This document shows, one piece after another, positions 1-64,000 of a stretch of DNA of 64,000 nt. The stretch spans positions 1-64,000 of the forward strand of contig JADGNQ010000007.1 in assembly GCA_017883385.1 (NCBI GenBank). The letters are read 5' to 3'. The translations under genes and the position numbers were made by a program. Source of the DNA: Candidatus Sulfotelmatobacter sp. GTDB taxonomy: Bacteria > Acidobacteriota > Terriglobia > Terriglobales > Acidobacteriaceae. The notes under the pieces are model-generated. The model had not been told where the DNA came from, did no database searches, and saw only the letters and a list, made by a program, of their open reading frames with translations. Each line of letters begins with the position of its first letter. The first letter of the stretch is position 1.

Positions 1-1
1 G

Positions 2-1156
2 TGGAAGATCACGTTTGATCTGGCTCGCCGCTACGACAAGCGCGTCGGCTTCCGAGTGATGCTGGAAAATCCTGACTTTCCCGATCCGGGGATGCCGGAC
101 TTTCTCCTCAACAAGGTTCCCTATGTAAAGCTCAAAGGCGAGTGGAAGGGCAACCCCGCGGAAACGCGCTACAAGAAAGATAACCGCGTGCCCCGCTACG
201 ATCACCCGGCGTATCAGGCTGCGTTTCGCGAATTGAATGAACTGCTGGCCGCCGAACTCAACGGTCATCCGCAAATCGAGTTCATGGACACGATGATGTA
301 CGGCTTTTGGGGCGAAGGACACACCTGGCCGTACGAGGGCAATCCCTTCCCCAGCCAATTGGTCGCGGAACAGACCTGGGCCACCATGTTCGAGATGCAA
401 CTCGAACACTGGACCAAAGTACCTCTGGCGACCAACACGCAGCCCGACTTCAGCAACGTGGGCAACGCCGATCTCGTGGATCGCACGATGCGCACTGGTA
501 ATTGGCTGCGCACGGATACGATCTTCATTGAGAACACCCAAATCGAGGCGTTGAGTTACCGTCCGCCCTGGGCCGCGGCGATCTGCGAAGTCGGCTTCAC
601 CACCGGCGATCCGAAGCAACTTCAGATCGACGAAGATGGAATTACCTACAACGAGCAAATCATTTCTCACGTGGCCGACGTCGGCGTCAACTATCTATCG
701 GTTTGGAGCTGGCACAACCAATCGGCCCGCAGCATTACGAGTTACTACGAGAAGTTCCCCGGGCCGATCGATGAGATCGCCCGTAAGATCGGCTATCGCA
801 TCCGCCCCTCGTTTATATGGACCTTCAAGCGTGATGGAGCGAACGGCCTGGTTCTCGGATTGACGAACGACGGAATCGCTCCAGTTCCCGGAGTGCTGCG
901 CCTTACCGTGTTCAGCGAAGACAACAAGATTCAGGTGTCGGGCTGCGTCGACGCCGGCTACCCGAAACCGACGGGCGTTCATCAAGTCATGCTGATGCTG
1001 CCTGCAGGCGTCGCATGGCAGGGGTTGCGGCTGAAAGCTGAGCTCGAAGTGAAGGGCGTGCGTTATCCGGTCCGTTGGGCCTGCCGACAGAAGGTCAACT
1101 CCGATGGCTCGCTAACATTGCGGCACAATTACAAGCCTGATCAGCCGCTGGTGTGA
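2..1156 (+). CDS. Glycoside-hydrolase-like protein, 5' end outside window
   Basis: The reading frame is already open at base 2, so the gene starts before the window. The internal GTG at 56 is not a convincing start because residues continuing a TIM-barrel strand (KRVGFRVM) lie upstream of it. About 385 residues are visible. The N-terminal part looks like the second half of a (beta/alpha)8 barrel with acidic and aromatic stretches (EFMDTMMYGFWGEGH). The last ~110 residues look like a beta-sandwich (GLTNDGIAPVPG), as in many secreted glycosidases such as the DUF4832-type proteins. Substrate and catalytic residues cannot be assigned. The following genes on the same strand are also secreted carbohydrate-type proteins, which supports a polysaccharide-related role. 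Confidence 0.6.
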   Translation, partial: WKITFDLARRYDKRVGFRVMLENPDFPDPGMPDFLLNKVPYVKLKGEWKGNPAETRYKKDNRVPRYDHPAYQAAFRELNELLAAELNGHPQIEFMDTMMYGFWGEGHTWPYEGNPFPSQLVAEQTWATMFEMQLEHWTKVPLATNTQPDFSNVGNADLVDRTMRTGNWLRTDTIFIENTQIEALSYRPPWAAAICEVGFTTGDPKQLQIDEDGITYNEQIISHVADVGVNYLSVWSWHNQSARSITSYYEKFPGPIDEIARKIGYRIRPSFIWTFKRDGANGLVLGLTNDGIAPVPGVLRLTVFSEDNKIQVSGCVDAGYPKPTGVHQVMLMLPAGVAWQGLRLKAELEVKGVRYPVRWACRQKVNSDGSLTLRHNYKPDQPLV

Positions 1157-1237
1157 GGGCGTGGCGCTCGTGCTGCACAAACGAAAGAAAACGATATCGA
1201 TCATCCGACATAAGGCGCCATCTCGCGCCAGGGAGTT

Positions 1238-2752
1238 ATGAGCATGAAGTTTTCCACGCTCCTTATATTGCTGACTTGCGTCTCCGCCGCGTTAGGCCAG
1301 ACAAACTCCTCCTTCTACGTGGCGACGACCGGGAATGATTCGAACCCCGGCACTCCAGCGGCGCCTTGGCGCACCATCCAACACGCCGCAGACACCGCGC
1401 GGGCGGGCAGTACGGTCCACGTTCGGGGCGGAGTCTACGAAGAACTGGTGAGCATCAACGCATCCGGGAACGCGAGCGATGGCTTCATCACTTTTCGAAG
1501 CTATCCGGGCGAAACGGCGGTGCTCGACGCAGCACATTTCACTCCCACTGACAGAACCGGCGTACTCACGATTCAAAACAAAAGCTACGTGAGGATCGAG
1601 GGCTTCGAGATTCGCAACTTCCGCACCCCCGAACATCGGCTCGCTCCCTTGGGCATAAACGTAATCGGGGCCGGCTCTCATATTGAACTGCTAAAGAACA
1701 ACATCCATCACATTGAGAACAACTTTGAGGGCCGTGATGCTCCGGGATCAGGCGGCAACGGCTTTGGCATTGCCGTGTACGGTACCGACGCCAAAACTCC
1801 TATCACTGACTTGATCATCGACGGCAATGAAGTGCATCACCTCAAAACCGGTTCGAGCGAGTCATTAGTAGTGAACGGGAACGTCACGAACTTCCGCATC
1901 ACGCACAATGTTGTCCACGACAACAACAACATTGGAATCGACGTCATCGGTTTCGAGCGCACGGCGCCCGAACCCGCCGTTGACCAGGCTCGCGACGGAG
2001 TTGTCAGCGGCAATCTGGTTTACAACATTACTTCGCGCGGCAATCCGGCCTACCGCAACGATGAATCGTCCGATGGCATTTACGTGGATGGCGGCACCAG
2101 GATCCTGATCGAGCAGAACGTCATTCATAATGTTGACTTCGGAATCGAGTTGGCCAGTGAGCACAAGGACCGCGCCACCAGCTACATCACCGCGCGGAAT
2201 AACCTTGTCTATCATTGCCACACCGCCGGTGTTTCCATCGGAGGTTATGCGCCAGAGCGAGGACACACCGAGCACTCGAACGTGGTGAACAACACGCTCT
2301 ACGAAAACGACACGTCCGCAACCGGCTCGGGTGAGTTTCAGATGCAATGGAACATGGCAGACAATGTTTTCGAGAACAACATCGTCTATGCGGGGCCCCG
2401 CTGCCTCTTCTCGGTAACCAAATCTCAGGTCGACAAGAGCCGGCCGCCCGCCGTGATTGATCACAACCTTTATTACTGTGCTTCTGGAGCGAAGGCGAGC
2501 AACTGGGCAGGCGCTTCCGCCACGGTGACAGGATTCGAGCAATATGTTGAGTCCACCGGGAATGATCGTCATTCGCGCTTTCTCGATCCGCATTTTGTTG
2601 ATACTGCCGCGAAGGACTTTCACCTGCAATCCGATTCTCCCGCGATCGCTGCGGGCACGCTTGCCGGAGTGCCGGTTGGAGAACTGGACGTAGAAGGCAC
2701 ACCGCGAGTCAAATCAGGCAACATAGACATCGGCTGCTACCAAAAAAGATAG
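1238..2752 (+). CDS. Secreted right-handed parallel beta-helix protein
   Basis: A 504-residue protein with a signal peptide (residues 1-21, cut after AALGQ). It then has a DUF1565-like opening (YVATTGNDSNPGTPAAPW, TIQHAADTARAGSTVHV) and many short beta-helix rungs rich in N, G and V (NNIHHIENN, NEVHHLKTG, NVVHDNNNIGIDV). It ends with the choice-of-anchor-Q-like sequence PAIAAGT...GNIDIGCYQ. The fold is typical of polysaccharide lyases and other carbohydrate-active secreted proteins. No catalytic triad can be fixed by eye. It lies 9 bp before the next gene and is probably co-transcribed with it. The start is the ATG at 1238, just downstream of a purine-rich GGGAG. Confidence 0.75.
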   Translation: MSMKFSTLLILLTCVSAALGQTNSSFYVATTGNDSNPGTPAAPWRTIQHAADTARAGSTVHVRGGVYEELVSINASGNASDGFITFRSYPGETAVLDAAHFTPTDRTGVLTIQNKSYVRIEGFEIRNFRTPEHRLAPLGINVIGAGSHIELLKNNIHHIENNFEGRDAPGSGGNGFGIAVYGTDAKTPITDLIIDGNEVHHLKTGSSESLVVNGNVTNFRITHNVVHDNNNIGIDVIGFERTAPEPAVDQARDGVVSGNLVYNITSRGNPAYRNDESSDGIYVDGGTRILIEQNVIHNVDFGIELASEHKDRATSYITARNNLVYHCHTAGVSIGGYAPERGHTEHSNVVNNTLYENDTSATGSGEFQMQWNMADNVFENNIVYAGPRCLFSVTKSQVDKSRPPAVIDHNLYYCASGAKASNWAGASATVTGFEQYVESTGNDRHSRFLDPHFVDTAAKDFHLQSDSPAIAAGTLAGVPVGELDVEGTPRVKSGNIDIGCYQKR

Positions 2753-2761
2753 GAGTAGTCC

Positions 2762-4246
2762 ATGTTGAAATCGGATTTGAATCGCCGGGAATTCCTGAAG
2801 ATTTCCGCCGCAGCTGGCGCCGCCTTGGCCATGCCAAATTCAGGCCATGCGGCTGTCTCCTCCAGAATGATCGGCATCCAGGTCGGAGCGGTTTCCTTTG
2901 TAGATGAAGGCACGGAGAAAGTCCTCGATGTGCTTCAGGAACGTGCCGGCGTGAATACGCTGTTTCTCGCGGTCTTCACCTACGGTCGCGGCATCGCCGG
3001 AAGACAGATTCCGGGCCAGCCGCTGCCCGATCATGGCAAGCAGGAGTACGATCTCAATTTTCACGGCGGAAATTTCGCCACTCCTCATCCTCAGTACTAC
3101 AAAAATACTGTTCTCAAAGACACTCGCGCGCCCGACCACCCGGACCTCGATATCCTGGCCGAAGTTCTCCCCGCAGCAAAGAAGCGCGGCATGAAGGTCA
3201 TCTGCTGGCTCGAGGACGTATTTCGCACCGACCTGCCGAACATCGAGAAACTGCAGGAGCGAGATCTGCACGGGCGGAACGCCGACACGCTGTGCGTCAA
3301 CAATCCCAACTACCGGAATTTCCTGACCGGCCTGGTAGAGGACTACGCGCGTTCCTACGACATCGACGGAATCATGTGGGGATCGGAACGGCAAGGCGCA
3401 CTTTGCGACAGCCTTGGAGCCACACACGACACGCCTCCGGTCGATCCGGGCAACGTCACTTGCTTTTGCCAGTTTTGTCAGACCAAAGCGAAAGAACGCG
3501 GTATTAATGTGGAGCGTGCCCGCCAGGGTTTTTTGGAACTGGAAAAATTCGTTCGCTCCTCACGCAGCGGGAAGCGCCCCGTGGACGGTTACTACGTTCA
3601 ATTCTGGCGTCTGCTGTTGCGCTATCCCGAGCTGGTCGCATGGGAAATGCTCTGGACCGATAGCCTGCGCGAGACCTACGCCGCAATCTACAAAACGGTA
3701 AAGACGGCGAAGCCGGCAGTGCCCGTGGGTTGGCACATCTGGCACAACAATTCCTTCAATCCGATTTACCGCGCCGAGCAAGACCTTCACGAGCTCTCGA
3801 ACTACTCCGATTTCATAAAGGTCGTCATGTACAACAACTGCGGAGGCGAGCGCATGGCGTTGTATGCAGACAATGCCGGATCGACCCTATATGCCGATCT
3901 CTCAAAACAGGGCTTGCTCGATTTCAACTATGCCGTGATGGGATTGAAGGAGGGCGGCTACGATCAGATTCCGCACAGCGGGCTTTCGGCCGATTACGTC
4001 CACCGCGAGACGAAACGTGCGCTGGAGGGTGTCGCCGGCACGAAGACTCAGATCTGGCCCGGCATCGATATCGACATCCCGACCGAGCCCAGCAACAGCA
4101 AGTGCACGCCGCAAAGCGTGAAACAAGCAGTCCTGGCCGCTCTCCGCGCCGGCGCGCCGGGTGTGATTCTGTCTCGCAAATATTCTGAGATGCGGCTTGC
4201 CAACCTCAGTGGCGCTGGCGATGCCATTCGCGAGTTCAAATCATAG
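2762..4246 (+). CDS. Tat-exported TIM-barrel protein, glycosidase-like
   Basis: A 494-residue protein whose N-terminus is a twin-arginine signal (NRREFLKISAAAGAALAMP, about residues 7-25), so it is predicted to be exported folded. The body reads as a (beta/alpha)8 barrel of the kind seen in hypothetical glycoside hydrolases. It has GMKVICWLEDVF (barrel strand), DIDGIMWGSERQG with a Glu on a strand end, a CFCQFC cysteine cluster around residue 237, and WHIWHNNSF. The CxFC cluster is a recurrent feature of such barrel proteins and may bind a metal. The substrate is not known. Its neighbours, the beta-helix protein upstream and the GH2 enzyme on the other strand, suggest carbohydrate breakdown. 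Confidence 0.65.
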   Translation: MLKSDLNRREFLKISAAAGAALAMPNSGHAAVSSRMIGIQVGAVSFVDEGTEKVLDVLQERAGVNTLFLAVFTYGRGIAGRQIPGQPLPDHGKQEYDLNFHGGNFATPHPQYYKNTVLKDTRAPDHPDLDILAEVLPAAKKRGMKVICWLEDVFRTDLPNIEKLQERDLHGRNADTLCVNNPNYRNFLTGLVEDYARSYDIDGIMWGSERQGALCDSLGATHDTPPVDPGNVTCFCQFCQTKAKERGINVERARQGFLELEKFVRSSRSGKRPVDGYYVQFWRLLLRYPELVAWEMLWTDSLRETYAAIYKTVKTAKPAVPVGWHIWHNNSFNPIYRAEQDLHELSNYSDFIKVVMYNNCGGERMALYADNAGSTLYADLSKQGLLDFNYAVMGLKEGGYDQIPHSGLSADYVHRETKRALEGVAGTKTQIWPGIDIDIPTEPSNSKCTPQSVKQAVLAALRAGAPGVILSRKYSEMRLANLSGAGDAIREFKS

Positions 4247-4250
4247 GGTG

Positions 4251-4269
4251 ATCGCCGCTTCGCGGCGAT
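4251..4269. terminator. Hairpin after the Tat-exported protein gene
   Basis: An 8-bp perfect stem (atcgccgc / gcggcgat) with a 3-5 nt loop lies 5 bases after the stop codon at 4246. There is no U-tract afterwards, so it may only stabilise the mRNA end or terminate weakly. Confidence 0.4.
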
Positions 4270-4317
4270 TCGTACCGAGAAATCGGCTTTCTCTAAGCTC
4301 TGCTGGTGATTGCGGGT

Positions 4318-4455
4318 GGATCACGGGCAAACCTGAAGTTATCCGAAGCCGGACAACTGGATCGCATCGGTAGTTTTCGGCCAGCGAGACGTGAAGTTGT
4401 CTCGAAGTCGCGTTCGGGGACATCGCCGCTGATCTCCTCGAAGCCCGTTTCTGGA
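4318..4455. repeat. Dispersed imperfect palindromic repeat, copy 1
   Basis: Intergenic segment between convergent genes. It starts with ggatcacgggcaaacc and ends with a 25-base block at 4431-4455 (beginning gatctcctcgaagcccgttt) that is identical to 14726-14750 and near-identical to 8826-8850. The bases before the block (gcgttcggggacatc) are an imperfect inverted copy of it, separated by a 6-base loop. It resembles a REP-like element. See the copies at 8752, 14615 and 16917. Confidence 0.7.
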
Positions 4456-4518
4456 CCAGGAGACAAATCCCTGAAGGGTTCCCGGATTACTTCCGCATTG
4501 CCGACCAGGGCTCGACAG

Positions 4519-5871
4519 CTAGTGCGCGACGAACTCTTGCACATTGATCGGCACTTTGGTGAGCGTTTCGACTCGCGTGCCGTACTTGCCCAGAGTGTTC
4601 TCCACTACGCAGAAATCGAAGCCGGGGATCACGACGTCGTGCCATCGGTCTCCGATCCCGCGCAACGCTACGTCCAGCATGGTGACAATCTGATTGCCTA
4701 GCGGTTCCTGGCTGTCGAGAGTGATGGCGCCAAAGAACTCCTGGCATTCAGTGTAGCCGGAGTTGTGCGTGCCGGTGTAGGGCTTCTGTTGCGCGAGGTT
4801 GATCTCCCGACCAATACGGCGTGAGATCTCTTGCGAGTGTCCTGCAAAAAAGTCCACGAGAGATTGCTCCTGCAGGCGCGCGGGCAATTGCTTGCCCGCT
4901 ACTTCACGATACGAGTGCTCGCCGACGTTGTATCCTTCCTCGACCAGATCGAACCAGTACTTCTGCTCCGGCGTAACTTTCGTAGGCGAGTCGACGGCAA
5001 TCACGGAGCGGCGAATGCAAGCGGTTAAGCCATCTCGCTTCGGCGCAACACCCAAGTGAACCCAGTCGCCCTCGTGAATTTGCCGGTTCAGTGCCGGACC
5101 GATCAGTGTGCGGTTGGCCGTGTTGGCGCCCACCATGATTTGGAAGCCGTCGCGCTCGGAGCCCAGCATGCGGCCGACCCACGCTCCCCAGGCCGCTACT
5201 TCGGTTTCGAGACGCCCCGGACGTAGTACCGCCAGCATGGCGCGCAACATCGCATCCGCGATGACGCAGGCATCGGCGATGAGGCGCATCTCAATCGCAC
5301 TCTTCTCGTACTTCACGCGGTAGTAAAGTTCCTGCGCGTCGACCACGCCTTCGCGGCCGTAGATGTTCTGGAGGTATTCGACCAGACCTGCGGGGATCAC
5401 CTGACGTGGAGTCAGCAGAGCAATGTGGTCGACGTCCTTGCCTGCGGCGGCTTTGATGACATCCTCAAGCCGCTCTGCCCGGATGGGGTATTTCTCGTCG
5501 GCCAACTGCAGTAGTTCGACTTTGTGCACCGTGGCCCCGGCGCGGTCCGCGAGTTGCTCGGCAACGTAGCCGCCCTCCAGGCCCGCTACGACATGAAATC
5601 CGTTTGGCCCGATAACGCCGGCCACCTGCTCGATGGAGATGTTCGTATTTCCGCCGAGATAAGGAACGTCGCCGGCATATTGCTCGTCGGAAAAGACGAG
5701 ACCAACAGTGTGGCCGTAATGCTGCAATGCCTGGTTGGTGCGGCGAACTCGCGCCTGGAACTCCTCAATGGGGGCCATGTATTCGCGGTCAATCGTCGAC
5801 GTATCCTGCAGGATGCGCAAAACCTTATCCAAGTCCTTGCGGTGTGCTTCGAAAGGTGGTCGAGAATTCAT
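4519..5871 (-). CDS. M24-fold (Xaa-Pro peptidase/creatinase-like) protein with altered metal site
   Basis: About 450 residues when started at the ATG at 5871 (MNSRPPFEAHRKD). Longer starts reach into the GH2 gene, which ends at 5918. The N-terminal creatinase-like domain (GLVFSDEQYAGDVPYLGGN, GPNGFHVVAGLEGGYVAEQ) is followed by an M24 pita-bread domain (KYEKSAIEMRLIADACVIAD). By eye, the five usual metal ligands Asp, Asp, His, Glu, Glu align with His (DWVHLG), Cys (DGLTACIR), His (THNSG), Asp (MLDVAL) and Glu (VVENT). Classical dinuclear aminopeptidase activity is therefore doubtful, and a creatinase-like or metal-free hydrolase is an alternative. It lies downstream of the GH2 gene on the same strand, 46 bp apart. 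Confidence 0.7.
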   Translation of the reverse strand: MNSRPPFEAHRKDLDKVLRILQDTSTIDREYMAPIEEFQARVRRTNQALQHYGHTVGLVFSDEQYAGDVPYLGGNTNISIEQVAGVIGPNGFHVVAGLEGGYVAEQLADRAGATVHKVELLQLADEKYPIRAERLEDVIKAAAGKDVDHIALLTPRQVIPAGLVEYLQNIYGREGVVDAQELYYRVKYEKSAIEMRLIADACVIADAMLRAMLAVLRPGRLETEVAAWGAWVGRMLGSERDGFQIMVGANTANRTLIGPALNRQIHEGDWVHLGVAPKRDGLTACIRRSVIAVDSPTKVTPEQKYWFDLVEEGYNVGEHSYREVAGKQLPARLQEQSLVDFFAGHSQEISRRIGREINLAQQKPYTGTHNSGYTECQEFFGAITLDSQEPLGNQIVTMLDVALRGIGDRWHDVVIPGFDFCVVENTLGKYGTRVETLTKVPINVQEFVAH

Positions 5872-5917
5872 TGAATTTGGCCTTTGTTTTCCTGGTAAAG
5901 TTTGTGTTCTCGAAAAT

Positions 5918-8629
5918 CTATTGCTGAATGTCAGCCGCCTTGGGGTTGACATTCCATCCATCGATTTCAACGCCTGGGGTCGCCTTACTCTTTTCGCCGA
6001 GGCGATATGTGGCGGTCACCTGGCGCGTCTCTCCGGGCAGCAAAGCGAAATAGTTATCCTGCCAGAGCACCGGCAAGATTTCATTGTCCGTCTCGCCTTC
6101 GCGGCTGACGCGGCCGCTCGATGATTTGTTGACCTTAAGGTGCACGGCAAGAGCAAGAGTCGATGTCGGGTTATGGACCGTAACTGTGGTCGAGCCTTCC
6201 TGGCCATCTTTTTTGTTCTGGGCAGTGACGTCCAGGTCGACCCGTGGGAGCTTATTCAGTTCGGTGTAGTCGGCAAAGGTCTTGGTGGGCGCCCAGGTCG
6301 AGATGTCATATTCACCGGTAGGATCTTCCTCCTGCCGGCTCCAGTCGATCGTCTCCGGCTTGGTGGAGAGCCAATAGAAATTTCTGCTCTTGATTTGGCC
6401 GGCCGATTCAAGGCTGAGACTGACGAAGTAGGTTGCGCTCAGCCCCTCGATTGCAGGCAGTGTGAACACTCGCGTACTGCTGTCCGCACCGACACCGATC
6501 TCGGAGTCCTTCGAGAACTTCTCCTGCATGTCGAGGTTGTACATCTTGGCTGTAACTTTGAGGTTGGCGAACGGTTGGTAATAGGAGTTCACAACCACGA
6601 TCGAACGGTCATCGTAGGAATACTGCACGTGCAGCGGTTCACACGCCTTCTTCACCCCGAAATATGATCCTGCGGGGCGAAGGTACCAGTCGTACATGTG
6701 CCAGATCATGCTCGGCCAGGCATTGTTTAACATCCATTGAATGATGCCGGTCGAGGAGTACTTGTTCCGGCCGTAGGCTTCCATCATGGCGCGGTGGGCT
6801 TCATAGGCTTGCAGTTGCGCTTTGAGTGCGTAGTCCTCCACTGACTTCGCCGGCCCATAGCGTTCGTTGAGAGCCTCGGTGAACACGTTCAGAGTATGAG
6901 ACATGCCGCCGGCGTGGTATTCCCAGACGGAATCGATGGGCCAGAGATGGTCCGGCGGCAGCATGCGCCGCAGGCTCGCGACGGGTGGAATCGCCGGTCC
7001 CGGACTGGTCTCGGTGTTGAAACCGAACGCGCCGCCGTGGCGTGTGTCGAGATACCAGAATGAGGGCGCGACGTATTCGTAAGGTCCCGTCATCTTCACG
7101 CCGCTGGGTCCGATGGTTGTGGTCCTGCCGGCCGCCGATGAGATTGACGGGTTCGGCCAATCCAACTCTTGCAGGATTCCCAAGTACAGTTTTTCGATTC
7201 GGGGCGGAGGAGCGAAGTCACTACCATACATCCAGCTGATTACGGAGGGATGGCGCTCGAGCCGCCGAATCTGATCGCGCAGTGAATCTCCCGCGATCGT
7301 TTCGTTTTCCTTGTCCCAGGCCGGCCAGTTTTCCCATTGATCGCAGCAGCACCAGCCCGGCATCACGAGAATGCCCATCTGGTCCGCCAGGTCGAAGAAG
7401 TGCTCGTTCTCCAGTTTGCCCTCCAGTCGCACTGTGTTGAGGTTGAGATCGCGCACGTACCTGAGTTCGGCCTGCTGCCTGTCCGGCGAGGACCGCAGCA
7501 GCAGATCGAAGCTGTAACCAGCTCCTCGGATGAGAATGTTTTTGCCGTTGATTTGAAAGATGCGGTGACCTTTCTCGTCAATGTTCGAAGTGACTTGGCG
7601 TACTCCGAAGCGAATATGCGTCGAATCGGAGACGTGTCCCTGCTCCTCGACCGTCAGGTCGAGCGGGTAGAGATCCTGCTTTCCAACCTGGGCCGGCCAC
7701 CACAGGCGGGGATTGGCGATGGCGAGCTGCGGAAACTTCTCCGGCGTGAAGTGGACTACTTGAGTTTCTTTCGGGCCGAGGTGCACTGGCTGCTCGAAGG
7801 CGAGATTCTCGATGTGTCCCTTCAGTACAGCTTCGACCGGACTGTCGGAGGCATTGGTCAGCTCCGCTCGTATCGTCAACATAGCGTGGTCGGTGGAAGG
7901 CAGGTTGAGTTTGGTCAGCACAGCCGGATAACGCAGAGCGATCGGGCCAGTGGCGGTAATGTGCACATCACGCCAGATGCCCATCTCCTTATCTGGAGGC
8001 ATTGGCGCCCAGTCGACCAGCGTGATGGCCAAGTCGCGCGGCTGAGGAGGAAATATTTCGACGGCGAGTGCGTTGGTTTGGCCGGGCTTTGCGGCTGACG
8101 TCACATCGAGGTTGAACAATCGCCAGGTACCCGCCAGATTTTCGGAGGAGGCGATCTGCACGCCGTTCATCCACACGTTCGCCCGGTAGTTGATGCCGTC
8201 GAAATCAAGCCACACTGTTCTTCCGCTGTATTCCGGCGGCAGCTTGAATTCGGTGCGATACCACCAGGACTGTCGGAACGGACTGGCCGGCGGCATCGGG
8301 ACATTGGAGAAGTCCTCAAATATCGGGTATGTCGTGCCGGGGATGGAGCGCAGGTTCACGCCGGTGTACGGATCGGGGTAGACCTTATCCTCGACCAGCG
8401 CGCTCATTACCGTTGAGGGCAGCGTGGCGGGATACCAGTCGCGCGTGGAAAACCCGACGCTCGAGATCGCTTCCCCGTGTGCATGCACATCGGCTGAGGG
8501 CTCGATGAACCAATTGTCACGAAGAACCGTGGTGGCTGATTCGGTGACTTCTTTGGAGGACGCTGCTAGTGCGCCTACGAGGGAAATAATAACCAGACTG
8601 AGAAAACCCAGATTCACAATCCGAACCAT
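5918..8629 (-). CDS. GH2 exo-beta-D-glucosaminidase-like enzyme, secreted
   Basis: A 903-residue protein from the ATG at 8629. That start is chosen because GAGGAG lies about 9 bases upstream and the residues following it form a signal peptide (MVRIVNLGFLSLVIISLVGALA). A longer frame to 8758 runs back into a dispersed repeat. It has a GH2 sugar-binding domain (about 120-190, WWYRTEF, FDGINYRANVWMNG), an Ig-like domain, and a TIM barrel (about 350-680). The putative acid/base is Asp in YGSDFAP (about residue 471) and the nucleophile is Glu in GFNTETSPG (about 540). These match the Asp/Glu pair and spacing of characterised exo-beta-D-glucosaminidases (CsxA type) rather than the Glu/Glu of beta-galactosidases. 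It probably removes glucosamine from chitosan-like oligomers outside the cytoplasm. Confidence 0.85.
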   Translation of the reverse strand: MVRIVNLGFLSLVIISLVGALAASSKEVTESATTVLRDNWFIEPSADVHAHGEAISSVGFSTRDWYPATLPSTVMSALVEDKVYPDPYTGVNLRSIPGTTYPIFEDFSNVPMPPASPFRQSWWYRTEFKLPPEYSGRTVWLDFDGINYRANVWMNGVQIASSENLAGTWRLFNLDVTSAAKPGQTNALAVEIFPPQPRDLAITLVDWAPMPPDKEMGIWRDVHITATGPIALRYPAVLTKLNLPSTDHAMLTIRAELTNASDSPVEAVLKGHIENLAFEQPVHLGPKETQVVHFTPEKFPQLAIANPRLWWPAQVGKQDLYPLDLTVEEQGHVSDSTHIRFGVRQVTSNIDEKGHRIFQINGKNILIRGAGYSFDLLLRSSPDRQQAELRYVRDLNLNTVRLEGKLENEHFFDLADQMGILVMPGWCCCDQWENWPAWDKENETIAGDSLRDQIRRLERHPSVISWMYGSDFAPPPRIEKLYLGILQELDWPNPSISSAAGRTTTIGPSGVKMTGPYEYVAPSFWYLDTRHGGAFGFNTETSPGPAIPPVASLRRMLPPDHLWPIDSVWEYHAGGMSHTLNVFTEALNERYGPAKSVEDYALKAQLQAYEAHRAMMEAYGRNKYSSTGIIQWMLNNAWPSMIWHMYDWYLRPAGSYFGVKKACEPLHVQYSYDDRSIVVVNSYYQPFANLKVTAKMYNLDMQEKFSKDSEIGVGADSSTRVFTLPAIEGLSATYFVSLSLESAGQIKSRNFYWLSTKPETIDWSRQEEDPTGEYDISTWAPTKTFADYTELNKLPRVDLDVTAQNKKDGQEGSTTVTVHNPTSTLALAVHLKVNKSSSGRVSREGETDNEILPVLWQDNYFALLPGETRQVTATYRLGEKSKATPGVEIDGWNVNPKAADIQQ

Positions 8630-8751
8630 CAATGACGCTCCTCTTCGAGTGAATTGGAACGCGACCCGAGCGCAGTGCCTTGATGAACCTTCGAAGCAGC
8701 GAGGCGCAAGGTTGCTGACCGATTGTAGTACCTGTCGAATGAGGTTGCCCC

Positions 8752-8850
8752 GGATCACGGGCAGACCCGGAAGTTACGCCCAAGGACGACGCTGGCCCGA
8801 AGTCGGCTTCGAGGAGATCGCTATTGATCTCCTCCAAGCCCGTTGCTCGA
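8752..8850. repeat. Dispersed imperfect palindromic repeat, copy 2
   Basis: Lies between convergent ends or starts of the GH2 and Rieske genes. It starts with ggatcacgggcagacccgg. Its core at 8810-8850 is a strong inverted repeat: ggcttcgaggagatc and gatctcctccaagcc match at 14 of 15 positions around a 6-base loop. This is the best-preserved hairpin of the family. Confidence 0.7.
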
Positions 8851-8920
8851 CCCCGGAGCGCTATTCGAACATCGCTCGCTATCTGGGCACCAATGCCAGG
8901 CTGCGACGGAAGCCGTCCCT

Positions 8921-10039
8921 TTAGGGGACCTGCTTCTTGACTACTTGCTTCTCACGATCCAGCACCACTTGGTCAAAGGCGTGGGGTAGAGATTCGCAAC
9001 GGGAGTAGGGACCGGGCTTATAAGCGCGAGACTTGATTCCCGCTTGCGAGAGCTCTGAGATGGCCCAATCTTCACGATTGGTAACATCCCAGAATTCAAC
9101 CGCATCATCAGCTTCGAAGTCAGGCTTGACCATTTCATCAGGGTGGAAATGCCATTCGCAGATAACGTCAGTACGATCCACGGCACGCGGCCAGAGCGTG
9201 TGGGTCATCATGTAATCCGGATGCAGGCTGAGCAGAAGGTTAGGAAAAATCGCGTAGTAATAAACTCTGTCGCGTTCTTCTGCGTTGAGTCCGGGAAGGT
9301 AGTTGCGCCGCAGCTTGCCATCCTTGCTCATAGTCCTCGCGCCACCCTGAAACTCCATTGAACCGCCGATGTATCCGCGATGAGGACGGTCGTTCTCTCC
9401 GGAGAGGTAATCGGTAATGGCACTGAGCGCCGGATGAAGAATGGGACAGTGCAGGCACTCGTTGTAGTTCACCATGATCAGCTTCCAATTAGCTTTCACC
9501 GCATACTCAATGCGCCGATGGGTGCGTAGATCAGCCATTTTCCAATTCTGGAATTTCTGAGTCAGATCCTCTAGCTGACTGGCCAGCGGGGCGGGCTCCG
9601 AGCCAAGATTGATAAAGATGTGTCCGTCCCAGACGTCGGTATGCACGCGATTGAGGGGATAGTCTTCGCGGCAGAAGCCGTCATGTACGTGGGGGGCGCC
9701 GATGAGACTTCCATCGAGTCCGTAGGTCCAACCGTGATAGCCGCACTGGATCCGTCCGGGGAAATGCCCTTCGGCGCTGGCACAGATCCGGGTGCCGCGA
9801 TGCCGGCAGACGTTGAAGAACGCGCGCAATGAGTCACTGCCATCACGAGTAACGATGATGCTTTCACCCGCAACCTCTCGCAAAAAAAAGTCGCCCGGTT
9901 TCGGGACTTGATCTGCGCGCCCGGCGCAAATCCAGGTCTGGCAGTAGAAGCGTTCGACTTCGTCGCGGAAGAGATCAGGATTCGTGTAGTAGCGGGCCGG
10001 TAGGGTTGTCGCAACGGATTGGGCGTTAGAACTCGACAC
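8921..10039 (-). CDS. Rieske non-haem iron oxygenase, alpha subunit
   Basis: A 372-residue aromatic-ring-hydroxylating-type oxygenase. The Rieske [2Fe-2S] ligands are Cys78/His80 (FNVCRHRG) and Cys99/His102 (CGYHGW). The mononuclear iron ligands are His197 and His202 (NECLHCPILHP) and probably Asp318 (FWDVTNRED). The inter-subunit bridging residue before the first iron histidine is Glu194. Glu is the residue used in carnitine/glycine-betaine-type monooxygenases (CntA/YeaW, GbcA), where ring-hydroxylating dioxygenases use Asp, so a quaternary-amine substrate is an inference. No reductase or ferredoxin gene lies next to it, so electrons must come from elsewhere. Confidence 0.85.
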   Translation of the reverse strand: MSSSNAQSVATTLPARYYTNPDLFRDEVERFYCQTWICAGRADQVPKPGDFFLREVAGESIIVTRDGSDSLRAFFNVCRHRGTRICASAEGHFPGRIQCGYHGWTYGLDGSLIGAPHVHDGFCREDYPLNRVHTDVWDGHIFINLGSEPAPLASQLEDLTQKFQNWKMADLRTHRRIEYAVKANWKLIMVNYNECLHCPILHPALSAITDYLSGENDRPHRGYIGGSMEFQGGARTMSKDGKLRRNYLPGLNAEERDRVYYYAIFPNLLLSLHPDYMMTHTLWPRAVDRTDVICEWHFHPDEMVKPDFEADDAVEFWDVTNREDWAISELSQAGIKSRAYKPGPYSRCESLPHAFDQVVLDREKQVVKKQVP

Positions 10040-10196
10040 TCAGCACCTGGGATGCAATCCGGCAGCAGTTGGCATTCAATTCACTGGGATCGCAGCGTAA
10101 GGATTTTACACAACTTCCGGTCGAGCACGAGGAAATGGCGGCGGAAGTGGGCAAGGCTTGCCGCCACATCCCGCCCCCTGTTAGTCTCAACGCCCG

Positions 10197-11966
10197 ATGA
10201 AACTCTGGGTCTTGGTTCTGATTCTTGCGAGTTCCGTTTTCATGGGTAGTCAGGACGCCCCGACGTCCAAGACACATTCTGTTCTGGAGAAGAACGTCCC
10301 CGTGCCCATGCGTGACGGTGTGGTTCTTCGCGCCGACGTAATGCGACCACCCGAGGCCGACAAATTCCCCGTCCTCGTGTATCGGACGCCCTACGGGAAG
10401 GACACCGCGCAGCTGCAGTACACAACTTTCAAGCATGCCGTGGAGCGGGGCTATGCCGTCGTAATCCAAGACGTTCGTGGACGGCACCACTCGGATGGAG
10501 ATTTTCGTCCCTACGAAAATGAAGGGCTAGACGGCTACGACACGATCGAGTGGGCCGCGGCCCAGACCTGGTCGAATGGCGATGTGGGAACCTTCGGCCT
10601 ATCGTATCCCGGTGCAGTCCAATGGCTCGCCGCGGTTCAGAACCCTCCTCACTTGAAGGCCATGGTTCCGGCCATGACATTCTCGACGCCGCAGAATTTC
10701 TTCTACGCGGGCGGAACGTGGGACATGTCATGGATCGAGTGGATCTGGGACGACATTGCATGGGATACCCGCGCGAAAAAGAATCTGCCCGGCCCGCGCA
10801 CTTACCGAGAAGCCCTCGCTGCCTGGAATGAAGAAGGGCCGAAGATGTTAAATACCTTGCCCCTGCTGGACGTGAAGCCTTTGCAGCAAGCCGCCCCGTA
10901 TTATTTCGACTGGTTACAACATCCGCCGGAGGATCCGTGGTGGAACTGGAGCGAACTGCGAGACAAGTACTCTCACACGCGCGCAGCTATTCTTAACCTT
11001 TCGGCGTGGTACGACGACAACTATGGCCCGGAAGGCGCGACTACGAACTTTGCCGGCCTGCTCCTAGCCAGGAAGGCCGAGAAGGACCCTCGCACTCACC
11101 TGCTGCTTGGACCGTGGGTTCATGGCGTGGACAGTACCGCAAAAACGCGATCTGGAGAGCGTGAGCTTGGCCCGACCGCAGCGATCGACTATGACGAGGT
11201 AGTCCTGCGCTGGATGGATCACTACTTGAAGGGCATGGACAACGGCGTCGATCGCGAAAAGCCGGTGCGTTACTTCGTAATGGGGCGCAACCAGTGGCGG
11301 GACGGTGATCAGTGGCCACCGACAGCGAGAGAAACATCGGCTTTCCTCGCCCCCGCGAGCGACGGTTCAAGTGCAGGTCGACTGCAATCCTCGCCGTTCG
11401 ACAAGCAGGACAGCTTCAGCGAATTCGTTTCCGATCCGTCCAATCCCGTCGTGAATATGTACGACTCTTCCGGCGCCCATGATTATCGCAAGCTGGCTAG
11501 TCGCGCCGACGTTCTGACCTTCGATTCTGCTCTGCTGCAGGAAGATACCGAAATAACGGGGCCGATCACAGCCCGCATCTTTGTTTCCTGCGACTGCCGC
11601 GATTTCGATCTTTGGACTCGTCTTCTGGACGTCTCGCCGGATGGAACGGCGATCAATCTGATGAGTCCAGGGCTGGATGTCCTGCGCGCAAGCTATCGCG
11701 ACTTCAGCCGGGGCCGGCAGTTGTTGTCACCAGGAACAATCTACGAACTGAAATTGGAGAACCTGATTACCAGCAACGTGTTTCTGCAGGGACACCGGAT
11801 CCGCCTGCAAATCTCCGCAAGCTTCACCCCGAACTTCTCTCGTAACCTCCAGAGTGGAAAATCGGAGGTGAACAGTGTCGAGATGAAAAGGGCGCACATT
11901 CGCGTATTTCACGATGCAAAGCACCTCTCGCAGGTAGTGCTGCCCATTATCCCAGTCGTCAGATAA
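10197..11966 (+). CDS. Secreted CocE/NonD-family hydrolase (S15-like)
   Basis: A 589-residue protein with an N-terminal signal segment (about residues 1-18) and an alpha/beta-hydrolase domain with the nucleophile Ser136 in GLSYPG. A C-terminal jelly-roll domain (about 420-580, DTEITGPITARIFVS, FLQGHRIRLQISAS) is typical of Xaa-Pro dipeptidyl-peptidases and cocaine-esterase-like acylases. The family cleaves esters, amides or Xaa-Pro dipeptides, and the real substrate cannot be read from sequence. A paralogue lies at 41852-43741. It is transcribed divergently from the Rieske gene and is followed by a promoter for the next gene. Confidence 0.85.
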   Translation: MKLWVLVLILASSVFMGSQDAPTSKTHSVLEKNVPVPMRDGVVLRADVMRPPEADKFPVLVYRTPYGKDTAQLQYTTFKHAVERGYAVVIQDVRGRHHSDGDFRPYENEGLDGYDTIEWAAAQTWSNGDVGTFGLSYPGAVQWLAAVQNPPHLKAMVPAMTFSTPQNFFYAGGTWDMSWIEWIWDDIAWDTRAKKNLPGPRTYREALAAWNEEGPKMLNTLPLLDVKPLQQAAPYYFDWLQHPPEDPWWNWSELRDKYSHTRAAILNLSAWYDDNYGPEGATTNFAGLLLARKAEKDPRTHLLLGPWVHGVDSTAKTRSGERELGPTAAIDYDEVVLRWMDHYLKGMDNGVDREKPVRYFVMGRNQWRDGDQWPPTARETSAFLAPASDGSSAGRLQSSPFDKQDSFSEFVSDPSNPVVNMYDSSGAHDYRKLASRADVLTFDSALLQEDTEITGPITARIFVSCDCRDFDLWTRLLDVSPDGTAINLMSPGLDVLRASYRDFSRGRQLLSPGTIYELKLENLITSNVFLQGHRIRLQISASFTPNFSRNLQSGKSEVNSVEMKRAHIRVFHDAKHLSQVVLPIIPVVR

Positions 11967-11967
11967 A

Positions 11968-11995
11968 TTGTTGATTCGGTTCGGGACGGTATAAT
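11968..11995 (+). promoter_or_regulatory. Sigma-70-type promoter upstream of the TolB/CehA gene
   Basis: TTGTTG at 11968-11973 and a consensus TATAAT at 11990-11995 are separated by 16 bases. Transcription would start near 12002, leaving a short leader before GGAGGGG and the TTG start at 12026. Confidence 0.6.
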
Positions 11996-12025
11996 CGGTC
12001 CTGTTTCCTGAGTTGTGGAGGGGCC

Positions 12026-14557
12026 TTGTTCCCATCCCGAATGATTCGGCTTTTCATCTTTGCTTTCCTGTTGTGCGCGAATTGCGTGGCGCAGCGTGAG
12101 CCGGTGCTCAAGCAGATTGACCTCCCGCACGCTTATTACTATCGTGAAATGTACCTGCCTCAGCTCACTACGGGACCAAGTGCGGCTGCCTGGTCTCCGG
12201 ATTCCCGGACGCTGATTTACTCCATGGCCGGCTCGCTGTGGCGGCAGGATGTAAACAGCACGATCGCCGAGCAACTGACTGCAGGTCCGGGCTATGACTA
12301 TCAGCCGGACTGGTCGGCGGATGGACGTTGGGTTGTTTTTTCGCGCTACAACCACGATGCCATGGAGCTATGGTTGCTCGACTTACACGATGGGCGGACG
12401 CGACAACTCACGTCCGGCAGCGCGGTTAATCTCGAGCCGCGGTTCTCACCTGACCGTAAGCGGCTGGCGTTTGTTTCAACTTCCTTCAAAGGTCACCTCC
12501 ACATCTTTAGCGGAAGATTCGAGGATGGCGAACTGAGCGACGTCCAGCAACTCACTCCCGAAAACGTCAGTTCACTTCCTCGCTATTACTACAGCAACGT
12601 CGACCATGAGATCAGCCCGGTCTGGTCGCTTGATGGGTCAGAGATCTTCTTCATTTCGAATCGAGGGCACATTCACGGTACTGGCGGCTTCTGGCGGATG
12701 AAGGCGGAACCCGGCGCGACCGCCCATGAAATCCACTATGAGGAGACAACCTGGAAAGCCCGCCCTGACCTTTCGCCAGATGGCAAGCGCATAGTGTACG
12801 CGTCATATTTGGGACGGTCGTGGCACCAGCTTTGGGTGATGCCGGAGGCGGGTGGCGATGCATTTCCGATTTCGTATGGAGATTACGACAATATCAATCC
12901 GCGATGGTCTCCCGACGGCTCAAAGATTGCGTTTATTTCGAACCACACCGGCAATACGTCGTTGTGGATACAGACGATTCCCGGCGGTGCGCAGGACGAG
13001 GTTGTCGCTCGCGAGCGAAAGTACTTGAAGCCAATGGGGAAATTGCTTCTGCGAGTTACCGACCACGGCGGGAAGGCGGTCGCAGCGCGAGTCTTCGTTA
13101 CGGCGGAAGACGGTCGGGCGTATGCACCGGATGATGCGTGGATGGAAGCGGACGACAGTTTTGACCGCAAGGAGCGTCCGTTTGAGGCGCACTACTTCAT
13201 CACCAAGGGAATCTCTGAGGTTCCGGTTCCAGCTGGAAAAGTGCAAGTGGGCGTCATGCGCGGCTTCGAATACCGGTTCGAAGAACTAAGCTCAGAGGTT
13301 CTAGCGGGTAAGACTTCGGAAGCTACGGTTTCGCTTCGACAGATCGAGTGGAAGAGTCCCGACACGCGGTGGGTCAGTGGGGATGCTCATGTCCACATGA
13401 ACTATGCGGGCACGTATCGGAATACACCATCGCATCTGATTGAACAGGCCGCCGCCGAGAATCTGTCGATCATTGAAAATCTGGTCGTCAATAAAGAACA
13501 GCGCTTCCCGGATATCGCGTACTTTTCGCCGAAGCTTGATCCGGCTTCCGACGAAGATCGCTTGCTGCAACACGCGCAGGAATTTCACACCAGCTACTGG
13601 GGACACCTCGGGCTTCTGAACTTGACGCGGAATCTGATCTTGCCGGGATATACCGGGTACCCAAACACGGAAGCGGCGAGTCTATTTCCGGCAAATGTTA
13701 ACGTGGCTGACCTGGCACACGAACAAGGAGCGCTGGTGGGGTATGTTCATCCGCTGGAAAGCGTACCGAATCCGGCGAAAGACGCGGTCACGTTAGAACT
13801 GCCAGCTGATGTGGCACTTGGGAAAGTGGATTACATCGAGGTTGTCGGCTTTTCGGACCATAAATCCACGGCAGAGGTTTGGTACAAGTTGCTGAACTGC
13901 GGTTTCCGGCTGCCGACCGCTGCCGGAACAGATTTCATGGGGAACTACGCCTCGTTGCGAGGTCCGATCGGGTTGAACCGCGTTTATGCGGAAGTTCCCG
14001 CTGGACCATTGAAGCTTGAGCCATGGCTCAAGTCCATCAAAGCAGGGCGGACCTTCGCGACGAATGGGCCGTTGCTGCGCTTTGAGCTCGGACGCGAGAC
14101 GCCGGGGGGAGAGGTCCATCTCGACAAGAAGCAGGATGTCTTTTTTAAGGCGGCTCTGGCGTCCATTGTTCCAGTGGATTATCTGCAGATCGTCTGCAAC
14201 GGGAAGGTGGCACGCGAACTCGAGCTCAGTGCAAATCACACGAGTGCTTACGTCGAAGGCAAGTTGCCAGTTGAAAGCAGTGGCTGGTGCCTTCTGCGCG
14301 CATTCAGTGACAAAGCCGAGTACCCGATTTTGGATCTGTACCCATACGCGACGACCAGTCCAGTTTACGTGGACATAGCTGGCTCTCCGCTGCGCAATAC
14401 GGAGGATGCAGCGTATTTCGTGGCATGGATGGGAAGGCTGATCACGGCGGCGCAGAGCAGCAAGGCGTGGAATACCGAAACTGAGCAGCAGGCGGTGCTG
14501 TCGATCTTTCAAAAGGCCCGACAGAAATACGAGAATATTGCGAAGCTAGGGCCGTAG
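12026..14557 (+). CDS. Secreted TolB-propeller plus CehA/McbA-type metallohydrolase
   Basis: An 843-residue protein. GGAGGGG at 12017-12023 favours the TTG start at 12026, and an ATG at 12041 gives the same signal peptide (IRLFIFAFLLCANCVAQ). Residues ~40-330 hold PD40/TolB-type beta-propeller blades (AWSPDSRTLIYS, DWSADGRWVVFSR, RWSPDGSKIAFIS). After a linker, residues ~440-720 form a PHP/CehA-McbA-like domain beginning WVSGDAHVHMN, whose Asp-x-His-x-His is the usual metal-binding start, with later HPLESVPN and AAGTDFMGNY. The family includes carbaryl and phosphoester hydrolases, and the substrate here is unknown. The propeller is probably a binding scaffold in the periplasm. Confidence 0.8.
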   Translation: MFPSRMIRLFIFAFLLCANCVAQREPVLKQIDLPHAYYYREMYLPQLTTGPSAAAWSPDSRTLIYSMAGSLWRQDVNSTIAEQLTAGPGYDYQPDWSADGRWVVFSRYNHDAMELWLLDLHDGRTRQLTSGSAVNLEPRFSPDRKRLAFVSTSFKGHLHIFSGRFEDGELSDVQQLTPENVSSLPRYYYSNVDHEISPVWSLDGSEIFFISNRGHIHGTGGFWRMKAEPGATAHEIHYEETTWKARPDLSPDGKRIVYASYLGRSWHQLWVMPEAGGDAFPISYGDYDNINPRWSPDGSKIAFISNHTGNTSLWIQTIPGGAQDEVVARERKYLKPMGKLLLRVTDHGGKAVAARVFVTAEDGRAYAPDDAWMEADDSFDRKERPFEAHYFITKGISEVPVPAGKVQVGVMRGFEYRFEELSSEVLAGKTSEATVSLRQIEWKSPDTRWVSGDAHVHMNYAGTYRNTPSHLIEQAAAENLSIIENLVVNKEQRFPDIAYFSPKLDPASDEDRLLQHAQEFHTSYWGHLGLLNLTRNLILPGYTGYPNTEAASLFPANVNVADLAHEQGALVGYVHPLESVPNPAKDAVTLELPADVALGKVDYIEVVGFSDHKSTAEVWYKLLNCGFRLPTAAGTDFMGNYASLRGPIGLNRVYAEVPAGPLKLEPWLKSIKAGRTFATNGPLLRFELGRETPGGEVHLDKKQDVFFKAALASIVPVDYLQIVCNGKVARELELSANHTSAYVEGKLPVESSGWCLLRAFSDKAEYPILDLYPYATTSPVYVDIAGSPLRNTEDAAYFVAWMGRLITAAQSSKAWNTETEQQAVLSIFQKARQKYENIAKLGP

Positions 14558-14908
14558 GGACCGTTAGGCCCGCTAGACCCAGTCCGCAAGATTCGCCAAC
14601 AACATTCCTACAAAGTGGGTCAACCAGAAGTCGTGACACACGGCGGACTCCCGCCGATCAGGGCCATAAGTCGCCTTCGAGGACATCTACCGAACCAGGT
14701 CAAGTGCAATAGAGCACCGAGGGGCGATCTCCTCGAAGCCCGTTTCTGGATCGTTTCCGGTTGGCCGACAATTCGCTGGAACTTGCCCGACCGGGAGCTA
14801 CCTTTTTATCCCTCCGGTCATTCCTCTTCAGGCAAGTTCTCTCATGCCAGCCAGTTCGACCGAAGTCTGAACAATTGCGACGGAAATCATGGCCCACAAA
14901 ATTAAACC
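14558..14908. other. Gene-free stretch with repeat copy 3
   Basis: About 350 bases without a believable gene. It holds the third dispersed repeat (14615-14750) and ends at the promoter of the GntR-family gene. Short open frames here have no recognisable protein content. Confidence 0.6.
14615..14750. repeat. Dispersed imperfect palindromic repeat, copy 3
   Basis: Begins gtgggtcaaccagaagtc, carries gggccataagtcgccttcg in the middle (compare gggccaaaagtcgc in copy 4), and ends with a 25-base block at 14726-14750 identical to 4431-4455. The segment cgccttcgaggacatc is an imperfect inverted partner of the end block. Confidence 0.7.
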
Positions 14909-14943
14909 TTGACTGCCAAAACGATCTGTGTATACTCAGTATA
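14909..14943 (+). promoter_or_regulatory. Promoter with overlapping palindrome, YtrA-type regulator
   Basis: TTGACT (14909-14914) and TATACT (14931-14936) are spaced by 16 bases, close to the sigma-70 consensus. The -10 box is embedded in the palindrome tatac-tca-gtata (14931-14943). GntR/YtrA regulators bind short palindromes of this kind, so autorepression of the regulator-ABC operon is likely. The expected transcription start is only about 6 bases before the ATG at 14949, giving a nearly leaderless mRNA. Confidence 0.7.
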
Positions 14944-14948
14944 GAGAC

Positions 14949-15341
14949 ATGCACAGCGACCTCGTAATCTCCCAGACTGATGGCCGTCCGATGTATCTGC
15001 AGATCATGGAGCAAATCAGGCAAAGGATCGCCGTGGGGGATTGGGAGCAGGGGAAGGAAATTCCCTCGATTCGCCAGCTTGCTGTATCGCTTCGGGTCAG
15101 CGTGATCACGGTGAAACGTGCCTACATGGAACTGGAGCGCGACGGCATTATTGTGACCCAACAGGGAAAAGGGTCGATAGTTGCGTCCGATCCCAAGCTG
15201 GGCGCCAAGCTTTACGATCAGGAACTAGATAAGCACATCGACCGAGTTGCCCAACTGGGGGAACTACTGGGCCTCACGCCTAAAGAACTTGCCTCGCGAG
15301 TGCGAGAAGCCTCAGACCGGCTGACGAAGGAGTACTCATGA
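14949..15341 (+). CDS. GntR-family (YtrA subfamily) transcriptional regulator
   Basis: A 130-residue regulator. The N-terminal winged helix (GRPMYLQIMEQIRQRI, PSIRQLAVSLRVS, TVKRAYMELERDGI, GKGSIVA) is followed by a short C-terminal helical region rather than a large effector domain, which is the mark of the YtrA subfamily. These proteins usually repress adjacent ABC exporter genes involved in response to cell-envelope-active compounds. The start at 14949 keeps the whole wing and lies just after the promoter. No Shine-Dalgarno sequence fits, in line with a leaderless or very short leader. Its stop overlaps the start of the ABC ATPase gene (ATGA). Confidence 0.88.
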   Translation: MHSDLVISQTDGRPMYLQIMEQIRQRIAVGDWEQGKEIPSIRQLAVSLRVSVITVKRAYMELERDGIIVTQQGKGSIVASDPKLGAKLYDQELDKHIDRVAQLGELLGLTPKELASRVREASDRLTKEYS

Positions 15342-16234
15342 ATGACGTCTCCGTCCATTTCGAAGGAGTGAGCAAGATCTATCCTCACTTTACTCTCGAC
15401 GACCTTAGCCTGGAGTTGCCCACGGGCACCATCATGGGCCTCATTGGGGCGAACGGCGCCGGCAAGTCCACGACGATCCGCATTCTGATGGGACTGGTTC
15501 ATCAGGATCGGGGTCTAGTGCATGTGTTGGGCCGAGAGATGCCACGAGAACAGGCGGCAGCCAAACTAGATATTGGATTCGTATCGGAAGACATGCGTCT
15601 GTATGGATCGGCGACGCTGGCCTGGCACATGAACTTTGTTCGGTCGATCTACCCGCAGTGGGATCAGCCCTATGCCGAAACGCTGTTGCGGCGCTTTGAC
15701 CTCAAGCCCCGGCAAAAGATCAAAGGTCTGTCTCATGGACAGCGGGTCAAGGCTGCATTATTGCTGGCCCTGGCACGGCGCCCGCGCCTGTTGGTACTGG
15801 ATGAACCAACCACCGGACTCGATCCCGTGGCGCGTCAAGAGGTGCTGGGAGAACTGATGGCGGTGCTTGCGGACGAGGACCGAACGATTCTTTTCTCGTC
15901 GCACAACACTCTCGACGTGGAGCAGATTTCCGATCAAATCACGTTCATCGATCGTGGACGAATCATCGCCTCCGACAATAAAGAGGTATTTCTGGACCGC
16001 TGGCGCCGCTTGCGGCTCGTGCTTTCGCCGGAGGCAGACTTGCCTAGTCTTCCGGGAGTCGTTGAGATCGGCGGAAGCGGACGGCTTCCGGTACTGGTCA
16101 CCAACCGTTTCGATCCTGCGATGGTATCGGCCTGCAATGACGCGGGTGCCACCGTTCAAGCCGTAGACCCAATGACGCTGGAAGAAATCTTTGTCGTCAA
16201 TGTGCACAGCAGAAGGGAAAAACAAACCGTATGA
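15338..16234 (+). CDS. ABC transporter ATP-binding protein
   Basis: A 298-residue nucleotide-binding subunit. Walker A is GANGAGKST (about residues 35-43), the signature is LSHGQ (about 131-135), Walker B is LLVLDEPTTGLDP (about 150-162), and the switch His lies in FSSHN. The C-terminal ~70 residues are a regulatory-type extension found in exporters of the bacitracin/YtrB class. The gene overlaps the regulator upstream and the permease downstream by ATGA junctions, so all three are one translationally coupled operon. It likely powers export of an envelope-active compound or lipid. The substrate is not deducible. Confidence 0.9.
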   Translation: MNDVSVHFEGVSKIYPHFTLDDLSLELPTGTIMGLIGANGAGKSTTIRILMGLVHQDRGLVHVLGREMPREQAAAKLDIGFVSEDMRLYGSATLAWHMNFVRSIYPQWDQPYAETLLRRFDLKPRQKIKGLSHGQRVKAALLLALARRPRLLVLDEPTTGLDPVARQEVLGELMAVLADEDRTILFSSHNTLDVEQISDQITFIDRGRIIASDNKEVFLDRWRRLRLVLSPEADLPSLPGVVEIGGSGRLPVLVTNRFDPAMVSACNDAGATVQAVDPMTLEEIFVVNVHSRREKQTV

Positions 16235-16902
16235 ATTACGCGATGGTGAAGCGACTCATTTTGAAAGACTGGTACTTGCAACGTTGGGCGATTCTCGCCT
16301 CCCTCGCCGGGGTTGTGGCAACTCTTGGCATCATCGCAACGGGAGGGAAAGTCGCGTTCCTTCTCGGCCTTATCCTGCTCATCACGGTGATCATCGCCAT
16401 CGGGGCGCAGATGGCTGTGTCTACAATCGTGACGGAACGGAAGGAGCAGACGCTCCCGTTCGTTATGAGCCTGCCGATCTCCTACCGGGAATACACCGCC
16501 TCCAAGATTTGGGGCAACCTGCTGATTTTCCTAGTTCCCTGGCTGACGATGGTGCTGGGCAGCTTCGGACTGCTCCTGTTGTCGCCAAGTTCGCGTGGTT
16601 TGCTTCCCTATGCCGCCATTATGTCGACTGAAATACTGCTGAGCACTTGCCTCATTCTAGCGTTGGCTCTGATCACCGAGTCTCAGGGCTGGACCGTCGC
16701 CGCCATCATGGCAGGCAATCTAGCTGTGAACGGAATTGGGTATGTCGTCGCTCACATACCCGGCATCGCGAAGGGAATGTGGGGTTCGACTATTCAATGG
16801 AGCGGAGCGGCCTCGGCTGTGCTGTTGGCGGAATTCACCACAATTGCTTTGCTGCTGGGCCTTACCTTCTTCGTGCAGGCGAAGAAGAATGATTTTCTGT
16901 GA
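16231..16902 (+). CDS. ABC transporter permease, ABC-2 type
   Basis: A 223-residue membrane protein with about six hydrophobic spans (for example GKVAFLLGLILLITVIIAIG, NLLIFLVPWLTMVLGSFGLL, AVLLAEFTTIALLLGLTFFV). The cytoplasmic loop TERKEQTLPFVMSLP is typical of ABC-2 permeases. It is the membrane partner of the upstream ATPase, with a 4-base overlap. Both belong to the GntR-controlled operon that starts at 14909. Confidence 0.85.
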   Translation: MNYAMVKRLILKDWYLQRWAILASLAGVVATLGIIATGGKVAFLLGLILLITVIIAIGAQMAVSTIVTERKEQTLPFVMSLPISYREYTASKIWGNLLIFLVPWLTMVLGSFGLLLLSPSSRGLLPYAAIMSTEILLSTCLILALALITESQGWTVAAIMAGNLAVNGIGYVVAHIPGIAKGMWGSTIQWSGAASAVLLAEFTTIALLLGLTFFVQAKKNDFL

Positions 16903-17486
16903 AGAGCTGATGAGTAACGGACAAACCAGAAGTCATTTCGGGCCAAAAGTCGCATTGGGGGAAGTTTCACCAGATACCTTATGGGAAACGCGCTTCTAGT
17001 CTTCTACCTTCTCGTGGGTGATTCCAGCTCCGGGTGCTTACTCGGGCTGACCAGTCTCCTGGAGAAGGCGCGCTGGACCTCTTTCAGGATTCTCTTCAAT
17101 AGACCCAGCAGCCTGCGCGTGAGGTGTCGTTCTTCCTTGAGCCTCTCCGACCTGCTGAGACGAGTTTGACGAGTTTCACCAGGTTTGTGTTGTGCGTCCG
17201 TTGTAATGCCCAGCTTCCTGGTTCAGGGGTTTGGAACTCGGGGCGCAGCAGCGAACAGTAGGCCGCAGCGTGATTAGATTAGCAGCTTGGCGGTGGTGCT
17301 TACGCAGATTTTTCCGGGTCATCCTGCCAGTGCTCGGTCCCTCCGCCTGGCTTTAGCGATCAAGCGGACCCACGCTCTAGTTCGAGAAGACGCCGTGAGG
17401 ATCATCTCGAAGTTCGTCGATGTGATCTTATCAGTACACGAAGACGATTAAGAGTCGCTTCCGCCGCACTTTGTTAGAAACTGGGC
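16903..17486. other. Gene-free island scar with repeat copy 4
   Basis: About 580 bases without a supported gene between the ABC operon and the recombinase remnant. At 16917-16975 it carries a partial copy of the dispersed repeat (acaaaccagaagtc, then gggccaaaagtcgc), lacking the gatctcctcg end block. The rest gives only short frames without family resemblance. It probably represents decayed mobile-element DNA. Confidence 0.5.
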
Positions 17487-17996
17487 TTGCAGGATACCCA
17501 CCCCGCCTTTGTTGTACCTCCCAGACCTTGCCCCAACTTCGTCCGAGGCAAACTTGGAGAACCAAAGTCGGCCGCCTCGAAAAAGCCTGTCGTACTACAT
17601 CCGCTCGTCATCGGCTTGCTGAAGAACTGGCGGGAGACGACGACGGCGTATGCCGGGGACGAGGATTTCATCTCCGCCTCCGCCCGACTCAAAGGCAAAG
17701 CACCGCGCGTGCCGAACATGCTGGTGGAAGACCATCTCCGACCAGCGGCCAAGCAGGTGATCGAGATTCCAGATGGCCACCGTTTCGGCCTCCACAACCT
17801 CCGGCATGCGTTAACCTCGTTCCTGGTAGAGATCGGAATCGACTCCAAGACTATCCAGGACATGCTGCGTTGGGCAGACCCTTCAATCCTGCTCACGGTC
17901 TACGCGCACTCGCGCATGGACAAGCGCATGGAGGCTCAGGCGAGGATGATCGAAGCCATGGGTCTAAACGAGAAAACCGTTCGGCTCATCCAGTAA
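17487..17996 (+). pseudogene. Tyrosine recombinase (integrase), 5'-truncated
   Basis: About 170 residues of the catalytic domain remain. ASKKPVVLHP and LLKNWR match the region after the first catalytic Arg. HNLRHALTSFLVEIG has the His-x-x-Arg box, and ILLTVYAHSRMDKR contains the Tyr nucleophile. The N-terminal arm-binding and core-binding domains and the first catalytic Arg motif are absent, and an in-frame TAG at 17475 blocks extension. The only possible start is a TTG without a ribosome-binding site. It ends 72 bases from the 3' end of tRNA-Phe, the usual position of an integrase next to its attachment site, so this is the remnant of an island integrated at that tRNA. Confidence 0.8.
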
Positions 17997-18068
17997 GCGT
18001 GGGTGATCGACCGTGGGTGATTTTGCCAACTTCCAACCACGTGATTCTCAGTAAGTTCCTTGGAATGA

Positions 18069-18144
18069 TGGTGGCCAGGGAGGGAGTTGAACCCCCGACG
18101 CCAGCCTTTTCAGGGCTGCGCTCTACCACCTGAGCTACCTGGCC
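18069..18144 (-). tRNA. tRNA-Phe (GAA)
   Basis: On the minus strand the 76 bases fold as a cloverleaf. The acceptor stem is GGCCAGG/CCTGGCC, the D arm has AGCTCAGGTGGTAGAGC, and the anticodon loop CTGAAAA carries GAA (Phe). The T arm has GGGGGTTCAACTCCC, and the 3' CCA is encoded at 18071-18069. A TACAAT-like -10 box lies about 50 bases upstream (18202-18197 on the minus strand). Confidence 0.95.
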
Positions 18145-18405
18145 ACGTTTCGAAACCCGCACTCCGCGGACTGCGAGCAGTCTTCGCTTCACGCTGATTG
18201 TAGCGGGATTACCGGCCGTACGAAACTGCTCAACGGCGTAAGCGTGCGGGACGCCACTGATTATAACAACCGCACGGATTTCACTCAACGCTCACCCTGC
18301 CTATTTCTCTGCAACCATCTTTACGTCGAAGGACAACGCGCCCTCGAGCCCGGCCATCTAACCACTTGGTAACGCAAGATACTCATCCAGCGCGGTGAAA
18401 ACATT

Positions 18406-18858
18406 ATGAAAAGCAGGCCTCGTGTCATTCTCGCCATCACAATTATGCTCGCGTCCGCTGTTGCCATGGCTGCGTCCAACCCCAAGCGCTCGCCGCAAGA
18501 TGTTCCGCCATTTCCTGGCACGTTGGTGAATGCACGGTATGTCTACGTCACGAGCTACGACGGAGACCAGTTCGATCCCAATCTGCTGCCCGAAGATCGC
18601 CAGGCGATCGGCGCCGTGCAGGACGCGATCCAGAAGTGGGGCAAATTCGCGCTCGTCTACAAACCGCAAGAGGCGGACATCGTTCTCATGGTAACGAGCC
18701 GGGCGAGCGAAGACATTCTGGCGGTATACGACGCCCACGGCTGGCGACACGATGGACAGTATCTCTGGCGGATGACGAGCCGCAACGGGCTCCAGCCTAG
18801 CGAAACCCCGCTGGTCACGAATCTGGAAAAGGCGTTCGAGCAAGCAGTAAAAAAATAA
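18406..18858 (+). CDS. Small secreted protein of unknown function
   Basis: A 150-residue protein with a clear signal peptide (MKSRPRVILAITIMLASAVAMAA). The mature part (NARYVYVTSYDGDQFDPNLLPEDRQAIGAVQDAIQKWG, given here only as a description of an alpha/beta pattern) looks like a compact periplasmic domain: one strand naming a product (YVYVTSYDG), then a helix, then a strand (ADIVLMVTSR). I do not recognise a named family. It stands alone between tRNA-Phe and the convergent pepA gene, so context gives no function. Confidence 0.7.
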   Translation: MKSRPRVILAITIMLASAVAMAASNPKRSPQDVPPFPGTLVNARYVYVTSYDGDQFDPNLLPEDRQAIGAVQDAIQKWGKFALVYKPQEADIVLMVTSRASEDILAVYDAHGWRHDGQYLWRMTSRNGLQPSETPLVTNLEKAFEQAVKK

Positions 18859-18939
18859 ACTAAAGCCAGGCACCGGTTTTCGCGGATCGCCTGTCAGAGA
18901 CCATATCTGTAAGATCCGCGCCAATCCGCGGCTGGGTCC

Positions 18940-20445
18940 TCATCCCGCGAAGCTCTTCACGAACTCCACCAAACTGCGCAGGGCGATCCCTGAAGGACCC
19001 TTCGCGATCCACGGCTTTTGCTCTTCCGTCCACGCTGTTCCCGCGATGTCGAGATGGATCCACGGCGTGTCTTCGGCGAATTCTTTCAGGAACATGGCGG
19101 CGGTGATGGCGCCGCCCCAGCGCCCGCCGGAGTTGACGATGTCCGCGATCGAGCTGCGTATGTGCTCCTTATATTCGTCGTCGAGCGGCATGCGCCACAT
19201 CTTTTCGCCCGCCTTCGCGTTGGCGCTGTGGAAGCGGTTGTACATGTCGTCATCGTTTGCGAAAATTCCCGCGTTGTTGTAACCGAGAGCGACCACGACC
19301 GCGCCGGTCAAAGTGGCCGCGTCCACCAGATGCGTGCAGCCGAGTTGGCGCGCGTAATAAAGACCGTCGGCGAGAACCAGTCGGCCCTCGGCGTCGGTAT
19401 TGATGATCTCAATTGACTTCCCCGACATCGCGATCTGCACGTCACCGGGCTTCTGCGCTTTTCCGGAGGGCATATTCTCCGTCGCGCACACGATGCCGAT
19501 GACCTTGACTTTCGGCTTGAGGAGCGCGATGGCGCGCATGGCGCCGATCATGGTGGCACCCCCAGCCATGTCGTATTTCATCTTCTCCATGCCGTCGGCG
19601 GGCTTGATCGAGATGCCTCCCGTGTCGAAGGTAATTCCCTTCCCCACGAGTCCCAGGACGGGCTTCTCGGGTGCCCCCGGCGGTTCATATCGCATCACGA
19701 TCAGCGCGGGCGGCTCGTCGGACCCTTGTGCGACGCTCCAGAACGCACCCATCTTCAGTTCTTTGATCTTCTCGGCGCCATAGACTTCGCATTTCAAGCC
19801 GACTTCCGCGGACATCTTCTTCGCGCGTTCCGCCAAAATTGTCGGCGTCATGCGGTTCGAAGGTTCATTCACCAAATCGCGCGTGAAGTTCTGCGATTCG
19901 CCGATGACTTGCGCTTCGCTGGCTGCCCTCTCAAGTGCAGTCTTGTCGCCGCTTGCGACAATGGTGATCGCGTCAATTTTCTGGTCTTTCCGGTCGCTGC
20001 GGTAGTAGTCAGGGTCGAAGTTTCCGACGTAAGCACCTTCCACAATCGCGCGCACCGCTTCTTCCGCGGGAATGCTGGCCGGAGCGACGAAGGCAAAGCT
20101 GCGGATTCCACGTGGCTTCAGCGCGCGCACGGCGGCTCCGGCAATGCGCCGCAGGTCGTAACTTGAGAATTTCTTCGCACTGCCTCCTGAAACCAGCAGC
20201 AGGCGTTTGGCTTTCAATAGGGCGGGGTTGTGCAGCAGATTGGTCTCAAATGGCTTGCCCGCCACCTCTCCGCTGGCGAGCAGATCGGCAGCTACCGACT
20301 GCACCGCGGGATCGGTGGTCGCAACTTTGAGCTGCGGCTTCTTGTCCTTCTCCGTCGGCGTGGGTTCTGCGTGGTCCAGCACCACGGCAACCAGTGACTC
20401 GGTTTCCAGTTCTGCGGGTATAGAGAGAGAAATTGTCGTCTTCAT
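18940..20445 (-). CDS. pepA: Leucyl aminopeptidase (M17)
   Basis: A 501-residue cytosolic aminopeptidase. The N-terminal macro-like domain (about 1-170) is variable, and the C-terminal catalytic domain begins near FTRDLVNEPSNRMTP. The family signature NTDAEGRL is intact at about residue 350. The metal-site Lys/Asp segment GLVGKGITFDTGGISIK and the active-site YDMAGGA are also present. It releases N-terminal residues from peptides with two metal ions as a hexamer. Some homologues also act as DNA-binding architectural proteins in recombination, which cannot be judged here. The gene is convergent with the small secreted protein gene. Confidence 0.95.
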   Translation of the reverse strand: MKTTISLSIPAELETESLVAVVLDHAEPTPTEKDKKPQLKVATTDPAVQSVAADLLASGEVAGKPFETNLLHNPALLKAKRLLLVSGGSAKKFSSYDLRRIAGAAVRALKPRGIRSFAFVAPASIPAEEAVRAIVEGAYVGNFDPDYYRSDRKDQKIDAITIVASGDKTALERAASEAQVIGESQNFTRDLVNEPSNRMTPTILAERAKKMSAEVGLKCEVYGAEKIKELKMGAFWSVAQGSDEPPALIVMRYEPPGAPEKPVLGLVGKGITFDTGGISIKPADGMEKMKYDMAGGATMIGAMRAIALLKPKVKVIGIVCATENMPSGKAQKPGDVQIAMSGKSIEIINTDAEGRLVLADGLYYARQLGCTHLVDAATLTGAVVVALGYNNAGIFANDDDMYNRFHSANAKAGEKMWRMPLDDEYKEHIRSSIADIVNSGGRWGGAITAAMFLKEFAEDTPWIHLDIAGTAWTEEQKPWIAKGPSGIALRSLVEFVKSFAG

Positions 20446-20666
20446 AGTTGGTTATGCGGTTTGCAGCTTATTTGTTCAAGTATCGTCGGCAGGGAGGGAA
20501 AAGCGCAAGCGGCGCGCCTGGACCTCGATTGGACTCCGACTAGCACCTATGCCGCCGACATGGACGGAACAATGTGCAGGACGCGCCGTACTATCCTTCA
20601 CCCGGTGGCAGCATTCGAACTCCTGCGATATGATTCAAGCCGCAGCCCATACAGGTGAGGTTTTTC

Positions 20667-22760
20667 ATGCAGATTCGCTGGAAGATTGTCTTTATCATCG
20701 CCGCATTGGCTCTAGGACTCACTGCACTGATGAACCGCAAGACGGCAACGGCAGCCGCACCGCAGGCGGCCGCTCCGGCCGTCAAGACCCCGCCCGTAAC
20801 CAGGAATGCCGAGGATGCGGCAGCCTCAGGGTTTTCAATCCCTGACACGACCCTTGCCATCAATTCGTCCACGCCCATGTCTCAGCGCGTAGTGCACTAC
20901 GAGATCGATGCCAGGTATGACGCGGGCAAGCACACCGTCGACGCAACCGAAGTGCTCACCTACCACAACCTGACCGGGCAACCGCTCGACCACTTCCCTT
21001 TCCATCTTTATCAGAACGCATTTCAGCCCAAGGCGACTTTTGTCCGTGAATCCAAACTCGAGGGCAGCCGCGACACCGCCTACGACAAGTGGGAAGAGAA
21101 GGAATACGGCTCGGAAGATATCAAAAGTCTTGAAGTCGTGGGCCAAGGCGACCTGACCGGACAATTGCAGTTCATCGCGCCCGACGACGGCAATAAAGAC
21201 GACAAAACTGTTGCCGACATACACCTGCCCAAGCCGATTGCCCCGGGCGCGTACGTGCAATTCAAGATTGCGTTTCAGACCAAGTTTCCCGAGACGCAGG
21301 CGCGTTCCGGATGGAAGCGCGATTTCGTCCTGGGCGGACAGTGGTTTCCAAAGGTTGGCGTGTGGTGGAACGGTGCTTGGAATTGCCATCAATATCACGC
21401 GACCACCGAGTTCTTCGCCGACTTCGGCGTCTACGACGTGAAGCTCACCGTGCCGCAGAATGAAGTTGTCGGCGCGAGCGGAGTGCTCGTCGAAGAAAAG
21501 AGCAATTCTGACAACACTAAAACCCTGACTTACCACGGCGACGACATTCACGACTTCGCCTGGACCGTGAGCCCGCGCTACAAAGTCCGAGAGAGTGTCT
21601 ACCAGTCACAGATGGGACCGATCCAGCTTCGCTTCCTGATGCAACCCGCGCACTGGAGCCAGGCAGAGCGGCACGACAAAGTAACGAGGGAAACGCTCGA
21701 TCACTTCGAGAAATGGTACGGTCCGTATCCGTACAAGACACTTACGGTGGTCGATCCCGAGCCCGACTCGGCAGCCGGGGGGATGGAGTATCCCACGTTC
21801 ATCACTGGCGATTCGAGCTGGTTTATGCCTGACGGCCTCTACCTGCCGGAATTGGTCGTGGAGCACGAATTCGGACACCAGTACTGGTACGGCATGGTGG
21901 CCACTAACGAATTTGAAGACGCCTGGATGGACGAAGGCATTAACAGCTACACAGAAGTCAAGGTTATGGATTCGCTCAAGGGCAAGAATTCTTCCATCTT
22001 AAACATGGGGGGCGCGACCGTCGGCGAGCGTGAGCAACAGCGGCTGGGTTATGTCAGCGTGGCCGACCGCGATCCCATGGCGCAGAAGGCGTACGACTAC
22101 TACAGTTTCGGATCTTACGGCGGCATCACCTACGGCAAGACGGCCAGCGTACTGCTCACGTTAGAAGGCATCATCGGCGAAGACACGATGGCGAACGCAA
22201 TGCGCACGTATTTCATGAAGTACCGCTTCACCCATCCGGTTAAGGAAGACTTCCTCAAGACGATCGAGGAGGTTTCCGGCAAGGATCTGAAGTGGTACTT
22301 CAGCCAGGCCGTGTACGGATCGCAGGTGATGGACTATGAAGTGATGAAGGTCGATTCCTTCCCGGTGAACTGGTACGAAGAAAAGAAAGACAAGAAAGAC
22401 GCCAAAAAAGATAAGGACGACAGCGACACAGTTTACCAATCCTACGTGTCACTGCACCGCAAAGAAGACTTCGTCATGCCGGTCGAGGTGGAAATCGTCT
22501 TCCGTGATAGCAAGAAAAACGTAGAGAAGATCCGCGAACACTGGGATGGAAAGAGCCGGTGGGTGCGGTTTAGTTATCAGAAAAAGGCGAAGGTCGTGTC
22601 GGCGGAAATCGATCCCGACCACACGGTGCTGATCGATCGCAACAATTTCAACAACAGCTACACGGCCGAACCCAATGGAAAGCCCGCCCATAAAGTGGCA
22701 AATTACTGGCTGTTCCTCACCCAGTTCCTGAGCCAGGCCCTGGGATGGTGGGCGGTATGA
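20667..22760 (+). CDS. M1-family zinc metallopeptidase, exported
   Basis: About 697 residues from the ATG at 20667, chosen because AGGTGAGG ends 8 bases upstream. The GTG at 20655 lies inside that ribosome-binding site. It has an N-terminal signal or anchor (IVFIIAALALGLTAL). The zinc motif is HEFGH at about 400-404 with Glu about 423, the expected HExxH-18-E spacing. The GAMEN exopeptidase motif is replaced by GGMEYP, as in the ERAP/LTA4H-distant bacterial M1 group. A Lys/Asp-rich stretch (about 575-590) lies before the C-terminal beta domain. It probably trims peptides in the periplasm. Confidence 0.88.
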   Translation: MQIRWKIVFIIAALALGLTALMNRKTATAAAPQAAAPAVKTPPVTRNAEDAAASGFSIPDTTLAINSSTPMSQRVVHYEIDARYDAGKHTVDATEVLTYHNLTGQPLDHFPFHLYQNAFQPKATFVRESKLEGSRDTAYDKWEEKEYGSEDIKSLEVVGQGDLTGQLQFIAPDDGNKDDKTVADIHLPKPIAPGAYVQFKIAFQTKFPETQARSGWKRDFVLGGQWFPKVGVWWNGAWNCHQYHATTEFFADFGVYDVKLTVPQNEVVGASGVLVEEKSNSDNTKTLTYHGDDIHDFAWTVSPRYKVRESVYQSQMGPIQLRFLMQPAHWSQAERHDKVTRETLDHFEKWYGPYPYKTLTVVDPEPDSAAGGMEYPTFITGDSSWFMPDGLYLPELVVEHEFGHQYWYGMVATNEFEDAWMDEGINSYTEVKVMDSLKGKNSSILNMGGATVGEREQQRLGYVSVADRDPMAQKAYDYYSFGSYGGITYGKTASVLLTLEGIIGEDTMANAMRTYFMKYRFTHPVKEDFLKTIEEVSGKDLKWYFSQAVYGSQVMDYEVMKVDSFPVNWYEEKKDKKDAKKDKDDSDTVYQSYVSLHRKEDFVMPVEVEIVFRDSKKNVEKIREHWDGKSRWVRFSYQKKAKVVSAEIDPDHTVLIDRNNFNNSYTAEPNGKPAHKVANYWLFLTQFLSQALGWWAV

Positions 22761-22841
22761 ACCTGCTGAAGCTTCGGCTCTCGGGCGCCGCGCGTTGCTT
22801 GTACAAGGTTGGTCCACGGGTTGGATTGAGGGCAATTACGC

Positions 22842-23774
22842 ATGAGTGAGAACAAAGGTCTTTTGAGCGGCGGCCTGGGCATGGTGCTGCGTAACAAGCG
22901 CTATATCGTCTGGTTCTATGTGCTGAATATTTTTCTTGGCTTGTTCGGCACCGTGGCTTTCGTCAATCAGGCAGGGACAATTCTGGACCGCAGCCTGGAG
23001 TCTGAACGCCTGTTACACGGCTTTTCGTTCGGCACGCTCATCGAGATGGTTGCGCGGCCAGAATTTGGGCCAACCATCGCTTCCAGGGGGCCAGCGCTGT
23101 TTTTTGCACTGCTCTTCATGGTCGCGACCGCGCTCTTCCTCCCCGGAGTCTTTCAGGGATATGCCTCGACCTACCGGCTACCGCGCGAGGATTTCTTCCG
23201 CGCCTGCGGGCGAAACCTCTGGCGCTACATCAGGCTCATGATCGTCGCCGGCATCGTGATGATAGTCGCCACTATCGTGCTGTTCGGTATTCATGGCGCG
23301 GTGGAGAAGAAAGCCGCAGAGAGCACGAACGAGTTGCTGCTGCCCGAGGTGCGCCTCGTGGGCCTGGCCTTGATTTTCCTGATCATGGCTGCTTTCCGCA
23401 TCTGGTTCGACCTGGCCGAGGCGGACATAGTTTTGAGTGACCAGCGTGCCGTCCGCAAATCCATCTGGGCAGGCCTCCGGCACATGCTCAGAAGTCTGAT
23501 ACGTTTGCTGGCAAGTTATGTTGTGACCACAATCGTGGCGGCGGTCGTGCTGGTGGGCGGCCTTTGGGCGTGGATCCGGTTCGTGGCGCCGGAGAGTGTT
23601 CTCGGGGCGTTCGTCATCAGCCAACTCATCTTGCTGTTCCTGTTGATCCCGCGTTTCTGGCAACGCGGGGTGGCGGCGACCTACTGGCAGCAGAACATGC
23701 TCGTTCCCGTCGTTGCCGTCTCACCCGTACCGCTACCCGTGGCGCCCGCTTCTCCCGCAATTGGTGAGGTCTAA
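22842..23774 (+). CDS. Polytopic inner-membrane protein of unknown function
   Basis: A 310-residue protein with about six membrane spans (for example YIVWFYVLNIFLGLFGTVAF, ALFFALLFMVATALFLPGVF, IVAGIVMIVATIVLFGI, VVTTIVAAVVLVGGLWAW). Short charged loops (LPREDFFRACGRNLWRY) resemble the interior of uncharacterised integral membrane families. The gene follows the M1 peptidase by 81 bases on the same strand and may be co-transcribed, but nothing in the sequence links their functions. Confidence 0.7.
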   Translation: MSENKGLLSGGLGMVLRNKRYIVWFYVLNIFLGLFGTVAFVNQAGTILDRSLESERLLHGFSFGTLIEMVARPEFGPTIASRGPALFFALLFMVATALFLPGVFQGYASTYRLPREDFFRACGRNLWRYIRLMIVAGIVMIVATIVLFGIHGAVEKKAAESTNELLLPEVRLVGLALIFLIMAAFRIWFDLAEADIVLSDQRAVRKSIWAGLRHMLRSLIRLLASYVVTTIVAAVVLVGGLWAWIRFVAPESVLGAFVISQLILLFLLIPRFWQRGVAATYWQQNMLVPVVAVSPVPLPVAPASPAIGEV

Positions 23775-23796
23775 GAGGTCTGTCGTCGCCGCTCTG

Positions 23797-23820
23797 AAGT
23801 TCAGTGGGAAGTTCAGTGGG
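23797..23820. repeat. 12-bp tandem duplication straddling a stop codon
   Basis: aagttcagtggg is repeated exactly twice (23797-23808 and 23809-23820). The second unit contains the stop codon of the AsmA-like gene, which ends at 23813 on the minus strand. Confidence 0.8.
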
Positions 23821-25492
23821 ACGCGGGAGGCGCCGGGTCCAGTTTCTGCCCGGCCTCGGTCTTTTGATGACCAAAGTCCAAGCCGAAGTGCGGCTCCGAG
23901 CGCGTTCCCGTCACTTTGAATGGAACCTCGGTCCCCGCACCATTCTTGCTGAAGAACGGGTCAACCGGCTTCAACAGCACCGATTTCCAACCCGTTGTCA
24001 TTTGAGACAGCTTCGCGTCCAGCCGCAATCGTCCATGAAAATCAAAGGTATTCCCATCCACGCTGTACCTGCCAGAGATGTCAGACCGCGCACCGGGAAC
24101 CGAAAAGCGTACCTGGGTGAAGGTGAACATGCCATCGTCGAGCCGGAAGGATCCGTCCAGTTCCGACAGAACATTCACGTCCACGTGTTGCTGCGCGAGT
24201 TTCGCCTTCCCCTGACTCCGAAGACTGAGCCCGTCGATGCGGTCTTGAATCTTATCGTTGGAGAACTGTCCCTCGCGAATTTTGAAACTCCCGTCAAGTT
24301 TGAGCCGATCCGCGACATCCCCGGAGCCGGGCAGCAGACTCATTCGGGTCCGCATGGCAACCGGTCCGCTCATGACCGGCGGTTCCGTCTTCACCCCCAA
24401 CCGCAGCAAGTCTTCAATTCGAGCTTGATCGAGGACGACACTCAGCTCTATGTCGTGGCCCGGAGGATTCTGCTGTCTGATTACTTTGCCCTTCGCCGTA
24501 AAGGACGAATGCAGAAACCTCGCCTTCACCGGCTCCAGATATGTGTCGCCGTCAGTACCATCGACGATGGCATGAAAATCGGTGTGCAGGTCCACAGAAT
24601 GGCCGCTGCTGGCCACGCGGAAATCAGGCGTGTCCGTCGCACCATCGACTACGATCTTGCCCAGCGTGCCCTGATATCTTCCCGCGGAGGAGAGTATCCC
24701 GCTGATGCCCTTCAATGTACCCAGATCGGCGTGGGTGAAGGCATAGTCCCCCGCGACCGGCGTTTCGCGCGGTTCCGTTTCTCGAAAAGGACCGAACCTC
24801 CCGCTCGACTGAATATTTCCCACCGGCTTAGGATTGACCAACGTAGCTTCGAAACGCATCGGCTGATCGGGGCCAACATCTTTCATCTTGAGATTGCCGA
24901 TCTCGAAATCGATTGGCGCCTTGCCCGGCTTGCGAGTGTTGATCAGCAACTGCGTGTCTTCACACACCAGTTCGTCAACGATGATCTTCAGCTTTCCCGA
25001 TGACCGGCGCATATCATTGACCTGCCCACGATCTTCTTTCGGAGGCAGGTTCAGCGCCATGCCTTTCACGTAAACCGTATGCACATGCATCGGCGATCGG
25101 AACAGACTCCACGTTCCCGTCTGAAAAGTAAACTCCTGCACGGCGATCAGAGGTTGAATGCCCGGCTCGGAAGGATTGGGGTCGGTTTGGCCGAATATCC
25201 TCAAGCCCTTCCCTTGAACCCGCAGACCGTTCGCCACAGAGACATCCAGTTCAGCCAGTTCGACCTTGCTCCTGAAACGAGCCGAAAGCGTCTCAATGAC
25301 GCGGGCCCGCAAGATGGGTGTGGCGTGCGAAATTGCGTAGCGAACGCTCACGATGCCCACGATGACCACAACCAACAGGATGGCAATCGTCCAGCGCCAC
25401 CGTCGGCGCGGGTGATCCGGCATCTTGAGAACCCGGCCCGAAACGCGGCGGTCCAAACGGTTCGGAGCAGGTGGGTGCGCAGGAGTGGCCAT
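23813..25492 (-). CDS. AsmA-like membrane-anchored protein
   Basis: A 559-residue protein with one N-terminal membrane anchor (about 34-52, WTIAILLVVVIVGIVSV) and a long beta-rich periplasmic region. The start of that region (ARVIETLSARFRSKVELAELDVSV) is typical of AsmA/TamB-related proteins. The middle contains AsmA-like strand repeats (GKGLRIFG, TFQTGTWSLFRSPMHVHTVYVKG) and the end another (DFHGRLRLDAKLSQM). Such proteins form long lipid-binding grooves bridging inner and outer membrane. It stands alone, convergent with the membrane protein upstream. Confidence 0.7.
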   Translation of the reverse strand: MATPAHPPAPNRLDRRVSGRVLKMPDHPRRRWRWTIAILLVVVIVGIVSVRYAISHATPILRARVIETLSARFRSKVELAELDVSVANGLRVQGKGLRIFGQTDPNPSEPGIQPLIAVQEFTFQTGTWSLFRSPMHVHTVYVKGMALNLPPKEDRGQVNDMRRSSGKLKIIVDELVCEDTQLLINTRKPGKAPIDFEIGNLKMKDVGPDQPMRFEATLVNPKPVGNIQSSGRFGPFRETEPRETPVAGDYAFTHADLGTLKGISGILSSAGRYQGTLGKIVVDGATDTPDFRVASSGHSVDLHTDFHAIVDGTDGDTYLEPVKARFLHSSFTAKGKVIRQQNPPGHDIELSVVLDQARIEDLLRLGVKTEPPVMSGPVAMRTRMSLLPGSGDVADRLKLDGSFKIREGQFSNDKIQDRIDGLSLRSQGKAKLAQQHVDVNVLSELDGSFRLDDGMFTFTQVRFSVPGARSDISGRYSVDGNTFDFHGRLRLDAKLSQMTTGWKSVLLKPVDPFFSKNGAGTEVPFKVTGTRSEPHFGLDFGHQKTEAGQKLDPAPPASH

Positions 25493-25599
25493 GCCTTTCC
25501 ATTAGCAATGGCAGCCGGAGGGAAGTCAATCAGGGTATTCCTGCAAATGCGTGATCCGGAAGTCATGAGCCCGGGCCTTGGCGCCAAGCGCCAATGATC

Positions 25600-25941
25600 T
25601 CAGGCACACATGAGTACAACGCTAATCCCTTTGTTGCCGCGGCCGAGATCGGGATCGCTCTTCAACTCAGGTTGGACTTGAAGTAATCGCCAGGTCACGT
25701 CGTCCGACTTCGACCAATTCTCTCCGAAAATGCAGCCTCGAATCTTCCCAGCTTCCGCCAGTTCGTACAATCTCTTCTGCACCGCGATGCGAATGTCGCC
25801 CCCAGCGCCGCTTGAGCCGTACCCGTGCACAATCTTTAAGGTAGGAATTCGCTCTTGGCGAGCCACGGCCAGTTCCCGGTCGAGACGCGACAGAGCCTCG
25901 CGGACCGAAGGCAGATCAGACTTGAGGTTTACCGTCTTAAT
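25600..25941 (-). CDS. Smr-domain protein directly behind smpB, no canonical start
   Basis: The frame runs without a stop from just after the smpB TAG (25971-25969) to 25600 and codes for an Smr-like domain: VNLKSDLPSVREALSRLDRE, then KIVHGYGSSGAGGDIR with the His-Gly-x-Gly motif, then CIFGENWSKSD. The homology starts near 25935, but the first ATG/GTG/TTG in frame is the GTG at 25866, which would remove the first strand and helix. Candidate unusual starts are ATT at 25941, preceded by GAAAGAG, or CTG at 25962. Smr domains bind or cut nucleic acids, and some act at collided ribosomes. That makes the smpB neighbourhood suggestive but not proof. Confidence 0.65.
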   Translation of the reverse strand: MKTVNLKSDLPSVREALSRLDRELAVARQERIPTLKIVHGYGSSGAGGDIRIAVQKRLYELAEAGKIRGCIFGENWSKSDDVTWRLLQVQPELKSDPDLGRGNKGISVVLMCA

Positions 25942-25968
25942 TTGCCATCTCTTTCGCGGCAGGCCCTG

Positions 25969-26499
25969 CTACTTTCGATCACGGCCGCGGGCAACGGCCT
26001 CCCGCGCTTCCTTATCCGCGGTGCGCCGCCTCTCCGTTTCGCGCTTGTCCCAGAGCTGCTTGCCTTTGGCCAAGGCTAATTCAAGCTTTACTTTACCGCC
26101 TTTGAAGTACATGCGGACAGGGATCAACGTCAGGCCCTTCTGTTGGGTCTTGCCGATCAGCTTCCGGATTTCTTCGCTATGCATCAGAAGTTTGCGGGTG
26201 CGCAGCGGTGCATGGTTATGGATGTTGCCGTGCTCGTAGGGGCCGATGTGCGCGTTCAGGAGCCAAAGCTCGTTGCCCTTGATTAAGCCGTAGGCATCCT
26301 TGAGGTTGGCGAGGCCGCCCCGGATGGACTTCACCTCGGTACCGGTCAGAACCACCCCGGCCTCAAATTTTTCCAGCAAGAAGTAGTTATGTGAAGCGAT
26401 CCTATTAACGGCAGCGTCCCGCTGGCCGGAGGCTGTGGGATCACGGCGTGGCGATTTCTCCGGGCTGGGTTTGGTCTGGTGGCTGGATTGACGGGCCAT
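25969..26499 (-). CDS. smpB: SsrA-binding protein
   Basis: A 176-residue SmpB. It has a basic, unstructured N-terminus (~30 residues), then the conserved OB-fold core (ASHNYFLLEKFEAGVVLTG, EVKSIRGGLANLKDAY, HIGPYEHGN, LMHSEEIRKLIGK, LTLIPVRMYFK, LELALAKGKQLWDKRE). The basic tail ends VARGRDRK. It delivers tmRNA to stalled ribosomes in trans-translation. No ssrA gene was seen nearby. The Smr-domain frame follows in the same phase after the stop. Confidence 0.95.
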   Translation of the reverse strand: MARQSSHQTKPSPEKSPRRDPTASGQRDAAVNRIASHNYFLLEKFEAGVVLTGTEVKSIRGGLANLKDAYGLIKGNELWLLNAHIGPYEHGNIHNHAPLRTRKLLMHSEEIRKLIGKTQQKGLTLIPVRMYFKGGKVKLELALAKGKQLWDKRETERRRTADKEAREAVARGRDRK

Positions 26500-26836
26500 G
26501 GCGTTGGGTGGCTTTTATCTTAGCAGCAGGTGGCGTCGGACTTCAGGCGTCGGTACCTCACACGCTGAACGGCGTGTGGGGCGAGTGCTAAGTTCGACGT
26601 CCAAGGTCTGAAGGTCCGCAGGTCGGGCTTCCGCCACGGGTCTTACGACCAAAGAGTGTAACTCCCGAGCGTGCAAGCACTTCGGGCGCTGGAAAGGGCG
26701 ATGCTATAATCGCCAGAACGAAGCTGTATCGAGCACATTTCCCTGGCGAATTGCCGGCAGGACGCGCGCCGAATGCGCGATACCGCTTGTCCGGCAAAGA
26801 CTGTATTTAAGAGGATCATCTCGTGAGGATTATCGA
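26500..26836. other. Divergent intergenic region smpB / secretin gene
   Basis: About 340 bases. It holds a 7-8 bp hairpin at 26557-26580 (cacacgc / gcgtgtg) and a consensus TATAAT at 26705-26710 facing the secretin gene. No good -35 is visible. The stretch 26745-26790 has several small GC-rich inverted repeats that could form a structured leader. Confidence 0.45.
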
Positions 26837-29161
26837 ATGAGACGCCTGATGCGCCCGGCACTACTCTTGTTGCTGGTCGCGGTTCTAATACTCCCAGCCA
26901 TCTCCGCCGACAAAGCCAAGGATGTGTACCTCAAGGGGCAGGACGCGGAGGCTCGCCAGAACTACGAAGTGGCCTACAATTTCTACAAACAAGCCTACGA
27001 CCTGAAGCCGAAAGACCTGCGCTATCGTGCGTCATTCGAACGCATCCGTTTCGAGGCTGCGGCCTCGATTGTCCATCACGGACAAAAGCTGCGCGAGGAC
27101 GGGAAGCTGGACGACGCTTTAGCTGAGTTCCAAAGGGCTCTTGCCATCGATCCTTCCCTGTTCATCGCCAAGCAGGAACTGAACCGCACGCAGAAGCTCA
27201 TCAATGACCAGAAGAACCCTCCACCCCAGGCGGCTGGACCTCCGAGCAGCCTGGAGCGCAGGATCCATGAAGCCGCCGGACCCGTCGAACTGGCGGCCAT
27301 CTCGAGCGTCCCCATCACGGTCAAGATGCTCGCGACTAAATCCGATGTCGTCTACCGCACCGTCGGACAACTGGCCGGAATCAATGTGCTATTCGATCCC
27401 GACTACACCGCCAGAATCATCAATGTTGACCTCAATGGAGTGACTTTGGAAGAGGCGCTGGAGATCACGGCGCTGGAATCGAAGACCTTCTGGCGTCCCG
27501 TCACGCCGAACACAATTTTTGTGGCCCAGGACAATCCCGCCAAGCGCAAGGAACTGGAACAGAGCGTCCTCAAAACTTTTTATCTCACGAATCTTTCCCA
27601 GCCTACTGAGCTACAGGACGTGGTGAATGCAATTCGCGCCGTGCTGGATGTGCAGCGCGTGCAGCAATTGCTTTCCCAGAATGCCCTGGTCGTGCGCGGA
27701 ACGCCCGATCAGATCGCGCTGGCCGAAAAGCTCGTGGAGGATCTGGACAAGGCCCGTCCGGAAGTAATCGTCGACATCGCGGTCATGCAGGTGAGTAAAG
27801 ACCGGTCGCGCACGCTGGGGTTGAGCCCGCCCACCAGTGCCACCGTGACGCTGCAGAGCAATATCAGCAACACCACAACCACAACCACCACCCCGGGCAC
27901 GACTACAACTCCCACCGGCACGGGCACCGACGGCATCAACCTGAACAGCCTCGCCAACCTGAACGCGACGAACTTCCAGGTGACAATTCCCTCGGCGAAT
28001 CTGTCGACGATCATGTCCAACAGCGATACCAAGCTGTTGCAGAATCCGCAGATTCGCGCCCTCGACGGCCAGAAGGCTTCGCTGAAGATCGGCGATCGCG
28101 TGCCCGTGGCAACCGGTTCGTTCCAGCCCGGCATCGGTGGCGTCGGTATCAACCCGCTGGTCAATACCCAGTTCCAGTACTTGGATGTGGGCGTCAACAT
28201 CGACATCACGCCGCGCGTTCACGCCAACGGCGAAATCACCCTGAAGATGACCATGGATGTTTCGGCGGTTACCGGACAGCAGAACATTGGCGGCATCAGC
28301 CAGCCCATCATCGGACAGAGAAAAATTGAGAACGAGATTCGCTTGAAGGACGGCGAGGCCAATCTGCTCGGCGGAATCATGGAAGATCAGCAGACGAAGT
28401 CGCTGAGCGGAATTCCCGGGCTGGCGCAAATTCCGATCCTCAAATACTTGTTCGGGCAGACCCAACAGGACCACTCCGAGAACGAAATCATTTTCGCCAT
28501 CGTTCCCCACATCATCCGCGGAGCCGATGTAAACGAAATGAATCAGCGCCAGATTGACATCGGAACGGCGAACACCATCGAACTGCGGCATGTGAGCCGG
28601 CCCGCCGTGGCCCCGGCGAAAGCGGACTCTCAGGCCGCCCCGGCGCCGCCTGCGATTCAGCCCTCGATTCAACCTGCGAATCAACCTCCAGCTAGCCAGC
28701 CTCCTGCAGGTCAACCGACCGCCCCGAATTCTGCGGCCGTGGGCGGGACCCCCAGCTTCCTGTTCGATCCGCCGACCGTTCAAGCGACGAAGGGCAACAC
28801 CTTCGTCGTGAACCTGTTGATTTCCGGTGCTCAGAACATACATTCCATCCCCGTGCAGCTAAATTACGATCCGAAAATGCTGCAACTGGTGAACGTGTCG
28901 AATGGCGGCTTCCTCTCGCAGGATGGCCAAGTCGTAGGCATAGTTCACCGCGAGGATGAAGCCGTCGGGCAGTTGCAGATTACAGCCTCGCGGCCTCCCG
29001 GCGCTGGCGGAGTTTCCGGGCAAGGCTCCGTAGTCACGATGACTTTTCAAGCCAAGACAGACGGACAGACTCCCTTGACCATCACACGAGGCGGAGCGCG
29101 CGATCCCGGAGCCCAGGGCATCACGGTGAACGGGGCGCAAGCATCGGTGACCGTCCAGTAA
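26837..29161 (+). CDS. Secretin with N-terminal TPR and C-terminal cohesin domain
   Basis: A 774-residue exported protein. Residues ~1-22 are a signal peptide, and ~25-130 are TPR-like repeats (QNYEVAYNFYKQAYDLKP, LDDALAEFQRALAIDP). Residues ~150-335 are secretin N-domains (NVLFDPDYTARIINVDLNG). Residues ~375-570 form the secretin pore domain (LLQNPQIRALDGQKASLKIG, IDITPRVHANGEITLKM, EANLLGGIMED, GIPGLAQIPILKYLFG). A Pro/Ala/Gln linker (~595-645) leads to a cohesin-type domain (~645-774, NIHSIPVQLNYDPKMLQLV). Two pseudopilin genes follow, so it is probably the outer-membrane pore of a type II secretion or pilus-like system. Confidence 0.85.
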   Translation: MRRLMRPALLLLLVAVLILPAISADKAKDVYLKGQDAEARQNYEVAYNFYKQAYDLKPKDLRYRASFERIRFEAAASIVHHGQKLREDGKLDDALAEFQRALAIDPSLFIAKQELNRTQKLINDQKNPPPQAAGPPSSLERRIHEAAGPVELAAISSVPITVKMLATKSDVVYRTVGQLAGINVLFDPDYTARIINVDLNGVTLEEALEITALESKTFWRPVTPNTIFVAQDNPAKRKELEQSVLKTFYLTNLSQPTELQDVVNAIRAVLDVQRVQQLLSQNALVVRGTPDQIALAEKLVEDLDKARPEVIVDIAVMQVSKDRSRTLGLSPPTSATVTLQSNISNTTTTTTTPGTTTTPTGTGTDGINLNSLANLNATNFQVTIPSANLSTIMSNSDTKLLQNPQIRALDGQKASLKIGDRVPVATGSFQPGIGGVGINPLVNTQFQYLDVGVNIDITPRVHANGEITLKMTMDVSAVTGQQNIGGISQPIIGQRKIENEIRLKDGEANLLGGIMEDQQTKSLSGIPGLAQIPILKYLFGQTQQDHSENEIIFAIVPHIIRGADVNEMNQRQIDIGTANTIELRHVSRPAVAPAKADSQAAPAPPAIQPSIQPANQPPASQPPAGQPTAPNSAAVGGTPSFLFDPPTVQATKGNTFVVNLLISGAQNIHSIPVQLNYDPKMLQLVNVSNGGFLSQDGQVVGIVHREDEAVGQLQITASRPPGAGGVSGQGSVVTMTFQAKTDGQTPLTITRGGARDPGAQGITVNGAQASVTVQ

Positions 29162-29183
29162 AGGTGAGCAAAGTTCCAGGTCC

Positions 29184-29272
29184 CAGCCGCGAAGTGGCGA
29201 CATGAGAAAGCCCGGCACGGAAGTGCCGGGGGAGAGGCGGGAAACCCTCATGAGTCCCGCAGGGACGGCACA
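29184..29272 (+). repeat. Direct repeat family B, copy 1 (before the pseudopilins)
   Basis: About 90 bases with the hairpin cccggcac-ggaa-gtgccggg region (29211-29230) and the end gagtcccgcagggacggcac. A second copy in the same orientation is at 30485-30575, so the two bracket the pseudopilin gene pair. Confidence 0.75.
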
Positions 29273-29336
29273 GGTTCTTACGCACCGAGGAACATCGCCG
29301 CGATTACATGCGTTCGAGCGAACAAGAAGACGAACT

Positions 29337-29819
29337 ATGACGCTACCGAGCTTCCAACCCGGGGTGAGCGCGAAGCCCGAACGGGGCTTTACGCTCCTTG
29401 AGTTGATCGTCGCCGCGACGATCCTGTCGATTCTCACGCTCATGGCGTTGCCCCTGGCTCGGGTCACGATTCAGCGCGAACGGGAGAAACAACTCCGGCA
29501 GGCGCTGTGGGAGATGCGCGACGCCATCGACCGCTATAAGGACGCTGCCGATCGGGGCGCGTTTCAACCCAAGCTTGACAGCCAGGGCTATCCGCCCGAC
29601 CTGGAGACGCTGGTCAAGGGCGTTGAAATCCAAGGCGGCAAGAAGGTCCGCTTTCTGCGTTCTATTCCTACTGACCCCATGACCAAAAGCAAGGAGTGGG
29701 GCTTGCGCTCCATGCAGGATGATCCTGACTCTGACTCCTGGGGCGGGCAGGCCGTCTTCGACGTCTATACCAAGTCGCAGGGTACCGCGCTCGACGACAC
29801 GAAATACAAGGACTGGTAA
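29337..29819 (+). CDS. Pseudopilin, type II secretion (GspG-like)
   Basis: About 160 residues from the ATG at 29337. An earlier frame start at 29202 lies inside a dispersed repeat and is not used. The prepilin signal is KPERG/FTLLELIVAATILSI, with cleavage after Gly and Glu at +5. The rest has the GspG-like pattern of long helix (REKQLRQALWEMRDAIDRYKD), then GYPPDLETLVKG and IPTDPMTKSKEWGLRS. It is a minor or major pseudopilin of the secretion system to which the upstream secretin belongs. It abuts the next pseudopilin gene with no spacer. Confidence 0.82.
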   Translation: MTLPSFQPGVSAKPERGFTLLELIVAATILSILTLMALPLARVTIQREREKQLRQALWEMRDAIDRYKDAADRGAFQPKLDSQGYPPDLETLVKGVEIQGGKKVRFLRSIPTDPMTKSKEWGLRSMQDDPDSDSWGGQAVFDVYTKSQGTALDDTKYKDW

Positions 29820-30299
29820 ATGCCAAGGGCCGCGAACGAACTGGGGTGCCGCGTGGACGGGTCCGGAGGAATCCGGCAGTCGGCGCTGCGCGCGCTTGTA
29901 CATCGCAAGCGACGAAACCGCGCCCACGGTTTTACTCTGCTCGAACTGATGATCGTCATCAGCATCGTCATGATCCTGATGGCAGTCGCCGTCCCGATGT
30001 ACAACCAGTCGATTGTGCAGGCGCGGGAGTCGGTTCTACGATCCAACCTGAACACATTGCGCAACGTCATCCAGCAGTTCACTCTCGACAAGCAGAAAGC
30101 CCCGCAGTCGCTCGACGACCTGAAGCAGGCGGGCTATTTACGCGACGTTCCGACCGATCCCATGACCCGGCTTCCCAATTGGGAGGTGGTGCAGGAAGAC
30201 GTGATGATGGCCGTGGACCAGCAGGAACCCGGCATCACTGACGTTCACTCAGCCTCCAGCGGCACCGCGAGCAACGGAGAAGCCTACAGCACCTGGTGA
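29820..30299 (+). CDS. Second pseudopilin (GspG/type IV pilin-like)
   Basis: A 159-residue protein that begins immediately after the stop of the first pseudopilin (TAA at 29817, ATG at 29820). It has a long leader of ~37 residues before the cleavage site AHG/FTLLELMIVISIVMI. A GTG at 29853 would give a shorter leader. After the N-terminal helix it has LRNVIQQFTLDKQKAPQSLDD and VPTDPMTRLPNWEVV, parallel to its neighbour. It is likely a pilus subunit of the same machine. The 3' side is followed by repeats. Confidence 0.8.
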   Translation: MPRAANELGCRVDGSGGIRQSALRALVHRKRRNRAHGFTLLELMIVISIVMILMAVAVPMYNQSIVQARESVLRSNLNTLRNVIQQFTLDKQKAPQSLDDLKQAGYLRDVPTDPMTRLPNWEVVQEDVMMAVDQQEPGITDVHSASSGTASNGEAYSTW

Positions 30300-30979
30300 T
30301 TCAGGTCGAGTCCCTCTGCACGCAACCTGTGATCACTTGACCCTCCGAAGCGCCTGCTGCAAACCCTGTCATGCTGAGCGAAGCAGTTGCCATCGCGAAG
30401 CGAAGGCAACTGCGCAGTCGAAGCATCCCTACCCGCGCGCCGCCCTCGAATCCCCGCTGAGGTAGAGTCAGAATCTGCCAAAATGCCAGCCGCGCAGCGG
30501 CGATATGTGAAAGCCCGGCACGGCAGTGCCGGGTGGCGTAGGGAAGGACATCGCGAGTCCCGACAGGGACGGCACAAGCTGACGCACGCCCTCACTTGCC
30601 CTTCAAGACTTTCCACAGCCCCCATGTGACATCTGACCTTGTGTCTCGCACGAGAAGAGCAGATCATTGCCAAGGCGGATGCGGTGTACGCACCTACCGC
30701 GAAAAACGGTGCAAGTCCTTTGTTGTCAAGATTTTGACCTCTAAACCCTTGGGGCTCAAGATTTTGCAGACCATTTTTGCAGACCCCGCCCCAGTCAAGG
30801 GTTTTCAAGGGGTGGGGGGAAGGGGGGGGTACCACCAATTCACGCCAGATTCCCTGAAATCTCCCCAGACACAAAGGCGCGTCTATGGCCCTCCTCAGAC
30901 TTTTTTTCGCAAGAGATTCCCACAGCAACTCAGAGAGCGTTCGACCAGGCAACAACTCCATCCAGAGAGGCTTGAAATC
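30300..30979. other. Repeat-rich gene-free region
   Basis: 680 bases without a supported gene. Features: an 8-bp inverted repeat at 30384-30412 (cagttgcc / ggcaactg) inside the sequence tgtcatgctgagcgaag; family B repeat copy 2 at 30485-30575; and a G-rich tract at 30808-30830 (several runs of 4-8 G). The minus-strand open frame over this region lacks any recognisable protein content. Confidence 0.6.
30485..30575 (+). repeat. Direct repeat family B, copy 2 (after the pseudopilins)
   Basis: Matches 29184-29272 over most of its length. It has the hairpin cccggcac...gtgccggg at 30514-30533 and the end gagtcccgacagggacggcac. Confidence 0.75.
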
Positions 30980-33900
30980 CTAGAACGATAACCTTGCACT
31001 CAGCTGAATCTGTCTGCCCGGAGTTGTCGTCTCCGTGATGGTTCCAAACTGCGGCGTGTTCACGAAACGGTCAGGCGTCCCCAGGTTGGTGTGGTTGAGA
31101 GCGTTGAAGAACTCACCGCGGAATTGAAATTTCGCGCGCTCCGACAGGATGAAGTCCCGCACCACCGCGAAATCGAGCGTCTGCATCCCCGGACCATACA
31201 CCGAATTCCGGCCCACGTTGCCGAACGTGTAAGCAGGAGGCGCGGCGAATGCTGCCGTGTTGAACCAGCTCGTGGCACTGCGTGTGCCGGACGGGAAGAT
31301 CGGCTGTCCCGTGAGGTTGGCGCGAATTGGATTCTCTCCCAGCACCGTTCCCGAGTTCGCCGTGTCCCCAAACACGGAGATCGTGAACGGAAAGCCGGTC
31401 TGCACCTGATAAACGGTGGAGAGATGCCAGTCTTTGCTCACGGCGCGCACCAGACCCGCGTGATCCCATGCCGGGATTTCGTAGACCGCACTGAGCGCAA
31501 AGCGGTGACGCACGTCGCAGGCCGGACCGCGCTCCGCCGCGAGATTACTGCTGTTCTGCGGGATTGAAGATTCGAACATCGGCGAGCGGAAATCCGGCGC
31601 GTTGCTGAGATCCTTCGCCCAGGTGTAGTTTGCGAGGAAGGTAAGCCCCTTGGAGTAGCGACGGCGAACGTTCACGTATCCCGCGTCGTACCAGCTCTGC
31701 GCCGTGTCTTCCAGCAGGTTGATCGTGCTGACGGGAAAGCACATCTGATCGGTTGGGCAGCCGCTCGCGGGCGGAGCATATATCACACTCGACGGCAACA
31801 CCGAGCCAGGCACAAAGCTGATTTTGGGAAAGGGACGCCGGGGCCCAATCGCTCCTGGTCCCGGAGGCGCGTTGTTGATCAGATGCGCGCGCTGCAAGTG
31901 CACGCCGTGCGATCCAAGATATCCGATCTCAAGCGTAGTCTGATGGCCAAGACTCTTTTCCACGGAGGTGCTCCACTGCTCGATGTATTGGGACGGAGCG
32001 TGAGGATCCATCGCAGTGAAGCTCACCGTGGTCTGGCCCAACACCGCAGGACCGAAGTTGAGTTGGTTCGCCAGGATCGAAGCCGCGGGCGTGAAGTTAT
32101 CGCTCTGCTGGGTCTCCGGAAAAACGTACGGGACATTGTGCCGCTGGTTGCACCAGGTATTCATGTCAACGGGCGTGAAGAAGATGCCGTAGGCTCCGTG
32201 CAGAACGATGCCCCGATCAGGAAACGCCTTCGAAATACCGAAGCGTGGAGCGAAGTTGTGCGGGTTGGCATACCTCAGGCCCTTGGGAAATCCATTCTGT
32301 CCCCCGATGAACACCGCCGGCGTTCCGTTCTCGAAGGTGAGGTTGGAGTTCGTGTAGCTGATGTCGACCAGCGGTTTCATGAATTCGTAACGCAGTCCCA
32401 TCTCAATGGTAGTCGTGGCATTCAAGTGAAAACTGTCTTGCACAAAGCCATCCGCATACCACTGCCGCAGTTGCATCTGCGGAATACCTGCCTGGCGCTG
32501 CTTTACTGCCGGCAAGCCGAGTAAAAAACTCGCCAGGCCCGAGCCAGTCCCGTCGTTCGTGCCATTGTCCGTGGTGAATCCATTGGTGAACTGGTAGTAG
32601 CCCCGGTTCTGAAAGAATCCCCACATCGGCCAGATGTAGCGCCGGTAGCTGCCGCCGAACTGGAGGGTATGACGTCCGTGCTGCCAACTGAGCGCGTCGC
32701 GGCCTTCCGCAAGCGTGTCCCAGGCCTTCATGGGCGTCGCCGAGTAGTTGTCTCCCATAGGAGAGTAGCCTTGCACGTTGAAGAACGGAGCGCCGAACGC
32801 CCCCGGACCACCGAAGCCGACTCCCTGAATGTTGAGTTGCGTCACGATGTCGTTGGTGTACGCATTCTGGTCGTAGCGATGCATGGCTAATCGTGAGGCC
32901 GTGAGCGACGCGGTGTTCACCAGGCTCGGGCTCAGGACGCGCGTCCAGGAGAGGTTGCCTTGCTGCGCGAAGTTGTCGTTGAAAGATCCGAAACCGGGCA
33001 GCAGCGTGCCTACGCCTCCGGGAGGCATTTCTCCCGGCATGAATCCGGTCTCAGCACTAAGCGAGTAACGTCCGGTGATGGTATCGCCGCGAGCCAGAAT
33101 CTGATCCACACGTATCGTCCCCTGGTTGTTGACCTCGAGTTCGTTGCGCGCGTCCATATAGTTGTTGCAGTCCAAACCTGCTCCAACAACACCCGGACTT
33201 CCCATCGACGCCGCGCCGCAGGGCATCGCCATCCCCATCATCAGGTTCGGCTGCGGCACGAATCTCTGCAGGAATGTCTGCGCCGCGGTGTTGATGCGGC
33301 TCTGGGGAATCTTGTTGAGCGTACCACCGTCCTGGAACTGGGCGCGGCTGTTGGTGGGGTCATAGATATTCACGCCACTCATGGAGAAATCGCCGTTGAT
33401 TTCATCCGGAGTTGGAACCGTATCAATCATCGTGTCGGTCATCGCATGGCGGAACCCCTCGTAGTTGGCAAAGAAGAAGGTCCGGTCATGGCGGATCGGT
33501 CCGCCGAACGAGGCGCCGAAGTTGTTCTGCACCATGTGGTTGTTGCCCATGGAGTCGAAAGTCGTGGCATCCATTGCGCCATTGCGCAGAAACTCGTAGA
33601 CCGTCCCGTGAAACTTGTTTGAACCGGAGCGTGTGACGATGTTGACCTGGCCGCCTCCAGCGCCTCCCATAGCCGCGGAGTAACTTCCGGTCTGGACTTT
33701 GAATTCCTGCACTGCGTCGGGTGAAGGGCTCAAGTTCAGAGTATTGAAAGTGGGATCAGTGTCGGTGGTCCCGTCGAGCAAGAAGTAGTTCGCGTTCGGC
33801 CGGTTGCCGCCGATGCTCACAGCAGAACGCTGTCCCGGACGCCAGTACAGCGGATTCATGTTGCCCGTTTGTGCGCCATGGCTGATATGCGCGCCGGGGA

Positions 33901-34357
33901 CGGTCAACATCAGGTCGATCAGCATGCGACCGTTAAGCGGAAGGTCATGGACCGCGACCGGCTCAATGACTTCTCCCACGGACGAGTCTGTGGGATGGAG
34001 CGCGGGCGCGACTTCGCTCACTTGGACAACGTTCTTTACGGAGGCCACTTTGAGGCTGAGGGTAAGCACCATCTGCTGCCCGACCTCAAGCCGTAAGGTC
34101 TGGCTGAGTGTCGAAAATCCGGAGGCCTCCACCTTGAGCTCATAGTCACCCGGAGGCAATCCGGCGATTTCAAAAATCCCCTGGCCGTTGCTGGGAACAT
34201 GGCGCACGGCGTGCGTACTCGAAGAGGTGAGTTCTACTTCGGCGCCGGCGAATGCCTTGCCCTGAGGATCGGAAATGGTTCCGCCCAGAACGGCATAGTT
34301 GCTTTGGCAAAAGGCCGACGCAGAGATCAGGCAGAAAACTAACACTAACTTGCGCAC
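30980..34357 (-). CDS. Oar-type TonB-dependent outer-membrane receptor
   Basis: A 1125-residue protein with a signal peptide (KLVLVFCLISASAFCQ) and a carboxypeptidase-regulatory-like Ig domain (~22-105, VLGGTISDPQGKAFAGAEV, GIFEIAGLPPGDYELKVEA). A TonB plug follows (~115-230, VHDLPLNGRMLIDLMLTVPG, PSPDAVQEFKVQTGSYSAAM), then a large beta-barrel to the C-terminal aromatic end (RQIQLSARLSF). This is the Oar/carboxypeptidase-plug architecture expanded in Acidobacteriota for uptake of large substrates. The GTG at 34357 is used because no ATG fits. It is divergent from hutU. Confidence 0.9.
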   Translation of the reverse strand: MRKLVLVFCLISASAFCQSNYAVLGGTISDPQGKAFAGAEVELTSSSTHAVRHVPSNGQGIFEIAGLPPGDYELKVEASGFSTLSQTLRLEVGQQMVLTLSLKVASVKNVVQVSEVAPALHPTDSSVGEVIEPVAVHDLPLNGRMLIDLMLTVPGAHISHGAQTGNMNPLYWRPGQRSAVSIGGNRPNANYFLLDGTTDTDPTFNTLNLSPSPDAVQEFKVQTGSYSAAMGGAGGGQVNIVTRSGSNKFHGTVYEFLRNGAMDATTFDSMGNNHMVQNNFGASFGGPIRHDRTFFFANYEGFRHAMTDTMIDTVPTPDEINGDFSMSGVNIYDPTNSRAQFQDGGTLNKIPQSRINTAAQTFLQRFVPQPNLMMGMAMPCGAASMGSPGVVGAGLDCNNYMDARNELEVNNQGTIRVDQILARGDTITGRYSLSAETGFMPGEMPPGGVGTLLPGFGSFNDNFAQQGNLSWTRVLSPSLVNTASLTASRLAMHRYDQNAYTNDIVTQLNIQGVGFGGPGAFGAPFFNVQGYSPMGDNYSATPMKAWDTLAEGRDALSWQHGRHTLQFGGSYRRYIWPMWGFFQNRGYYQFTNGFTTDNGTNDGTGSGLASFLLGLPAVKQRQAGIPQMQLRQWYADGFVQDSFHLNATTTIEMGLRYEFMKPLVDISYTNSNLTFENGTPAVFIGGQNGFPKGLRYANPHNFAPRFGISKAFPDRGIVLHGAYGIFFTPVDMNTWCNQRHNVPYVFPETQQSDNFTPAASILANQLNFGPAVLGQTTVSFTAMDPHAPSQYIEQWSTSVEKSLGHQTTLEIGYLGSHGVHLQRAHLINNAPPGPGAIGPRRPFPKISFVPGSVLPSSVIYAPPASGCPTDQMCFPVSTINLLEDTAQSWYDAGYVNVRRRYSKGLTFLANYTWAKDLSNAPDFRSPMFESSIPQNSSNLAAERGPACDVRHRFALSAVYEIPAWDHAGLVRAVSKDWHLSTVYQVQTGFPFTISVFGDTANSGTVLGENPIRANLTGQPIFPSGTRSATSWFNTAAFAAPPAYTFGNVGRNSVYGPGMQTLDFAVVRDFILSERAKFQFRGEFFNALNHTNLGTPDRFVNTPQFGTITETTTPGRQIQLSARLSF

Positions 34358-34599
34358 ACCACACCCCCACAGTAACGGCTAGTACGACCCAGGTCGCGAT
34401 ACAGCCCTCGGCGCGTAGAACACGCCGAAAGCTGTCAGACACGTCGGTCGAACATTGAACCGTAGAGAGGATGAGTGGGGCAATAATGCAAAAGAACTAA
34501 CATTGGTCCACAGCACTTCGGCGCTACGCTGTTACCCAGATCCACCTCGACGGCCGTTGCAAGTTGTACGGATCTGCGCCCAACAAGTAACATTTATCC

Positions 34600-36285
34600 A
34601 TGCCCGTCGAAGCTGATCTCACCCAAGCCCCCGCGTCCATTCGCGCGCCGCGCGGCAACACCATTACTTGTAAAGGGTGGCAGCAGGAAGCTGCCATGCG
34701 CATGCTGATGAACAATCTCGACGAAGAGGTCGCCGAGCGTCCGAAAGACCTTGTTGTCTATGGCGGAACGGGCCGTGCGGCGCGGAGTTGGGAAGCCTAC
34801 CGTGCCATCGTCGAGACCCTTAAGAAGCTGGAGAACGATGAGACATTGCTGGTGCAGTCGGGCAAACCCGTGGGCGTGTTTAAGACACACGATCACGCGC
34901 CCCGCGTTTTGATTGCGAATTCGAATCTGGTAGGACACTGGTCGAACTGGGAGAAATTCAACGAACTGGAGCGCGCTGGGCTGATGATGTACGGGCAGAT
35001 GACCGCCGGTTCATGGATCTACATCGGGTCGCAGGGAATTGTGCAGGGTACGTTTGAGACTTTTTCTGCCGCAGGCGAGAAGCATTTTGGTGGAGATCTC
35101 GCCGGCAAGCTGATTGTCTCGGGTGGAATGGGCGGGATGGGCGGCGCTCAGCCGCTGGCGGCGACTATGACCGGCGCGGCGTTTCTAGGGATTGACGTCG
35201 ATCCGGAACGAATTAAGAAGCGCCTGAAAACTGGATATTGCGACTTCATGGTGACCACGCTCGACGAGGCGCTGCGCATTCTGAAGAATGCGGTGCGCAA
35301 GAAGGAGAATGTTTCCGTCGGGCTGGTTGGGAATTGCGCTGACGTGATTCCGGAACTGGCCGAGCGCGGCGTCGTCCCCGACATCCTGACCGACCAGACT
35401 TCGGCGCACGATCCGCTGAACGGGTATGTCCCCAACGGCATGACGTTCGAATCGGCTCTGGAGCTACGCAATCGCGATCCCCATGCGTATCAGGAAAGAT
35501 CGCTCGACGCCATGGCGCGGCACGTGGAAGGCATGTTGCGCCTGCAGAAGATGGGCTCAGTCACGTTCGACTACGGCAACAACATCCGGACGTTTGCATT
35601 TCAGCGAGGCGTGAAGAATGCCTACGACTTCCCCGGATTCGTGCCTGCGTATATTCGCCCGCTGTTTTGCGAAGGGCGCGGACCATTCCGCTGGGTGGCG
35701 CTGTCGGGCGAACCGTCGGACATCCATGTAACGGACGAGTTGGTCTTGGAATTGTTTCCCGAGAATCGCATACTGCGTCGTTGGATTGATCTGGCGCGCA
35801 AGCGCATCAAGTTCCAGGGCCTGCCAGCGCGCATCTGCTGGCTTGGCTATGGCGAGCGCGCGCAATTTGGCCTGGCTATGAACGATCTGGTGAAGAAGGG
35901 CAAGATCAAGGCTCCCATCGTGATTGGCCGCGATCATCTCGATTGCGGCTCGGTGGCGTCTCCGTACCGCGAAACCGAAAGCATGAAAGACGGCTCGGAC
36001 GCCGTCGCCGACTGGCCGTTGCTCAATGCTTTATTGAATACAGCTGCGGGCGCGTCGTGGGTTTCGATTCACAACGGCGGTGGCGTGGGCATCGGATATT
36101 CGCTGCACGCCGGACAGGTCACCGTAGCTGACGGTACAGACGAGATGGCCAAGCGCATCGAGCGCGTGCTGACCACGGATCCGGGCATGGGCGTGATCCG
36201 GCACGTGGACGCGGGGTATGACGAGGCGAAGGAGTTTGCGAAGAGAACGGGTGTTAGGGTGCCGATGGAGACTGCTGGTCGTTAG
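34600..36285 (+). CDS. hutU: Urocanate hydratase
   Basis: A 561-residue enzyme of full length. The NAD-binding segment is [11 protein letters not shown] (175-185) and the catalytic Cys413 lies in [11 protein letters not shown] (Cys410 in the Pseudomonas enzyme). It converts urocanate to 4-imidazolone-5-propionate in histidine breakdown and uses NAD+ as an electrophilic cofactor. The next pathway enzyme, imidazolonepropionase, is at 37731, but a xylanase gene on the opposite strand separates them. Histidine ammonia-lyase (hutH) is not in the window. Confidence 0.96.
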
Positions 36286-36336
36286 TCGTTGGCGGATGCT
36301 TTCGACTTTTCGTTCTTCCCCGGGCTTTGCCTGGCT

Positions 36337-36358
36337 GGACAGCCGAAGGCGGCTGTCC
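36337..36358. repeat. Hairpin family C, copy 1
   Basis: ggacagcc and ggctgtcc form a perfect 8-bp stem around the loop gaaggc, followed by cccaca. The same loop and following bases occur at 55589-55610. It sits between the convergent hutU and xylanase genes and may act as a two-way transcription end. Confidence 0.7.
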
Positions 36359-36370
36359 CCACATGAGTCG

Positions 36371-37489
36371 CTATTTCGCGAGCGCGTCGTGCACGGCTTC
36401 GTACGCCGGCTTTTTCTGGTACTTGTCATCCCAAAGCAGTGCCCATCCTTGCCCTTTGTAGAATCCCGGAATCCACGAGTGCTTGTCGGTGAATCCCCAG
36501 GTCTGTACCAGCTTGCAGGCGGGTTGCTGGACGCAGAGCGTGGTAACTTCTCCGTAGAGCTTTGCTTGTGCAGTGAGGGAGGCTGGGTTCGAGTCGATGA
36601 GCCGAATGTCCAGTTCGGTGATGTGCAGTTCGAGGCCAAGCTTGGCAAACCGTTCTAGATTCGCTGCGAATGACGCTAGTTTCGCTGGGTCGTCGAACTT
36701 CAAACTGACGTGCGCCTGAAAGCCAATGCCGTCGAGCGGCACTCCGCGTTTCTTGAAATCCTTCGCCATAGCATAGATGGCGTCTGATTTCTTGTTCATC
36801 TCTTCCGCGTCGTAATCGTTGTAGAAGAGTTTGGCGCTGGGATCAGCTTCATGCGCCCAACGAAATACCTGCTCGATATATTGCGTCCCCGCGCCCGCGA
36901 TGATTCCCGGCTGGTCGAACCAGATGGTATGGCGCATGGTGCCATCGTCATTGAACGCCTCGTTGACGACATCCCATGCGTAGACCTTCGACGCATAGCG
37001 CCTCATCACCGTCTCGATGTGATCGTGCAGAATCTTCGCGAGTTGGGGCGCGGAGTACTTCCCTTCCTTGACCCACGACGAGACCTGGTTGTGCCAGACG
37101 AGAGTATGCCCGCGCACAACCATATTGTGACTCTGGGCGAACGAGACCAACGCGTCCGCTCCCCGGAAGTCGTAGGGGTTGGGATCGGCGTCAGACCGCG
37201 GATGAATGACCCCGAACTTCATTTCATTCTCCGCCTGCAATTGGCTGAACTCCGTTCGGAGAATCGTGGCATAGTCTGCGTCTGTGAGATAAGGGGACGC
37301 CGCAGCGGCACCGATGTTGATCTTGCGGACTGCGGCGGCTTGCCGCAATGTAACGGTGGCGGGAGGAATAGGTTCAGACTGCGGAGACGCTGCGCCAGAC
37401 TGAAGAGCGATCACGCACAGAAACACCGGCACGGTCGCGCGACGCCAGACTGACCTGACAAACTCGACCTTCGGCGTGTGTTGAAACAA
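36371..37489 (-). CDS. Endo-1,4-beta-xylanase, GH10
   Basis: A 372-residue secreted GH10 enzyme. It has a signal peptide (~10-32, FVRSVWRRATVPVFLCVIAL). Then come the barrel motifs GHTLVWHNQVSSW and WDVVNEAF with the acid/base Glu177, and HITELDIRL with the nucleophile Glu292. A Trp near QTWGFTDKHSW also fits GH10. It cleaves internal beta-1,4-xylosyl bonds, adding to the window's plant-polysaccharide enzymes. Its place between hutU and hutI on the opposite strand suggests later insertion by rearrangement. Confidence 0.95.
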   Translation of the reverse strand: MFQHTPKVEFVRSVWRRATVPVFLCVIALQSGAASPQSEPIPPATVTLRQAAAVRKINIGAAAASPYLTDADYATILRTEFSQLQAENEMKFGVIHPRSDADPNPYDFRGADALVSFAQSHNMVVRGHTLVWHNQVSSWVKEGKYSAPQLAKILHDHIETVMRRYASKVYAWDVVNEAFNDDGTMRHTIWFDQPGIIAGAGTQYIEQVFRWAHEADPSAKLFYNDYDAEEMNKKSDAIYAMAKDFKKRGVPLDGIGFQAHVSLKFDDPAKLASFAANLERFAKLGLELHITELDIRLIDSNPASLTAQAKLYGEVTTLCVQQPACKLVQTWGFTDKHSWIPGFYKGQGWALLWDDKYQKKPAYEAVHDALAK

Positions 37490-37584
37490 TGCAATCCTCG
37501 CAATCGGATCTTTCGGTCAAATCTTAGGCCGCCCGGGGCTTTGAGCACAACCGGCGGACCGCAAGGCTAACCCCCAAACCGTTA

Positions 37585-37670
37585 ACCACGAAGGACACGA
37601 AGGATCACGAAGGGTTTATTTATAGCATCTCGTTAGTGATACTTCAGTGATACTCCGTGTCCTTCGTGGT
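37585..37670. repeat. Inverted pair of the accac-rich repeat (family D)
   Basis: accacgaaggacac (37585-37598) and its exact inverse complement (37657-37670) flank 58 bases. The spacer contains gtgatact twice. It lies between the divergent xylanase and hutI genes. Related copies are at 50924, 53471 and 57015. Confidence 0.75.
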
Positions 37671-37730
37671 CGCAGCCTCTTCTTTTGCAGCACCCCGGGC
37701 CTTGGGGTGCTGCTAAACTAGGGCACACGC

Positions 37731-39032
37731 GTGACTGCCACGAAACGACAACCTTCACCCTTGAATTCCCTTCTTCTGGTCAACATTGGCCAGCTACTCA
37801 CCGTTAGTTCAGTCGCCGGGAATCACGGCCCGCGGCGCGGGTCTGATCTCACGCAAATCGGCATCATCGAAGACGGCGCTATTTTGTGCCTCGGCGGAAA
37901 AATTGTTTCCGTCGGGAGAACGAAGAATGCCCTGCGCGATCCTTGGCTGAAGAAGAATCGCAAGAAGATCACGGAAATCGACTGTGCGGGCGAGGTGGTT
38001 CTCCCCGGTTTTGTGGATTCGCATACCCACCCGGTGTTTGTCAGCCCGCGGCTGGTGGATTTCGAGAAGCGGATCGAGGGCGCTTCCTATGAAGAGATCG
38101 CGACCGCGGGTGGCGGAATCCGTTCGAGCCTCGAGGGCGTGCGCAAGGCAAGAAAGGGCTCCTTGGCGGGGAAGGTTATGGCCGTGCTGCTAGAAATGGC
38201 AGCGCACGGGACGACCACGGCTGAAGCGAAATCGGGCTATGGGCTGACGACCGAGTCGGAACTGAAGTCGTTGGAGGCGATCCGCGAGGCAGCCTCCCGC
38301 TGGCCGGGGACGGTTGTAGCAACTCTGCTCGGCGCCCACGTCGTTCCAAAAGAATTTCAGGGCTGCTCACAAAAGTACGTAGAGATCGTCTGTAAAGAGA
38401 TGATACCGGAGGCGGCAAAGCGGAAGCTCGCCCAGTTTGCCGACGTGTTCTGTGACAAGGGAGCGTTTACTCCGGAAGAAACGGAGCAGATCTTTGCCGC
38501 TGCGGAAGAGCACGGGCTCAGGGTTCGTGCGCACATGGGGCAGCTATCAGAGACGCATCTTTCGCCGTTTTTGCGTTTCAATCCGGCGTCGTTTGACCAC
38601 ATGGACCACGTGAGCGACGACGACATCGCGCAACTGGCCAAGCGCGACACAGTCGCTACGCTGGTGCCTGGGGCGAACTACTTCCTGGGGCTGAAAGAGT
38701 ATCCGAATGCGCGCAAGTTGATCGATGCCGGTGTTCCGGTTGCCCTGGCGACGGACTACAACCCAGGAACGTCGCCGACGATGAGCATGCCGATGGCGAT
38801 GTCGCTCGCATGCACGCACATGAAGATGTCGCCGGCAGAAGCGGTCGCGGCGGCTACGATCAATGGCGCGTGGGCTCTGCGCGTCGCCGATCGCAAGGGG
38901 AGCATCGAGCCGGGGAAAGATGCTGATTTGGCGGTATTCGCGGTAAAGGACTACCGGGAAATTCCGTACTGGTTCGGGGCCAACCACTGTTCGATGACGA
39001 TTCTAAACGGAGTGGTCGCGTCCCGCGATTGA
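37731..39032 (+). CDS. hutI: Imidazolonepropionase
   Basis: A 433-residue amidohydrolase-superfamily enzyme. The metal ligands His98 and His100 lie in DSHTHPVF. Further marks are GGGIRSS, KSGYGLT, the histidine in RAHMGQLSETH and the late Asp in ALATDYNPGT. It hydrolyses imidazolone-5-propionate to N-formimidoyl-glutamate, the step after hutU. The GTG at 37731 is the only start in the right frame that keeps the full N-terminal beta domain. Confidence 0.95.
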   Translation: MTATKRQPSPLNSLLLVNIGQLLTVSSVAGNHGPRRGSDLTQIGIIEDGAILCLGGKIVSVGRTKNALRDPWLKKNRKKITEIDCAGEVVLPGFVDSHTHPVFVSPRLVDFEKRIEGASYEEIATAGGGIRSSLEGVRKARKGSLAGKVMAVLLEMAAHGTTTAEAKSGYGLTTESELKSLEAIREAASRWPGTVVATLLGAHVVPKEFQGCSQKYVEIVCKEMIPEAAKRKLAQFADVFCDKGAFTPEETEQIFAAAEEHGLRVRAHMGQLSETHLSPFLRFNPASFDHMDHVSDDDIAQLAKRDTVATLVPGANYFLGLKEYPNARKLIDAGVPVALATDYNPGTSPTMSMPMAMSLACTHMKMSPAEAVAAATINGAWALRVADRKGSIEPGKDADLAVFAVKDYREIPYWFGANHCSMTILNGVVASRD

Positions 39033-39155
39033 ACTTTCGCGAGGTGCACCGCATATCAAGCTGGAGTGGAGTTGTGCGTCTGCGTTCGGGGCACTCCAGA
39101 AATATCAAGATCTATAGCAATGAGGCAATCCGATTCAATCTCCTGAGGGAAACCT

Positions 39156-41774
39156 ATGAAGCGAATCTATGCGGTACTGAGCTTTGTTGTGCTGACACTG
39201 TCGCTGGCTAGTGCGCAGCGGCTGCCCGAGATCGCAAGACCAGAGAATTACAAACTCACATTCACGCCCGATCTCGAGAAGGCAACATTTGAAGGCGACG
39301 AGACGATCGCGATTCGCGTGCTGAAGTCGACCTCGGAGATCACCTTGAACGCGGCCGACATCGACTTCCACGAAGTCAGCATCACGAGCGGCGGCGCCAC
39401 GCAGAAGGCGAAGGTCACGCCGGAGAAAGAAAAAGAAATGGTTGCGCTATCGGTTGAGAAGCCGCTAGCCGCCGGCCCGGCGATCGTGCACATCACCTAC
39501 ACGGGCATTCTCAACAGCGAGATGCGCGGCCTGTACCTGGGCAAAGACGATCAGGGACGCAAGTATGCCGCCTCGCAGTTTGAAGCCACGGACGCGCGCC
39601 GCGCCTTCCCTTCATTTGACGAGCCGGACTACAAGGCTACTTTTGACATCACGGCGGTTGCGGACAAGGGGCAGGTCGCAATCTCCAACTACAAGGTATT
39701 GTCCGACACGCCGGGTCCGGGAGAGAAGCACACCGTTAAGTTTGCCACCACGTCGAAGATGTCGTCTTATCTGGCGGCACTGGTGGTGGGCAACTTCGAG
39801 TACATCGAAGGCTCGGTGGACGGCATCCCGATTCGTGTCTACAGCACGCCCGGCAAAAAAGAAATGGGAAAGTTCGCGCTGGAGGCGGCGGAGCAGGTCG
39901 TCGGCTACTACGACAAATATTTCGGGATCAAGTATCCCTACGGAAAGCTGGACTTGATTGGCCTGCCGGATTTCTCCGCGGGCGCGATGGAGAACGTGGG
40001 TTGCATCACCTTCCGCGAAGTGATTCTGTTGATTGACGAGAAACAAGGGTCCATCGATCTCAAGAAGACCATCGCCTCCGTCACTTCACACGAGATTGCC
40101 CACATGTGGTTCGGCGACCTGGTCACCATGAAGTGGTGGGACGACGTGTGGCTCAACGAAGGGTTCGCCACTTGGATGTCGAGCAAGCCCCTTGAAAAAT
40201 GGAAACCCGAATGGAATTTCGATCTGGATGACGTGAGCGGAACCGGCGGCACGCTCAATGTAGATTCGCTGGCGAACACGAGGCCGATTCATCAGGCAGC
40301 CGAAACTCCGGCTCAGATTCAGGAACTGTTTGACGGCATCGCCTACGGAAAGGCGGCGTCGGTGTTGCGCATGCTGGAATCCTATCTGGGAGAAGAGACC
40401 TTTCGCGCAGGCGTGAACGCCTACGTCCAACAGCACCGGTACGCGAATGCGACCGCAGACGATTTCTGGGATGCTCAAGCCAAAACGTCGAAGAAGCCTG
40501 TCGACAAGATCATGCCCACATGGGTCAAGCAAGCGGGCGCTCCGATCGTCAACGTGAAGGCGCAATGCTCAGGGAATTCAACGAGCATCGCACTCGCGCA
40601 GCAGCGGTATTACGTCGACCGGTCGAAGTTCGAAGCGGCCAACGACCAACTCTGGCAGATTCCTTTGTGTCTGAAGGGGTCGGCCAGTGGCAGCGCTGCG
40701 AAGTGCGAGTTGATGACCAAGAAAGAGGAGACCTTTACACTGCCGGGTTGCTCAACCTGGGTTCTGACCAACGCGGGCGCGACCGGATACTACCGCACGG
40801 GCTACCAGCCGGATGCGGTTCGGGCTCTGGCCAGCGATGCGGAAGCCAAGCTGACTCCCGCGGAGCGGATCGCGTTGCAGAATGACATCTGGGCCTCGGT
40901 ACGAGTCGGGCGGGAACCGGTGGGCGATTACCTCGCGTTCGCGCAGGGTGTGCAGTCAGACCGCAACCGCGCCGTGCTGGAAGATGTGCTGGGACGGATC
41001 AATTACATCGGCCAGTATCTTGTGAACGACAGCGATCGGGATGCGTTCCGGGGGTGGCTGCGGCAATATCTGGCTCCGGCCATGAAGGACGTTGGATGGG
41101 AACCGAAGCAGGGCGAGAGCGACGAACAGAAAACGCTGCGGTCGCGGCTGTTCAACGCGCTGGGGTACGACGGTCGCGATCCAGAAGCTTTATCTCAGGC
41201 GCGGAAAATCGCGGACAAGGCCTTGGCTGATCCTTCCTCGGTCGATCGTGAACTGGCCGGCGGAGCCTTCGCGCTGGCCGCGCTGAACGGCGACTCCGAG
41301 TTTTACGACAAACTGATGGCGGGATTGAAGAGTCCAAAGTCGCCGGAGGAGTACTACATCTACTTCTTCACGCTGCCCGCGTTCAGCGATCAGAAGCTGT
41401 TGCAGAGGACACTGGACTTTGCGATCTCGCCGGACGTGCGGTCGCAAGATGCACTGCAGTTGGTCACCGGAGTTCTGGGAAATCCGGCAGGCGAAAAATT
41501 AGCCTGGGACTTCATTCAGTCGCACTGGGACGCAATTGCCAAGGCAGGAGGCCCGTTTGCCAGCGCCCAGGTTGTAGGAGCGACCAGCGTGTTCTGCGAC
41601 TCAGGAATGCGCGATCAGGTGACGGATTTCTTTACCGCTCACAAGGTCGAAGCGGCGGAGCGCACCTACAAACAGTCGATTGAACGCATCAACAACTGCG
41701 TTGACTTGAAGTCGCAACAGGAATCGCAGTTGGCGTCGTGGCTAGGACAGCACGGGACTGCGGGCGGGAAGTAG
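39156..41774 (+). CDS. M1 aminopeptidase (ERAP/APN-type), exported
   Basis: An 872-residue zinc aminopeptidase with a signal peptide (~1-20). GAMEN lies at ~276-280, HEIAH at ~312-316 and the third zinc ligand Glu at ~335 (WLNEGFATW), all at canonical spacing. An ERAP1-like helical C-terminal domain (~540-865) is present (QNDIWASVRVG, GALNGDSEFYD). It removes N-terminal residues from extracytoplasmic peptides. It is followed by a strong terminator-like hairpin at 41793. Confidence 0.93.
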   Translation: MKRIYAVLSFVVLTLSLASAQRLPEIARPENYKLTFTPDLEKATFEGDETIAIRVLKSTSEITLNAADIDFHEVSITSGGATQKAKVTPEKEKEMVALSVEKPLAAGPAIVHITYTGILNSEMRGLYLGKDDQGRKYAASQFEATDARRAFPSFDEPDYKATFDITAVADKGQVAISNYKVLSDTPGPGEKHTVKFATTSKMSSYLAALVVGNFEYIEGSVDGIPIRVYSTPGKKEMGKFALEAAEQVVGYYDKYFGIKYPYGKLDLIGLPDFSAGAMENVGCITFREVILLIDEKQGSIDLKKTIASVTSHEIAHMWFGDLVTMKWWDDVWLNEGFATWMSSKPLEKWKPEWNFDLDDVSGTGGTLNVDSLANTRPIHQAAETPAQIQELFDGIAYGKAASVLRMLESYLGEETFRAGVNAYVQQHRYANATADDFWDAQAKTSKKPVDKIMPTWVKQAGAPIVNVKAQCSGNSTSIALAQQRYYVDRSKFEAANDQLWQIPLCLKGSASGSAAKCELMTKKEETFTLPGCSTWVLTNAGATGYYRTGYQPDAVRALASDAEAKLTPAERIALQNDIWASVRVGREPVGDYLAFAQGVQSDRNRAVLEDVLGRINYIGQYLVNDSDRDAFRGWLRQYLAPAMKDVGWEPKQGESDEQKTLRSRLFNALGYDGRDPEALSQARKIADKALADPSSVDRELAGGAFALAALNGDSEFYDKLMAGLKSPKSPEEYYIYFFTLPAFSDQKLLQRTLDFAISPDVRSQDALQLVTGVLGNPAGEKLAWDFIQSHWDAIAKAGGPFASAQVVGATSVFCDSGMRDQVTDFFTAHKVEAAERTYKQSIERINNCVDLKSQQESQLASWLGQHGTAGGK

Positions 41775-41792
41775 CAGAACCTGATGGGAACC

Positions 41793-41823
41793 GGGCCCGG
41801 GAATTTCCCGGGCCTTCCTTTTT
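41793..41823 (+). terminator. Intrinsic terminator between convergent genes
   Basis: A GC-rich palindrome (ggcccgggaa / ttcccgggcc, 41794-41814) is followed by a T-rich run (41815-41823). It ends the M1 gene on the plus strand. The palindrome would also serve the convergent CocE gene, although its minus-strand side lacks a U-run. Confidence 0.8.
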
Positions 41824-41858
41824 AGGAGGACTCTACGGCTTTAGGAGGACTCTACGGC
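41821..41858. repeat. 19-bp tandem duplication at a gene end
   Basis: tttaggaggactctacggc is present twice without a gap (41821-41839 and 41840-41858). The second unit includes the stop codon of the CocE-like gene, which ends at 41852 on the minus strand, so the duplication straddles a stop as at 23797. Confidence 0.8.
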
Positions 41859-43741
41859 ATGACCGGCAGCACCAGATGGGAAGGTAGCTCTGGCGAGCAA
41901 TAGATCCGTTGCGTGGCCGAAACGAAGTCGGAAGCAGCCGCCTTGTAGATGCTCGGCACAAACTTCTGCGGATTGCGGTCGATCACCGGAAACCACGTGG
42001 ACTGAATCTGCACCATGATGCGGTGTCCTTTCAGGAAGACGTGATCGTGATCGCGTAGAGAGATACTCCACTCTGCCGGTTTGTCCGGCGTCAGCGGCGA
42101 GGGCTTCTCGTAGCTTGTGAGGTAGCGCCCCCGGCGCACTTCCATGGCGATGGGTAGCTCGTATCCATTCAGAGACTGCGCGTACTGCCCGGGCTTCGGC
42201 CCTTCGTCGGGATTCCAGGCGTTCTTCTGCGTGTCCTGCGGATAGACGTCGAGCAGTTTGACCACGAAATCGCTGTCAGTGCCGGAAGTCGAAGCGAACA
42301 GATTCGCCGCAAGTGGGCCGGTGACGGTGAGGTCGTGGTCGAGCGGTTCGCTCACGAAAGAGAGAACGTCTGGCCGGCCATCGACAAAGCGCTGGTCGGC
42401 AACTTCCCACGTGCGCCAGTCGCCGGCAGGATACGTCGGCGAGATTGGCCGCTGCCGGTAGGGTACGGGATTCGCGGGATCGGAAACATATTGACGGTAC
42501 TCCTTCTCGCTTTTGAGCGCATTCGGTGAGGTAAACGAAAGCGTACCGCCTGCGTGCAAATAGAGATTGGTGGGTTTCGCCTCCTTCGGAGGCCACACAG
42601 CATAGGTGTGCCACGTATTTGATCCGCTCTCAAAGGTGCTGGCCTGCCACGCCGGCTTGTCACCCTGCCCGTGCAGGTAATAACGGAAGAACGGCGCTTC
42701 GATGTTTTCGCGAAATTCGCGGGCAGTCTCGTGCCCTCCGAACGGAATCATGCCGATGCTGTCTCCCTTGGGAGTCTGCCACTCGCCGTGAAACCAGGGG
42801 CCGGCCACGATGAAGTTCGTGCGCTGCGCATCGTTTTCCTCGGCGTGGCGAAAAATCTGCCACGGGCCCCATGGGTCTTCCTGATCCCAGAAGCCTGCAA
42901 CGTTCAGGTTGGGAACGGTTGAGGCGTGAAGTTGGCTGACCCATGCTTCCTTCTTCCAGAAGTCGTCGTAGTCGGGATGGTCGACGCTCGAGTTCCAGTA
43001 CGGAATCGAGCCGTGAAGATACTTCGCGTTGATGTTGGAGAGCGGGCCGAGGTCGAGATACCACTGGTACGTATCGTAGGTTTCAAAATCGAAGTGCGTA
43101 TTCTTGTTCTTGTCGGCCTGCTCCATGACGGCGTATTCAAAGTCGTAGCTTTCGCGCAGCGCGCCGAAGCGGTGGTCGTCGTCATTCATCCATTGATCAA
43201 CGGGCGAGGCCTGCTCGCTGATGGCTTTCAGCGCCGGGTGCGGGTGAAGAAGCGCGAGCGCGGTCGTCAATCCGTCGTAGGAAACGCCGTACATCCCGAC
43301 CTTGCCGTTGTTGTTGGGGATATTCTTTACCAGCCACTCGATCGAGTCGTAGGCGTCGGTGGTCTCGTTGGTGGCCTTGGGGTCATTCAAATCGACCCAG
43401 GAGGAAAGGTTGAACACTCCCTCGGACTTGAATCTTCCGCGGAGATTCTGGATGACAAAGATGTAGCCATCCTGCGCGAGTTCTTTCATAGAGGCAGGCA
43501 TCTGGTCGGGGGGCTTGTCGGGAACTCCATAGGGCGTGCGACGAAACAGAACGGGCAACGGCGCTTGCTGGTCGACGGGCGTGAGGATCGCGGTCTGCAG
43601 ATGAACTCCGTCGCGGACGGGAATCATGACTTCCTGGAGCTTGAACAGAGGCTTCGCCGCCGGCTGCGGCGGAGTTTGTTGCGCACCCGCGCAGATTGCA
43701 AGCAGCAAGGGCAAAACAAGACGCAGATTGGAAACGCGCAC
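41852..43741 (-). CDS. Secreted CocE/NonD-family hydrolase, second copy
   Basis: A 629-residue protein with a signal peptide (~1-20, LRLVLPLLLAICAGAQQ), an alpha/beta-hydrolase domain with Ser154 in GVSYDG, and a C-terminal jelly-roll (~450-625, HDLTVTGPLAANLFA, FLKGHRIMVQIQSTW). It resembles the protein at 10197 in domain order but is a clearly distinct paralogue. Cleavage of alpha-amino-acid esters or Xaa-Pro peptides is typical of the family. The gene is convergent with the M1 peptidase. Confidence 0.88.
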   Translation of the reverse strand: MRVSNLRLVLPLLLAICAGAQQTPPQPAAKPLFKLQEVMIPVRDGVHLQTAILTPVDQQAPLPVLFRRTPYGVPDKPPDQMPASMKELAQDGYIFVIQNLRGRFKSEGVFNLSSWVDLNDPKATNETTDAYDSIEWLVKNIPNNNGKVGMYGVSYDGLTTALALLHPHPALKAISEQASPVDQWMNDDDHRFGALRESYDFEYAVMEQADKNKNTHFDFETYDTYQWYLDLGPLSNINAKYLHGSIPYWNSSVDHPDYDDFWKKEAWVSQLHASTVPNLNVAGFWDQEDPWGPWQIFRHAEENDAQRTNFIVAGPWFHGEWQTPKGDSIGMIPFGGHETAREFRENIEAPFFRYYLHGQGDKPAWQASTFESGSNTWHTYAVWPPKEAKPTNLYLHAGGTLSFTSPNALKSEKEYRQYVSDPANPVPYRQRPISPTYPAGDWRTWEVADQRFVDGRPDVLSFVSEPLDHDLTVTGPLAANLFASTSGTDSDFVVKLLDVYPQDTQKNAWNPDEGPKPGQYAQSLNGYELPIAMEVRRGRYLTSYEKPSPLTPDKPAEWSISLRDHDHVFLKGHRIMVQIQSTWFPVIDRNPQKFVPSIYKAAASDFVSATQRIYCSPELPSHLVLPVMP

Positions 43742-43920
43742 CAGTTGCCTCCAAGGGCTTTTTTGGAATGAAGCGAGGCGCGAAGTATATCAATCTGGCG
43801 TAGACTCGGGAAACTGCCAATGTAGTTCTCGAAAGTTCAGCCTGTATTTGCGAAACCAATTATCACAATGTTCATCTATAGAGTCATTCGTCCAACATTT
43901 CCTGATTAGAAAGAGCAATC

Positions 43921-44982
43921 ATGAGCAAGAGTAAAGGGTATGCCGCATTTACCGCCAAATCACCTCTGGCGCCGCATTCGTTCGAACGCCGCGAGGCGCG
44001 CGAGCACGATGTAGTCATTGACATCAAGTATTGCGGAATCTGCCATTCCGACATTCACCAAGCCCGCGGTGAATGGAGCGACTACCAGGAAGAATCGATC
44101 TTTCCCATGGTGCCGGGACATGAAATTGCCGGAGTAGTGACGGCAGTTGGCAGCAAGGTTACAAAATACAAGGTGGGCGATAAAGTCGGCGTCGGCTGCT
44201 TCGTCGACTCCTGCCGCACCTGCGCGGAGTGTCAAAGAGGCCTCGAGCAATACTGTTCCGTGCAAACCGTCTGGACCTATAACGGCCGCGACAAAGAGGG
44301 CGCTCCAACCTACGGGGGGTATTCCGACAGAATCGTGGTCGATGACAATTACGTCCTGCGCATGCCAAAGAACCTGCCCCTCGATGCCTGCGCGCCTCTG
44401 CTGTGCGCGGGAATCACGCTCTACTCCCCGTTGCGGCACTGGCAAGCGGGCCCGGGGAAGAAAGTAGCCATCATCGGCCTGGGAGGGCTTGGACACATGG
44501 GCGTCAAACTGGCGCACGCCCTGGGAGCTGAAGTCACCGTGCTTAGCCAGTCCTTGAAGAAACAGGCTGACGGCAAACGTCTGGGCGCCGATCACTTCTA
44601 CGCCACTTCGGACCCAGCCACGTTCACGAAACTTGCGCGCTCTTTCGACCTGGTGATCAATACGGTTTCGGCGCAGATGGACTGGAATCAATACTTGTCT
44701 CTTTTGAAAATCGACGGAACCATGGTCGTCGTGGGCCTGCCTGAGAAGGACATTCCCATCGGAGCTTTTTCACTGACTGCGGGCCGGCGCAGTCTGGCAG
44801 GCTCCCAAATCGGCGGAATTCGCGAGATACAAGAGATGCTGGATTTCTGCGACCGTCATGGAGTGGCCTGCGACATCGAAGTCGTACCGATTCAGAAGGT
44901 CAACGAAGCGTACGAACGCGTTCTGAAAAGCGACGTGCGTTACAGATTTGTCATCGACATGGCAACTCTGGCCAAGGACTGA
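43921..44982 (+). CDS. Zinc-dependent alcohol dehydrogenase (CAD/YahK-like)
   Basis: A 353-residue medium-chain dehydrogenase. The catalytic zinc site is Cys38/Cys41 (YCGICHSD) and His67 (PGHE). The structural zinc Cys residues are 98, 101, 104 and 112. The Rossmann motif is GLGGLGHMG (~180-188). The CAD/YahK subgroup usually reduces aldehydes with NADPH. It stands alone in its strand direction with a weak purine-rich site before the ATG at 43921. Confidence 0.93.
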
Positions 44983-45021
44983 CCGAGGCCGGTAGTGAGC
45001 TGACCCTCTCTTAAAACGGGC

Positions 45022-47283
45022 TCAGAACAGGCGTCCGATTGAGAAGTTCACCCGGCTCTGTCCGGTGGGACTGGCGCTCGCGGCCAGGGTTATGGGGCCG
45101 ACGAAGGTGTCTGCAATCACGCCGAGGTTGAATGTGCCTCGGACAACAAACGGGCCGGGATCATTCGCCGCGCTTCCGAAGGCGCTGCCCGCCTCGTACC
45201 ATCCTCCCCAGTAGATCTTTTTTCCCACAATCTGTGGGAGGCGGTAGATTTCGCGGCGAAACCCGAGCGACGAATACGCGTAGTGATTGCCCAGAAATTC
45301 CTGTGGAAGGTAAGCCCCGAGGCGGAACGGTCCTCCGAGGGCAAAGAGCTGAAAGGGACCTGCCGAACCGCGGAACGTCGTCCCGCCTGACGCGAGGAAG
45401 AACAACGACGTCTTCGCACTGACCGGGATGAAGTTCGAAGTCTGCACATCCAGTTGCCCGATGGGATGCGCGAGTCCCGGGCTTTGCAGTACGCGCGAGA
45501 GCGTTGCAACTACACGCGTGCCCCGGCTGGGAATGGTGGGGCTGTCCTGCCCGTCCCAGACGTAGCGCGTGCGGAATTCGCCAGTACTGCCGTGGACAAT
45601 CGGCAGGCCCGCACTTCCAATCAGGGGGCTGAGCCTGCCGCTGAAGATCTCGTAGCCGATGCGGATTTCGCTGCGCCGTCCGGAGCGGCCGATATCGAGG
45701 CCTCCTCCGGCGCGCTCGTCGCCGAAGACCGCGACACGCGTCAGGCCACTGAACGAATTGCGGGATGACTTGGATGCGAAGGCGTATGGCGCAACAAAAA
45801 ATCGCGACATGGCGAGAGGCTGGTAGAACTCGGTTGCCGCCAAATTGCTGGAGCCGAAAAGAAGATCGTTGCGCCATTCGCCACCGCGGTGGGCAATATC
45901 CATAAACGTCACGCGCGCTCCCGCAGAAAAATCGAAGGCAGCCACACCAGAGCCATCGACGTTAACGGCAAGGTCCACGAAGGGCGGGCCGTAGGATTTG
46001 TCATGTGTGGTCACGCGCAGGGTGGGCACTCCATTCTGCGTGAAGCCCTCATAACCAAGCCAGTCGAACTGACCCTCTCCAGCGATGCGGGTCAATTGGG
46101 TATCGAGGCGGGCGAGGTTGAGCGGTCCGCGGAGGACCTTGCTGAGCCGCTGCTGAAGTCGGCCGTCCGTGTCCGGATCGGCGCCGGTGACTTCCACTTT
46201 CTCGATCTTCTGGGGCTGCGGATGTCTGCGCGCTTTGCGTGCGGCCAGGTACTGCTCCCACTCCGCCGGATCCTGGATGGCGTAGGGCCGGAGGGTGGCA
46301 GACTGGCTGGCCGCGCTCTTGTAACCAAGAGCGATGAACTCTCTGACGCGCGCGTAGTCCGTCACGGAAAAGCCGCTCATGTCCACGCTCACCGTGGCCT
46401 GAGCCGATGCGAGAGAGCGCTGTTCGTTCTGAATGATCATGACGTCAACGGCACGGGTGAGCACGCCAGTGAGAGTCTCCAGTTCAGCGCGGTCGCCCGG
46501 CGGAAGATGCAGTTGAACCGCGATGATGGCGTCGGCATCCATTTTGTGAACGGTTTCCACCGGAATGTTCTGCACCATGCCACCATCTGCCAGCACTCGG
46601 CCATTGATTTCAACTGGAGTAAACACGCCGGGGATGGCCATGGAGGCGCGCACGGCTTGGGACAGCGAGCCGTCGTGAAGTACAACACCCTCGCCACTCA
46701 TCATGTCGGTGGCCACGCAGCGGAATGGAATGGGCAGATCGTCGAAAGTCGAGAGATTGGATTCGGGAAAAGCGATGCGATCGAGCAACAGTCCCACGCC
46801 CTGACCGGAGTTGAAGCCGTTGGGGCCGCTCAAGCCGTGTTTCACGCCGAGCGGGGCGTTGATCAGGAAGTCACGGCGATCCTGCTTGCGGCGGTAAGAG
46901 AGTTGGGTATAGGTCGGTTCGCGAAGAAAGGCTTCATCCCAGTCGATCTTTTCGGCAAATCGCTGCATTTCAGCGGGCGACATGCCGGTGGCATACATCA
47001 CGGCAATGATGCTGCCCATGCTGGTCCCGGCGATGCGATCCACCGGGATGTGGTTTTCTTCCATCCACTGGATCACACCGATCTCGGCGAGACCGAGCGC
47101 CCCACCCCCGCTCAGCGCCAGCCCGATGAGCGGTCGACGTGGTGGAGTGGGTGGCAACGGATTGGTGGCGGGCGGTGCGAGAGGGGGCATCTCCTGCGTA
47201 CGAGCAGCATGCGGCACAATTGCGCCCAACAGAAGAATCCCTGCGAGCCGGACGCGGAGTGCGAGGCGATGAGCTGAGGTCAT
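45022..47283 (-). CDS. Patatin-like phospholipase with Omp85-type barrel
   Basis: About 753 residues from the ATG at 47283, chosen for AGGAG 7 bases upstream and the following signal peptide. The patatin domain (~52-340) has the oxyanion loop GGGALG (59-64), the nucleophile Ser88 in GTSMG and the Asp of DGG at ~233. A POTRA-like segment (~350-425, KIEKVEVTG) and a beta-barrel to the C-terminal Phe (FSIGRLF) follow. This order is that of type Vd proteins such as PlpD, which export a patatin lipase through their own barrel. The gene is convergent with the alcohol dehydrogenase. Confidence 0.88.
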   Translation of the reverse strand: MTSAHRLALRVRLAGILLLGAIVPHAARTQEMPPLAPPATNPLPPTPPRRPLIGLALSGGGALGLAEIGVIQWMEENHIPVDRIAGTSMGSIIAVMYATGMSPAEMQRFAEKIDWDEAFLREPTYTQLSYRRKQDRRDFLINAPLGVKHGLSGPNGFNSGQGVGLLLDRIAFPESNLSTFDDLPIPFRCVATDMMSGEGVVLHDGSLSQAVRASMAIPGVFTPVEINGRVLADGGMVQNIPVETVHKMDADAIIAVQLHLPPGDRAELETLTGVLTRAVDVMIIQNEQRSLASAQATVSVDMSGFSVTDYARVREFIALGYKSAASQSATLRPYAIQDPAEWEQYLAARKARRHPQPQKIEKVEVTGADPDTDGRLQQRLSKVLRGPLNLARLDTQLTRIAGEGQFDWLGYEGFTQNGVPTLRVTTHDKSYGPPFVDLAVNVDGSGVAAFDFSAGARVTFMDIAHRGGEWRNDLLFGSSNLAATEFYQPLAMSRFFVAPYAFASKSSRNSFSGLTRVAVFGDERAGGGLDIGRSGRRSEIRIGYEIFSGRLSPLIGSAGLPIVHGSTGEFRTRYVWDGQDSPTIPSRGTRVVATLSRVLQSPGLAHPIGQLDVQTSNFIPVSAKTSLFFLASGGTTFRGSAGPFQLFALGGPFRLGAYLPQEFLGNHYAYSSLGFRREIYRLPQIVGKKIYWGGWYEAGSAFGSAANDPGPFVVRGTFNLGVIADTFVGPITLAASASPTGQSRVNFSIGRLF

Positions 47284-47421
47284 CTTGTGCTCCTGAGGTT
47301 CCGAAGCCAAAACTTCGTGTAAGCGTGAATTCCGGGGTGAGCAGAAAAGGTTAGCAGGTTTGGACAGCAGGAGTCAGACGTGCAAATTCCTTCACACACG
47401 GCCTGTTCATGCTCGAACCCC

Positions 47422-47450
47422 TTGACGAGGCAACGCGTCAGAGGCATAAT
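47422..47450 (+). promoter_or_regulatory. Sigma-70-type promoter of the paired secreted-protein genes
   Basis: TTGACG (47422-47427) and CATAAT (47445-47450) are spaced by 17 bases. A leader of about 90 bases lies before GGAGG at 47538-47542. Confidence 0.6.
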
Positions 47451-47549
47451 TCACTACCGTTTTTGTTGCTTGCTCTGGCACGCTGCCCCCCAATAGCCAG
47501 ACATGTGGACCAGCAAGGAACCTTAAAAAACTCAACCGGAGGTGTGTCT

Positions 47550-48119
47550 GTGAGTCAAAGGATGTTGACTCTTCTTTCGCTGTTCGCTTGCTTTCTGGGG
47601 ATGAATGCGTCCCTCATGGGGCAAGACGCGGACGCTGCGCGCGGGATCATGGGATATCTGGATCCGCGCACTGGCGTCTTTCGTTCCGATCCACAACCGG
47701 CGCAGCCGGATGCAACACCGCCTGCGCTGACCACGTTCGCTGGCAAGTTCGTATTTCACTTTACGCTCACGGTAAATGCCAACATTGCGGCGACCGCCAA
47801 GATCATGTGCGTAGCAACCGCCCAAGTAGAGGATAACTTGACCGGCGGCACCCTAAACAGCTTTTCAGAGACCGCAGCCGCTCTAGCCGTGCGAAGCGGT
47901 AGTACCGCACGGTGTACGGTGAACATCCCTTACTCGTGGAACCTGGCAACAGGGGCCACAGACGCTGTCACACTCGGTTACCACATTCAGGCGCCCACGG
48001 AGATCACCTCCGTGACAGCCGCGCTTCCCTTTCGGAACGGCATCATGAGCGACATCGCCACGATTCCAGTTCCGACTACGGGAACCACCACGAACAAATC
48101 TGTTGCGGTGACATTCTGA
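47550..48119 (+). CDS. Secreted protein, first of a tandem pair, unknown family
   Basis: About 189 residues from the GTG at 47550, chosen for GGAGG 7 bases upstream. Longer frames would run through the promoter. It has a signal peptide (LTLLSLFACFLGMNASLMGQ) and a mature part with DAARGIMGYLDPRTGVF, PPALTTFAGKFVFHFTLTV, two cysteines (KIMCVAT and ARCTVNIPYSW) that could pair, and a strand-rich C-terminus ending VAVTF. Its neighbour at 48185 is a paralogue with the same layout. The fold looks like a small beta-sandwich. I recognise no named family. Confidence 0.75.
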   Translation: MSQRMLTLLSLFACFLGMNASLMGQDADAARGIMGYLDPRTGVFRSDPQPAQPDATPPALTTFAGKFVFHFTLTVNANIAATAKIMCVATAQVEDNLTGGTLNSFSETAAALAVRSGSTARCTVNIPYSWNLATGATDAVTLGYHIQAPTEITSVTAALPFRNGIMSDIATIPVPTTGTTTNKSVAVTF

Positions 48120-48184
48120 CGACGAGCTTTGCTTTTCGGAGCCGCTCAGGATCAGCGAAAAGATCTAACCTTTTGGAGGGTTTT

Positions 48185-48742
48185 GTGAAGAATCGAGTTT
48201 TGAATGTTCTGTTGGTTTTTGCCTGCCTGATCGCAGGCGTGCCGCTCTGGGGTCAGAACGCGGCCGCTGCACGCGGGATTCGGGGCTATCTCGATCCCCA
48301 AGGCGTATTCCACACTCTCAAACCGCAGGAGGCGGCGGAACCGCCCGCCTTAACTAAGTTCGGGGGCACGTTCGTGGTCAACTTTACGATTACGGTGGCA
48401 GCTACGATCTCGGCGTCGGCCAATATCGAGTGCGTGGTTACCGCCTCGCTGATTGACAACTTGACCAGCGGAACCCCGAACTTTATCGACGAAACCGCAG
48501 GAGTGGTTGCCACACGAAGCGGCAGCACAGCGACCTGCTCCGTCAGCGTTCCTTATTCGTGGGCCCTAGGGACGGCTAGCACGGACATGGTCACACTCAG
48601 TTACACCATTCAGGCGCCCGTGGAGTACACCACTGCGACAGGTGCGCTTCCGGCCCGGGGTAGCAGCGTCGGAAACCTGGCCACGATTAAGGTTCCGGCT
48701 AACGGAGCGACCACTACCGAAACGGTCACGGCAACGTTCTGA
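48185..48742 (+). CDS. Secreted protein, second of the tandem pair
   Basis: 185 residues from the GTG at 48185, preceded by TTGGAGGG. It has a signal peptide (VLNVLLVFACLIAGVPLWGQ) and a mature part parallel to the gene upstream: AAARGIRGYLDPQGVF, PPALTKFGGTFVVNFTITV, the same two cysteines (NIECVVT, ATCSVSVPYSW), IQAPVEYTTATGALP and the end ETVTATF. The genes are 65 bp apart and probably share the promoter at 47422. Conservation of the two cysteines and termini suggests a duplicated secreted or surface subunit. Confidence 0.75.
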   Translation: MKNRVLNVLLVFACLIAGVPLWGQNAAAARGIRGYLDPQGVFHTLKPQEAAEPPALTKFGGTFVVNFTITVAATISASANIECVVTASLIDNLTSGTPNFIDETAGVVATRSGSTATCSVSVPYSWALGTASTDMVTLSYTIQAPVEYTTATGALPARGSSVGNLATIKVPANGATTTETVTATF

Positions 48743-48803
48743 TTTCGGCGGATTCTCATGCCAATTTGCGGGCGGACCGGAAAACGGTCCGCCCTTTCTT
48801 CGT

Positions 48804-49820
48804 TCAGGGTTTTGGCGTACCGGGCTGCACCTGCCGAGTTTGCTCAACGACGCTACGGACAGCATCGATTACAACGTCGGGACGGTCGATCTGGATGTAA
48901 TGCGAGCTGTTTTTCGCGATCGTCTGCGTCCCCTTGCTTGAGAGATGAGCCAATTCCTCCTGCATTTTTTCCCAGGCATCATTGGTAGGCTTGGCGAGGT
49001 CCGCGGGAAGGTCGTCCGAGGGCTTGCCAGGATCGTGCGAGAGTACGGCCAGAGGCATGTCTCCCAGGGCGCCAGTCGCCGCGGTCTGAGAGGCGCTTTC
49101 GGGAAAAGCTTTCATTTCCTCAACACCTTCGTGGGCAGCGTGCCAGTCGCATTCCGCGGCGCGCTGCACCGGGTCCTCATCACAAAGCCCAAGCAACCGG
49201 GGAACACCGAAAGGCATGGTGTACTCGAGGAACTCGGCCTCGCGCAGCCAACCGCCTTCCATGTTCTTGAGTTCGGGCGGGAAACGATTCTCCTGTTCAG
49301 GATAAGAAGCATCGACCAGCACCATACCTGTGACCTCGCTGCGGTAGAGGCTGGCGTAAAGACGCACATCGTATCCGCCCATGGAGTGTCCGACCAGAAC
49401 ATATGGCGGCGCGATGCCCGCAGCCTGCAGCAACGCGTGCAATTCCGAGGCGATGATTCTACTGGTGCGCGGCTGGGAACTGGCGTCGCTGTAGCCAAGT
49501 CCGGCGCGGTCGTAAGAGCAGACGCGGGTGAATTTCGCGATCTGCGGCTGCACCTTGCGCCAGGAAACGTAGCTGTCTCCGAGGCCGGATTCGAGGACAA
49601 CCGTGGGGCTTCCCTCCCCGGTGCAGTCAATGTGCATCCTGGAGCCACCCACGTTCACGAGTCGTCCAGGCATGGGATTCTGGCGACGATCGCGAGTGGC
49701 AGCGATGTTCTGGTAAAGAATGCCGGCCGCGGCCAGGACCAGAATGAACACGAGCACGACGCGGACGATGCGGCGAAGCCACAGGTGCGACGGCGTGGAT
49801 CGGAGCGCGGCTTGATGCAT
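48804..49820 (-). CDS. Alpha/beta hydrolase, membrane-anchored
   Basis: About 338 residues from the ATG at 49820. An alternative ATG at 49868, one base after the argS stop, would add 16 residues and allow coupling. It has an N-terminal anchor (IVRVVLVFILVLAAAGILY). The hydrolase fold has the oxyanion region VVLESGLGDSY, the nucleophile Ser in VGHSMGG, a late Asp (SHDPGKPSD) and a C-terminal His (NSSHYIQ). It resembles esterase- or epoxide-hydrolase-like proteins, and its substrate is unknown. It is immediately downstream of argS on the same strand. Confidence 0.85.
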   Translation of the reverse strand: MHQAALRSTPSHLWLRRIVRVVLVFILVLAAAGILYQNIAATRDRRQNPMPGRLVNVGGSRMHIDCTGEGSPTVVLESGLGDSYVSWRKVQPQIAKFTRVCSYDRAGLGYSDASSQPRTSRIIASELHALLQAAGIAPPYVLVGHSMGGYDVRLYASLYRSEVTGMVLVDASYPEQENRFPPELKNMEGGWLREAEFLEYTMPFGVPRLLGLCDEDPVQRAAECDWHAAHEGVEEMKAFPESASQTAATGALGDMPLAVLSHDPGKPSDDLPADLAKPTNDAWEKMQEELAHLSSKGTQTIAKNSSHYIQIDRPDVVIDAVRSVVEQTRQVQPGTPKP

Positions 49821-49869
49821 GAGGGGACAGGGTTGCGCGGCCCGAGCGCCGCACCACACTGGCGGCATT

Positions 49870-51861
49870 TTACATGACTGGCGGCACGGTGATGCCCATG
49901 ACCGCAAGGGTGCGGATCAATTCGCGCCGGACCACGGCCACTGTCGCCAGGAGGAACTGCTTCCTCTTCTCATCTGGTTCACTGAGGATAGGATGCCGAT
50001 GGTAGAACGTATTGAAGAGTTGCGCGAGTTGGAAGACGTGCTTGGCCAGGTACGCAGGTTCCGTGGTGGCAATACTCTGGTCAATCACGTATGACGTTTT
50101 GGACGAGGCGAGCCAGAGTTCCCAGATCTCGTTGGCGGCCTCTCCGATCAGATTCTTGGCAAGGTCCGAGGCTCCGACGCTCCCCGCGTCTTTGCAGAAA
50201 GTTTCAGGATCCGCTCCGGCTTTTCTGAAAATACTGGTAGCGCGGACGACGGCATATTGTGCGTAGGGCCCGGTTTCTCCTTCGAAGCTGAGGGCCTCTT
50301 TGAAATCGAATGCGATCACGGACTGCTTGGTGTACTTCAGCATGAAGTAGCGCAGGGCGCCGATAGCGATCTGGGTAGCAATCTGCAGACGTTCGGGATC
50401 GCTGACCTGAGGATGGCGGGAGTCGACTTCCTTCTTAGCCGACGCGATGAGCTGATCGAGTAGATCGTCGGCCTTCACGCCGAATCCCTTGCGGCCGCTG
50501 ACCTCAATGTAGGAACGGGCCTTGTCTTCCTCGCTCAGGGTGTAGCCGAGTTCCGCGGCGCAGCGCGGGGTAAGGGCGACCATCTCATAAGAGAAGTGCG
50601 TGTAGTGGTCGGCGGCCTCATTGTGTCCGAGCCCGCGGAGGGCTTCAATGACTGTGTTCTGTGCCTCAGACTGGCGGGCGTCGATGACGTTGTAGATCTC
50701 GGCGACGTCGCCAAAATGGGGGTGGTCCTTTTCGCCTTCGATCGAGGAAATCCAGCAATCGTGCGTATGTGGGTAGCGGTAGAACTTGCGGTATCCAAAG
50801 TCGCGACCGAGCAGTCCGAACTTCCACATGTGATACGCGATGTCTTTGCCGACGTAGCCCACGGTGCCGTTGGAGCGGACGATGACTTTCTGGTCTTCCT
50901 CTGTGATTTCCTCTGTGTCCCCCGTGTCCTCTGTGGTGGAACTTGCCTTTCCGGTGCCGGCACGCCGCATGACCCAGCAGCCTTTATTCTTGCCTTCGCC
51001 TTCGAACGTAAGCACGCCACTCTCTTTCAGCTTGGCAAAAGCCGTATCCCAGAAATGCAAGTGCAGAATTTCACTCTCGCGCGGAAGAAAGTCGTATTCA
51101 ATGTCGAGCCGGTCCATGGTCTCGAGGTGGCGGCGCAGCACCGCGACCGAGATCAGTTCTGCCACGGCGGCGGTATCGCTCGCGGCGTCTTCAATGGCAT
51201 GGAGTGTCTGCAGGCGCGCTTGCAGGTTTTGTTTGTCCTCGGCGTACCACTGCGAGACGCGGGCGTAGAGATCCCAGCAGTAGTAGTCGAAGCGTGGCTG
51301 GCGGGTGAGCGCTTCAATATCGGCCCTTGATTTCTTCTCGATATGCGTGAAACCGACCACCACATCGGCCACCTGCACGCCGGTGTTGTCGATGTAGTTC
51401 TGAATGTCGACTTCCCTGCCTGCGAAGCGCAGCAGGCGAACAAACGTGTCCCCGAGGATGGCGTTGCGCAGGTGTCCGATGTGCGCCGCTTTGTTCGGAT
51501 TAATGCTGGAGTGCTCGACCAGAATCTTTCCCGGAGGAATGGCGGCCGGCGGTTTCTGGTCGGCGGCGAGGGCGGCGGCCATCCACGCACGATCGATCCT
51601 GACGTTCAAGTAACCGGGAGGCGCAACTTGCATTTCAGCAATGCCTTCGATCTGTCCGATCTCGGCACGGATTGCTTCTGCAATCTTGAGGGGAGCCGAG
51701 CGCAAGGGCTTGGCAAACGGAAAGATCGGAATCGCGAAGTCTCCGAGTTCGACCTTCGGAGGCTGTTCGATGACAGCGTCGGGCAATGCGACCCCGGGGT
51801 GACGGCGCTGCAGACACTCCAGCAAACGCTGGGCTAGACGGTGTTCGAGATGACGATACAA
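49870..51861 (-). CDS. argS: Arginyl-tRNA synthetase with repeat-derived insert
   Basis: 663 residues, longer than the usual ~550-600. It has an N-terminal Arg-tRNA-binding domain, then NPNKAAHIGHLRNAI with HIGH at 127-130, YVGKDIAYHMWKFG, SGRKGFGVKADDL in place of KMSKS, and a C-terminal anticodon-binding helical domain (FYHRHPIL...LLATVAVVRRELIRTL). Residues ~309-322 (STTEDTGDTEE then ITEEDQK) are encoded by a dispersed repeat (50895-50937), placed in a loop just before the strand KVIVRSNGT. The enzyme charges tRNA-Arg. Confidence 0.95.
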   Translation of the reverse strand: MYRHLEHRLAQRLLECLQRRHPGVALPDAVIEQPPKVELGDFAIPIFPFAKPLRSAPLKIAEAIRAEIGQIEGIAEMQVAPPGYLNVRIDRAWMAAALAADQKPPAAIPPGKILVEHSSINPNKAAHIGHLRNAILGDTFVRLLRFAGREVDIQNYIDNTGVQVADVVVGFTHIEKKSRADIEALTRQPRFDYYCWDLYARVSQWYAEDKQNLQARLQTLHAIEDAASDTAAVAELISVAVLRRHLETMDRLDIEYDFLPRESEILHLHFWDTAFAKLKESGVLTFEGEGKNKGCWVMRRAGTGKASSTTEDTGDTEEITEEDQKVIVRSNGTVGYVGKDIAYHMWKFGLLGRDFGYRKFYRYPHTHDCWISSIEGEKDHPHFGDVAEIYNVIDARQSEAQNTVIEALRGLGHNEAADHYTHFSYEMVALTPRCAAELGYTLSEEDKARSYIEVSGRKGFGVKADDLLDQLIASAKKEVDSRHPQVSDPERLQIATQIAIGALRYFMLKYTKQSVIAFDFKEALSFEGETGPYAQYAVVRATSIFRKAGADPETFCKDAGSVGASDLAKNLIGEAANEIWELWLASSKTSYVIDQSIATTEPAYLAKHVFQLAQLFNTFYHRHPILSEPDEKRKQFLLATVAVVRRELIRTLAVMGITVPPVM
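50895..50937 (-). repeat. Family D repeat inside the argS coding sequence
   Basis: On the minus strand, accacagaggacac (50937-50924) is identical to the intergenic copy at 53471-53484. It is followed by a second degenerate unit (ggacacagagga). It is in frame and adds an acidic Thr/Glu-rich loop to ArgS. Confidence 0.85.
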
Positions 51862-51960
51862 GAAGTCCCTCTAAGCTATTGAAGAAACAGTGATTTTAAC
51901 AGAGTGGGCTGCGGGCGCACGTTTGACGGAGAAAGCAGGGTTCCCTATGATGAACGTTCC

Positions 51961-52077
51961 GTCGTTGGTCGCTGGTCTTTGGTCGTTGGCCCGGACGTTT
52001 CAATCTACTTTGACTGCCAGCTCCTTGGTTGTTTCTTCGTTCTTGTCCAACGACGAACGACTAACGACCAACGACGG
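51961..52077. repeat. Inverted repeat upstream of larC
   Basis: Arms of about 29-31 bases (51961-51989 and 52047-52077) built from the unit cgttggt/accaacg face each other over 57 bases. The right arm ends 8 bases before the larC start, and the element could form a cruciform or a hairpin in the larC leader. Confidence 0.7.
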
Positions 52078-52085
52078 TTTTCCCT

Positions 52086-53471
52086 ATGCGCATTGCCTAC
52101 CTAGAGTGTTTTTCCGGCATGAGCGGCGACATGTTCCTGGGCGCGCTCGTGGATGCCGGGGTTCCGGCGCAAGTACTGGAGGAGACCGTCGCGGCGCTGA
52201 AAGTGGGGGCGCGGCTGGAAGTTTCGCGCGTCGTGCGCAGCGGGATTTCTGCTACGAAAGTGGATGTATGGGTGGACGGCCAAAAGGATATGCCGCGGGA
52301 AGAGTACTGGGCGAAGCAGGGCGAACACCAGCATCAGCATGGGCACCCCCATCACAACCAAGATGAGCATCACGGCCATTCGCATTCGCATGCTGGTGAG
52401 AGTTCGCGGGCAGAGCCTACCCCGAGCCTGCCGAAGGGAGTGCCCGCGCCACCCGTGCCTGCGCCACATGTTCACGAGCATTCTCACGGGCGTGGCTTAA
52501 CCGAGATTCGCCAGATCATTGGCCATGCCGGAATCAGCGAAACGGCGAAGAAAACAGCCATCGCCATCTTTGAGGCCCTCGGAGAGGTAGAGTCGAAGAT
52601 TCACGCCATCTCCATCGAGAAAGTGCACTTTCACGAAGTCGGAGCCGTGGATGCGATGGTCGACATCGTCTGTGCTGCGGTCGGAGCAGAAGCTTTGGGA
52701 GTGGACGAGATCGTCTGCTCACCGTTGAACGTCGGCGGCGGGACGGTAGAGTGCGCACATGGAACGATTCCGGTGCCGGCGCCAGCAACGGTCGAACTGC
52801 TGAAAGGCGCGCCGGTGTACTCGTCTGGACTACAGGCCGAGTTGGTAACGCCCACGGGAGCGGCAATTGTGAAGACGCTGGTCCGGCGCTTTGCCGCGTT
52901 TCCGGAAATGAAGATTGACAGGTCGGGCTACGGCGCTGGTTCGCGGGAATTCCCGGGGCATGCGAATGTCGTGCGGCTGACAGTGGGCGAGACCGCCTCG
53001 ACCTTGGCAGCGAAGACGGCATTGGAGACTCTGACGGTTTTGGAAGCGAACTTAGATGATCTCAATCCCCAGGTGTTCGGGTATGTGATGGATCGTCTGC
53101 TGGAAGAAGGCGCGCTCGATGTGTTTGGCGTACCGGTACAGATGAAGAAGAATCGTCCGGGGACATTGCTGACCGTATTGTGCAAGCCCGAAGATGCAGG
53201 CAAGTTGACGCAGTTGATCTTCGCAGAAACCACGACACTCGGCGTACGGCGGCGCGAAGAAGTGCGGCAGACGCTGGCGCGGCGCTGGGAGAATGTGCGC
53301 ACCGAGTGGGGCGAAGTGCGGATCAAGATTGCGAGCATGAACGGAACCGTCACCAACTATGCGCCGGAATATGAAGACTGCCGGCGGATTGCCGCCGAGC
53401 ATCACGTGCCGCTGAAGACGGTGATGCAGGAAGCTTCGCGGGCTTATCTCGGCAAGAGCGAAAAGCTCTAA
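52086..53471 (+). CDS. larC: Nickel-pincer cofactor synthesis protein LarC (DUF111)
   Basis: A 461-residue, unsplit LarC. It starts AYLECFSGMSGDMFLGALVDAG and has the family middle segment KVHFHEVGAVDAMVDIVCAAV, NVGGGTVECAHG, and the C-terminal metal-insertion part (LEANLDDLNPQVFGYVMDRL, TLGVRRREEVRQTL). A His-rich loop at ~75-145 (HQHQHGHPHHN, HHGHSHSHAG, HVHEHSHG) probably stores nickel. It inserts Ni into the pyridinium-dithiocarboxylate nucleotide cofactor. No lactate racemase (larA), larB or larE gene is in the window. In some species LarC is made by frameshift, but here it is one frame. Confidence 0.9.
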   Translation: MRIAYLECFSGMSGDMFLGALVDAGVPAQVLEETVAALKVGARLEVSRVVRSGISATKVDVWVDGQKDMPREEYWAKQGEHQHQHGHPHHNQDEHHGHSHSHAGESSRAEPTPSLPKGVPAPPVPAPHVHEHSHGRGLTEIRQIIGHAGISETAKKTAIAIFEALGEVESKIHAISIEKVHFHEVGAVDAMVDIVCAAVGAEALGVDEIVCSPLNVGGGTVECAHGTIPVPAPATVELLKGAPVYSSGLQAELVTPTGAAIVKTLVRRFAAFPEMKIDRSGYGAGSREFPGHANVVRLTVGETASTLAAKTALETLTVLEANLDDLNPQVFGYVMDRLLEEGALDVFGVPVQMKKNRPGTLLTVLCKPEDAGKLTQLIFAETTTLGVRRREEVRQTLARRWENVRTEWGEVRIKIASMNGTVTNYAPEYEDCRRIAAEHHVPLKTVMQEASRAYLGKSEKL

Positions 53472-53497
53472 CCACAGAGGACACTGAGGAACACAGA
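53471..53497 (+). repeat. Family D repeat directly at the larC stop
   Basis: accacagaggacac starts at the last base of the larC stop codon (TAA at 53469-53471). It is the same 14-mer as inside argS and is followed by a degenerate second unit (gaacacagaga). Confidence 0.8.
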
Positions 53498-53531
53498 GAA
53501 GTCCCGTGCGACCTCTTTGGCTAAGAACATT

Positions 53532-55556
53532 ATGAGCAGAAAGTTTTACATCACGACACCGATTTACTACGTGAACGCGCGCCCGCACATCGGGCACGCT
53601 TATACGACCATCACCTGCGACACGATTGCGCGGCGGCAACGCATGCTGGGTGCAGACACGTTCTTTCTGACTGGCACTGACGAGCACGGTCAGAAGATCG
53701 AGCGCGCTGCGCAGGCGGCTGGCAAAACCCCGCAACAATACGCCGATGAGATTTCGGCGCAGTTCCGCAAGCTCTGGCAGCGGATGGGTATTTCGAACGA
53801 CGACTTCATCCGCACGACGGAAGAGCGGCACAAGAAGCGGCTGCAGGAATTGTTCCGGCGCATTCGCGACAACGGATACATCTACAAGGGCACGTACACC
53901 GGACAATACTGCGTTTCCGACGAACTCTACGTGGACGGCGCGCAGCCCGGCGATCCGTGTCCAACCTGCGGACGAATCACCGAAACTGTCCACGAAGAAA
54001 ACTATTTCTTCAAGCTCTCAGCGTTTCAAGACAAACTGCTGGAGCTCTACGCGAATCCAGAGTTCATTCGTCCCGAGACACGGCGCAACGAAGTGATTGC
54101 GTTTGTGCGCTCAGGTCTGCGCGACCTCTCGATCAGCCGGTCTACATTTTCGTGGGGCGTTCCCGTGCCGGACGATCCGAAGCACGTGATCTATGTGTGG
54201 CTCGACGCGCTGGCCAACTACATAACCGCGATCGGCTACGGCTCCACGCACGCGGGCGCGCAAGATGCGTTCAAGAAGTACTGGCCGGCCGACGTGCAGA
54301 TGATCGGAAAAGAAATTGTCCGCTTCCATTGCGTGTACTGGCCAGCGTTCCTGATGGCGGCTGGATTGCCTGTGCCAAAAGCCATTGTCGCGCACGGGTG
54401 GCTGCTGTTTGAAGAGAGCAAGATGTCGAAGTCGCGCGGCAATATTGTGCGCACGGAGACAATTTTGGATGTCCTGGGTGCGGACGCGTTGCGTTATTTC
54501 CTGCTGCGGGAGGTCGTATTCGGTCAGGATGGATCGTTTTCCTTCGATGCTCTGGTGCAGCGTTACAATTCCGACCTCGCTAACGGGCTGGGCAATCTGG
54601 CCAGCCGCACGTTAACCATGATTAACCGATATTTCAAGGGCGAGGTGCCGTATCCCTCGCACGCGGCCTCGAAGACGGCTGCCGATGACGCGATTGCCGA
54701 GACGGCGCGCAGGACTATACGCGAATTTGGAACACTCTTCGATCAATTCCAGTTTTCGCGCGCGCTCGAAACGGCGTGGGGACTGGTGGCCGCGGTCGAC
54801 AAGTACATTGTCGAGAACGAACCCTGGTCGCTGGGCGAAAAGAACGACGACGAGAGTCGAGCACGACTGGCTACGGTGCTTTACACCTCGGCTGAGGCCC
54901 TGCGCATTGCTACCGCGCTGGCGCACCCGGTCATGCCGGAGGCAACGGCCAAGATCTGGACGCAGATGGGGTTAGGCGACATCAAGAAGCTCGCCTTGGC
55001 CGATCTCGCCTGGGGACAGTTGCCGCTGGGTACGAGGCTGGGCGACGTTTACCCGGTATTCCCGCGTGCGGATAAGAGCGCAATCGAAAGGATGCAGCAG
55101 ATGGAAGATCAGCAAAGAGTTCCCGCCGCAGAAGAGAAGCCGGCGGCAGAAGTAAAACTGGTGGCGGAGATCCCAGCACCGATTGCAGCGCAGGTTGCTC
55201 CTCCGGCGACTGCGACGCCCGCTGTGAGCGACAAAATTACCATCGATGACTTCGCCAAGATCGAACTGCGAGTGGGCGTGGTCAAGGTTGCCGAGCGCGT
55301 CCCTAAGGCCGACAAACTCCTGCGGCTCGAGATTGACATCGGCACCGAAGTTCGCCAGGTTCTGGCGGGGATTGCCGAGGCCTATGCGCCCGAGACTCTG
55401 ATTGGCCGCAAAGTGGTCATCGTGGCGAACCTCGCCCCCCGAAAACTGCGCGGACTGGAGTCGAATGGCATGATCGTGGCCGCATCGCTGGAGGGCGGGA
55501 AGCCGGTCCTGGCGGGCTTTCTGGAAGACGTGCCAGTGGGGGCACGGCTCAAGTAG
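53532..55556 (+). CDS. metG: Methionyl-tRNA synthetase with C-terminal OB-fold
   Basis: 674 residues from the ATG at 53532 (MSRKFYITTPIYYVN). It has HIGH at ~19-22 (RPHIGHAYTT), a zinc-knuckle pair CPTC (~142-145) and KMSKS at 297-301. The anticodon-binding helices follow (~390-530), then an Ala/Pro/Glu linker (AEEKPAAEVKLVAEIPAPIA). A Trbp111/EMAPII-like tRNA-binding domain is at ~570-674 (FAKIELRVGVVKVAERVPKADKL, NLAPRKLRGLESNGMI). It charges tRNA-Met and makes dimers through the OB domain. Confidence 0.96.
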   Translation: MSRKFYITTPIYYVNARPHIGHAYTTITCDTIARRQRMLGADTFFLTGTDEHGQKIERAAQAAGKTPQQYADEISAQFRKLWQRMGISNDDFIRTTEERHKKRLQELFRRIRDNGYIYKGTYTGQYCVSDELYVDGAQPGDPCPTCGRITETVHEENYFFKLSAFQDKLLELYANPEFIRPETRRNEVIAFVRSGLRDLSISRSTFSWGVPVPDDPKHVIYVWLDALANYITAIGYGSTHAGAQDAFKKYWPADVQMIGKEIVRFHCVYWPAFLMAAGLPVPKAIVAHGWLLFEESKMSKSRGNIVRTETILDVLGADALRYFLLREVVFGQDGSFSFDALVQRYNSDLANGLGNLASRTLTMINRYFKGEVPYPSHAASKTAADDAIAETARRTIREFGTLFDQFQFSRALETAWGLVAAVDKYIVENEPWSLGEKNDDESRARLATVLYTSAEALRIATALAHPVMPEATAKIWTQMGLGDIKKLALADLAWGQLPLGTRLGDVYPVFPRADKSAIERMQQMEDQQRVPAAEEKPAAEVKLVAEIPAPIAAQVAPPATATPAVSDKITIDDFAKIELRVGVVKVAERVPKADKLLRLEIDIGTEVRQVLAGIAEAYAPETLIGRKVVIVANLAPRKLRGLESNGMIVAASLEGGKPVLAGFLEDVPVGARLK

Positions 55557-55588
55557 GAGATCAAAACCTGGCCTCGCTGCGCTCAGCC

Positions 55589-55610
55589 GGACGGGCGAAG
55601 GCGCCCGTCC
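55589..55610. repeat. Hairpin family C, copy 2
   Basis: ggacgggc and gcccgtcc form an 8-bp stem with the loop gaaggc, followed by ccacaca. The loop and flank are shared with 36337-36358, but the stem bases are different and compensated. Confidence 0.75.
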
Positions 55611-55634
55611 CCACACAGGCTTCACTACACAATC

Positions 55635-56459
55635 ATGTTCGTCGATTCTCACGCACATCTCGATGGCAAGCAGTTTGACTCGGATCGCGAGGACGTGATC
55701 GCTCGCGCGCTGGAAGCTGGAGTGCGGACTATGGTCGCTATCGGCAACGGAGACGGCCCTCCCGTTCTTGATGCCGGGATTCAACTGGCGGATAAACACC
55801 CGTTCATGTTAGCGACGATCGGGATTCATCCGCACGAGGCAAAACTCGCGGACGAGGCGGCCTATCAAACGATGGAGCAACTGGCGCGGCATGCCAACGT
55901 GATCGCGTGGGGCGAGATCGGACTCGACTACCACTACGACCACTCTCCGCGCGAGACGCAGAAGGTGGTTCTTGCGCGGCAAATGGAATTGGCAGCGGCT
56001 GCCAGGCTGCCCATCGTGATTCATTGCCGTCCGTCGGACGGCAGCGACAACGCCTGGGAAGACTGCCTTGGATTAATCAAGGATCAGTGGGCTCCAAACG
56101 GGCTGGGCGGAATTCTCCATTGCTTCACGGGAAGCTGGTCACAAGCCAAGCGCGGCCTCGACATGGGATTCATGATTTCATTCGCTGGCAACGTCACATT
56201 TCCCAAGGCTCAGCAGATTCGCGACGCGGCGATCGAAGTTCCGCTCGACCGCATGCTGATCGAGACGGACTCCCCGTATCTGGCTCCGGTACCGCACCGT
56301 GGCAAGCGCAACGAACCGGCCTTCGTCAAGGAGACTGCGCGCCGGCTGGGCGAATTGCGCGGGCTCTCCATGGACGAGGTCGGCGAGCGCACCTCCCGCA
56401 ATTTCTACAATTTTTTCAAATTGGCTGAAATGGCTGAAAGCAAAGTATCGGCCCGCTGA
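55635..56459 (+). CDS. TatD-family metal-dependent nuclease
   Basis: A 274-residue TatD protein. It has the metal-binding start DSHAHLDG, then AIGIHPHEA, AWGEIGLDYHYD with the bridging Glu, IVIHCRPSDGS, GILHCFTGSW and LIETDSPYLAP with the final Asp. This is a complete TIM-barrel set. Members act as 3'-5' DNA exonucleases or deoxyribonucleases (TatD/YcfH/YjjV). Assigning which of the three is not possible. It follows metG by 78 bases with a family C hairpin in between. metG-tatD pairing is common in bacteria. Confidence 0.95.
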   Translation: MFVDSHAHLDGKQFDSDREDVIARALEAGVRTMVAIGNGDGPPVLDAGIQLADKHPFMLATIGIHPHEAKLADEAAYQTMEQLARHANVIAWGEIGLDYHYDHSPRETQKVVLARQMELAAAARLPIVIHCRPSDGSDNAWEDCLGLIKDQWAPNGLGGILHCFTGSWSQAKRGLDMGFMISFAGNVTFPKAQQIRDAAIEVPLDRMLIETDSPYLAPVPHRGKRNEPAFVKETARRLGELRGLSMDEVGERTSRNFYNFFKLAEMAESKVSAR

Positions 56460-56520
56460 AACCCGCAATTCTGGTAGTCTCATCAGCAAGATTCCCTTAT
56501 TTCAGAAAGATTAGAAATGT

Positions 56521-57015
56521 ATGCCCGATAACAGTTTCGACGTAGTGAGCAAGATCGATCTGAACGAGGTCGCGAACGCCATCCAGCAGGCACTGAAGGA
56601 GATTCATACGCGTTTCGACCTGAAGGATTCGAAGTCGAATATCGAACTGGAAAAAGACGCTATCGTGATGCATTCCGCTGACGAGTACAAACTGAAGGCC
56701 GTAAACGATATCCTGCAGCAGAAACTGGTGAAGCGCGGCGTGTCGCTCAAGGGACTGACCTACGGCGCAGTCGAAGCGGCCGCGGGCGGAACGGCTAAGC
56801 GCCGCGTCACCATGCAGCAAGGCATCGCCATTGAGAAGGCGCGCGAGATCGTGAAGCTCGTTAAAGATTCGAAGAAGAAGGCGCAGGCTTCGATTCAGGG
56901 AGACCTGGTCCGTATCAGCAGCAAAGACCGCGATACGCTTCAGGAGACTATTGCCCTGCTGAAACAGCACGACTTCGGAATTGACTTGCAGTTTACGAAT
57001 TTCAGAACGAACTAA
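56521..57015 (+). CDS. YajQ-family nucleotide-binding protein
   Basis: A 164-residue protein with the full YajQ pattern: NSFDVVSKIDLNEVANAI at the start, FDLKDSKSNIELEKD, DILQQKLVKRGVSLKG, the repeat GIAIEKAREIVKLVKDSKKK, and an end close to LQFTNFR. It has two RNP-like ferredoxin folds. Some members bind cyclic di-GMP and act as effectors in transcription control. Whether this one does is unknown. It sits between tatD and a prenyl synthase gene. Confidence 0.93.
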   Translation: MPDNSFDVVSKIDLNEVANAIQQALKEIHTRFDLKDSKSNIELEKDAIVMHSADEYKLKAVNDILQQKLVKRGVSLKGLTYGAVEAAAGGTAKRRVTMQQGIAIEKAREIVKLVKDSKKKAQASIQGDLVRISSKDRDTLQETIALLKQHDFGIDLQFTNFRTN

Positions 57016-57041
57016 CCACAGCGGACACAGAGAGCACAGAG
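57015..57041 (+). repeat. Family D repeat at the YajQ stop
   Basis: accacagcggacac begins at the last base of the stop codon (TAA 57013-57015), the same arrangement as after larC, and is followed by agagagcacagag. The TTG start of the next gene lies just behind it. Confidence 0.75.
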
Positions 57042-57044
57042 CAA

Positions 57045-58034
57045 TTGAGCGCACCGGCCACCATTAACGGGAAAGAAGTATTTGACCTGCTGCGGGACGA
57101 TCTCGTCGCGCTGGAGGGCGAGTTTGGGCGGGACACCGTCTCGGGCGTTCAGGCCATTACGGAAATCAGCGAATATCTCCGCGCAGGCGGAGGCAAAAGA
57201 ATCCGCCCGGCGCTGCTGCTGCTCTCGGCGAAACTGTTCGACTACCAGGGGCAGGGCGCGGTTCGACTGGGGGCGGTGGTCGAGATCATTCATACCGCGA
57301 CACTGGTTCACGATGACATCATCGATGAGGCCAAGACGCGGCGGGGACGGCCCGCGGCCAACACGCAATGGGGAAACTCGAAATGCGTGCTGGCCGGCGA
57401 CTGGCTCTACATGCAGGCTTTCAAGATTGCCGTGCAGGAGAGGAACTTCCGCATCCTCGACACTCTGATTGAACTCACGCAGCAGATGGTTGAAGGTGAA
57501 CTGCTGCAGATGGAAAAGCTCGGCAAACTGATCACCCTGGACGAACACTTCGACCTCATCTTCCGAAAAACGGCCTGCCTGTTCTCGGTTTGCATGCGCC
57601 TGGGGGCGATTCTCGGCGGGGCCACCATCGAGCAGGAAGCCGCTCTGGGCAAGTACGGGCACGATCTCGGCATGGCGTTTCAGATCGTGGACGATGTACT
57701 CGATTTGACTGCTTCCGAAGATGTGCTCGGCAAACCGGTGGCCAGCGACCTGCGCGAGGGCAAGGTCACCATGGCGGTGATCCACGCCTTGGAACGCTGC
57801 ACACTCGAAGAACGAGCCAAGATCGAGACTATTCTGCGCGAAATGTGCTTCAATGGCGTAACCCACGCACACATTCTGGAGATCCTGCAACGGTATGGAT
57901 CGCTGGAAGCCGCCACCACTCGCGCTGCGCGCTACGCGGAGTCAGCGCAGAAGGCAATATGCACGTTCCCCGATTCGGAGATCAAGCGCGCCCTGCTGTG
58001 GGCGCCGGAGTTTGTGGTGGCCAGAGAGAAGTAG
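57045..58034 (+). CDS. Polyprenyl diphosphate synthase (long-chain)
   Basis: A 329-residue trans-prenyltransferase starting with TTG at 57045. GGGKRIRP lies at ~48-55. The first aspartate-rich motif is DDIIDEAKTRRGRP (~90-103) and the second is QIVDDVLD (~214-221). Residues before the first motif (TLVH) lack bulky aromatic blocks at the pocket floor, pointing to a long product such as octaprenyl or heptaprenyl diphosphate (IspB/HepT type) for a quinone side chain. Chain length cannot be fixed from sequence alone. Confidence 0.93.
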   Translation: MSAPATINGKEVFDLLRDDLVALEGEFGRDTVSGVQAITEISEYLRAGGGKRIRPALLLLSAKLFDYQGQGAVRLGAVVEIIHTATLVHDDIIDEAKTRRGRPAANTQWGNSKCVLAGDWLYMQAFKIAVQERNFRILDTLIELTQQMVEGELLQMEKLGKLITLDEHFDLIFRKTACLFSVCMRLGAILGGATIEQEAALGKYGHDLGMAFQIVDDVLDLTASEDVLGKPVASDLREGKVTMAVIHALERCTLEERAKIETILREMCFNGVTHAHILEILQRYGSLEAATTRAARYAESAQKAICTFPDSEIKRALLWAPEFVVAREK

Positions 58035-58359
58035 GAGCAGTTCGCAGTTCGCAGTTCGCAGTTCTCAGATTTCAGTCTCTTCTCACTCGTCGCCCGCGCC
58101 GCATCATCTGCGACCACAAGTAAGAGATTCCTTAGCAGCGGTTGGCGGCAACCTCTTCCCTTGCCGCCATTTACTCTGATGATCCCGGTCACAACGACCC
58201 GTGATTCCGGCCACAGACATTTCTCTCCTCTGCGGACAGAATGCAGGCGATTGGTGGGAGTGTCCGCCGGAGTGGAAGGCTAACGAGACGCACTGGCATG
58301 CGATGAGGCGCGAGTATAGCGACCTCAGTCCTCTCCCCCTGGCACCTGAGAAAGGCAGG
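58035..58359. other. Gene-free stretch with short tandem units
   Basis: 58038-58064 contains four near-exact units of agttcgc. Beyond that no gene was found. The bases from 58085 to 58359 contain several small GC-rich inverted repeats and lead into the structured segment that follows. Confidence 0.5.
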
Positions 58360-58592
58360 TCGCCGAGGGTCCTGTCCGCTGCGGGCAAACCATCAACGAG
58401 AGACGGCGGCTTCAGTCGAAGCTTTAGACGAAAGGCGCCTTGGTTTTTCGACGCGCCGGCCCGGACAGGGCCGGAAGAGACTTCGAGTGTAAGCCGCTGT
58501 CTTGCTCACCCTGACGGGGAAGTCCTCCTGAGAGACTTGGTCCCCGAAAACAGAACCGGGCGTCAGTCCTTCGGACCCGCCCGGTTTTGTTT
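58360..58592 (+). ncRNA. Candidate structured RNA ending in a terminator
   Basis: ggtcctgtccg (about 58367-58377) can pair with cggacagggcc (about 58464-58474), enclosing about 86 bases. Inside are gcttc/gaagc (a 5-bp hairpin) and aaacca/tggttt. A U-rich terminator follows at 58554-58592. The element lies upstream of the DedA-rhodanese gene, so it could be a leader regulating that gene or an independent small RNA. It contains gggcaaacc like a c-di-GMP-I aptamer but not the rest of that aptamer. I cannot name its class. Confidence 0.4.
58554..58592 (+). terminator. Intrinsic terminator upstream of the DedA-rhodanese gene
   Basis: A 9-bp stem (aaccgggcg / cgcccggtt, 58554-58562 and 58578-58586) with an inner gtcc/ggac pair and a UUC loop, followed by ttttgttt. 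It lies about 116 bases before the ATG at 58709. Confidence 0.85.
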
Positions 58593-58686
58593 ATACTGAA
58601 CCCTATCGTGGTTCTGTGAATCAAAGTCCTGCCGAATCATAGCTGTGTCAAATCACGGTTCTGCGAATTCAAGCCTGTTCGTCCAA

Positions 58687-58714
58687 GACTGCGTATGAAT
58701 GACTGCGTATGAAT
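58687..58714 (+). repeat. 14-bp tandem duplication over the DedA start
   Basis: gactgcgtatgaat occurs twice (58687-58700 and 58701-58714). It creates an upstream mini-frame (ATG 58695 to TGA 58712, MNDCV) whose stop overlaps the gene's ATG at 58709. Confidence 0.75.
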
Positions 58715-59680
58715 GACCTTTTCTCCATGATGGCGCGCCACGGCTATGCCCTGACATTCGCTGTGCTGCTTGCGGAGGCGATCGGACTTCCCCTGCCCGC
58801 CGCGATTGCGCTGGTGGCGGCCGGTGCCGCCGTCGCGTCGCACACCCTGTCCGGGCCGGGGATGATTTTCACCGCCATGACGGCGCTCATGATCGGCGAC
58901 ATTGCACAGTTCTGGCTGGGGCGCTACGCGGGCTGGGCACTGCTGGGATTCCTCTGCCGCGTGTCCATGAACCCGGAGACCTGCATTCTCCGATCCGCGG
59001 AATCTTTCTACAAACGGGGCAAGGTGACTCTCGTGGTCGCCAAATTCATTCCCGGAATCAACACCATGGCCGCGCCGCTGGCCGGCAGCATGAAGATGCG
59101 TTTCGGGCAGTTTCTTCGCCTGGACTTCGCCGGAGCTCTTCTGTACTCCGTGACCTATCTGATGGTGGGATATTTGTCCCGCGATTTTCTCGCTGCCACA
59201 TTGAACGGATTCCACGCCGCTGGGCGGGCCATGGAAGTAGTCCTTACCGCCGCACTCGTGGTCTACGCGACCTACCGCGCCGCGCAATTCCGCAAGTATA
59301 AGAAGTATCGCATCGTGCCCCGGGTACAGGTGCAGGAACTTGCCGCGCGTCTGGCCTCGGAAGAAGCCGACCGGGTACAGATTGTTGACGTGCGCAGCCA
59401 CGGATACTACGACATTGGGTCCGAGCGCATCCACGGCTCTATCCGCATCGAGCCCAACAACCTTGAGGAAGAGATCAAGAACCTCTCCAAAGACAAGGAC
59501 ATTTACCTGTACTGTACTTGAGCACGCGAGGCGACCAGCGCCCGGGTGGCGCATCTGCTGCGGGAAAAAGGATTCAACACGTTCGTGATCGTCGGCGGGC
59601 TCACCGCCTGGCGCAAAGCCGGGGAACCGCTTGAGTCTGTGCCCAAGGATGATCTCGTCAAACTTCCAACATTCAATTAG
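58709..59680 (+). CDS. DedA membrane protein fused to a rhodanese with in-frame UGA, probable selenoprotein
   Basis: The frame runs from the ATG at 58709 to the TAG at 59680 with one UGA at 59519-59521 (codon 271). Residues 1-205 are a DedA/SNARE-associated membrane domain (AVLLAEAIGLPLPAAIALV, GRYAGWALLGFLC, VVAKFIPGINTMAAPLAGS). Residues ~215-323 are a rhodanese domain (VQIVDVRSHGYYDIG, IYLYCT-UGA-AREATSARVAHLL, FNTFVIVGGLTAW). The UGA falls at the place of the second Cys of the usual YC-x-C-P-x-E-A-T-S loop, which aligns with the catalytic cysteine. GCGCC/GGCGC (59538-59552) with the loop CGGGT starts about 16 nt after UGA and can serve as a SECIS. An ordinary nonsense mutation is the alternative. 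Confidence 0.75.
59522..59562 (+). promoter_or_regulatory. SECIS-like hairpin after the UGA
   Basis: Five G-C pairs (gcgcc 59538-59542 with ggcgc 59548-59552) enclose the loop cgggt. A second form pairs cagc (59536-59539) with gctg (59557-59560) outside it. The loop begins 21 nt after UGA, inside the 16-37 nt window reported for bacterial SECIS, and it has a G followed by GU as required. The same bases also code for protein. Confidence 0.5.
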
Positions 59681-59762
59681 ACCTGGTCGGGTAAATGCTC
59701 GGGTTGATGCGGCGACAGCCCCGTTATGGTTTCATCCCCTGAGGGTATCCCTGCGGCGCTCG

Positions 59763-60212
59763 CTAGCCCCCGAATTGCCGCAGATGGTGATCCAGATGTT
59801 TGTACATCCCGCGACTCCACTGTTGCGGAGTAAGCGCACCGAAGAACGGATGCGGATGCCGGGTGCATTGGGCCTCCCCTCCATCGTGGAATTGCCGAAC
59901 CTTTAGCTTCAGTTGCTCCTGCTCTCGGTGAAATTCCCGCTGGTCCAATACCACGAGCGTTCTATCGGTGGGATTGTTACGCGAGAATGGCTTCTCGTTT
60001 GTGTAGATCGGCTTGACGAATGGTCCGATCAACCTTCCGACGAAGATACGCGGAGGATTGAGCCGTCCGGATGCCATATCCAGGGCTGCGGAGCAATGTG
60101 CCAGCATTTGCGCCACGTCCATCTTGCCCCACTGCCGTTGCGCAGCAGGCTGCAGTTTGTCGACGCGCGATATCACGTCATCGACTGCTTCTCGTTGGAA
60201 TAGGTTCGTCAT
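59763..60212 (-). CDS. DUF1569 protein (DinB-like)
   Basis: About 149 residues from the ATG at 60212, chosen because GGAGGAG lies 4-5 bases upstream. It is an all-helical DinB/DUF1569-type protein (DVISRVDKLQPAAQRQWGKM, MDVAQMLAHCSAALDMASG, FFGALTPQQWSRGMYKHLDHHLRQFG). His residues in AHCS and YKHLDHHL sit where DinB-like folds bind metal. The function is not known. It is convergent with the DedA gene. Confidence 0.85.
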   Translation of the reverse strand: MTNLFQREAVDDVISRVDKLQPAAQRQWGKMDVAQMLAHCSAALDMASGRLNPPRIFVGRLIGPFVKPIYTNEKPFSRNNPTDRTLVVLDQREFHREQEQLKLKVRQFHDGGEAQCTRHPHPFFGALTPQQWSRGMYKHLDHHLRQFGG

Positions 60213-60331
60213 AATCTCCTCCAAAAACCTGACGGGCCTCGTTGACCGCGGAAAATGATAACACTCGCAAGGCCCGGGCCCTTTTCAGTATCCCTGGCAG
60301 CGGGAGTGTACAATTGGGGCGTTTTGCCCCG

Positions 60332-61663
60332 ATGAACACCCCAGCCAGTCGCGAGGAAAAACCGTTGCGGCCGGTGGTCCTGCAGTCTCCGTCCGCAGCC
60401 ACTCATCCCGGGATGAACCGCGTGCTTTTCCTTTTGGGGCTGTCGGTTCTTATCAACTACATCGATCGCAGCAATCTCTCGATCGCTGCGCCACTGATTA
60501 AAGATGAGCTGGGAATTTCCGCATCGCAGCTGGGCACTCTGCTGTCGGCTTTTTTCTACACTTACGCGTTGCTGCAGATTCCTGCTGGCTGGCTGGTGGA
60601 CCGCTTCGACGTGAAGTGGGTCTTTGCCCTGGGATTCTTTATCTGGTCTGCGGCCACGGCAGTTACCGGCATCCTGCATGGATTTGTGGCGTTGCTCGTC
60701 ATCCGCGTGATTCTCGGCGTGGGAGAATCTGTCGCTTTTCCCGCCTATGGCAAGATCCTCGGAGGTTACTTCGATGAGAGCCGACGCGGTTTTGCTAACT
60801 CCGTGGTCATCGCCGGTCTGGCCCTGGGGCCTGCAGTGGGCATGCTGATCGGAGGAACCGTCGTCGGACGTTTCGGATGGCGGCCATTTTTTGTCACTCT
60901 GGGTCTTGGCGGTTCGCTTTGGCTCGTGCCCTGGTGGCTATGGATGCCGCGCAGAACAACCAGTTCTCCCCGCGCATCGGATCAGCAAGCGGGAGTTCTC
61001 GCCATCCTGGGACAGAGGTCGGCATGGGGAACGTGTCTCTGCCAATTCAGTTTTAACTATTCTTCTTATTTCCTGGTGACTTGGCTGCCCTTCTATCTGG
61101 TGCGCGAACGCCATCTCTCGATGAATCAAATGGCGAGGGCGGGAGGACTCGTCTACCTGCTGTTTGCAACTTCCTCCATGGTGTTCGGAAAGCTGTCAGA
61201 CCGGTGGATTGCCTCGGGCGGTTCTCGAACGACCGTTCGCAAGACATTAGCTGCTCTGGGGAAGATTGGCATGGGAGTCTTCCTGGCAGCGTCGGCGGTG
61301 GCGCCCGACGCCCTGTTTATTGGCACGCTAGCGCTGGCGGGCGTGTTCATGGGCATGTCGGCCTGCAGCATTTGGTCCATAACGCAGACCCTGGCCGGAC
61401 CACGCATGGTGGGCCGCTGGACGGGCGTACAGAACTTTGTGGGAAATTTCGCCGGCGCGGTCGCGCCCGCCCTCACGGGAATCCTGCTGGACAGAACTGG
61501 CCATTTCTACTGGGCGTTCTTTATCGCGACGGCGGTTGCCTGGATCGGCGCGCTCAGTTGGATCTTTGTCGTCGGTGCGGTTGTAGAGGTGGATTGGGAG
61601 AAGTATATCCGGGGAACGCGCACGATTCCGGCTGTTCCCGCACAGGAATCGTCGCCGCCGTAA
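60332..61663 (+). CDS. MFS transporter, anion:cation symporter type
   Basis: A 443-residue transporter from the ATG at 60332 (an upstream frame start at 60242 adds a charged tail). It has 12 hydrophobic spans, the first being MNRVLFLLGLSVLINYIDRSNL, and the motif after TM2 AGWLVDRFDVKWVF. The TM4-5 pattern is RVILGVGESVAFPAYGKILGGYF, and the C-terminal half is GGLVYLLFATSSMVFGKLSDR. These are marks of the ACS family (ExuT/GudP-like), which imports hexuronates and other organic anions with cations. The substrate is not fixed. A TACAAT box lies at 60309-60314. Confidence 0.88.
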   Translation: MNTPASREEKPLRPVVLQSPSAATHPGMNRVLFLLGLSVLINYIDRSNLSIAAPLIKDELGISASQLGTLLSAFFYTYALLQIPAGWLVDRFDVKWVFALGFFIWSAATAVTGILHGFVALLVIRVILGVGESVAFPAYGKILGGYFDESRRGFANSVVIAGLALGPAVGMLIGGTVVGRFGWRPFFVTLGLGGSLWLVPWWLWMPRRTTSSPRASDQQAGVLAILGQRSAWGTCLCQFSFNYSSYFLVTWLPFYLVRERHLSMNQMARAGGLVYLLFATSSMVFGKLSDRWIASGGSRTTVRKTLAALGKIGMGVFLAASAVAPDALFIGTLALAGVFMGMSACSIWSITQTLAGPRMVGRWTGVQNFVGNFAGAVAPALTGILLDRTGHFYWAFFIATAVAWIGALSWIFVVGAVVEVDWEKYIRGTRTIPAVPAQESSPP

Positions 61664-61675
61664 TACACTCCTTGC

Positions 61676-62233
61676 ATGCCGCAGGAAGTCGAAGTCAAAT
61701 TTCAAGTTAAGGACTTGCAGGCGCTGCGCCGCAAGTTGCAAGCGTCAGGCTTTCGTTTGGTCACGCCTCGCACTCACGAAATGAACACGCTATACGACCT
61801 TCCCGGCGGAGTGTTGCGAGCGCGAGGGCAACTGTTACGCCTGCGAAAGTATGGTCAGGCCTGGACGCTTACCCATAAGAGCGGCGGCAAGAAAGCGCGG
61901 CACAGCAGCCGTATCGAGCTAGAGACCGGCGTCGTCGACGGAAAGCAGATGGACGCGATCCTGCGAGGATTGGGATATGCGCCGTCGTTCCTCTACGAGA
62001 AATTCCGCGCGGAGTGGACCGATGGCAAGGGTCAGGTGGTCGTGGACGAAACTCCTATCGGGAAGTTCTGCGAGATCGAGGGCCCGCCTCGATGGATTGA
62101 CGCAACCGCGAAGAAGCTGAGAGTAAACGCAGCGGATTACATCACGAAAAATTACGCGACGCTATTTTTGGACTGGAAACAGAAGACGCAAAGCCCTGCC
62201 GAGGAAATGACATTTAGAGCGGTGCGTAAGTAG
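61676..62233 (+). CDS. CYTH-domain phosphatase/cyclase (class IV cyclase-like)
   Basis: A 185-residue CYTH protein. The signature E-x-E-x-K is EVEVKF at residues 4-9. It is followed by RLRKYGQAWTLTHKSG, SRIELETGVVD, EKFRAEWTD, VVVDETPIGKFCEIEGPP and WIDATAKKLRV. Inorganic triphosphatase and adenylate cyclase (CyaB, thermostable class IV) share this fold, and the eight-strand tunnel residues are all present. The real substrate is unknown. The gene follows the MFS transporter by 12 bases and may be co-transcribed. Confidence 0.9.
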   Translation: MPQEVEVKFQVKDLQALRRKLQASGFRLVTPRTHEMNTLYDLPGGVLRARGQLLRLRKYGQAWTLTHKSGGKKARHSSRIELETGVVDGKQMDAILRGLGYAPSFLYEKFRAEWTDGKGQVVVDETPIGKFCEIEGPPRWIDATAKKLRVNAADYITKNYATLFLDWKQKTQSPAEEMTFRAVRK

Positions 62234-62234
62234 A

Positions 62235-62252
62235 GACGTTGCTTGCAACGTC
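62235..62252 (+). terminator. Hairpin between the CYTH and secA genes
   Basis: gacgttgc and gcaacgtc form a perfect 8-bp stem with a 2-base loop just after the CYTH stop at 62233. The genes converge here. The following run is only tcttcac, so termination is plausible but not strong. Confidence 0.6.
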
Positions 62253-62276
62253 TTCACCGGCGCCCTCTGACCTCTC

Positions 62277-64000
62277 CTAGGCCCCGTGGCACTTCTTGTA
62301 CTTCTTGCCCGACCCACAAGGGCAAGGATCGTTCCGCCCAACTTTCTCCTGCCCGCGGACGACCTGCTGCACTGGTTGCGCGTCGCCCGCGCCAGCCATA
62401 CGCGCTTGTTCGAGTTCCCGCCGCTTGCGGCGCATGAAGGCTTCTTCCAGTTCATCGGCGGAAGTCGACACCATGCGCGAAGGACGTCGCCCGTTCCCAT
62501 CCCCACCATGCTGAACTGGAACTCCTGAGTCCGGCGCTTGCCCGGCAGGCGCATTCGGGGGCGGACCACCTGCGCCCGCATCCGGCGGCCGTTCCAGAAT
62601 CTGCATCAGATAGAGATAGCGGACCGTGTCTTCCTGGAAACGCTGCATCATCGCTTCGAACATGTCGAACGATTCTTTTTTGTACTCGACCAGCGGATCG
62701 TGCTGGCCATAGCCGCGCAGGCCGATGCCCTCCTTGAGGTGATCCATGCTCAGCAGGTGATCTTTCCACTGCTGGTCGATGACGCTCAGCATGATCATGC
62801 GCTCGTGGTGGCGCATTGCCTCCGGCCCAATGAGTTTTTCTTTTGCGTCGTAACGCTCTTTGAGTTTCTCGAAAACGGCGTCGCCCAGTTCCTGCCGGTT
62901 CAGATGCTCGGCCTTTACGCCCTCGGCGAGGAAGTCGACGCCGAATCGCGTGAACACTGCGTCCTTCAAGCCCTTGAGGTTCCAGTCATCGGCGTGCGCT
63001 TTGGCGGGACAATACTGCTCCAGCAGCTCCGCGAGAATGGCCGAGACGTAATCCTCGAGGATCAGATCTTTCTGATCCATCCCTTCGAGCAGCCGGCGTC
63101 GCAGACCATACACGGCTTCGCGCTGCTTGTTCATCACGTCGTCGTATTCAAGCAGGTGCTTGCGCGATTCGAAGTGCTGCCCTTCCACCGCTTTCTGCGC
63201 CGTTTCAATACGCCGGGTGATGAGCTTTGACTCGATCGGAATGCCTTCTTCCATTCCCAGGCGTTCGAGCAGTTTCGAGACCCACTCCTTGGCGAAAATG
63301 CGCATCAGGTCATCTTCCAGCGCGAGGTAGAAACGCGACGACCCGGGATCGCCCTGCCGGCCGGCGCGCCCGCGGAGCTGGTTGTCAATACGGCGCGACT
63401 CGTGCCGCTCCGTGCCAAGGATATGCAAGCCGCCGACGGCGGTCACTTCGTCGTGTTCTACGTCGGTCTGGGCTTTGTAGCGGGTGAGCGCCTCGGCCCA
63501 CTTGTCGGTCGGAACGGTGTATTCGTTGCCGTTGTAGTAGAAGATGGAAGTCTCGCCATCCTCCTGCGGCCCTTCAATCTTGCCCTGCGCCACGCGCAAC
63601 TGCTGCGCGATTCCCTTCTTCACCATTTCCTGCTTGGCCATGAATTCAGGATTGCCACCCAGCAGGATGTCGGTACCGCGGCCGGCCATGTTGGTCGCGA
63701 TCGTGACCATGCCCTTGCGTCCGGCCTGGGCGACAATCTCGGCCTCGCGCTCGTGGAATTTGGCGTTCAGCACGACGTGCTTGATGCCTTTCTTCTTCAG
63801 CAGGTCCGACAGCCGCTCGGATTTCTCGACCGACGTGGTGCCGACCAGCACTGGCTGCCCCGTCATGGCGAGCTGCTGGATTTCGTCAGCCGCAGCAAAA
63901 TATTTTTCTTTCTCCGTGCGGTAAACAACGTCAGGATTCTCGACGCGCCGCATCTCCTTGTTGGTCGGAATCACCACAACTTCCAGCTTGTAAATCTTGT
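62277..64000 (-). CDS. secA: Protein translocase ATPase SecA, N-terminus outside window
   Basis: The 3' part of secA, about 574 residues. The frame is open to the window edge ([16 protein letters not shown] precedes the ORF start at 63977). It has the nucleotide-binding domain 2 segment ([63 protein letters not shown]). The helical wing/scaffold domain follows ([46 protein letters not shown]). The extreme C-terminus is a Zn-binding SEC-C motif ([16 protein letters not shown]). It drives Sec-dependent export. Length and motifs are normal. Confidence 0.97.

Follow-up and report, generated by a model that had tools for sequence, protein, structure and literature searches.

The window, a stretch of 64,000 nucleotides from contig C355 of a 6.8 Mb assembly (G000; 97% complete, 446 contigs), carries on its forward strand a gene (58709-59680) that would encode a DedA (VTT) membrane domain fused to a rhodanese. 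There are 323 codons in this gene if its UGA is read as selenocysteine, and it ends with a TAG stop codon (59678-59680). The first-pass annotation described an intact DedA-rhodanese fusion with one in-frame UGA (59519-59521), and both the reading frame and the Pfam domains agree with this description. That UGA, codon 271, is the sole in-frame TGA and is followed by 52 codons and then the TAG. These codons had been called rhodanese-like, which is confirmed, and both AREATSARVAHLL and GGLTAW are present in the rhodanese part of the protein. Under the standard code, however, selenocysteine genes of this kind end at codon 270.

The DedA/VTT domain spans residues 30-156 (58796-59176), and its match to PF09335 (VTT_dom; 41.9 bits) lies above the gathering score of 33.9, which places the protein in the DedA/VTT family. 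The rhodanese-like domain spans residues 209-303 (59333-59617; PF00581, 47.7 bits against a cut-off of 22.2). An AlphaFold2 model of the protein (pLDDT 81.2, pTM 0.61) has predicted helices up to residue 198 and a predicted rhodanese fold beyond, and structure comparison with the PDB, mostly over residues 200-315, gave 3tp9_A with Z 15.8 and an rmsd of 1.8 over 103 aligned residues. The closest named records come from acidobacterial metagenome bins, where protein identity is 86 to 87% and the second record is from Candidatus Sulfotelmatobacter; the gene itself belongs to a relative of that lineage within the Acidobacteriota.

Among 82 sources whose short flanks were clustered (80 named loci, locus L001 and the window), the genes kept nearby encode a polyprenyl synthetase (49 of 82), yajQ (44 of 82) and tatD (36 of 82). 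These are housekeeping genes, and no function is inferred from them. Between the polyprenyl synthetase gene and the DedA-rhodanese gene lies an inverted repeat rich in G+C with T's behind it (about 58555-58590), which by eye resembles a terminator. When both strands of positions 57900-60400 were compared with Rfam, nothing matched up to E 1.

There are 130 homologous loci in which the codon aligned with UGA 271 was read, comprising 30 that were fetched first and 100 chosen among the matches listed. Codon 271 is TGA in 98 of them and a cysteine codon in the other 32 (TGC in 21, TGT in 11), with no other codon down to an identity of about 30%, although the script would have let through S, A, G or T there as well as U and C. 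All of the first 30 loci, the window included, have TGA. A second collection of 80 named loci, partly from the same assemblies, gave 58 TGA, 17 TGC and two TGT, and the remaining three comprise two that have cysteine by motif and one that ends before the codon. Related genomes almost always carry the protein (199 of 200 have a match), and among the matches listed the site is spanned, with one TGA, by a copy or fragment in 42 of the 45 genus genomes, the exceptions being G015, G025 and G027, where no listed match spans codon 271. A quickly built tree of 129 loci, some parts of which have weak support, requires at least 10 changes between selenocysteine and cysteine. This restriction to two alternatives, together with the hairpin statistics given below, indicates that the conserved UGA is not due to chance, and it bears out the selenoprotein reading of the first-pass annotation.

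That annotation had also left room for a recent mutation or a sequencing error, and TGA in 98 loci excludes both. The broader idea that codon 271 reflects a nonsense mutation, a pseudogene or a base-calling error draws on the single base that separates TGA from TGC and TGT and on the cysteine form found in relatives. Against it, in addition to recurrence at the same codon, stands the count of in-frame TGA codons in 90 genes, where 78 have exactly one, 12 have none and none has a second. According to the match listing, one related copy (G184) has an in-frame TAA besides its TGA. Furthermore, pooled dN/dS for 30 loci of the genus is 0.143 for codons 272-323, after the TGA, compared with 0.210 for codons 21-190, 0.228 for codons 191-270 and, within the rhodanese but ahead of the TGA (codons 216-270), 0.179. 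Judged from these ratios, purifying selection goes on beyond the TGA, and the chance that the codon is a simple defect is very small.

Two groups of more distant sequences deserve brief mention. A second DedA-rhodanese group, about 35% identical to that of the window (L123-L135 in part, L198-L216), has TGA at codon 271 in 28 loci, 26 of which carry the full hairpin stem described below. In addition, three bins labelled Gammaproteobacteria (L285, L286 and L288) hold cysteine copies at 48 to 49% identity, which are either the result of transfer or signs that the bins are mislabelled.

A candidate bacterial SECIS-like hairpin (59538-59552, forward strand) begins 16 nucleotides after the UGA. It consists of a stem strand GCGCC (59538-59542), a loop CGGGU (59543-59547) and a second stem strand GGCGC (59548-59552). 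All five base pairs are present in 87 of 89 distinct selenocysteine sequences, the exceptions being L126 and L209, versus only 3 of 32 cysteine sequences. Similarly, the full stem occurs in 88 of 90 distinct 42-base stretches, whereas 400 rounds of synonymous recoding gave 6.1 on average (sd 2.4) and never more than 14. There are also compensatory changes that preserve pairing, with C-G replaced by T-A in L034 and G-C replaced by A-T in L112-L114. The fourfold degenerate codons 278-281 show a minority share of only 0 to 0.07 within the genus, whereas the mean for 167 such codons elsewhere is 0.41 and just 2% of them are at 0.05 or less.

The proposal in the first-pass annotation that a G+C-rich hairpin serves as a SECIS element is thus upheld by comparison across loci, but single-sequence folding does not detect it. 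Three stretches of sequence gave z-scores of 0.48, 0.26 and -0.19, no better than shuffled sequences, and minimum-energy folds of the window sequence alone prefer other pairings. The case for the hairpin therefore rests on comparative evidence.

A search of the same genome for the genes of selenocysteine insertion, which had been put forward as a check, was largely but not entirely successful. Three of these genes, selA (contig C102), selB (running off C168 and finishing on C67) and selD, are present in G000 above curated cut-offs, and selD has an in-frame UGA of its own (GUASK). The selC gene was not found in G000 by Rfam, by pattern or by a genus-built model, with 92 to 150 candidates scored across the 446 contigs. 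From 150 scored candidates among 1046, RF01852 gave 12 matches that all stayed below its cut-off, and ARAGORN called no tRNA-Sec on the eight of these that were submitted to it. The pattern search gave 0 matches, while the genus-built model (R1) gave none at first and ten up to E 10 in a second search; the three of these that were submitted to tRNA calling were all called as other tRNAs. The site adjacent to a peroxiredoxin gene, which holds selC in G019, shows no tRNA-Sec when read in G000.

Elsewhere in the genus selC is common. ARAGORN called a tRNA-Sec with anticodon TCA in 12 of 18 genus-mate loci scanned, and model R1 matched with at least 97 bits in 36 of 45 genus genomes, with 92 to 150 of thousands of candidates scored per genome and with the 10 genes from which the model's 11 rows were built (L069 and L075 being one and the same gene) matching by construction. 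At this depth of 92 to 150 scored candidates each, a strong match is missing from G000 and from eight other genomes of the genus, including G036, which is 97% complete in about 20 contigs.

Counting selA as present at E 4.1e-44 or below, and among the matches listed, 101 of 104 TGA genomes carry the gene versus 12 of 31 genomes with only the cysteine form (Fisher 2.4e-12). This comparison covers 135 of 200 genomes, the other 65 having no classed row; for G077 and part of the TGA genomes the class was taken only from the stop column of the match list, and G184, with both TGA and TAA, was put under TGA. The TGA genomes that lack a clear selA are G005, G032 and G033. When kinship is respected, the supported branches yield four independent pairs, of which a mean of 1.8 run in the expected direction and none in the opposite one (median p 0.5). 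Thus the association between selA and TGA is not independent of kinship.

Several unusual genes came to light in these searches. In one locus (L148; G001:C9:329-435) two thirds of a tRNA-Sec, on the 3′ side, are preceded by unrelated sequence at the 5′ end, which looks as though selC had received an inserted element. There are three tRNA-Sec-like genes in G042 (C230:487-584, C247:504-601 and C247:649-744, with 116, 113 and 48 bits) and two copies on contig C1086 of G035 (110 and 110 bits). A selA match in G140 (C56:5613-6755) bears an in-frame TGA. Finally, tRNA-like genes with long variable arms occur in L006 (1502-1590, or G000:C134:26921-27009), L154 and L158; that of L006, from the window's genome, has an odd anticodon, and ARAGORN makes no call on the other two. 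They resemble the allo-tRNAs of Acidobacteria described in PMC7609411.

These observations also speak to the idea that UGA 271 is read through as some residue other than selenocysteine, or that the organism's code has changed. An open frame with TGA as a residue does not itself name the residue, and to that extent such a reading would suit the data. However, exchange at the site is with cysteine only, the hairpin tracks the selenocysteine loci rather than the cysteine loci, and selA, selB and selD are at hand. A changed code is further contradicted by TGA serving as an ordinary terminator elsewhere, as in tatD in the window and in several family members. We consider both versions very improbable. 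Instead, on comparative sequence evidence, the DedA-rhodanese gene with UGA 271 almost certainly encodes a selenoprotein, because the site is confined to TGA and cysteine codons, the hairpin is kept in selenocysteine loci and the genome encodes selA, selB and selD. SelB carrying Sec-tRNA would bind the hairpin just 3′ of codon 271 and insert selenocysteine at the UGA, and from comparative genomics we infer that the full 323-residue protein would then be made.

Perhaps the UGA acts in addition as a selenium-dependent switch, wherein low selenium would yield a 270-residue product that retains the DedA domain, and the two products would have different jobs. The stop would indeed come after a complete DedA domain (residues 30-156), and the arrangement is preserved across the 98 TGA loci. 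However, the shorter product would contain only about two thirds of the rhodanese domain, with its end missing, and would more likely be unstable. Moreover, cysteine forms persist even though they are unable to switch. For these reasons a switch seems improbable.

The membrane domain has conserved features of its own. In an alignment of 209 loci, some rows of which represent one genome in two collections, the residues at Cys83 (58955-58957) and Cys92 (58982-58984) are cysteine in 208 of the 208 rows that cover them. Cys269 (59513-59515), the first residue of the C-x-U motif, is present in 209 of 209 rows, but since C269 and U/C271 belong to the motif used to select the rows, only C83 and C92 provide a free test. 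The combination of C269 with C, or with U read as C, at position 271 is likewise found in 65 of 65 aligned members of the family, and the motif in the window is C-T-U. A lone DedA protein encoded in G000 does not have the C83/C92 pair.

In undecaprenyl-phosphate flippases, the second re-entrant helix carries two arginines, spaced by six residues, that are described as essential (PMC10127716). In the window family this pair is replaced. Position 112 is lysine in 208 of 208 rows, and position 118 is asparagine in 161, serine in 26, glycine in 15, alanine in five and threonine in one. The lone DedA protein of G000, in contrast, has two arginines aligned with positions 112 and 118. Compared with the UptA-type DedA flippases of COG0586, with which it has the VTT domain in common, the window family thus lacks both arginines and has the cysteine pair, and its match to UptA is weak (42.4 bits against a cut-off of 300). 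Because both described arginines are replaced, the membrane domain is unlikely to be a typical flippase of undecaprenyl phosphate.

Fusions of DedA with rhodanese are themselves already on record in PMC10127716 and PMC12893004, whose passages on these fusions make no mention of selenocysteine. One of them, PA1209 of Pseudomonas aeruginosa, is named in PMC12893004. Proteobacterial proteins annotated as 'DedA family protein/thiosulfate sulfurtransferase GlpE' (WP_043095768.1) have the same two domains with cysteine in place of selenocysteine, and are 30 to 33% identical to the window protein in 15 rows among the matches listed. Three proteobacterial fusions from a plasmid collection, when aligned, share both membrane cysteines and the C-x-C motif with the window family, and of the two arginines the first is kept in one of them and the second in none.

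One possibility is that the window protein is a plain member of the rhodanese-like selenoproteins of form 3 (NF041203, 'rhodanese_LYCAU'), with only the fused membrane domain being new. Form 3 is a rhodanese with C-x-U (PMC13188914), as is the window protein, and NF041203 is both its best NCBIfam match and a match to 65 of 65 aligned family members. However, at 81.7 bits the window protein falls short of the 115 that the curated cut-off demands, and with its 126 positions the model does not extend to a membrane domain, unlike the window protein. In addition, because the three proteobacterial cysteine fusions share all four cysteines, the DedA-rhodaneses look like a family in their own right. 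We therefore regard simple membership of form 3 as rather unlikely. A further comparison is with TsoB (NF045694), a rhodanese/DsbD fusion-like selenoprotein that, by its name in PMC13188914, joins a selenocysteine rhodanese to a membrane redox domain. TsoB is DsbD-like and has a UxxxxU motif with two selenocysteines, whereas the window protein has DedA and C-x-U, and its model matches only 7 of 65 window-family members, with a best E of 9.6e-7.

The 2026 review PMC13188914 lists in its Table 1 119 selenoprotein families or subfamilies, including rhodanese forms 1-5 with form 3 as CxU. No entry of that table has DedA or VTT, and the terms DedA, VTT, SNARE and PF09335 are absent from the text of the review. 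A literature search, made mainly in openly available journal papers, found no paper that joins DedA, rhodanese and selenocysteine. The first-pass annotation had expected the fusion to be unusual. This holds for the selenocysteine form, which is absent from the 2026 inventory, but not for the fusion itself or for the CxU rhodanese, which were known before. With it, a phylum from which few selenoproteins are recorded gains a widespread one in the membrane: PMC1794560, a 2006 survey, has three selenoprotein families on record for Acidobacteria. In the genome of one acidobacterium, Occallatibacter riparius, deep-Sep is reported to have given no new selenoprotein (PMC12013277). The repeated changes at codon 271 also make this family a natural comparison of selenocysteine with cysteine.

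The active loop of classical GlpE-type thiosulfate sulfurtransferases is C-x-x-G-x-R. The loop of the window protein is instead C-T-U-A-R-E-A-T-S, and the aligned members are alike. UGA 271 had been assigned to the position of the catalytic cysteine, but C269 is a competitor. In two HMMER alignments with the rhodanese 6mxv, the loop cysteine of 6mxv, which we take to be its catalytic residue, is matched by C269 in one and by residue 271 in the other. The AlphaFold2 model predicts a strand that ends at residue 268, immediately before C269. The classical nucleophile is therefore ambiguous between C269 and U271.

The presence of C83 and C92 beside C269 and U/C271 suggests a membrane thiol/selenol relay in place of a flippase. 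C269 and U271 might form a reversible selenenylsulfide, this centre might be a fast, membrane-located chalcogen transferase or reductase, and the invariant C83/C92 pair of the DedA domain might be its redox partner. That all three act jointly in this manner is a tentative proposal, to which we give slightly less than an even chance. A more ambitious version is that DedA-rhodaneses constitute a distinct membrane machine for redox chemistry or chalcogen transfer, wherein the membrane cysteine pair would pass electrons, persulfide or selenide to C-x-U or C-x-C, selenocysteine would speed the reaction, and DedA would have left lipid flipping for sulfur and selenium chemistry. We view this extended scheme as speculative and doubtful. 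Nevertheless, given the invariant cysteine pair and the lost arginines, the replacement of a flippase by a redox relay is a testable proposal, and PMC10127716 calls the tie of DedA-rhodanese fusions to undecaprenyl phosphate unclear. A DedA protein has also been linked to selenite uptake in Cupriavidus metallidurans, in work cited in PMC8679861.
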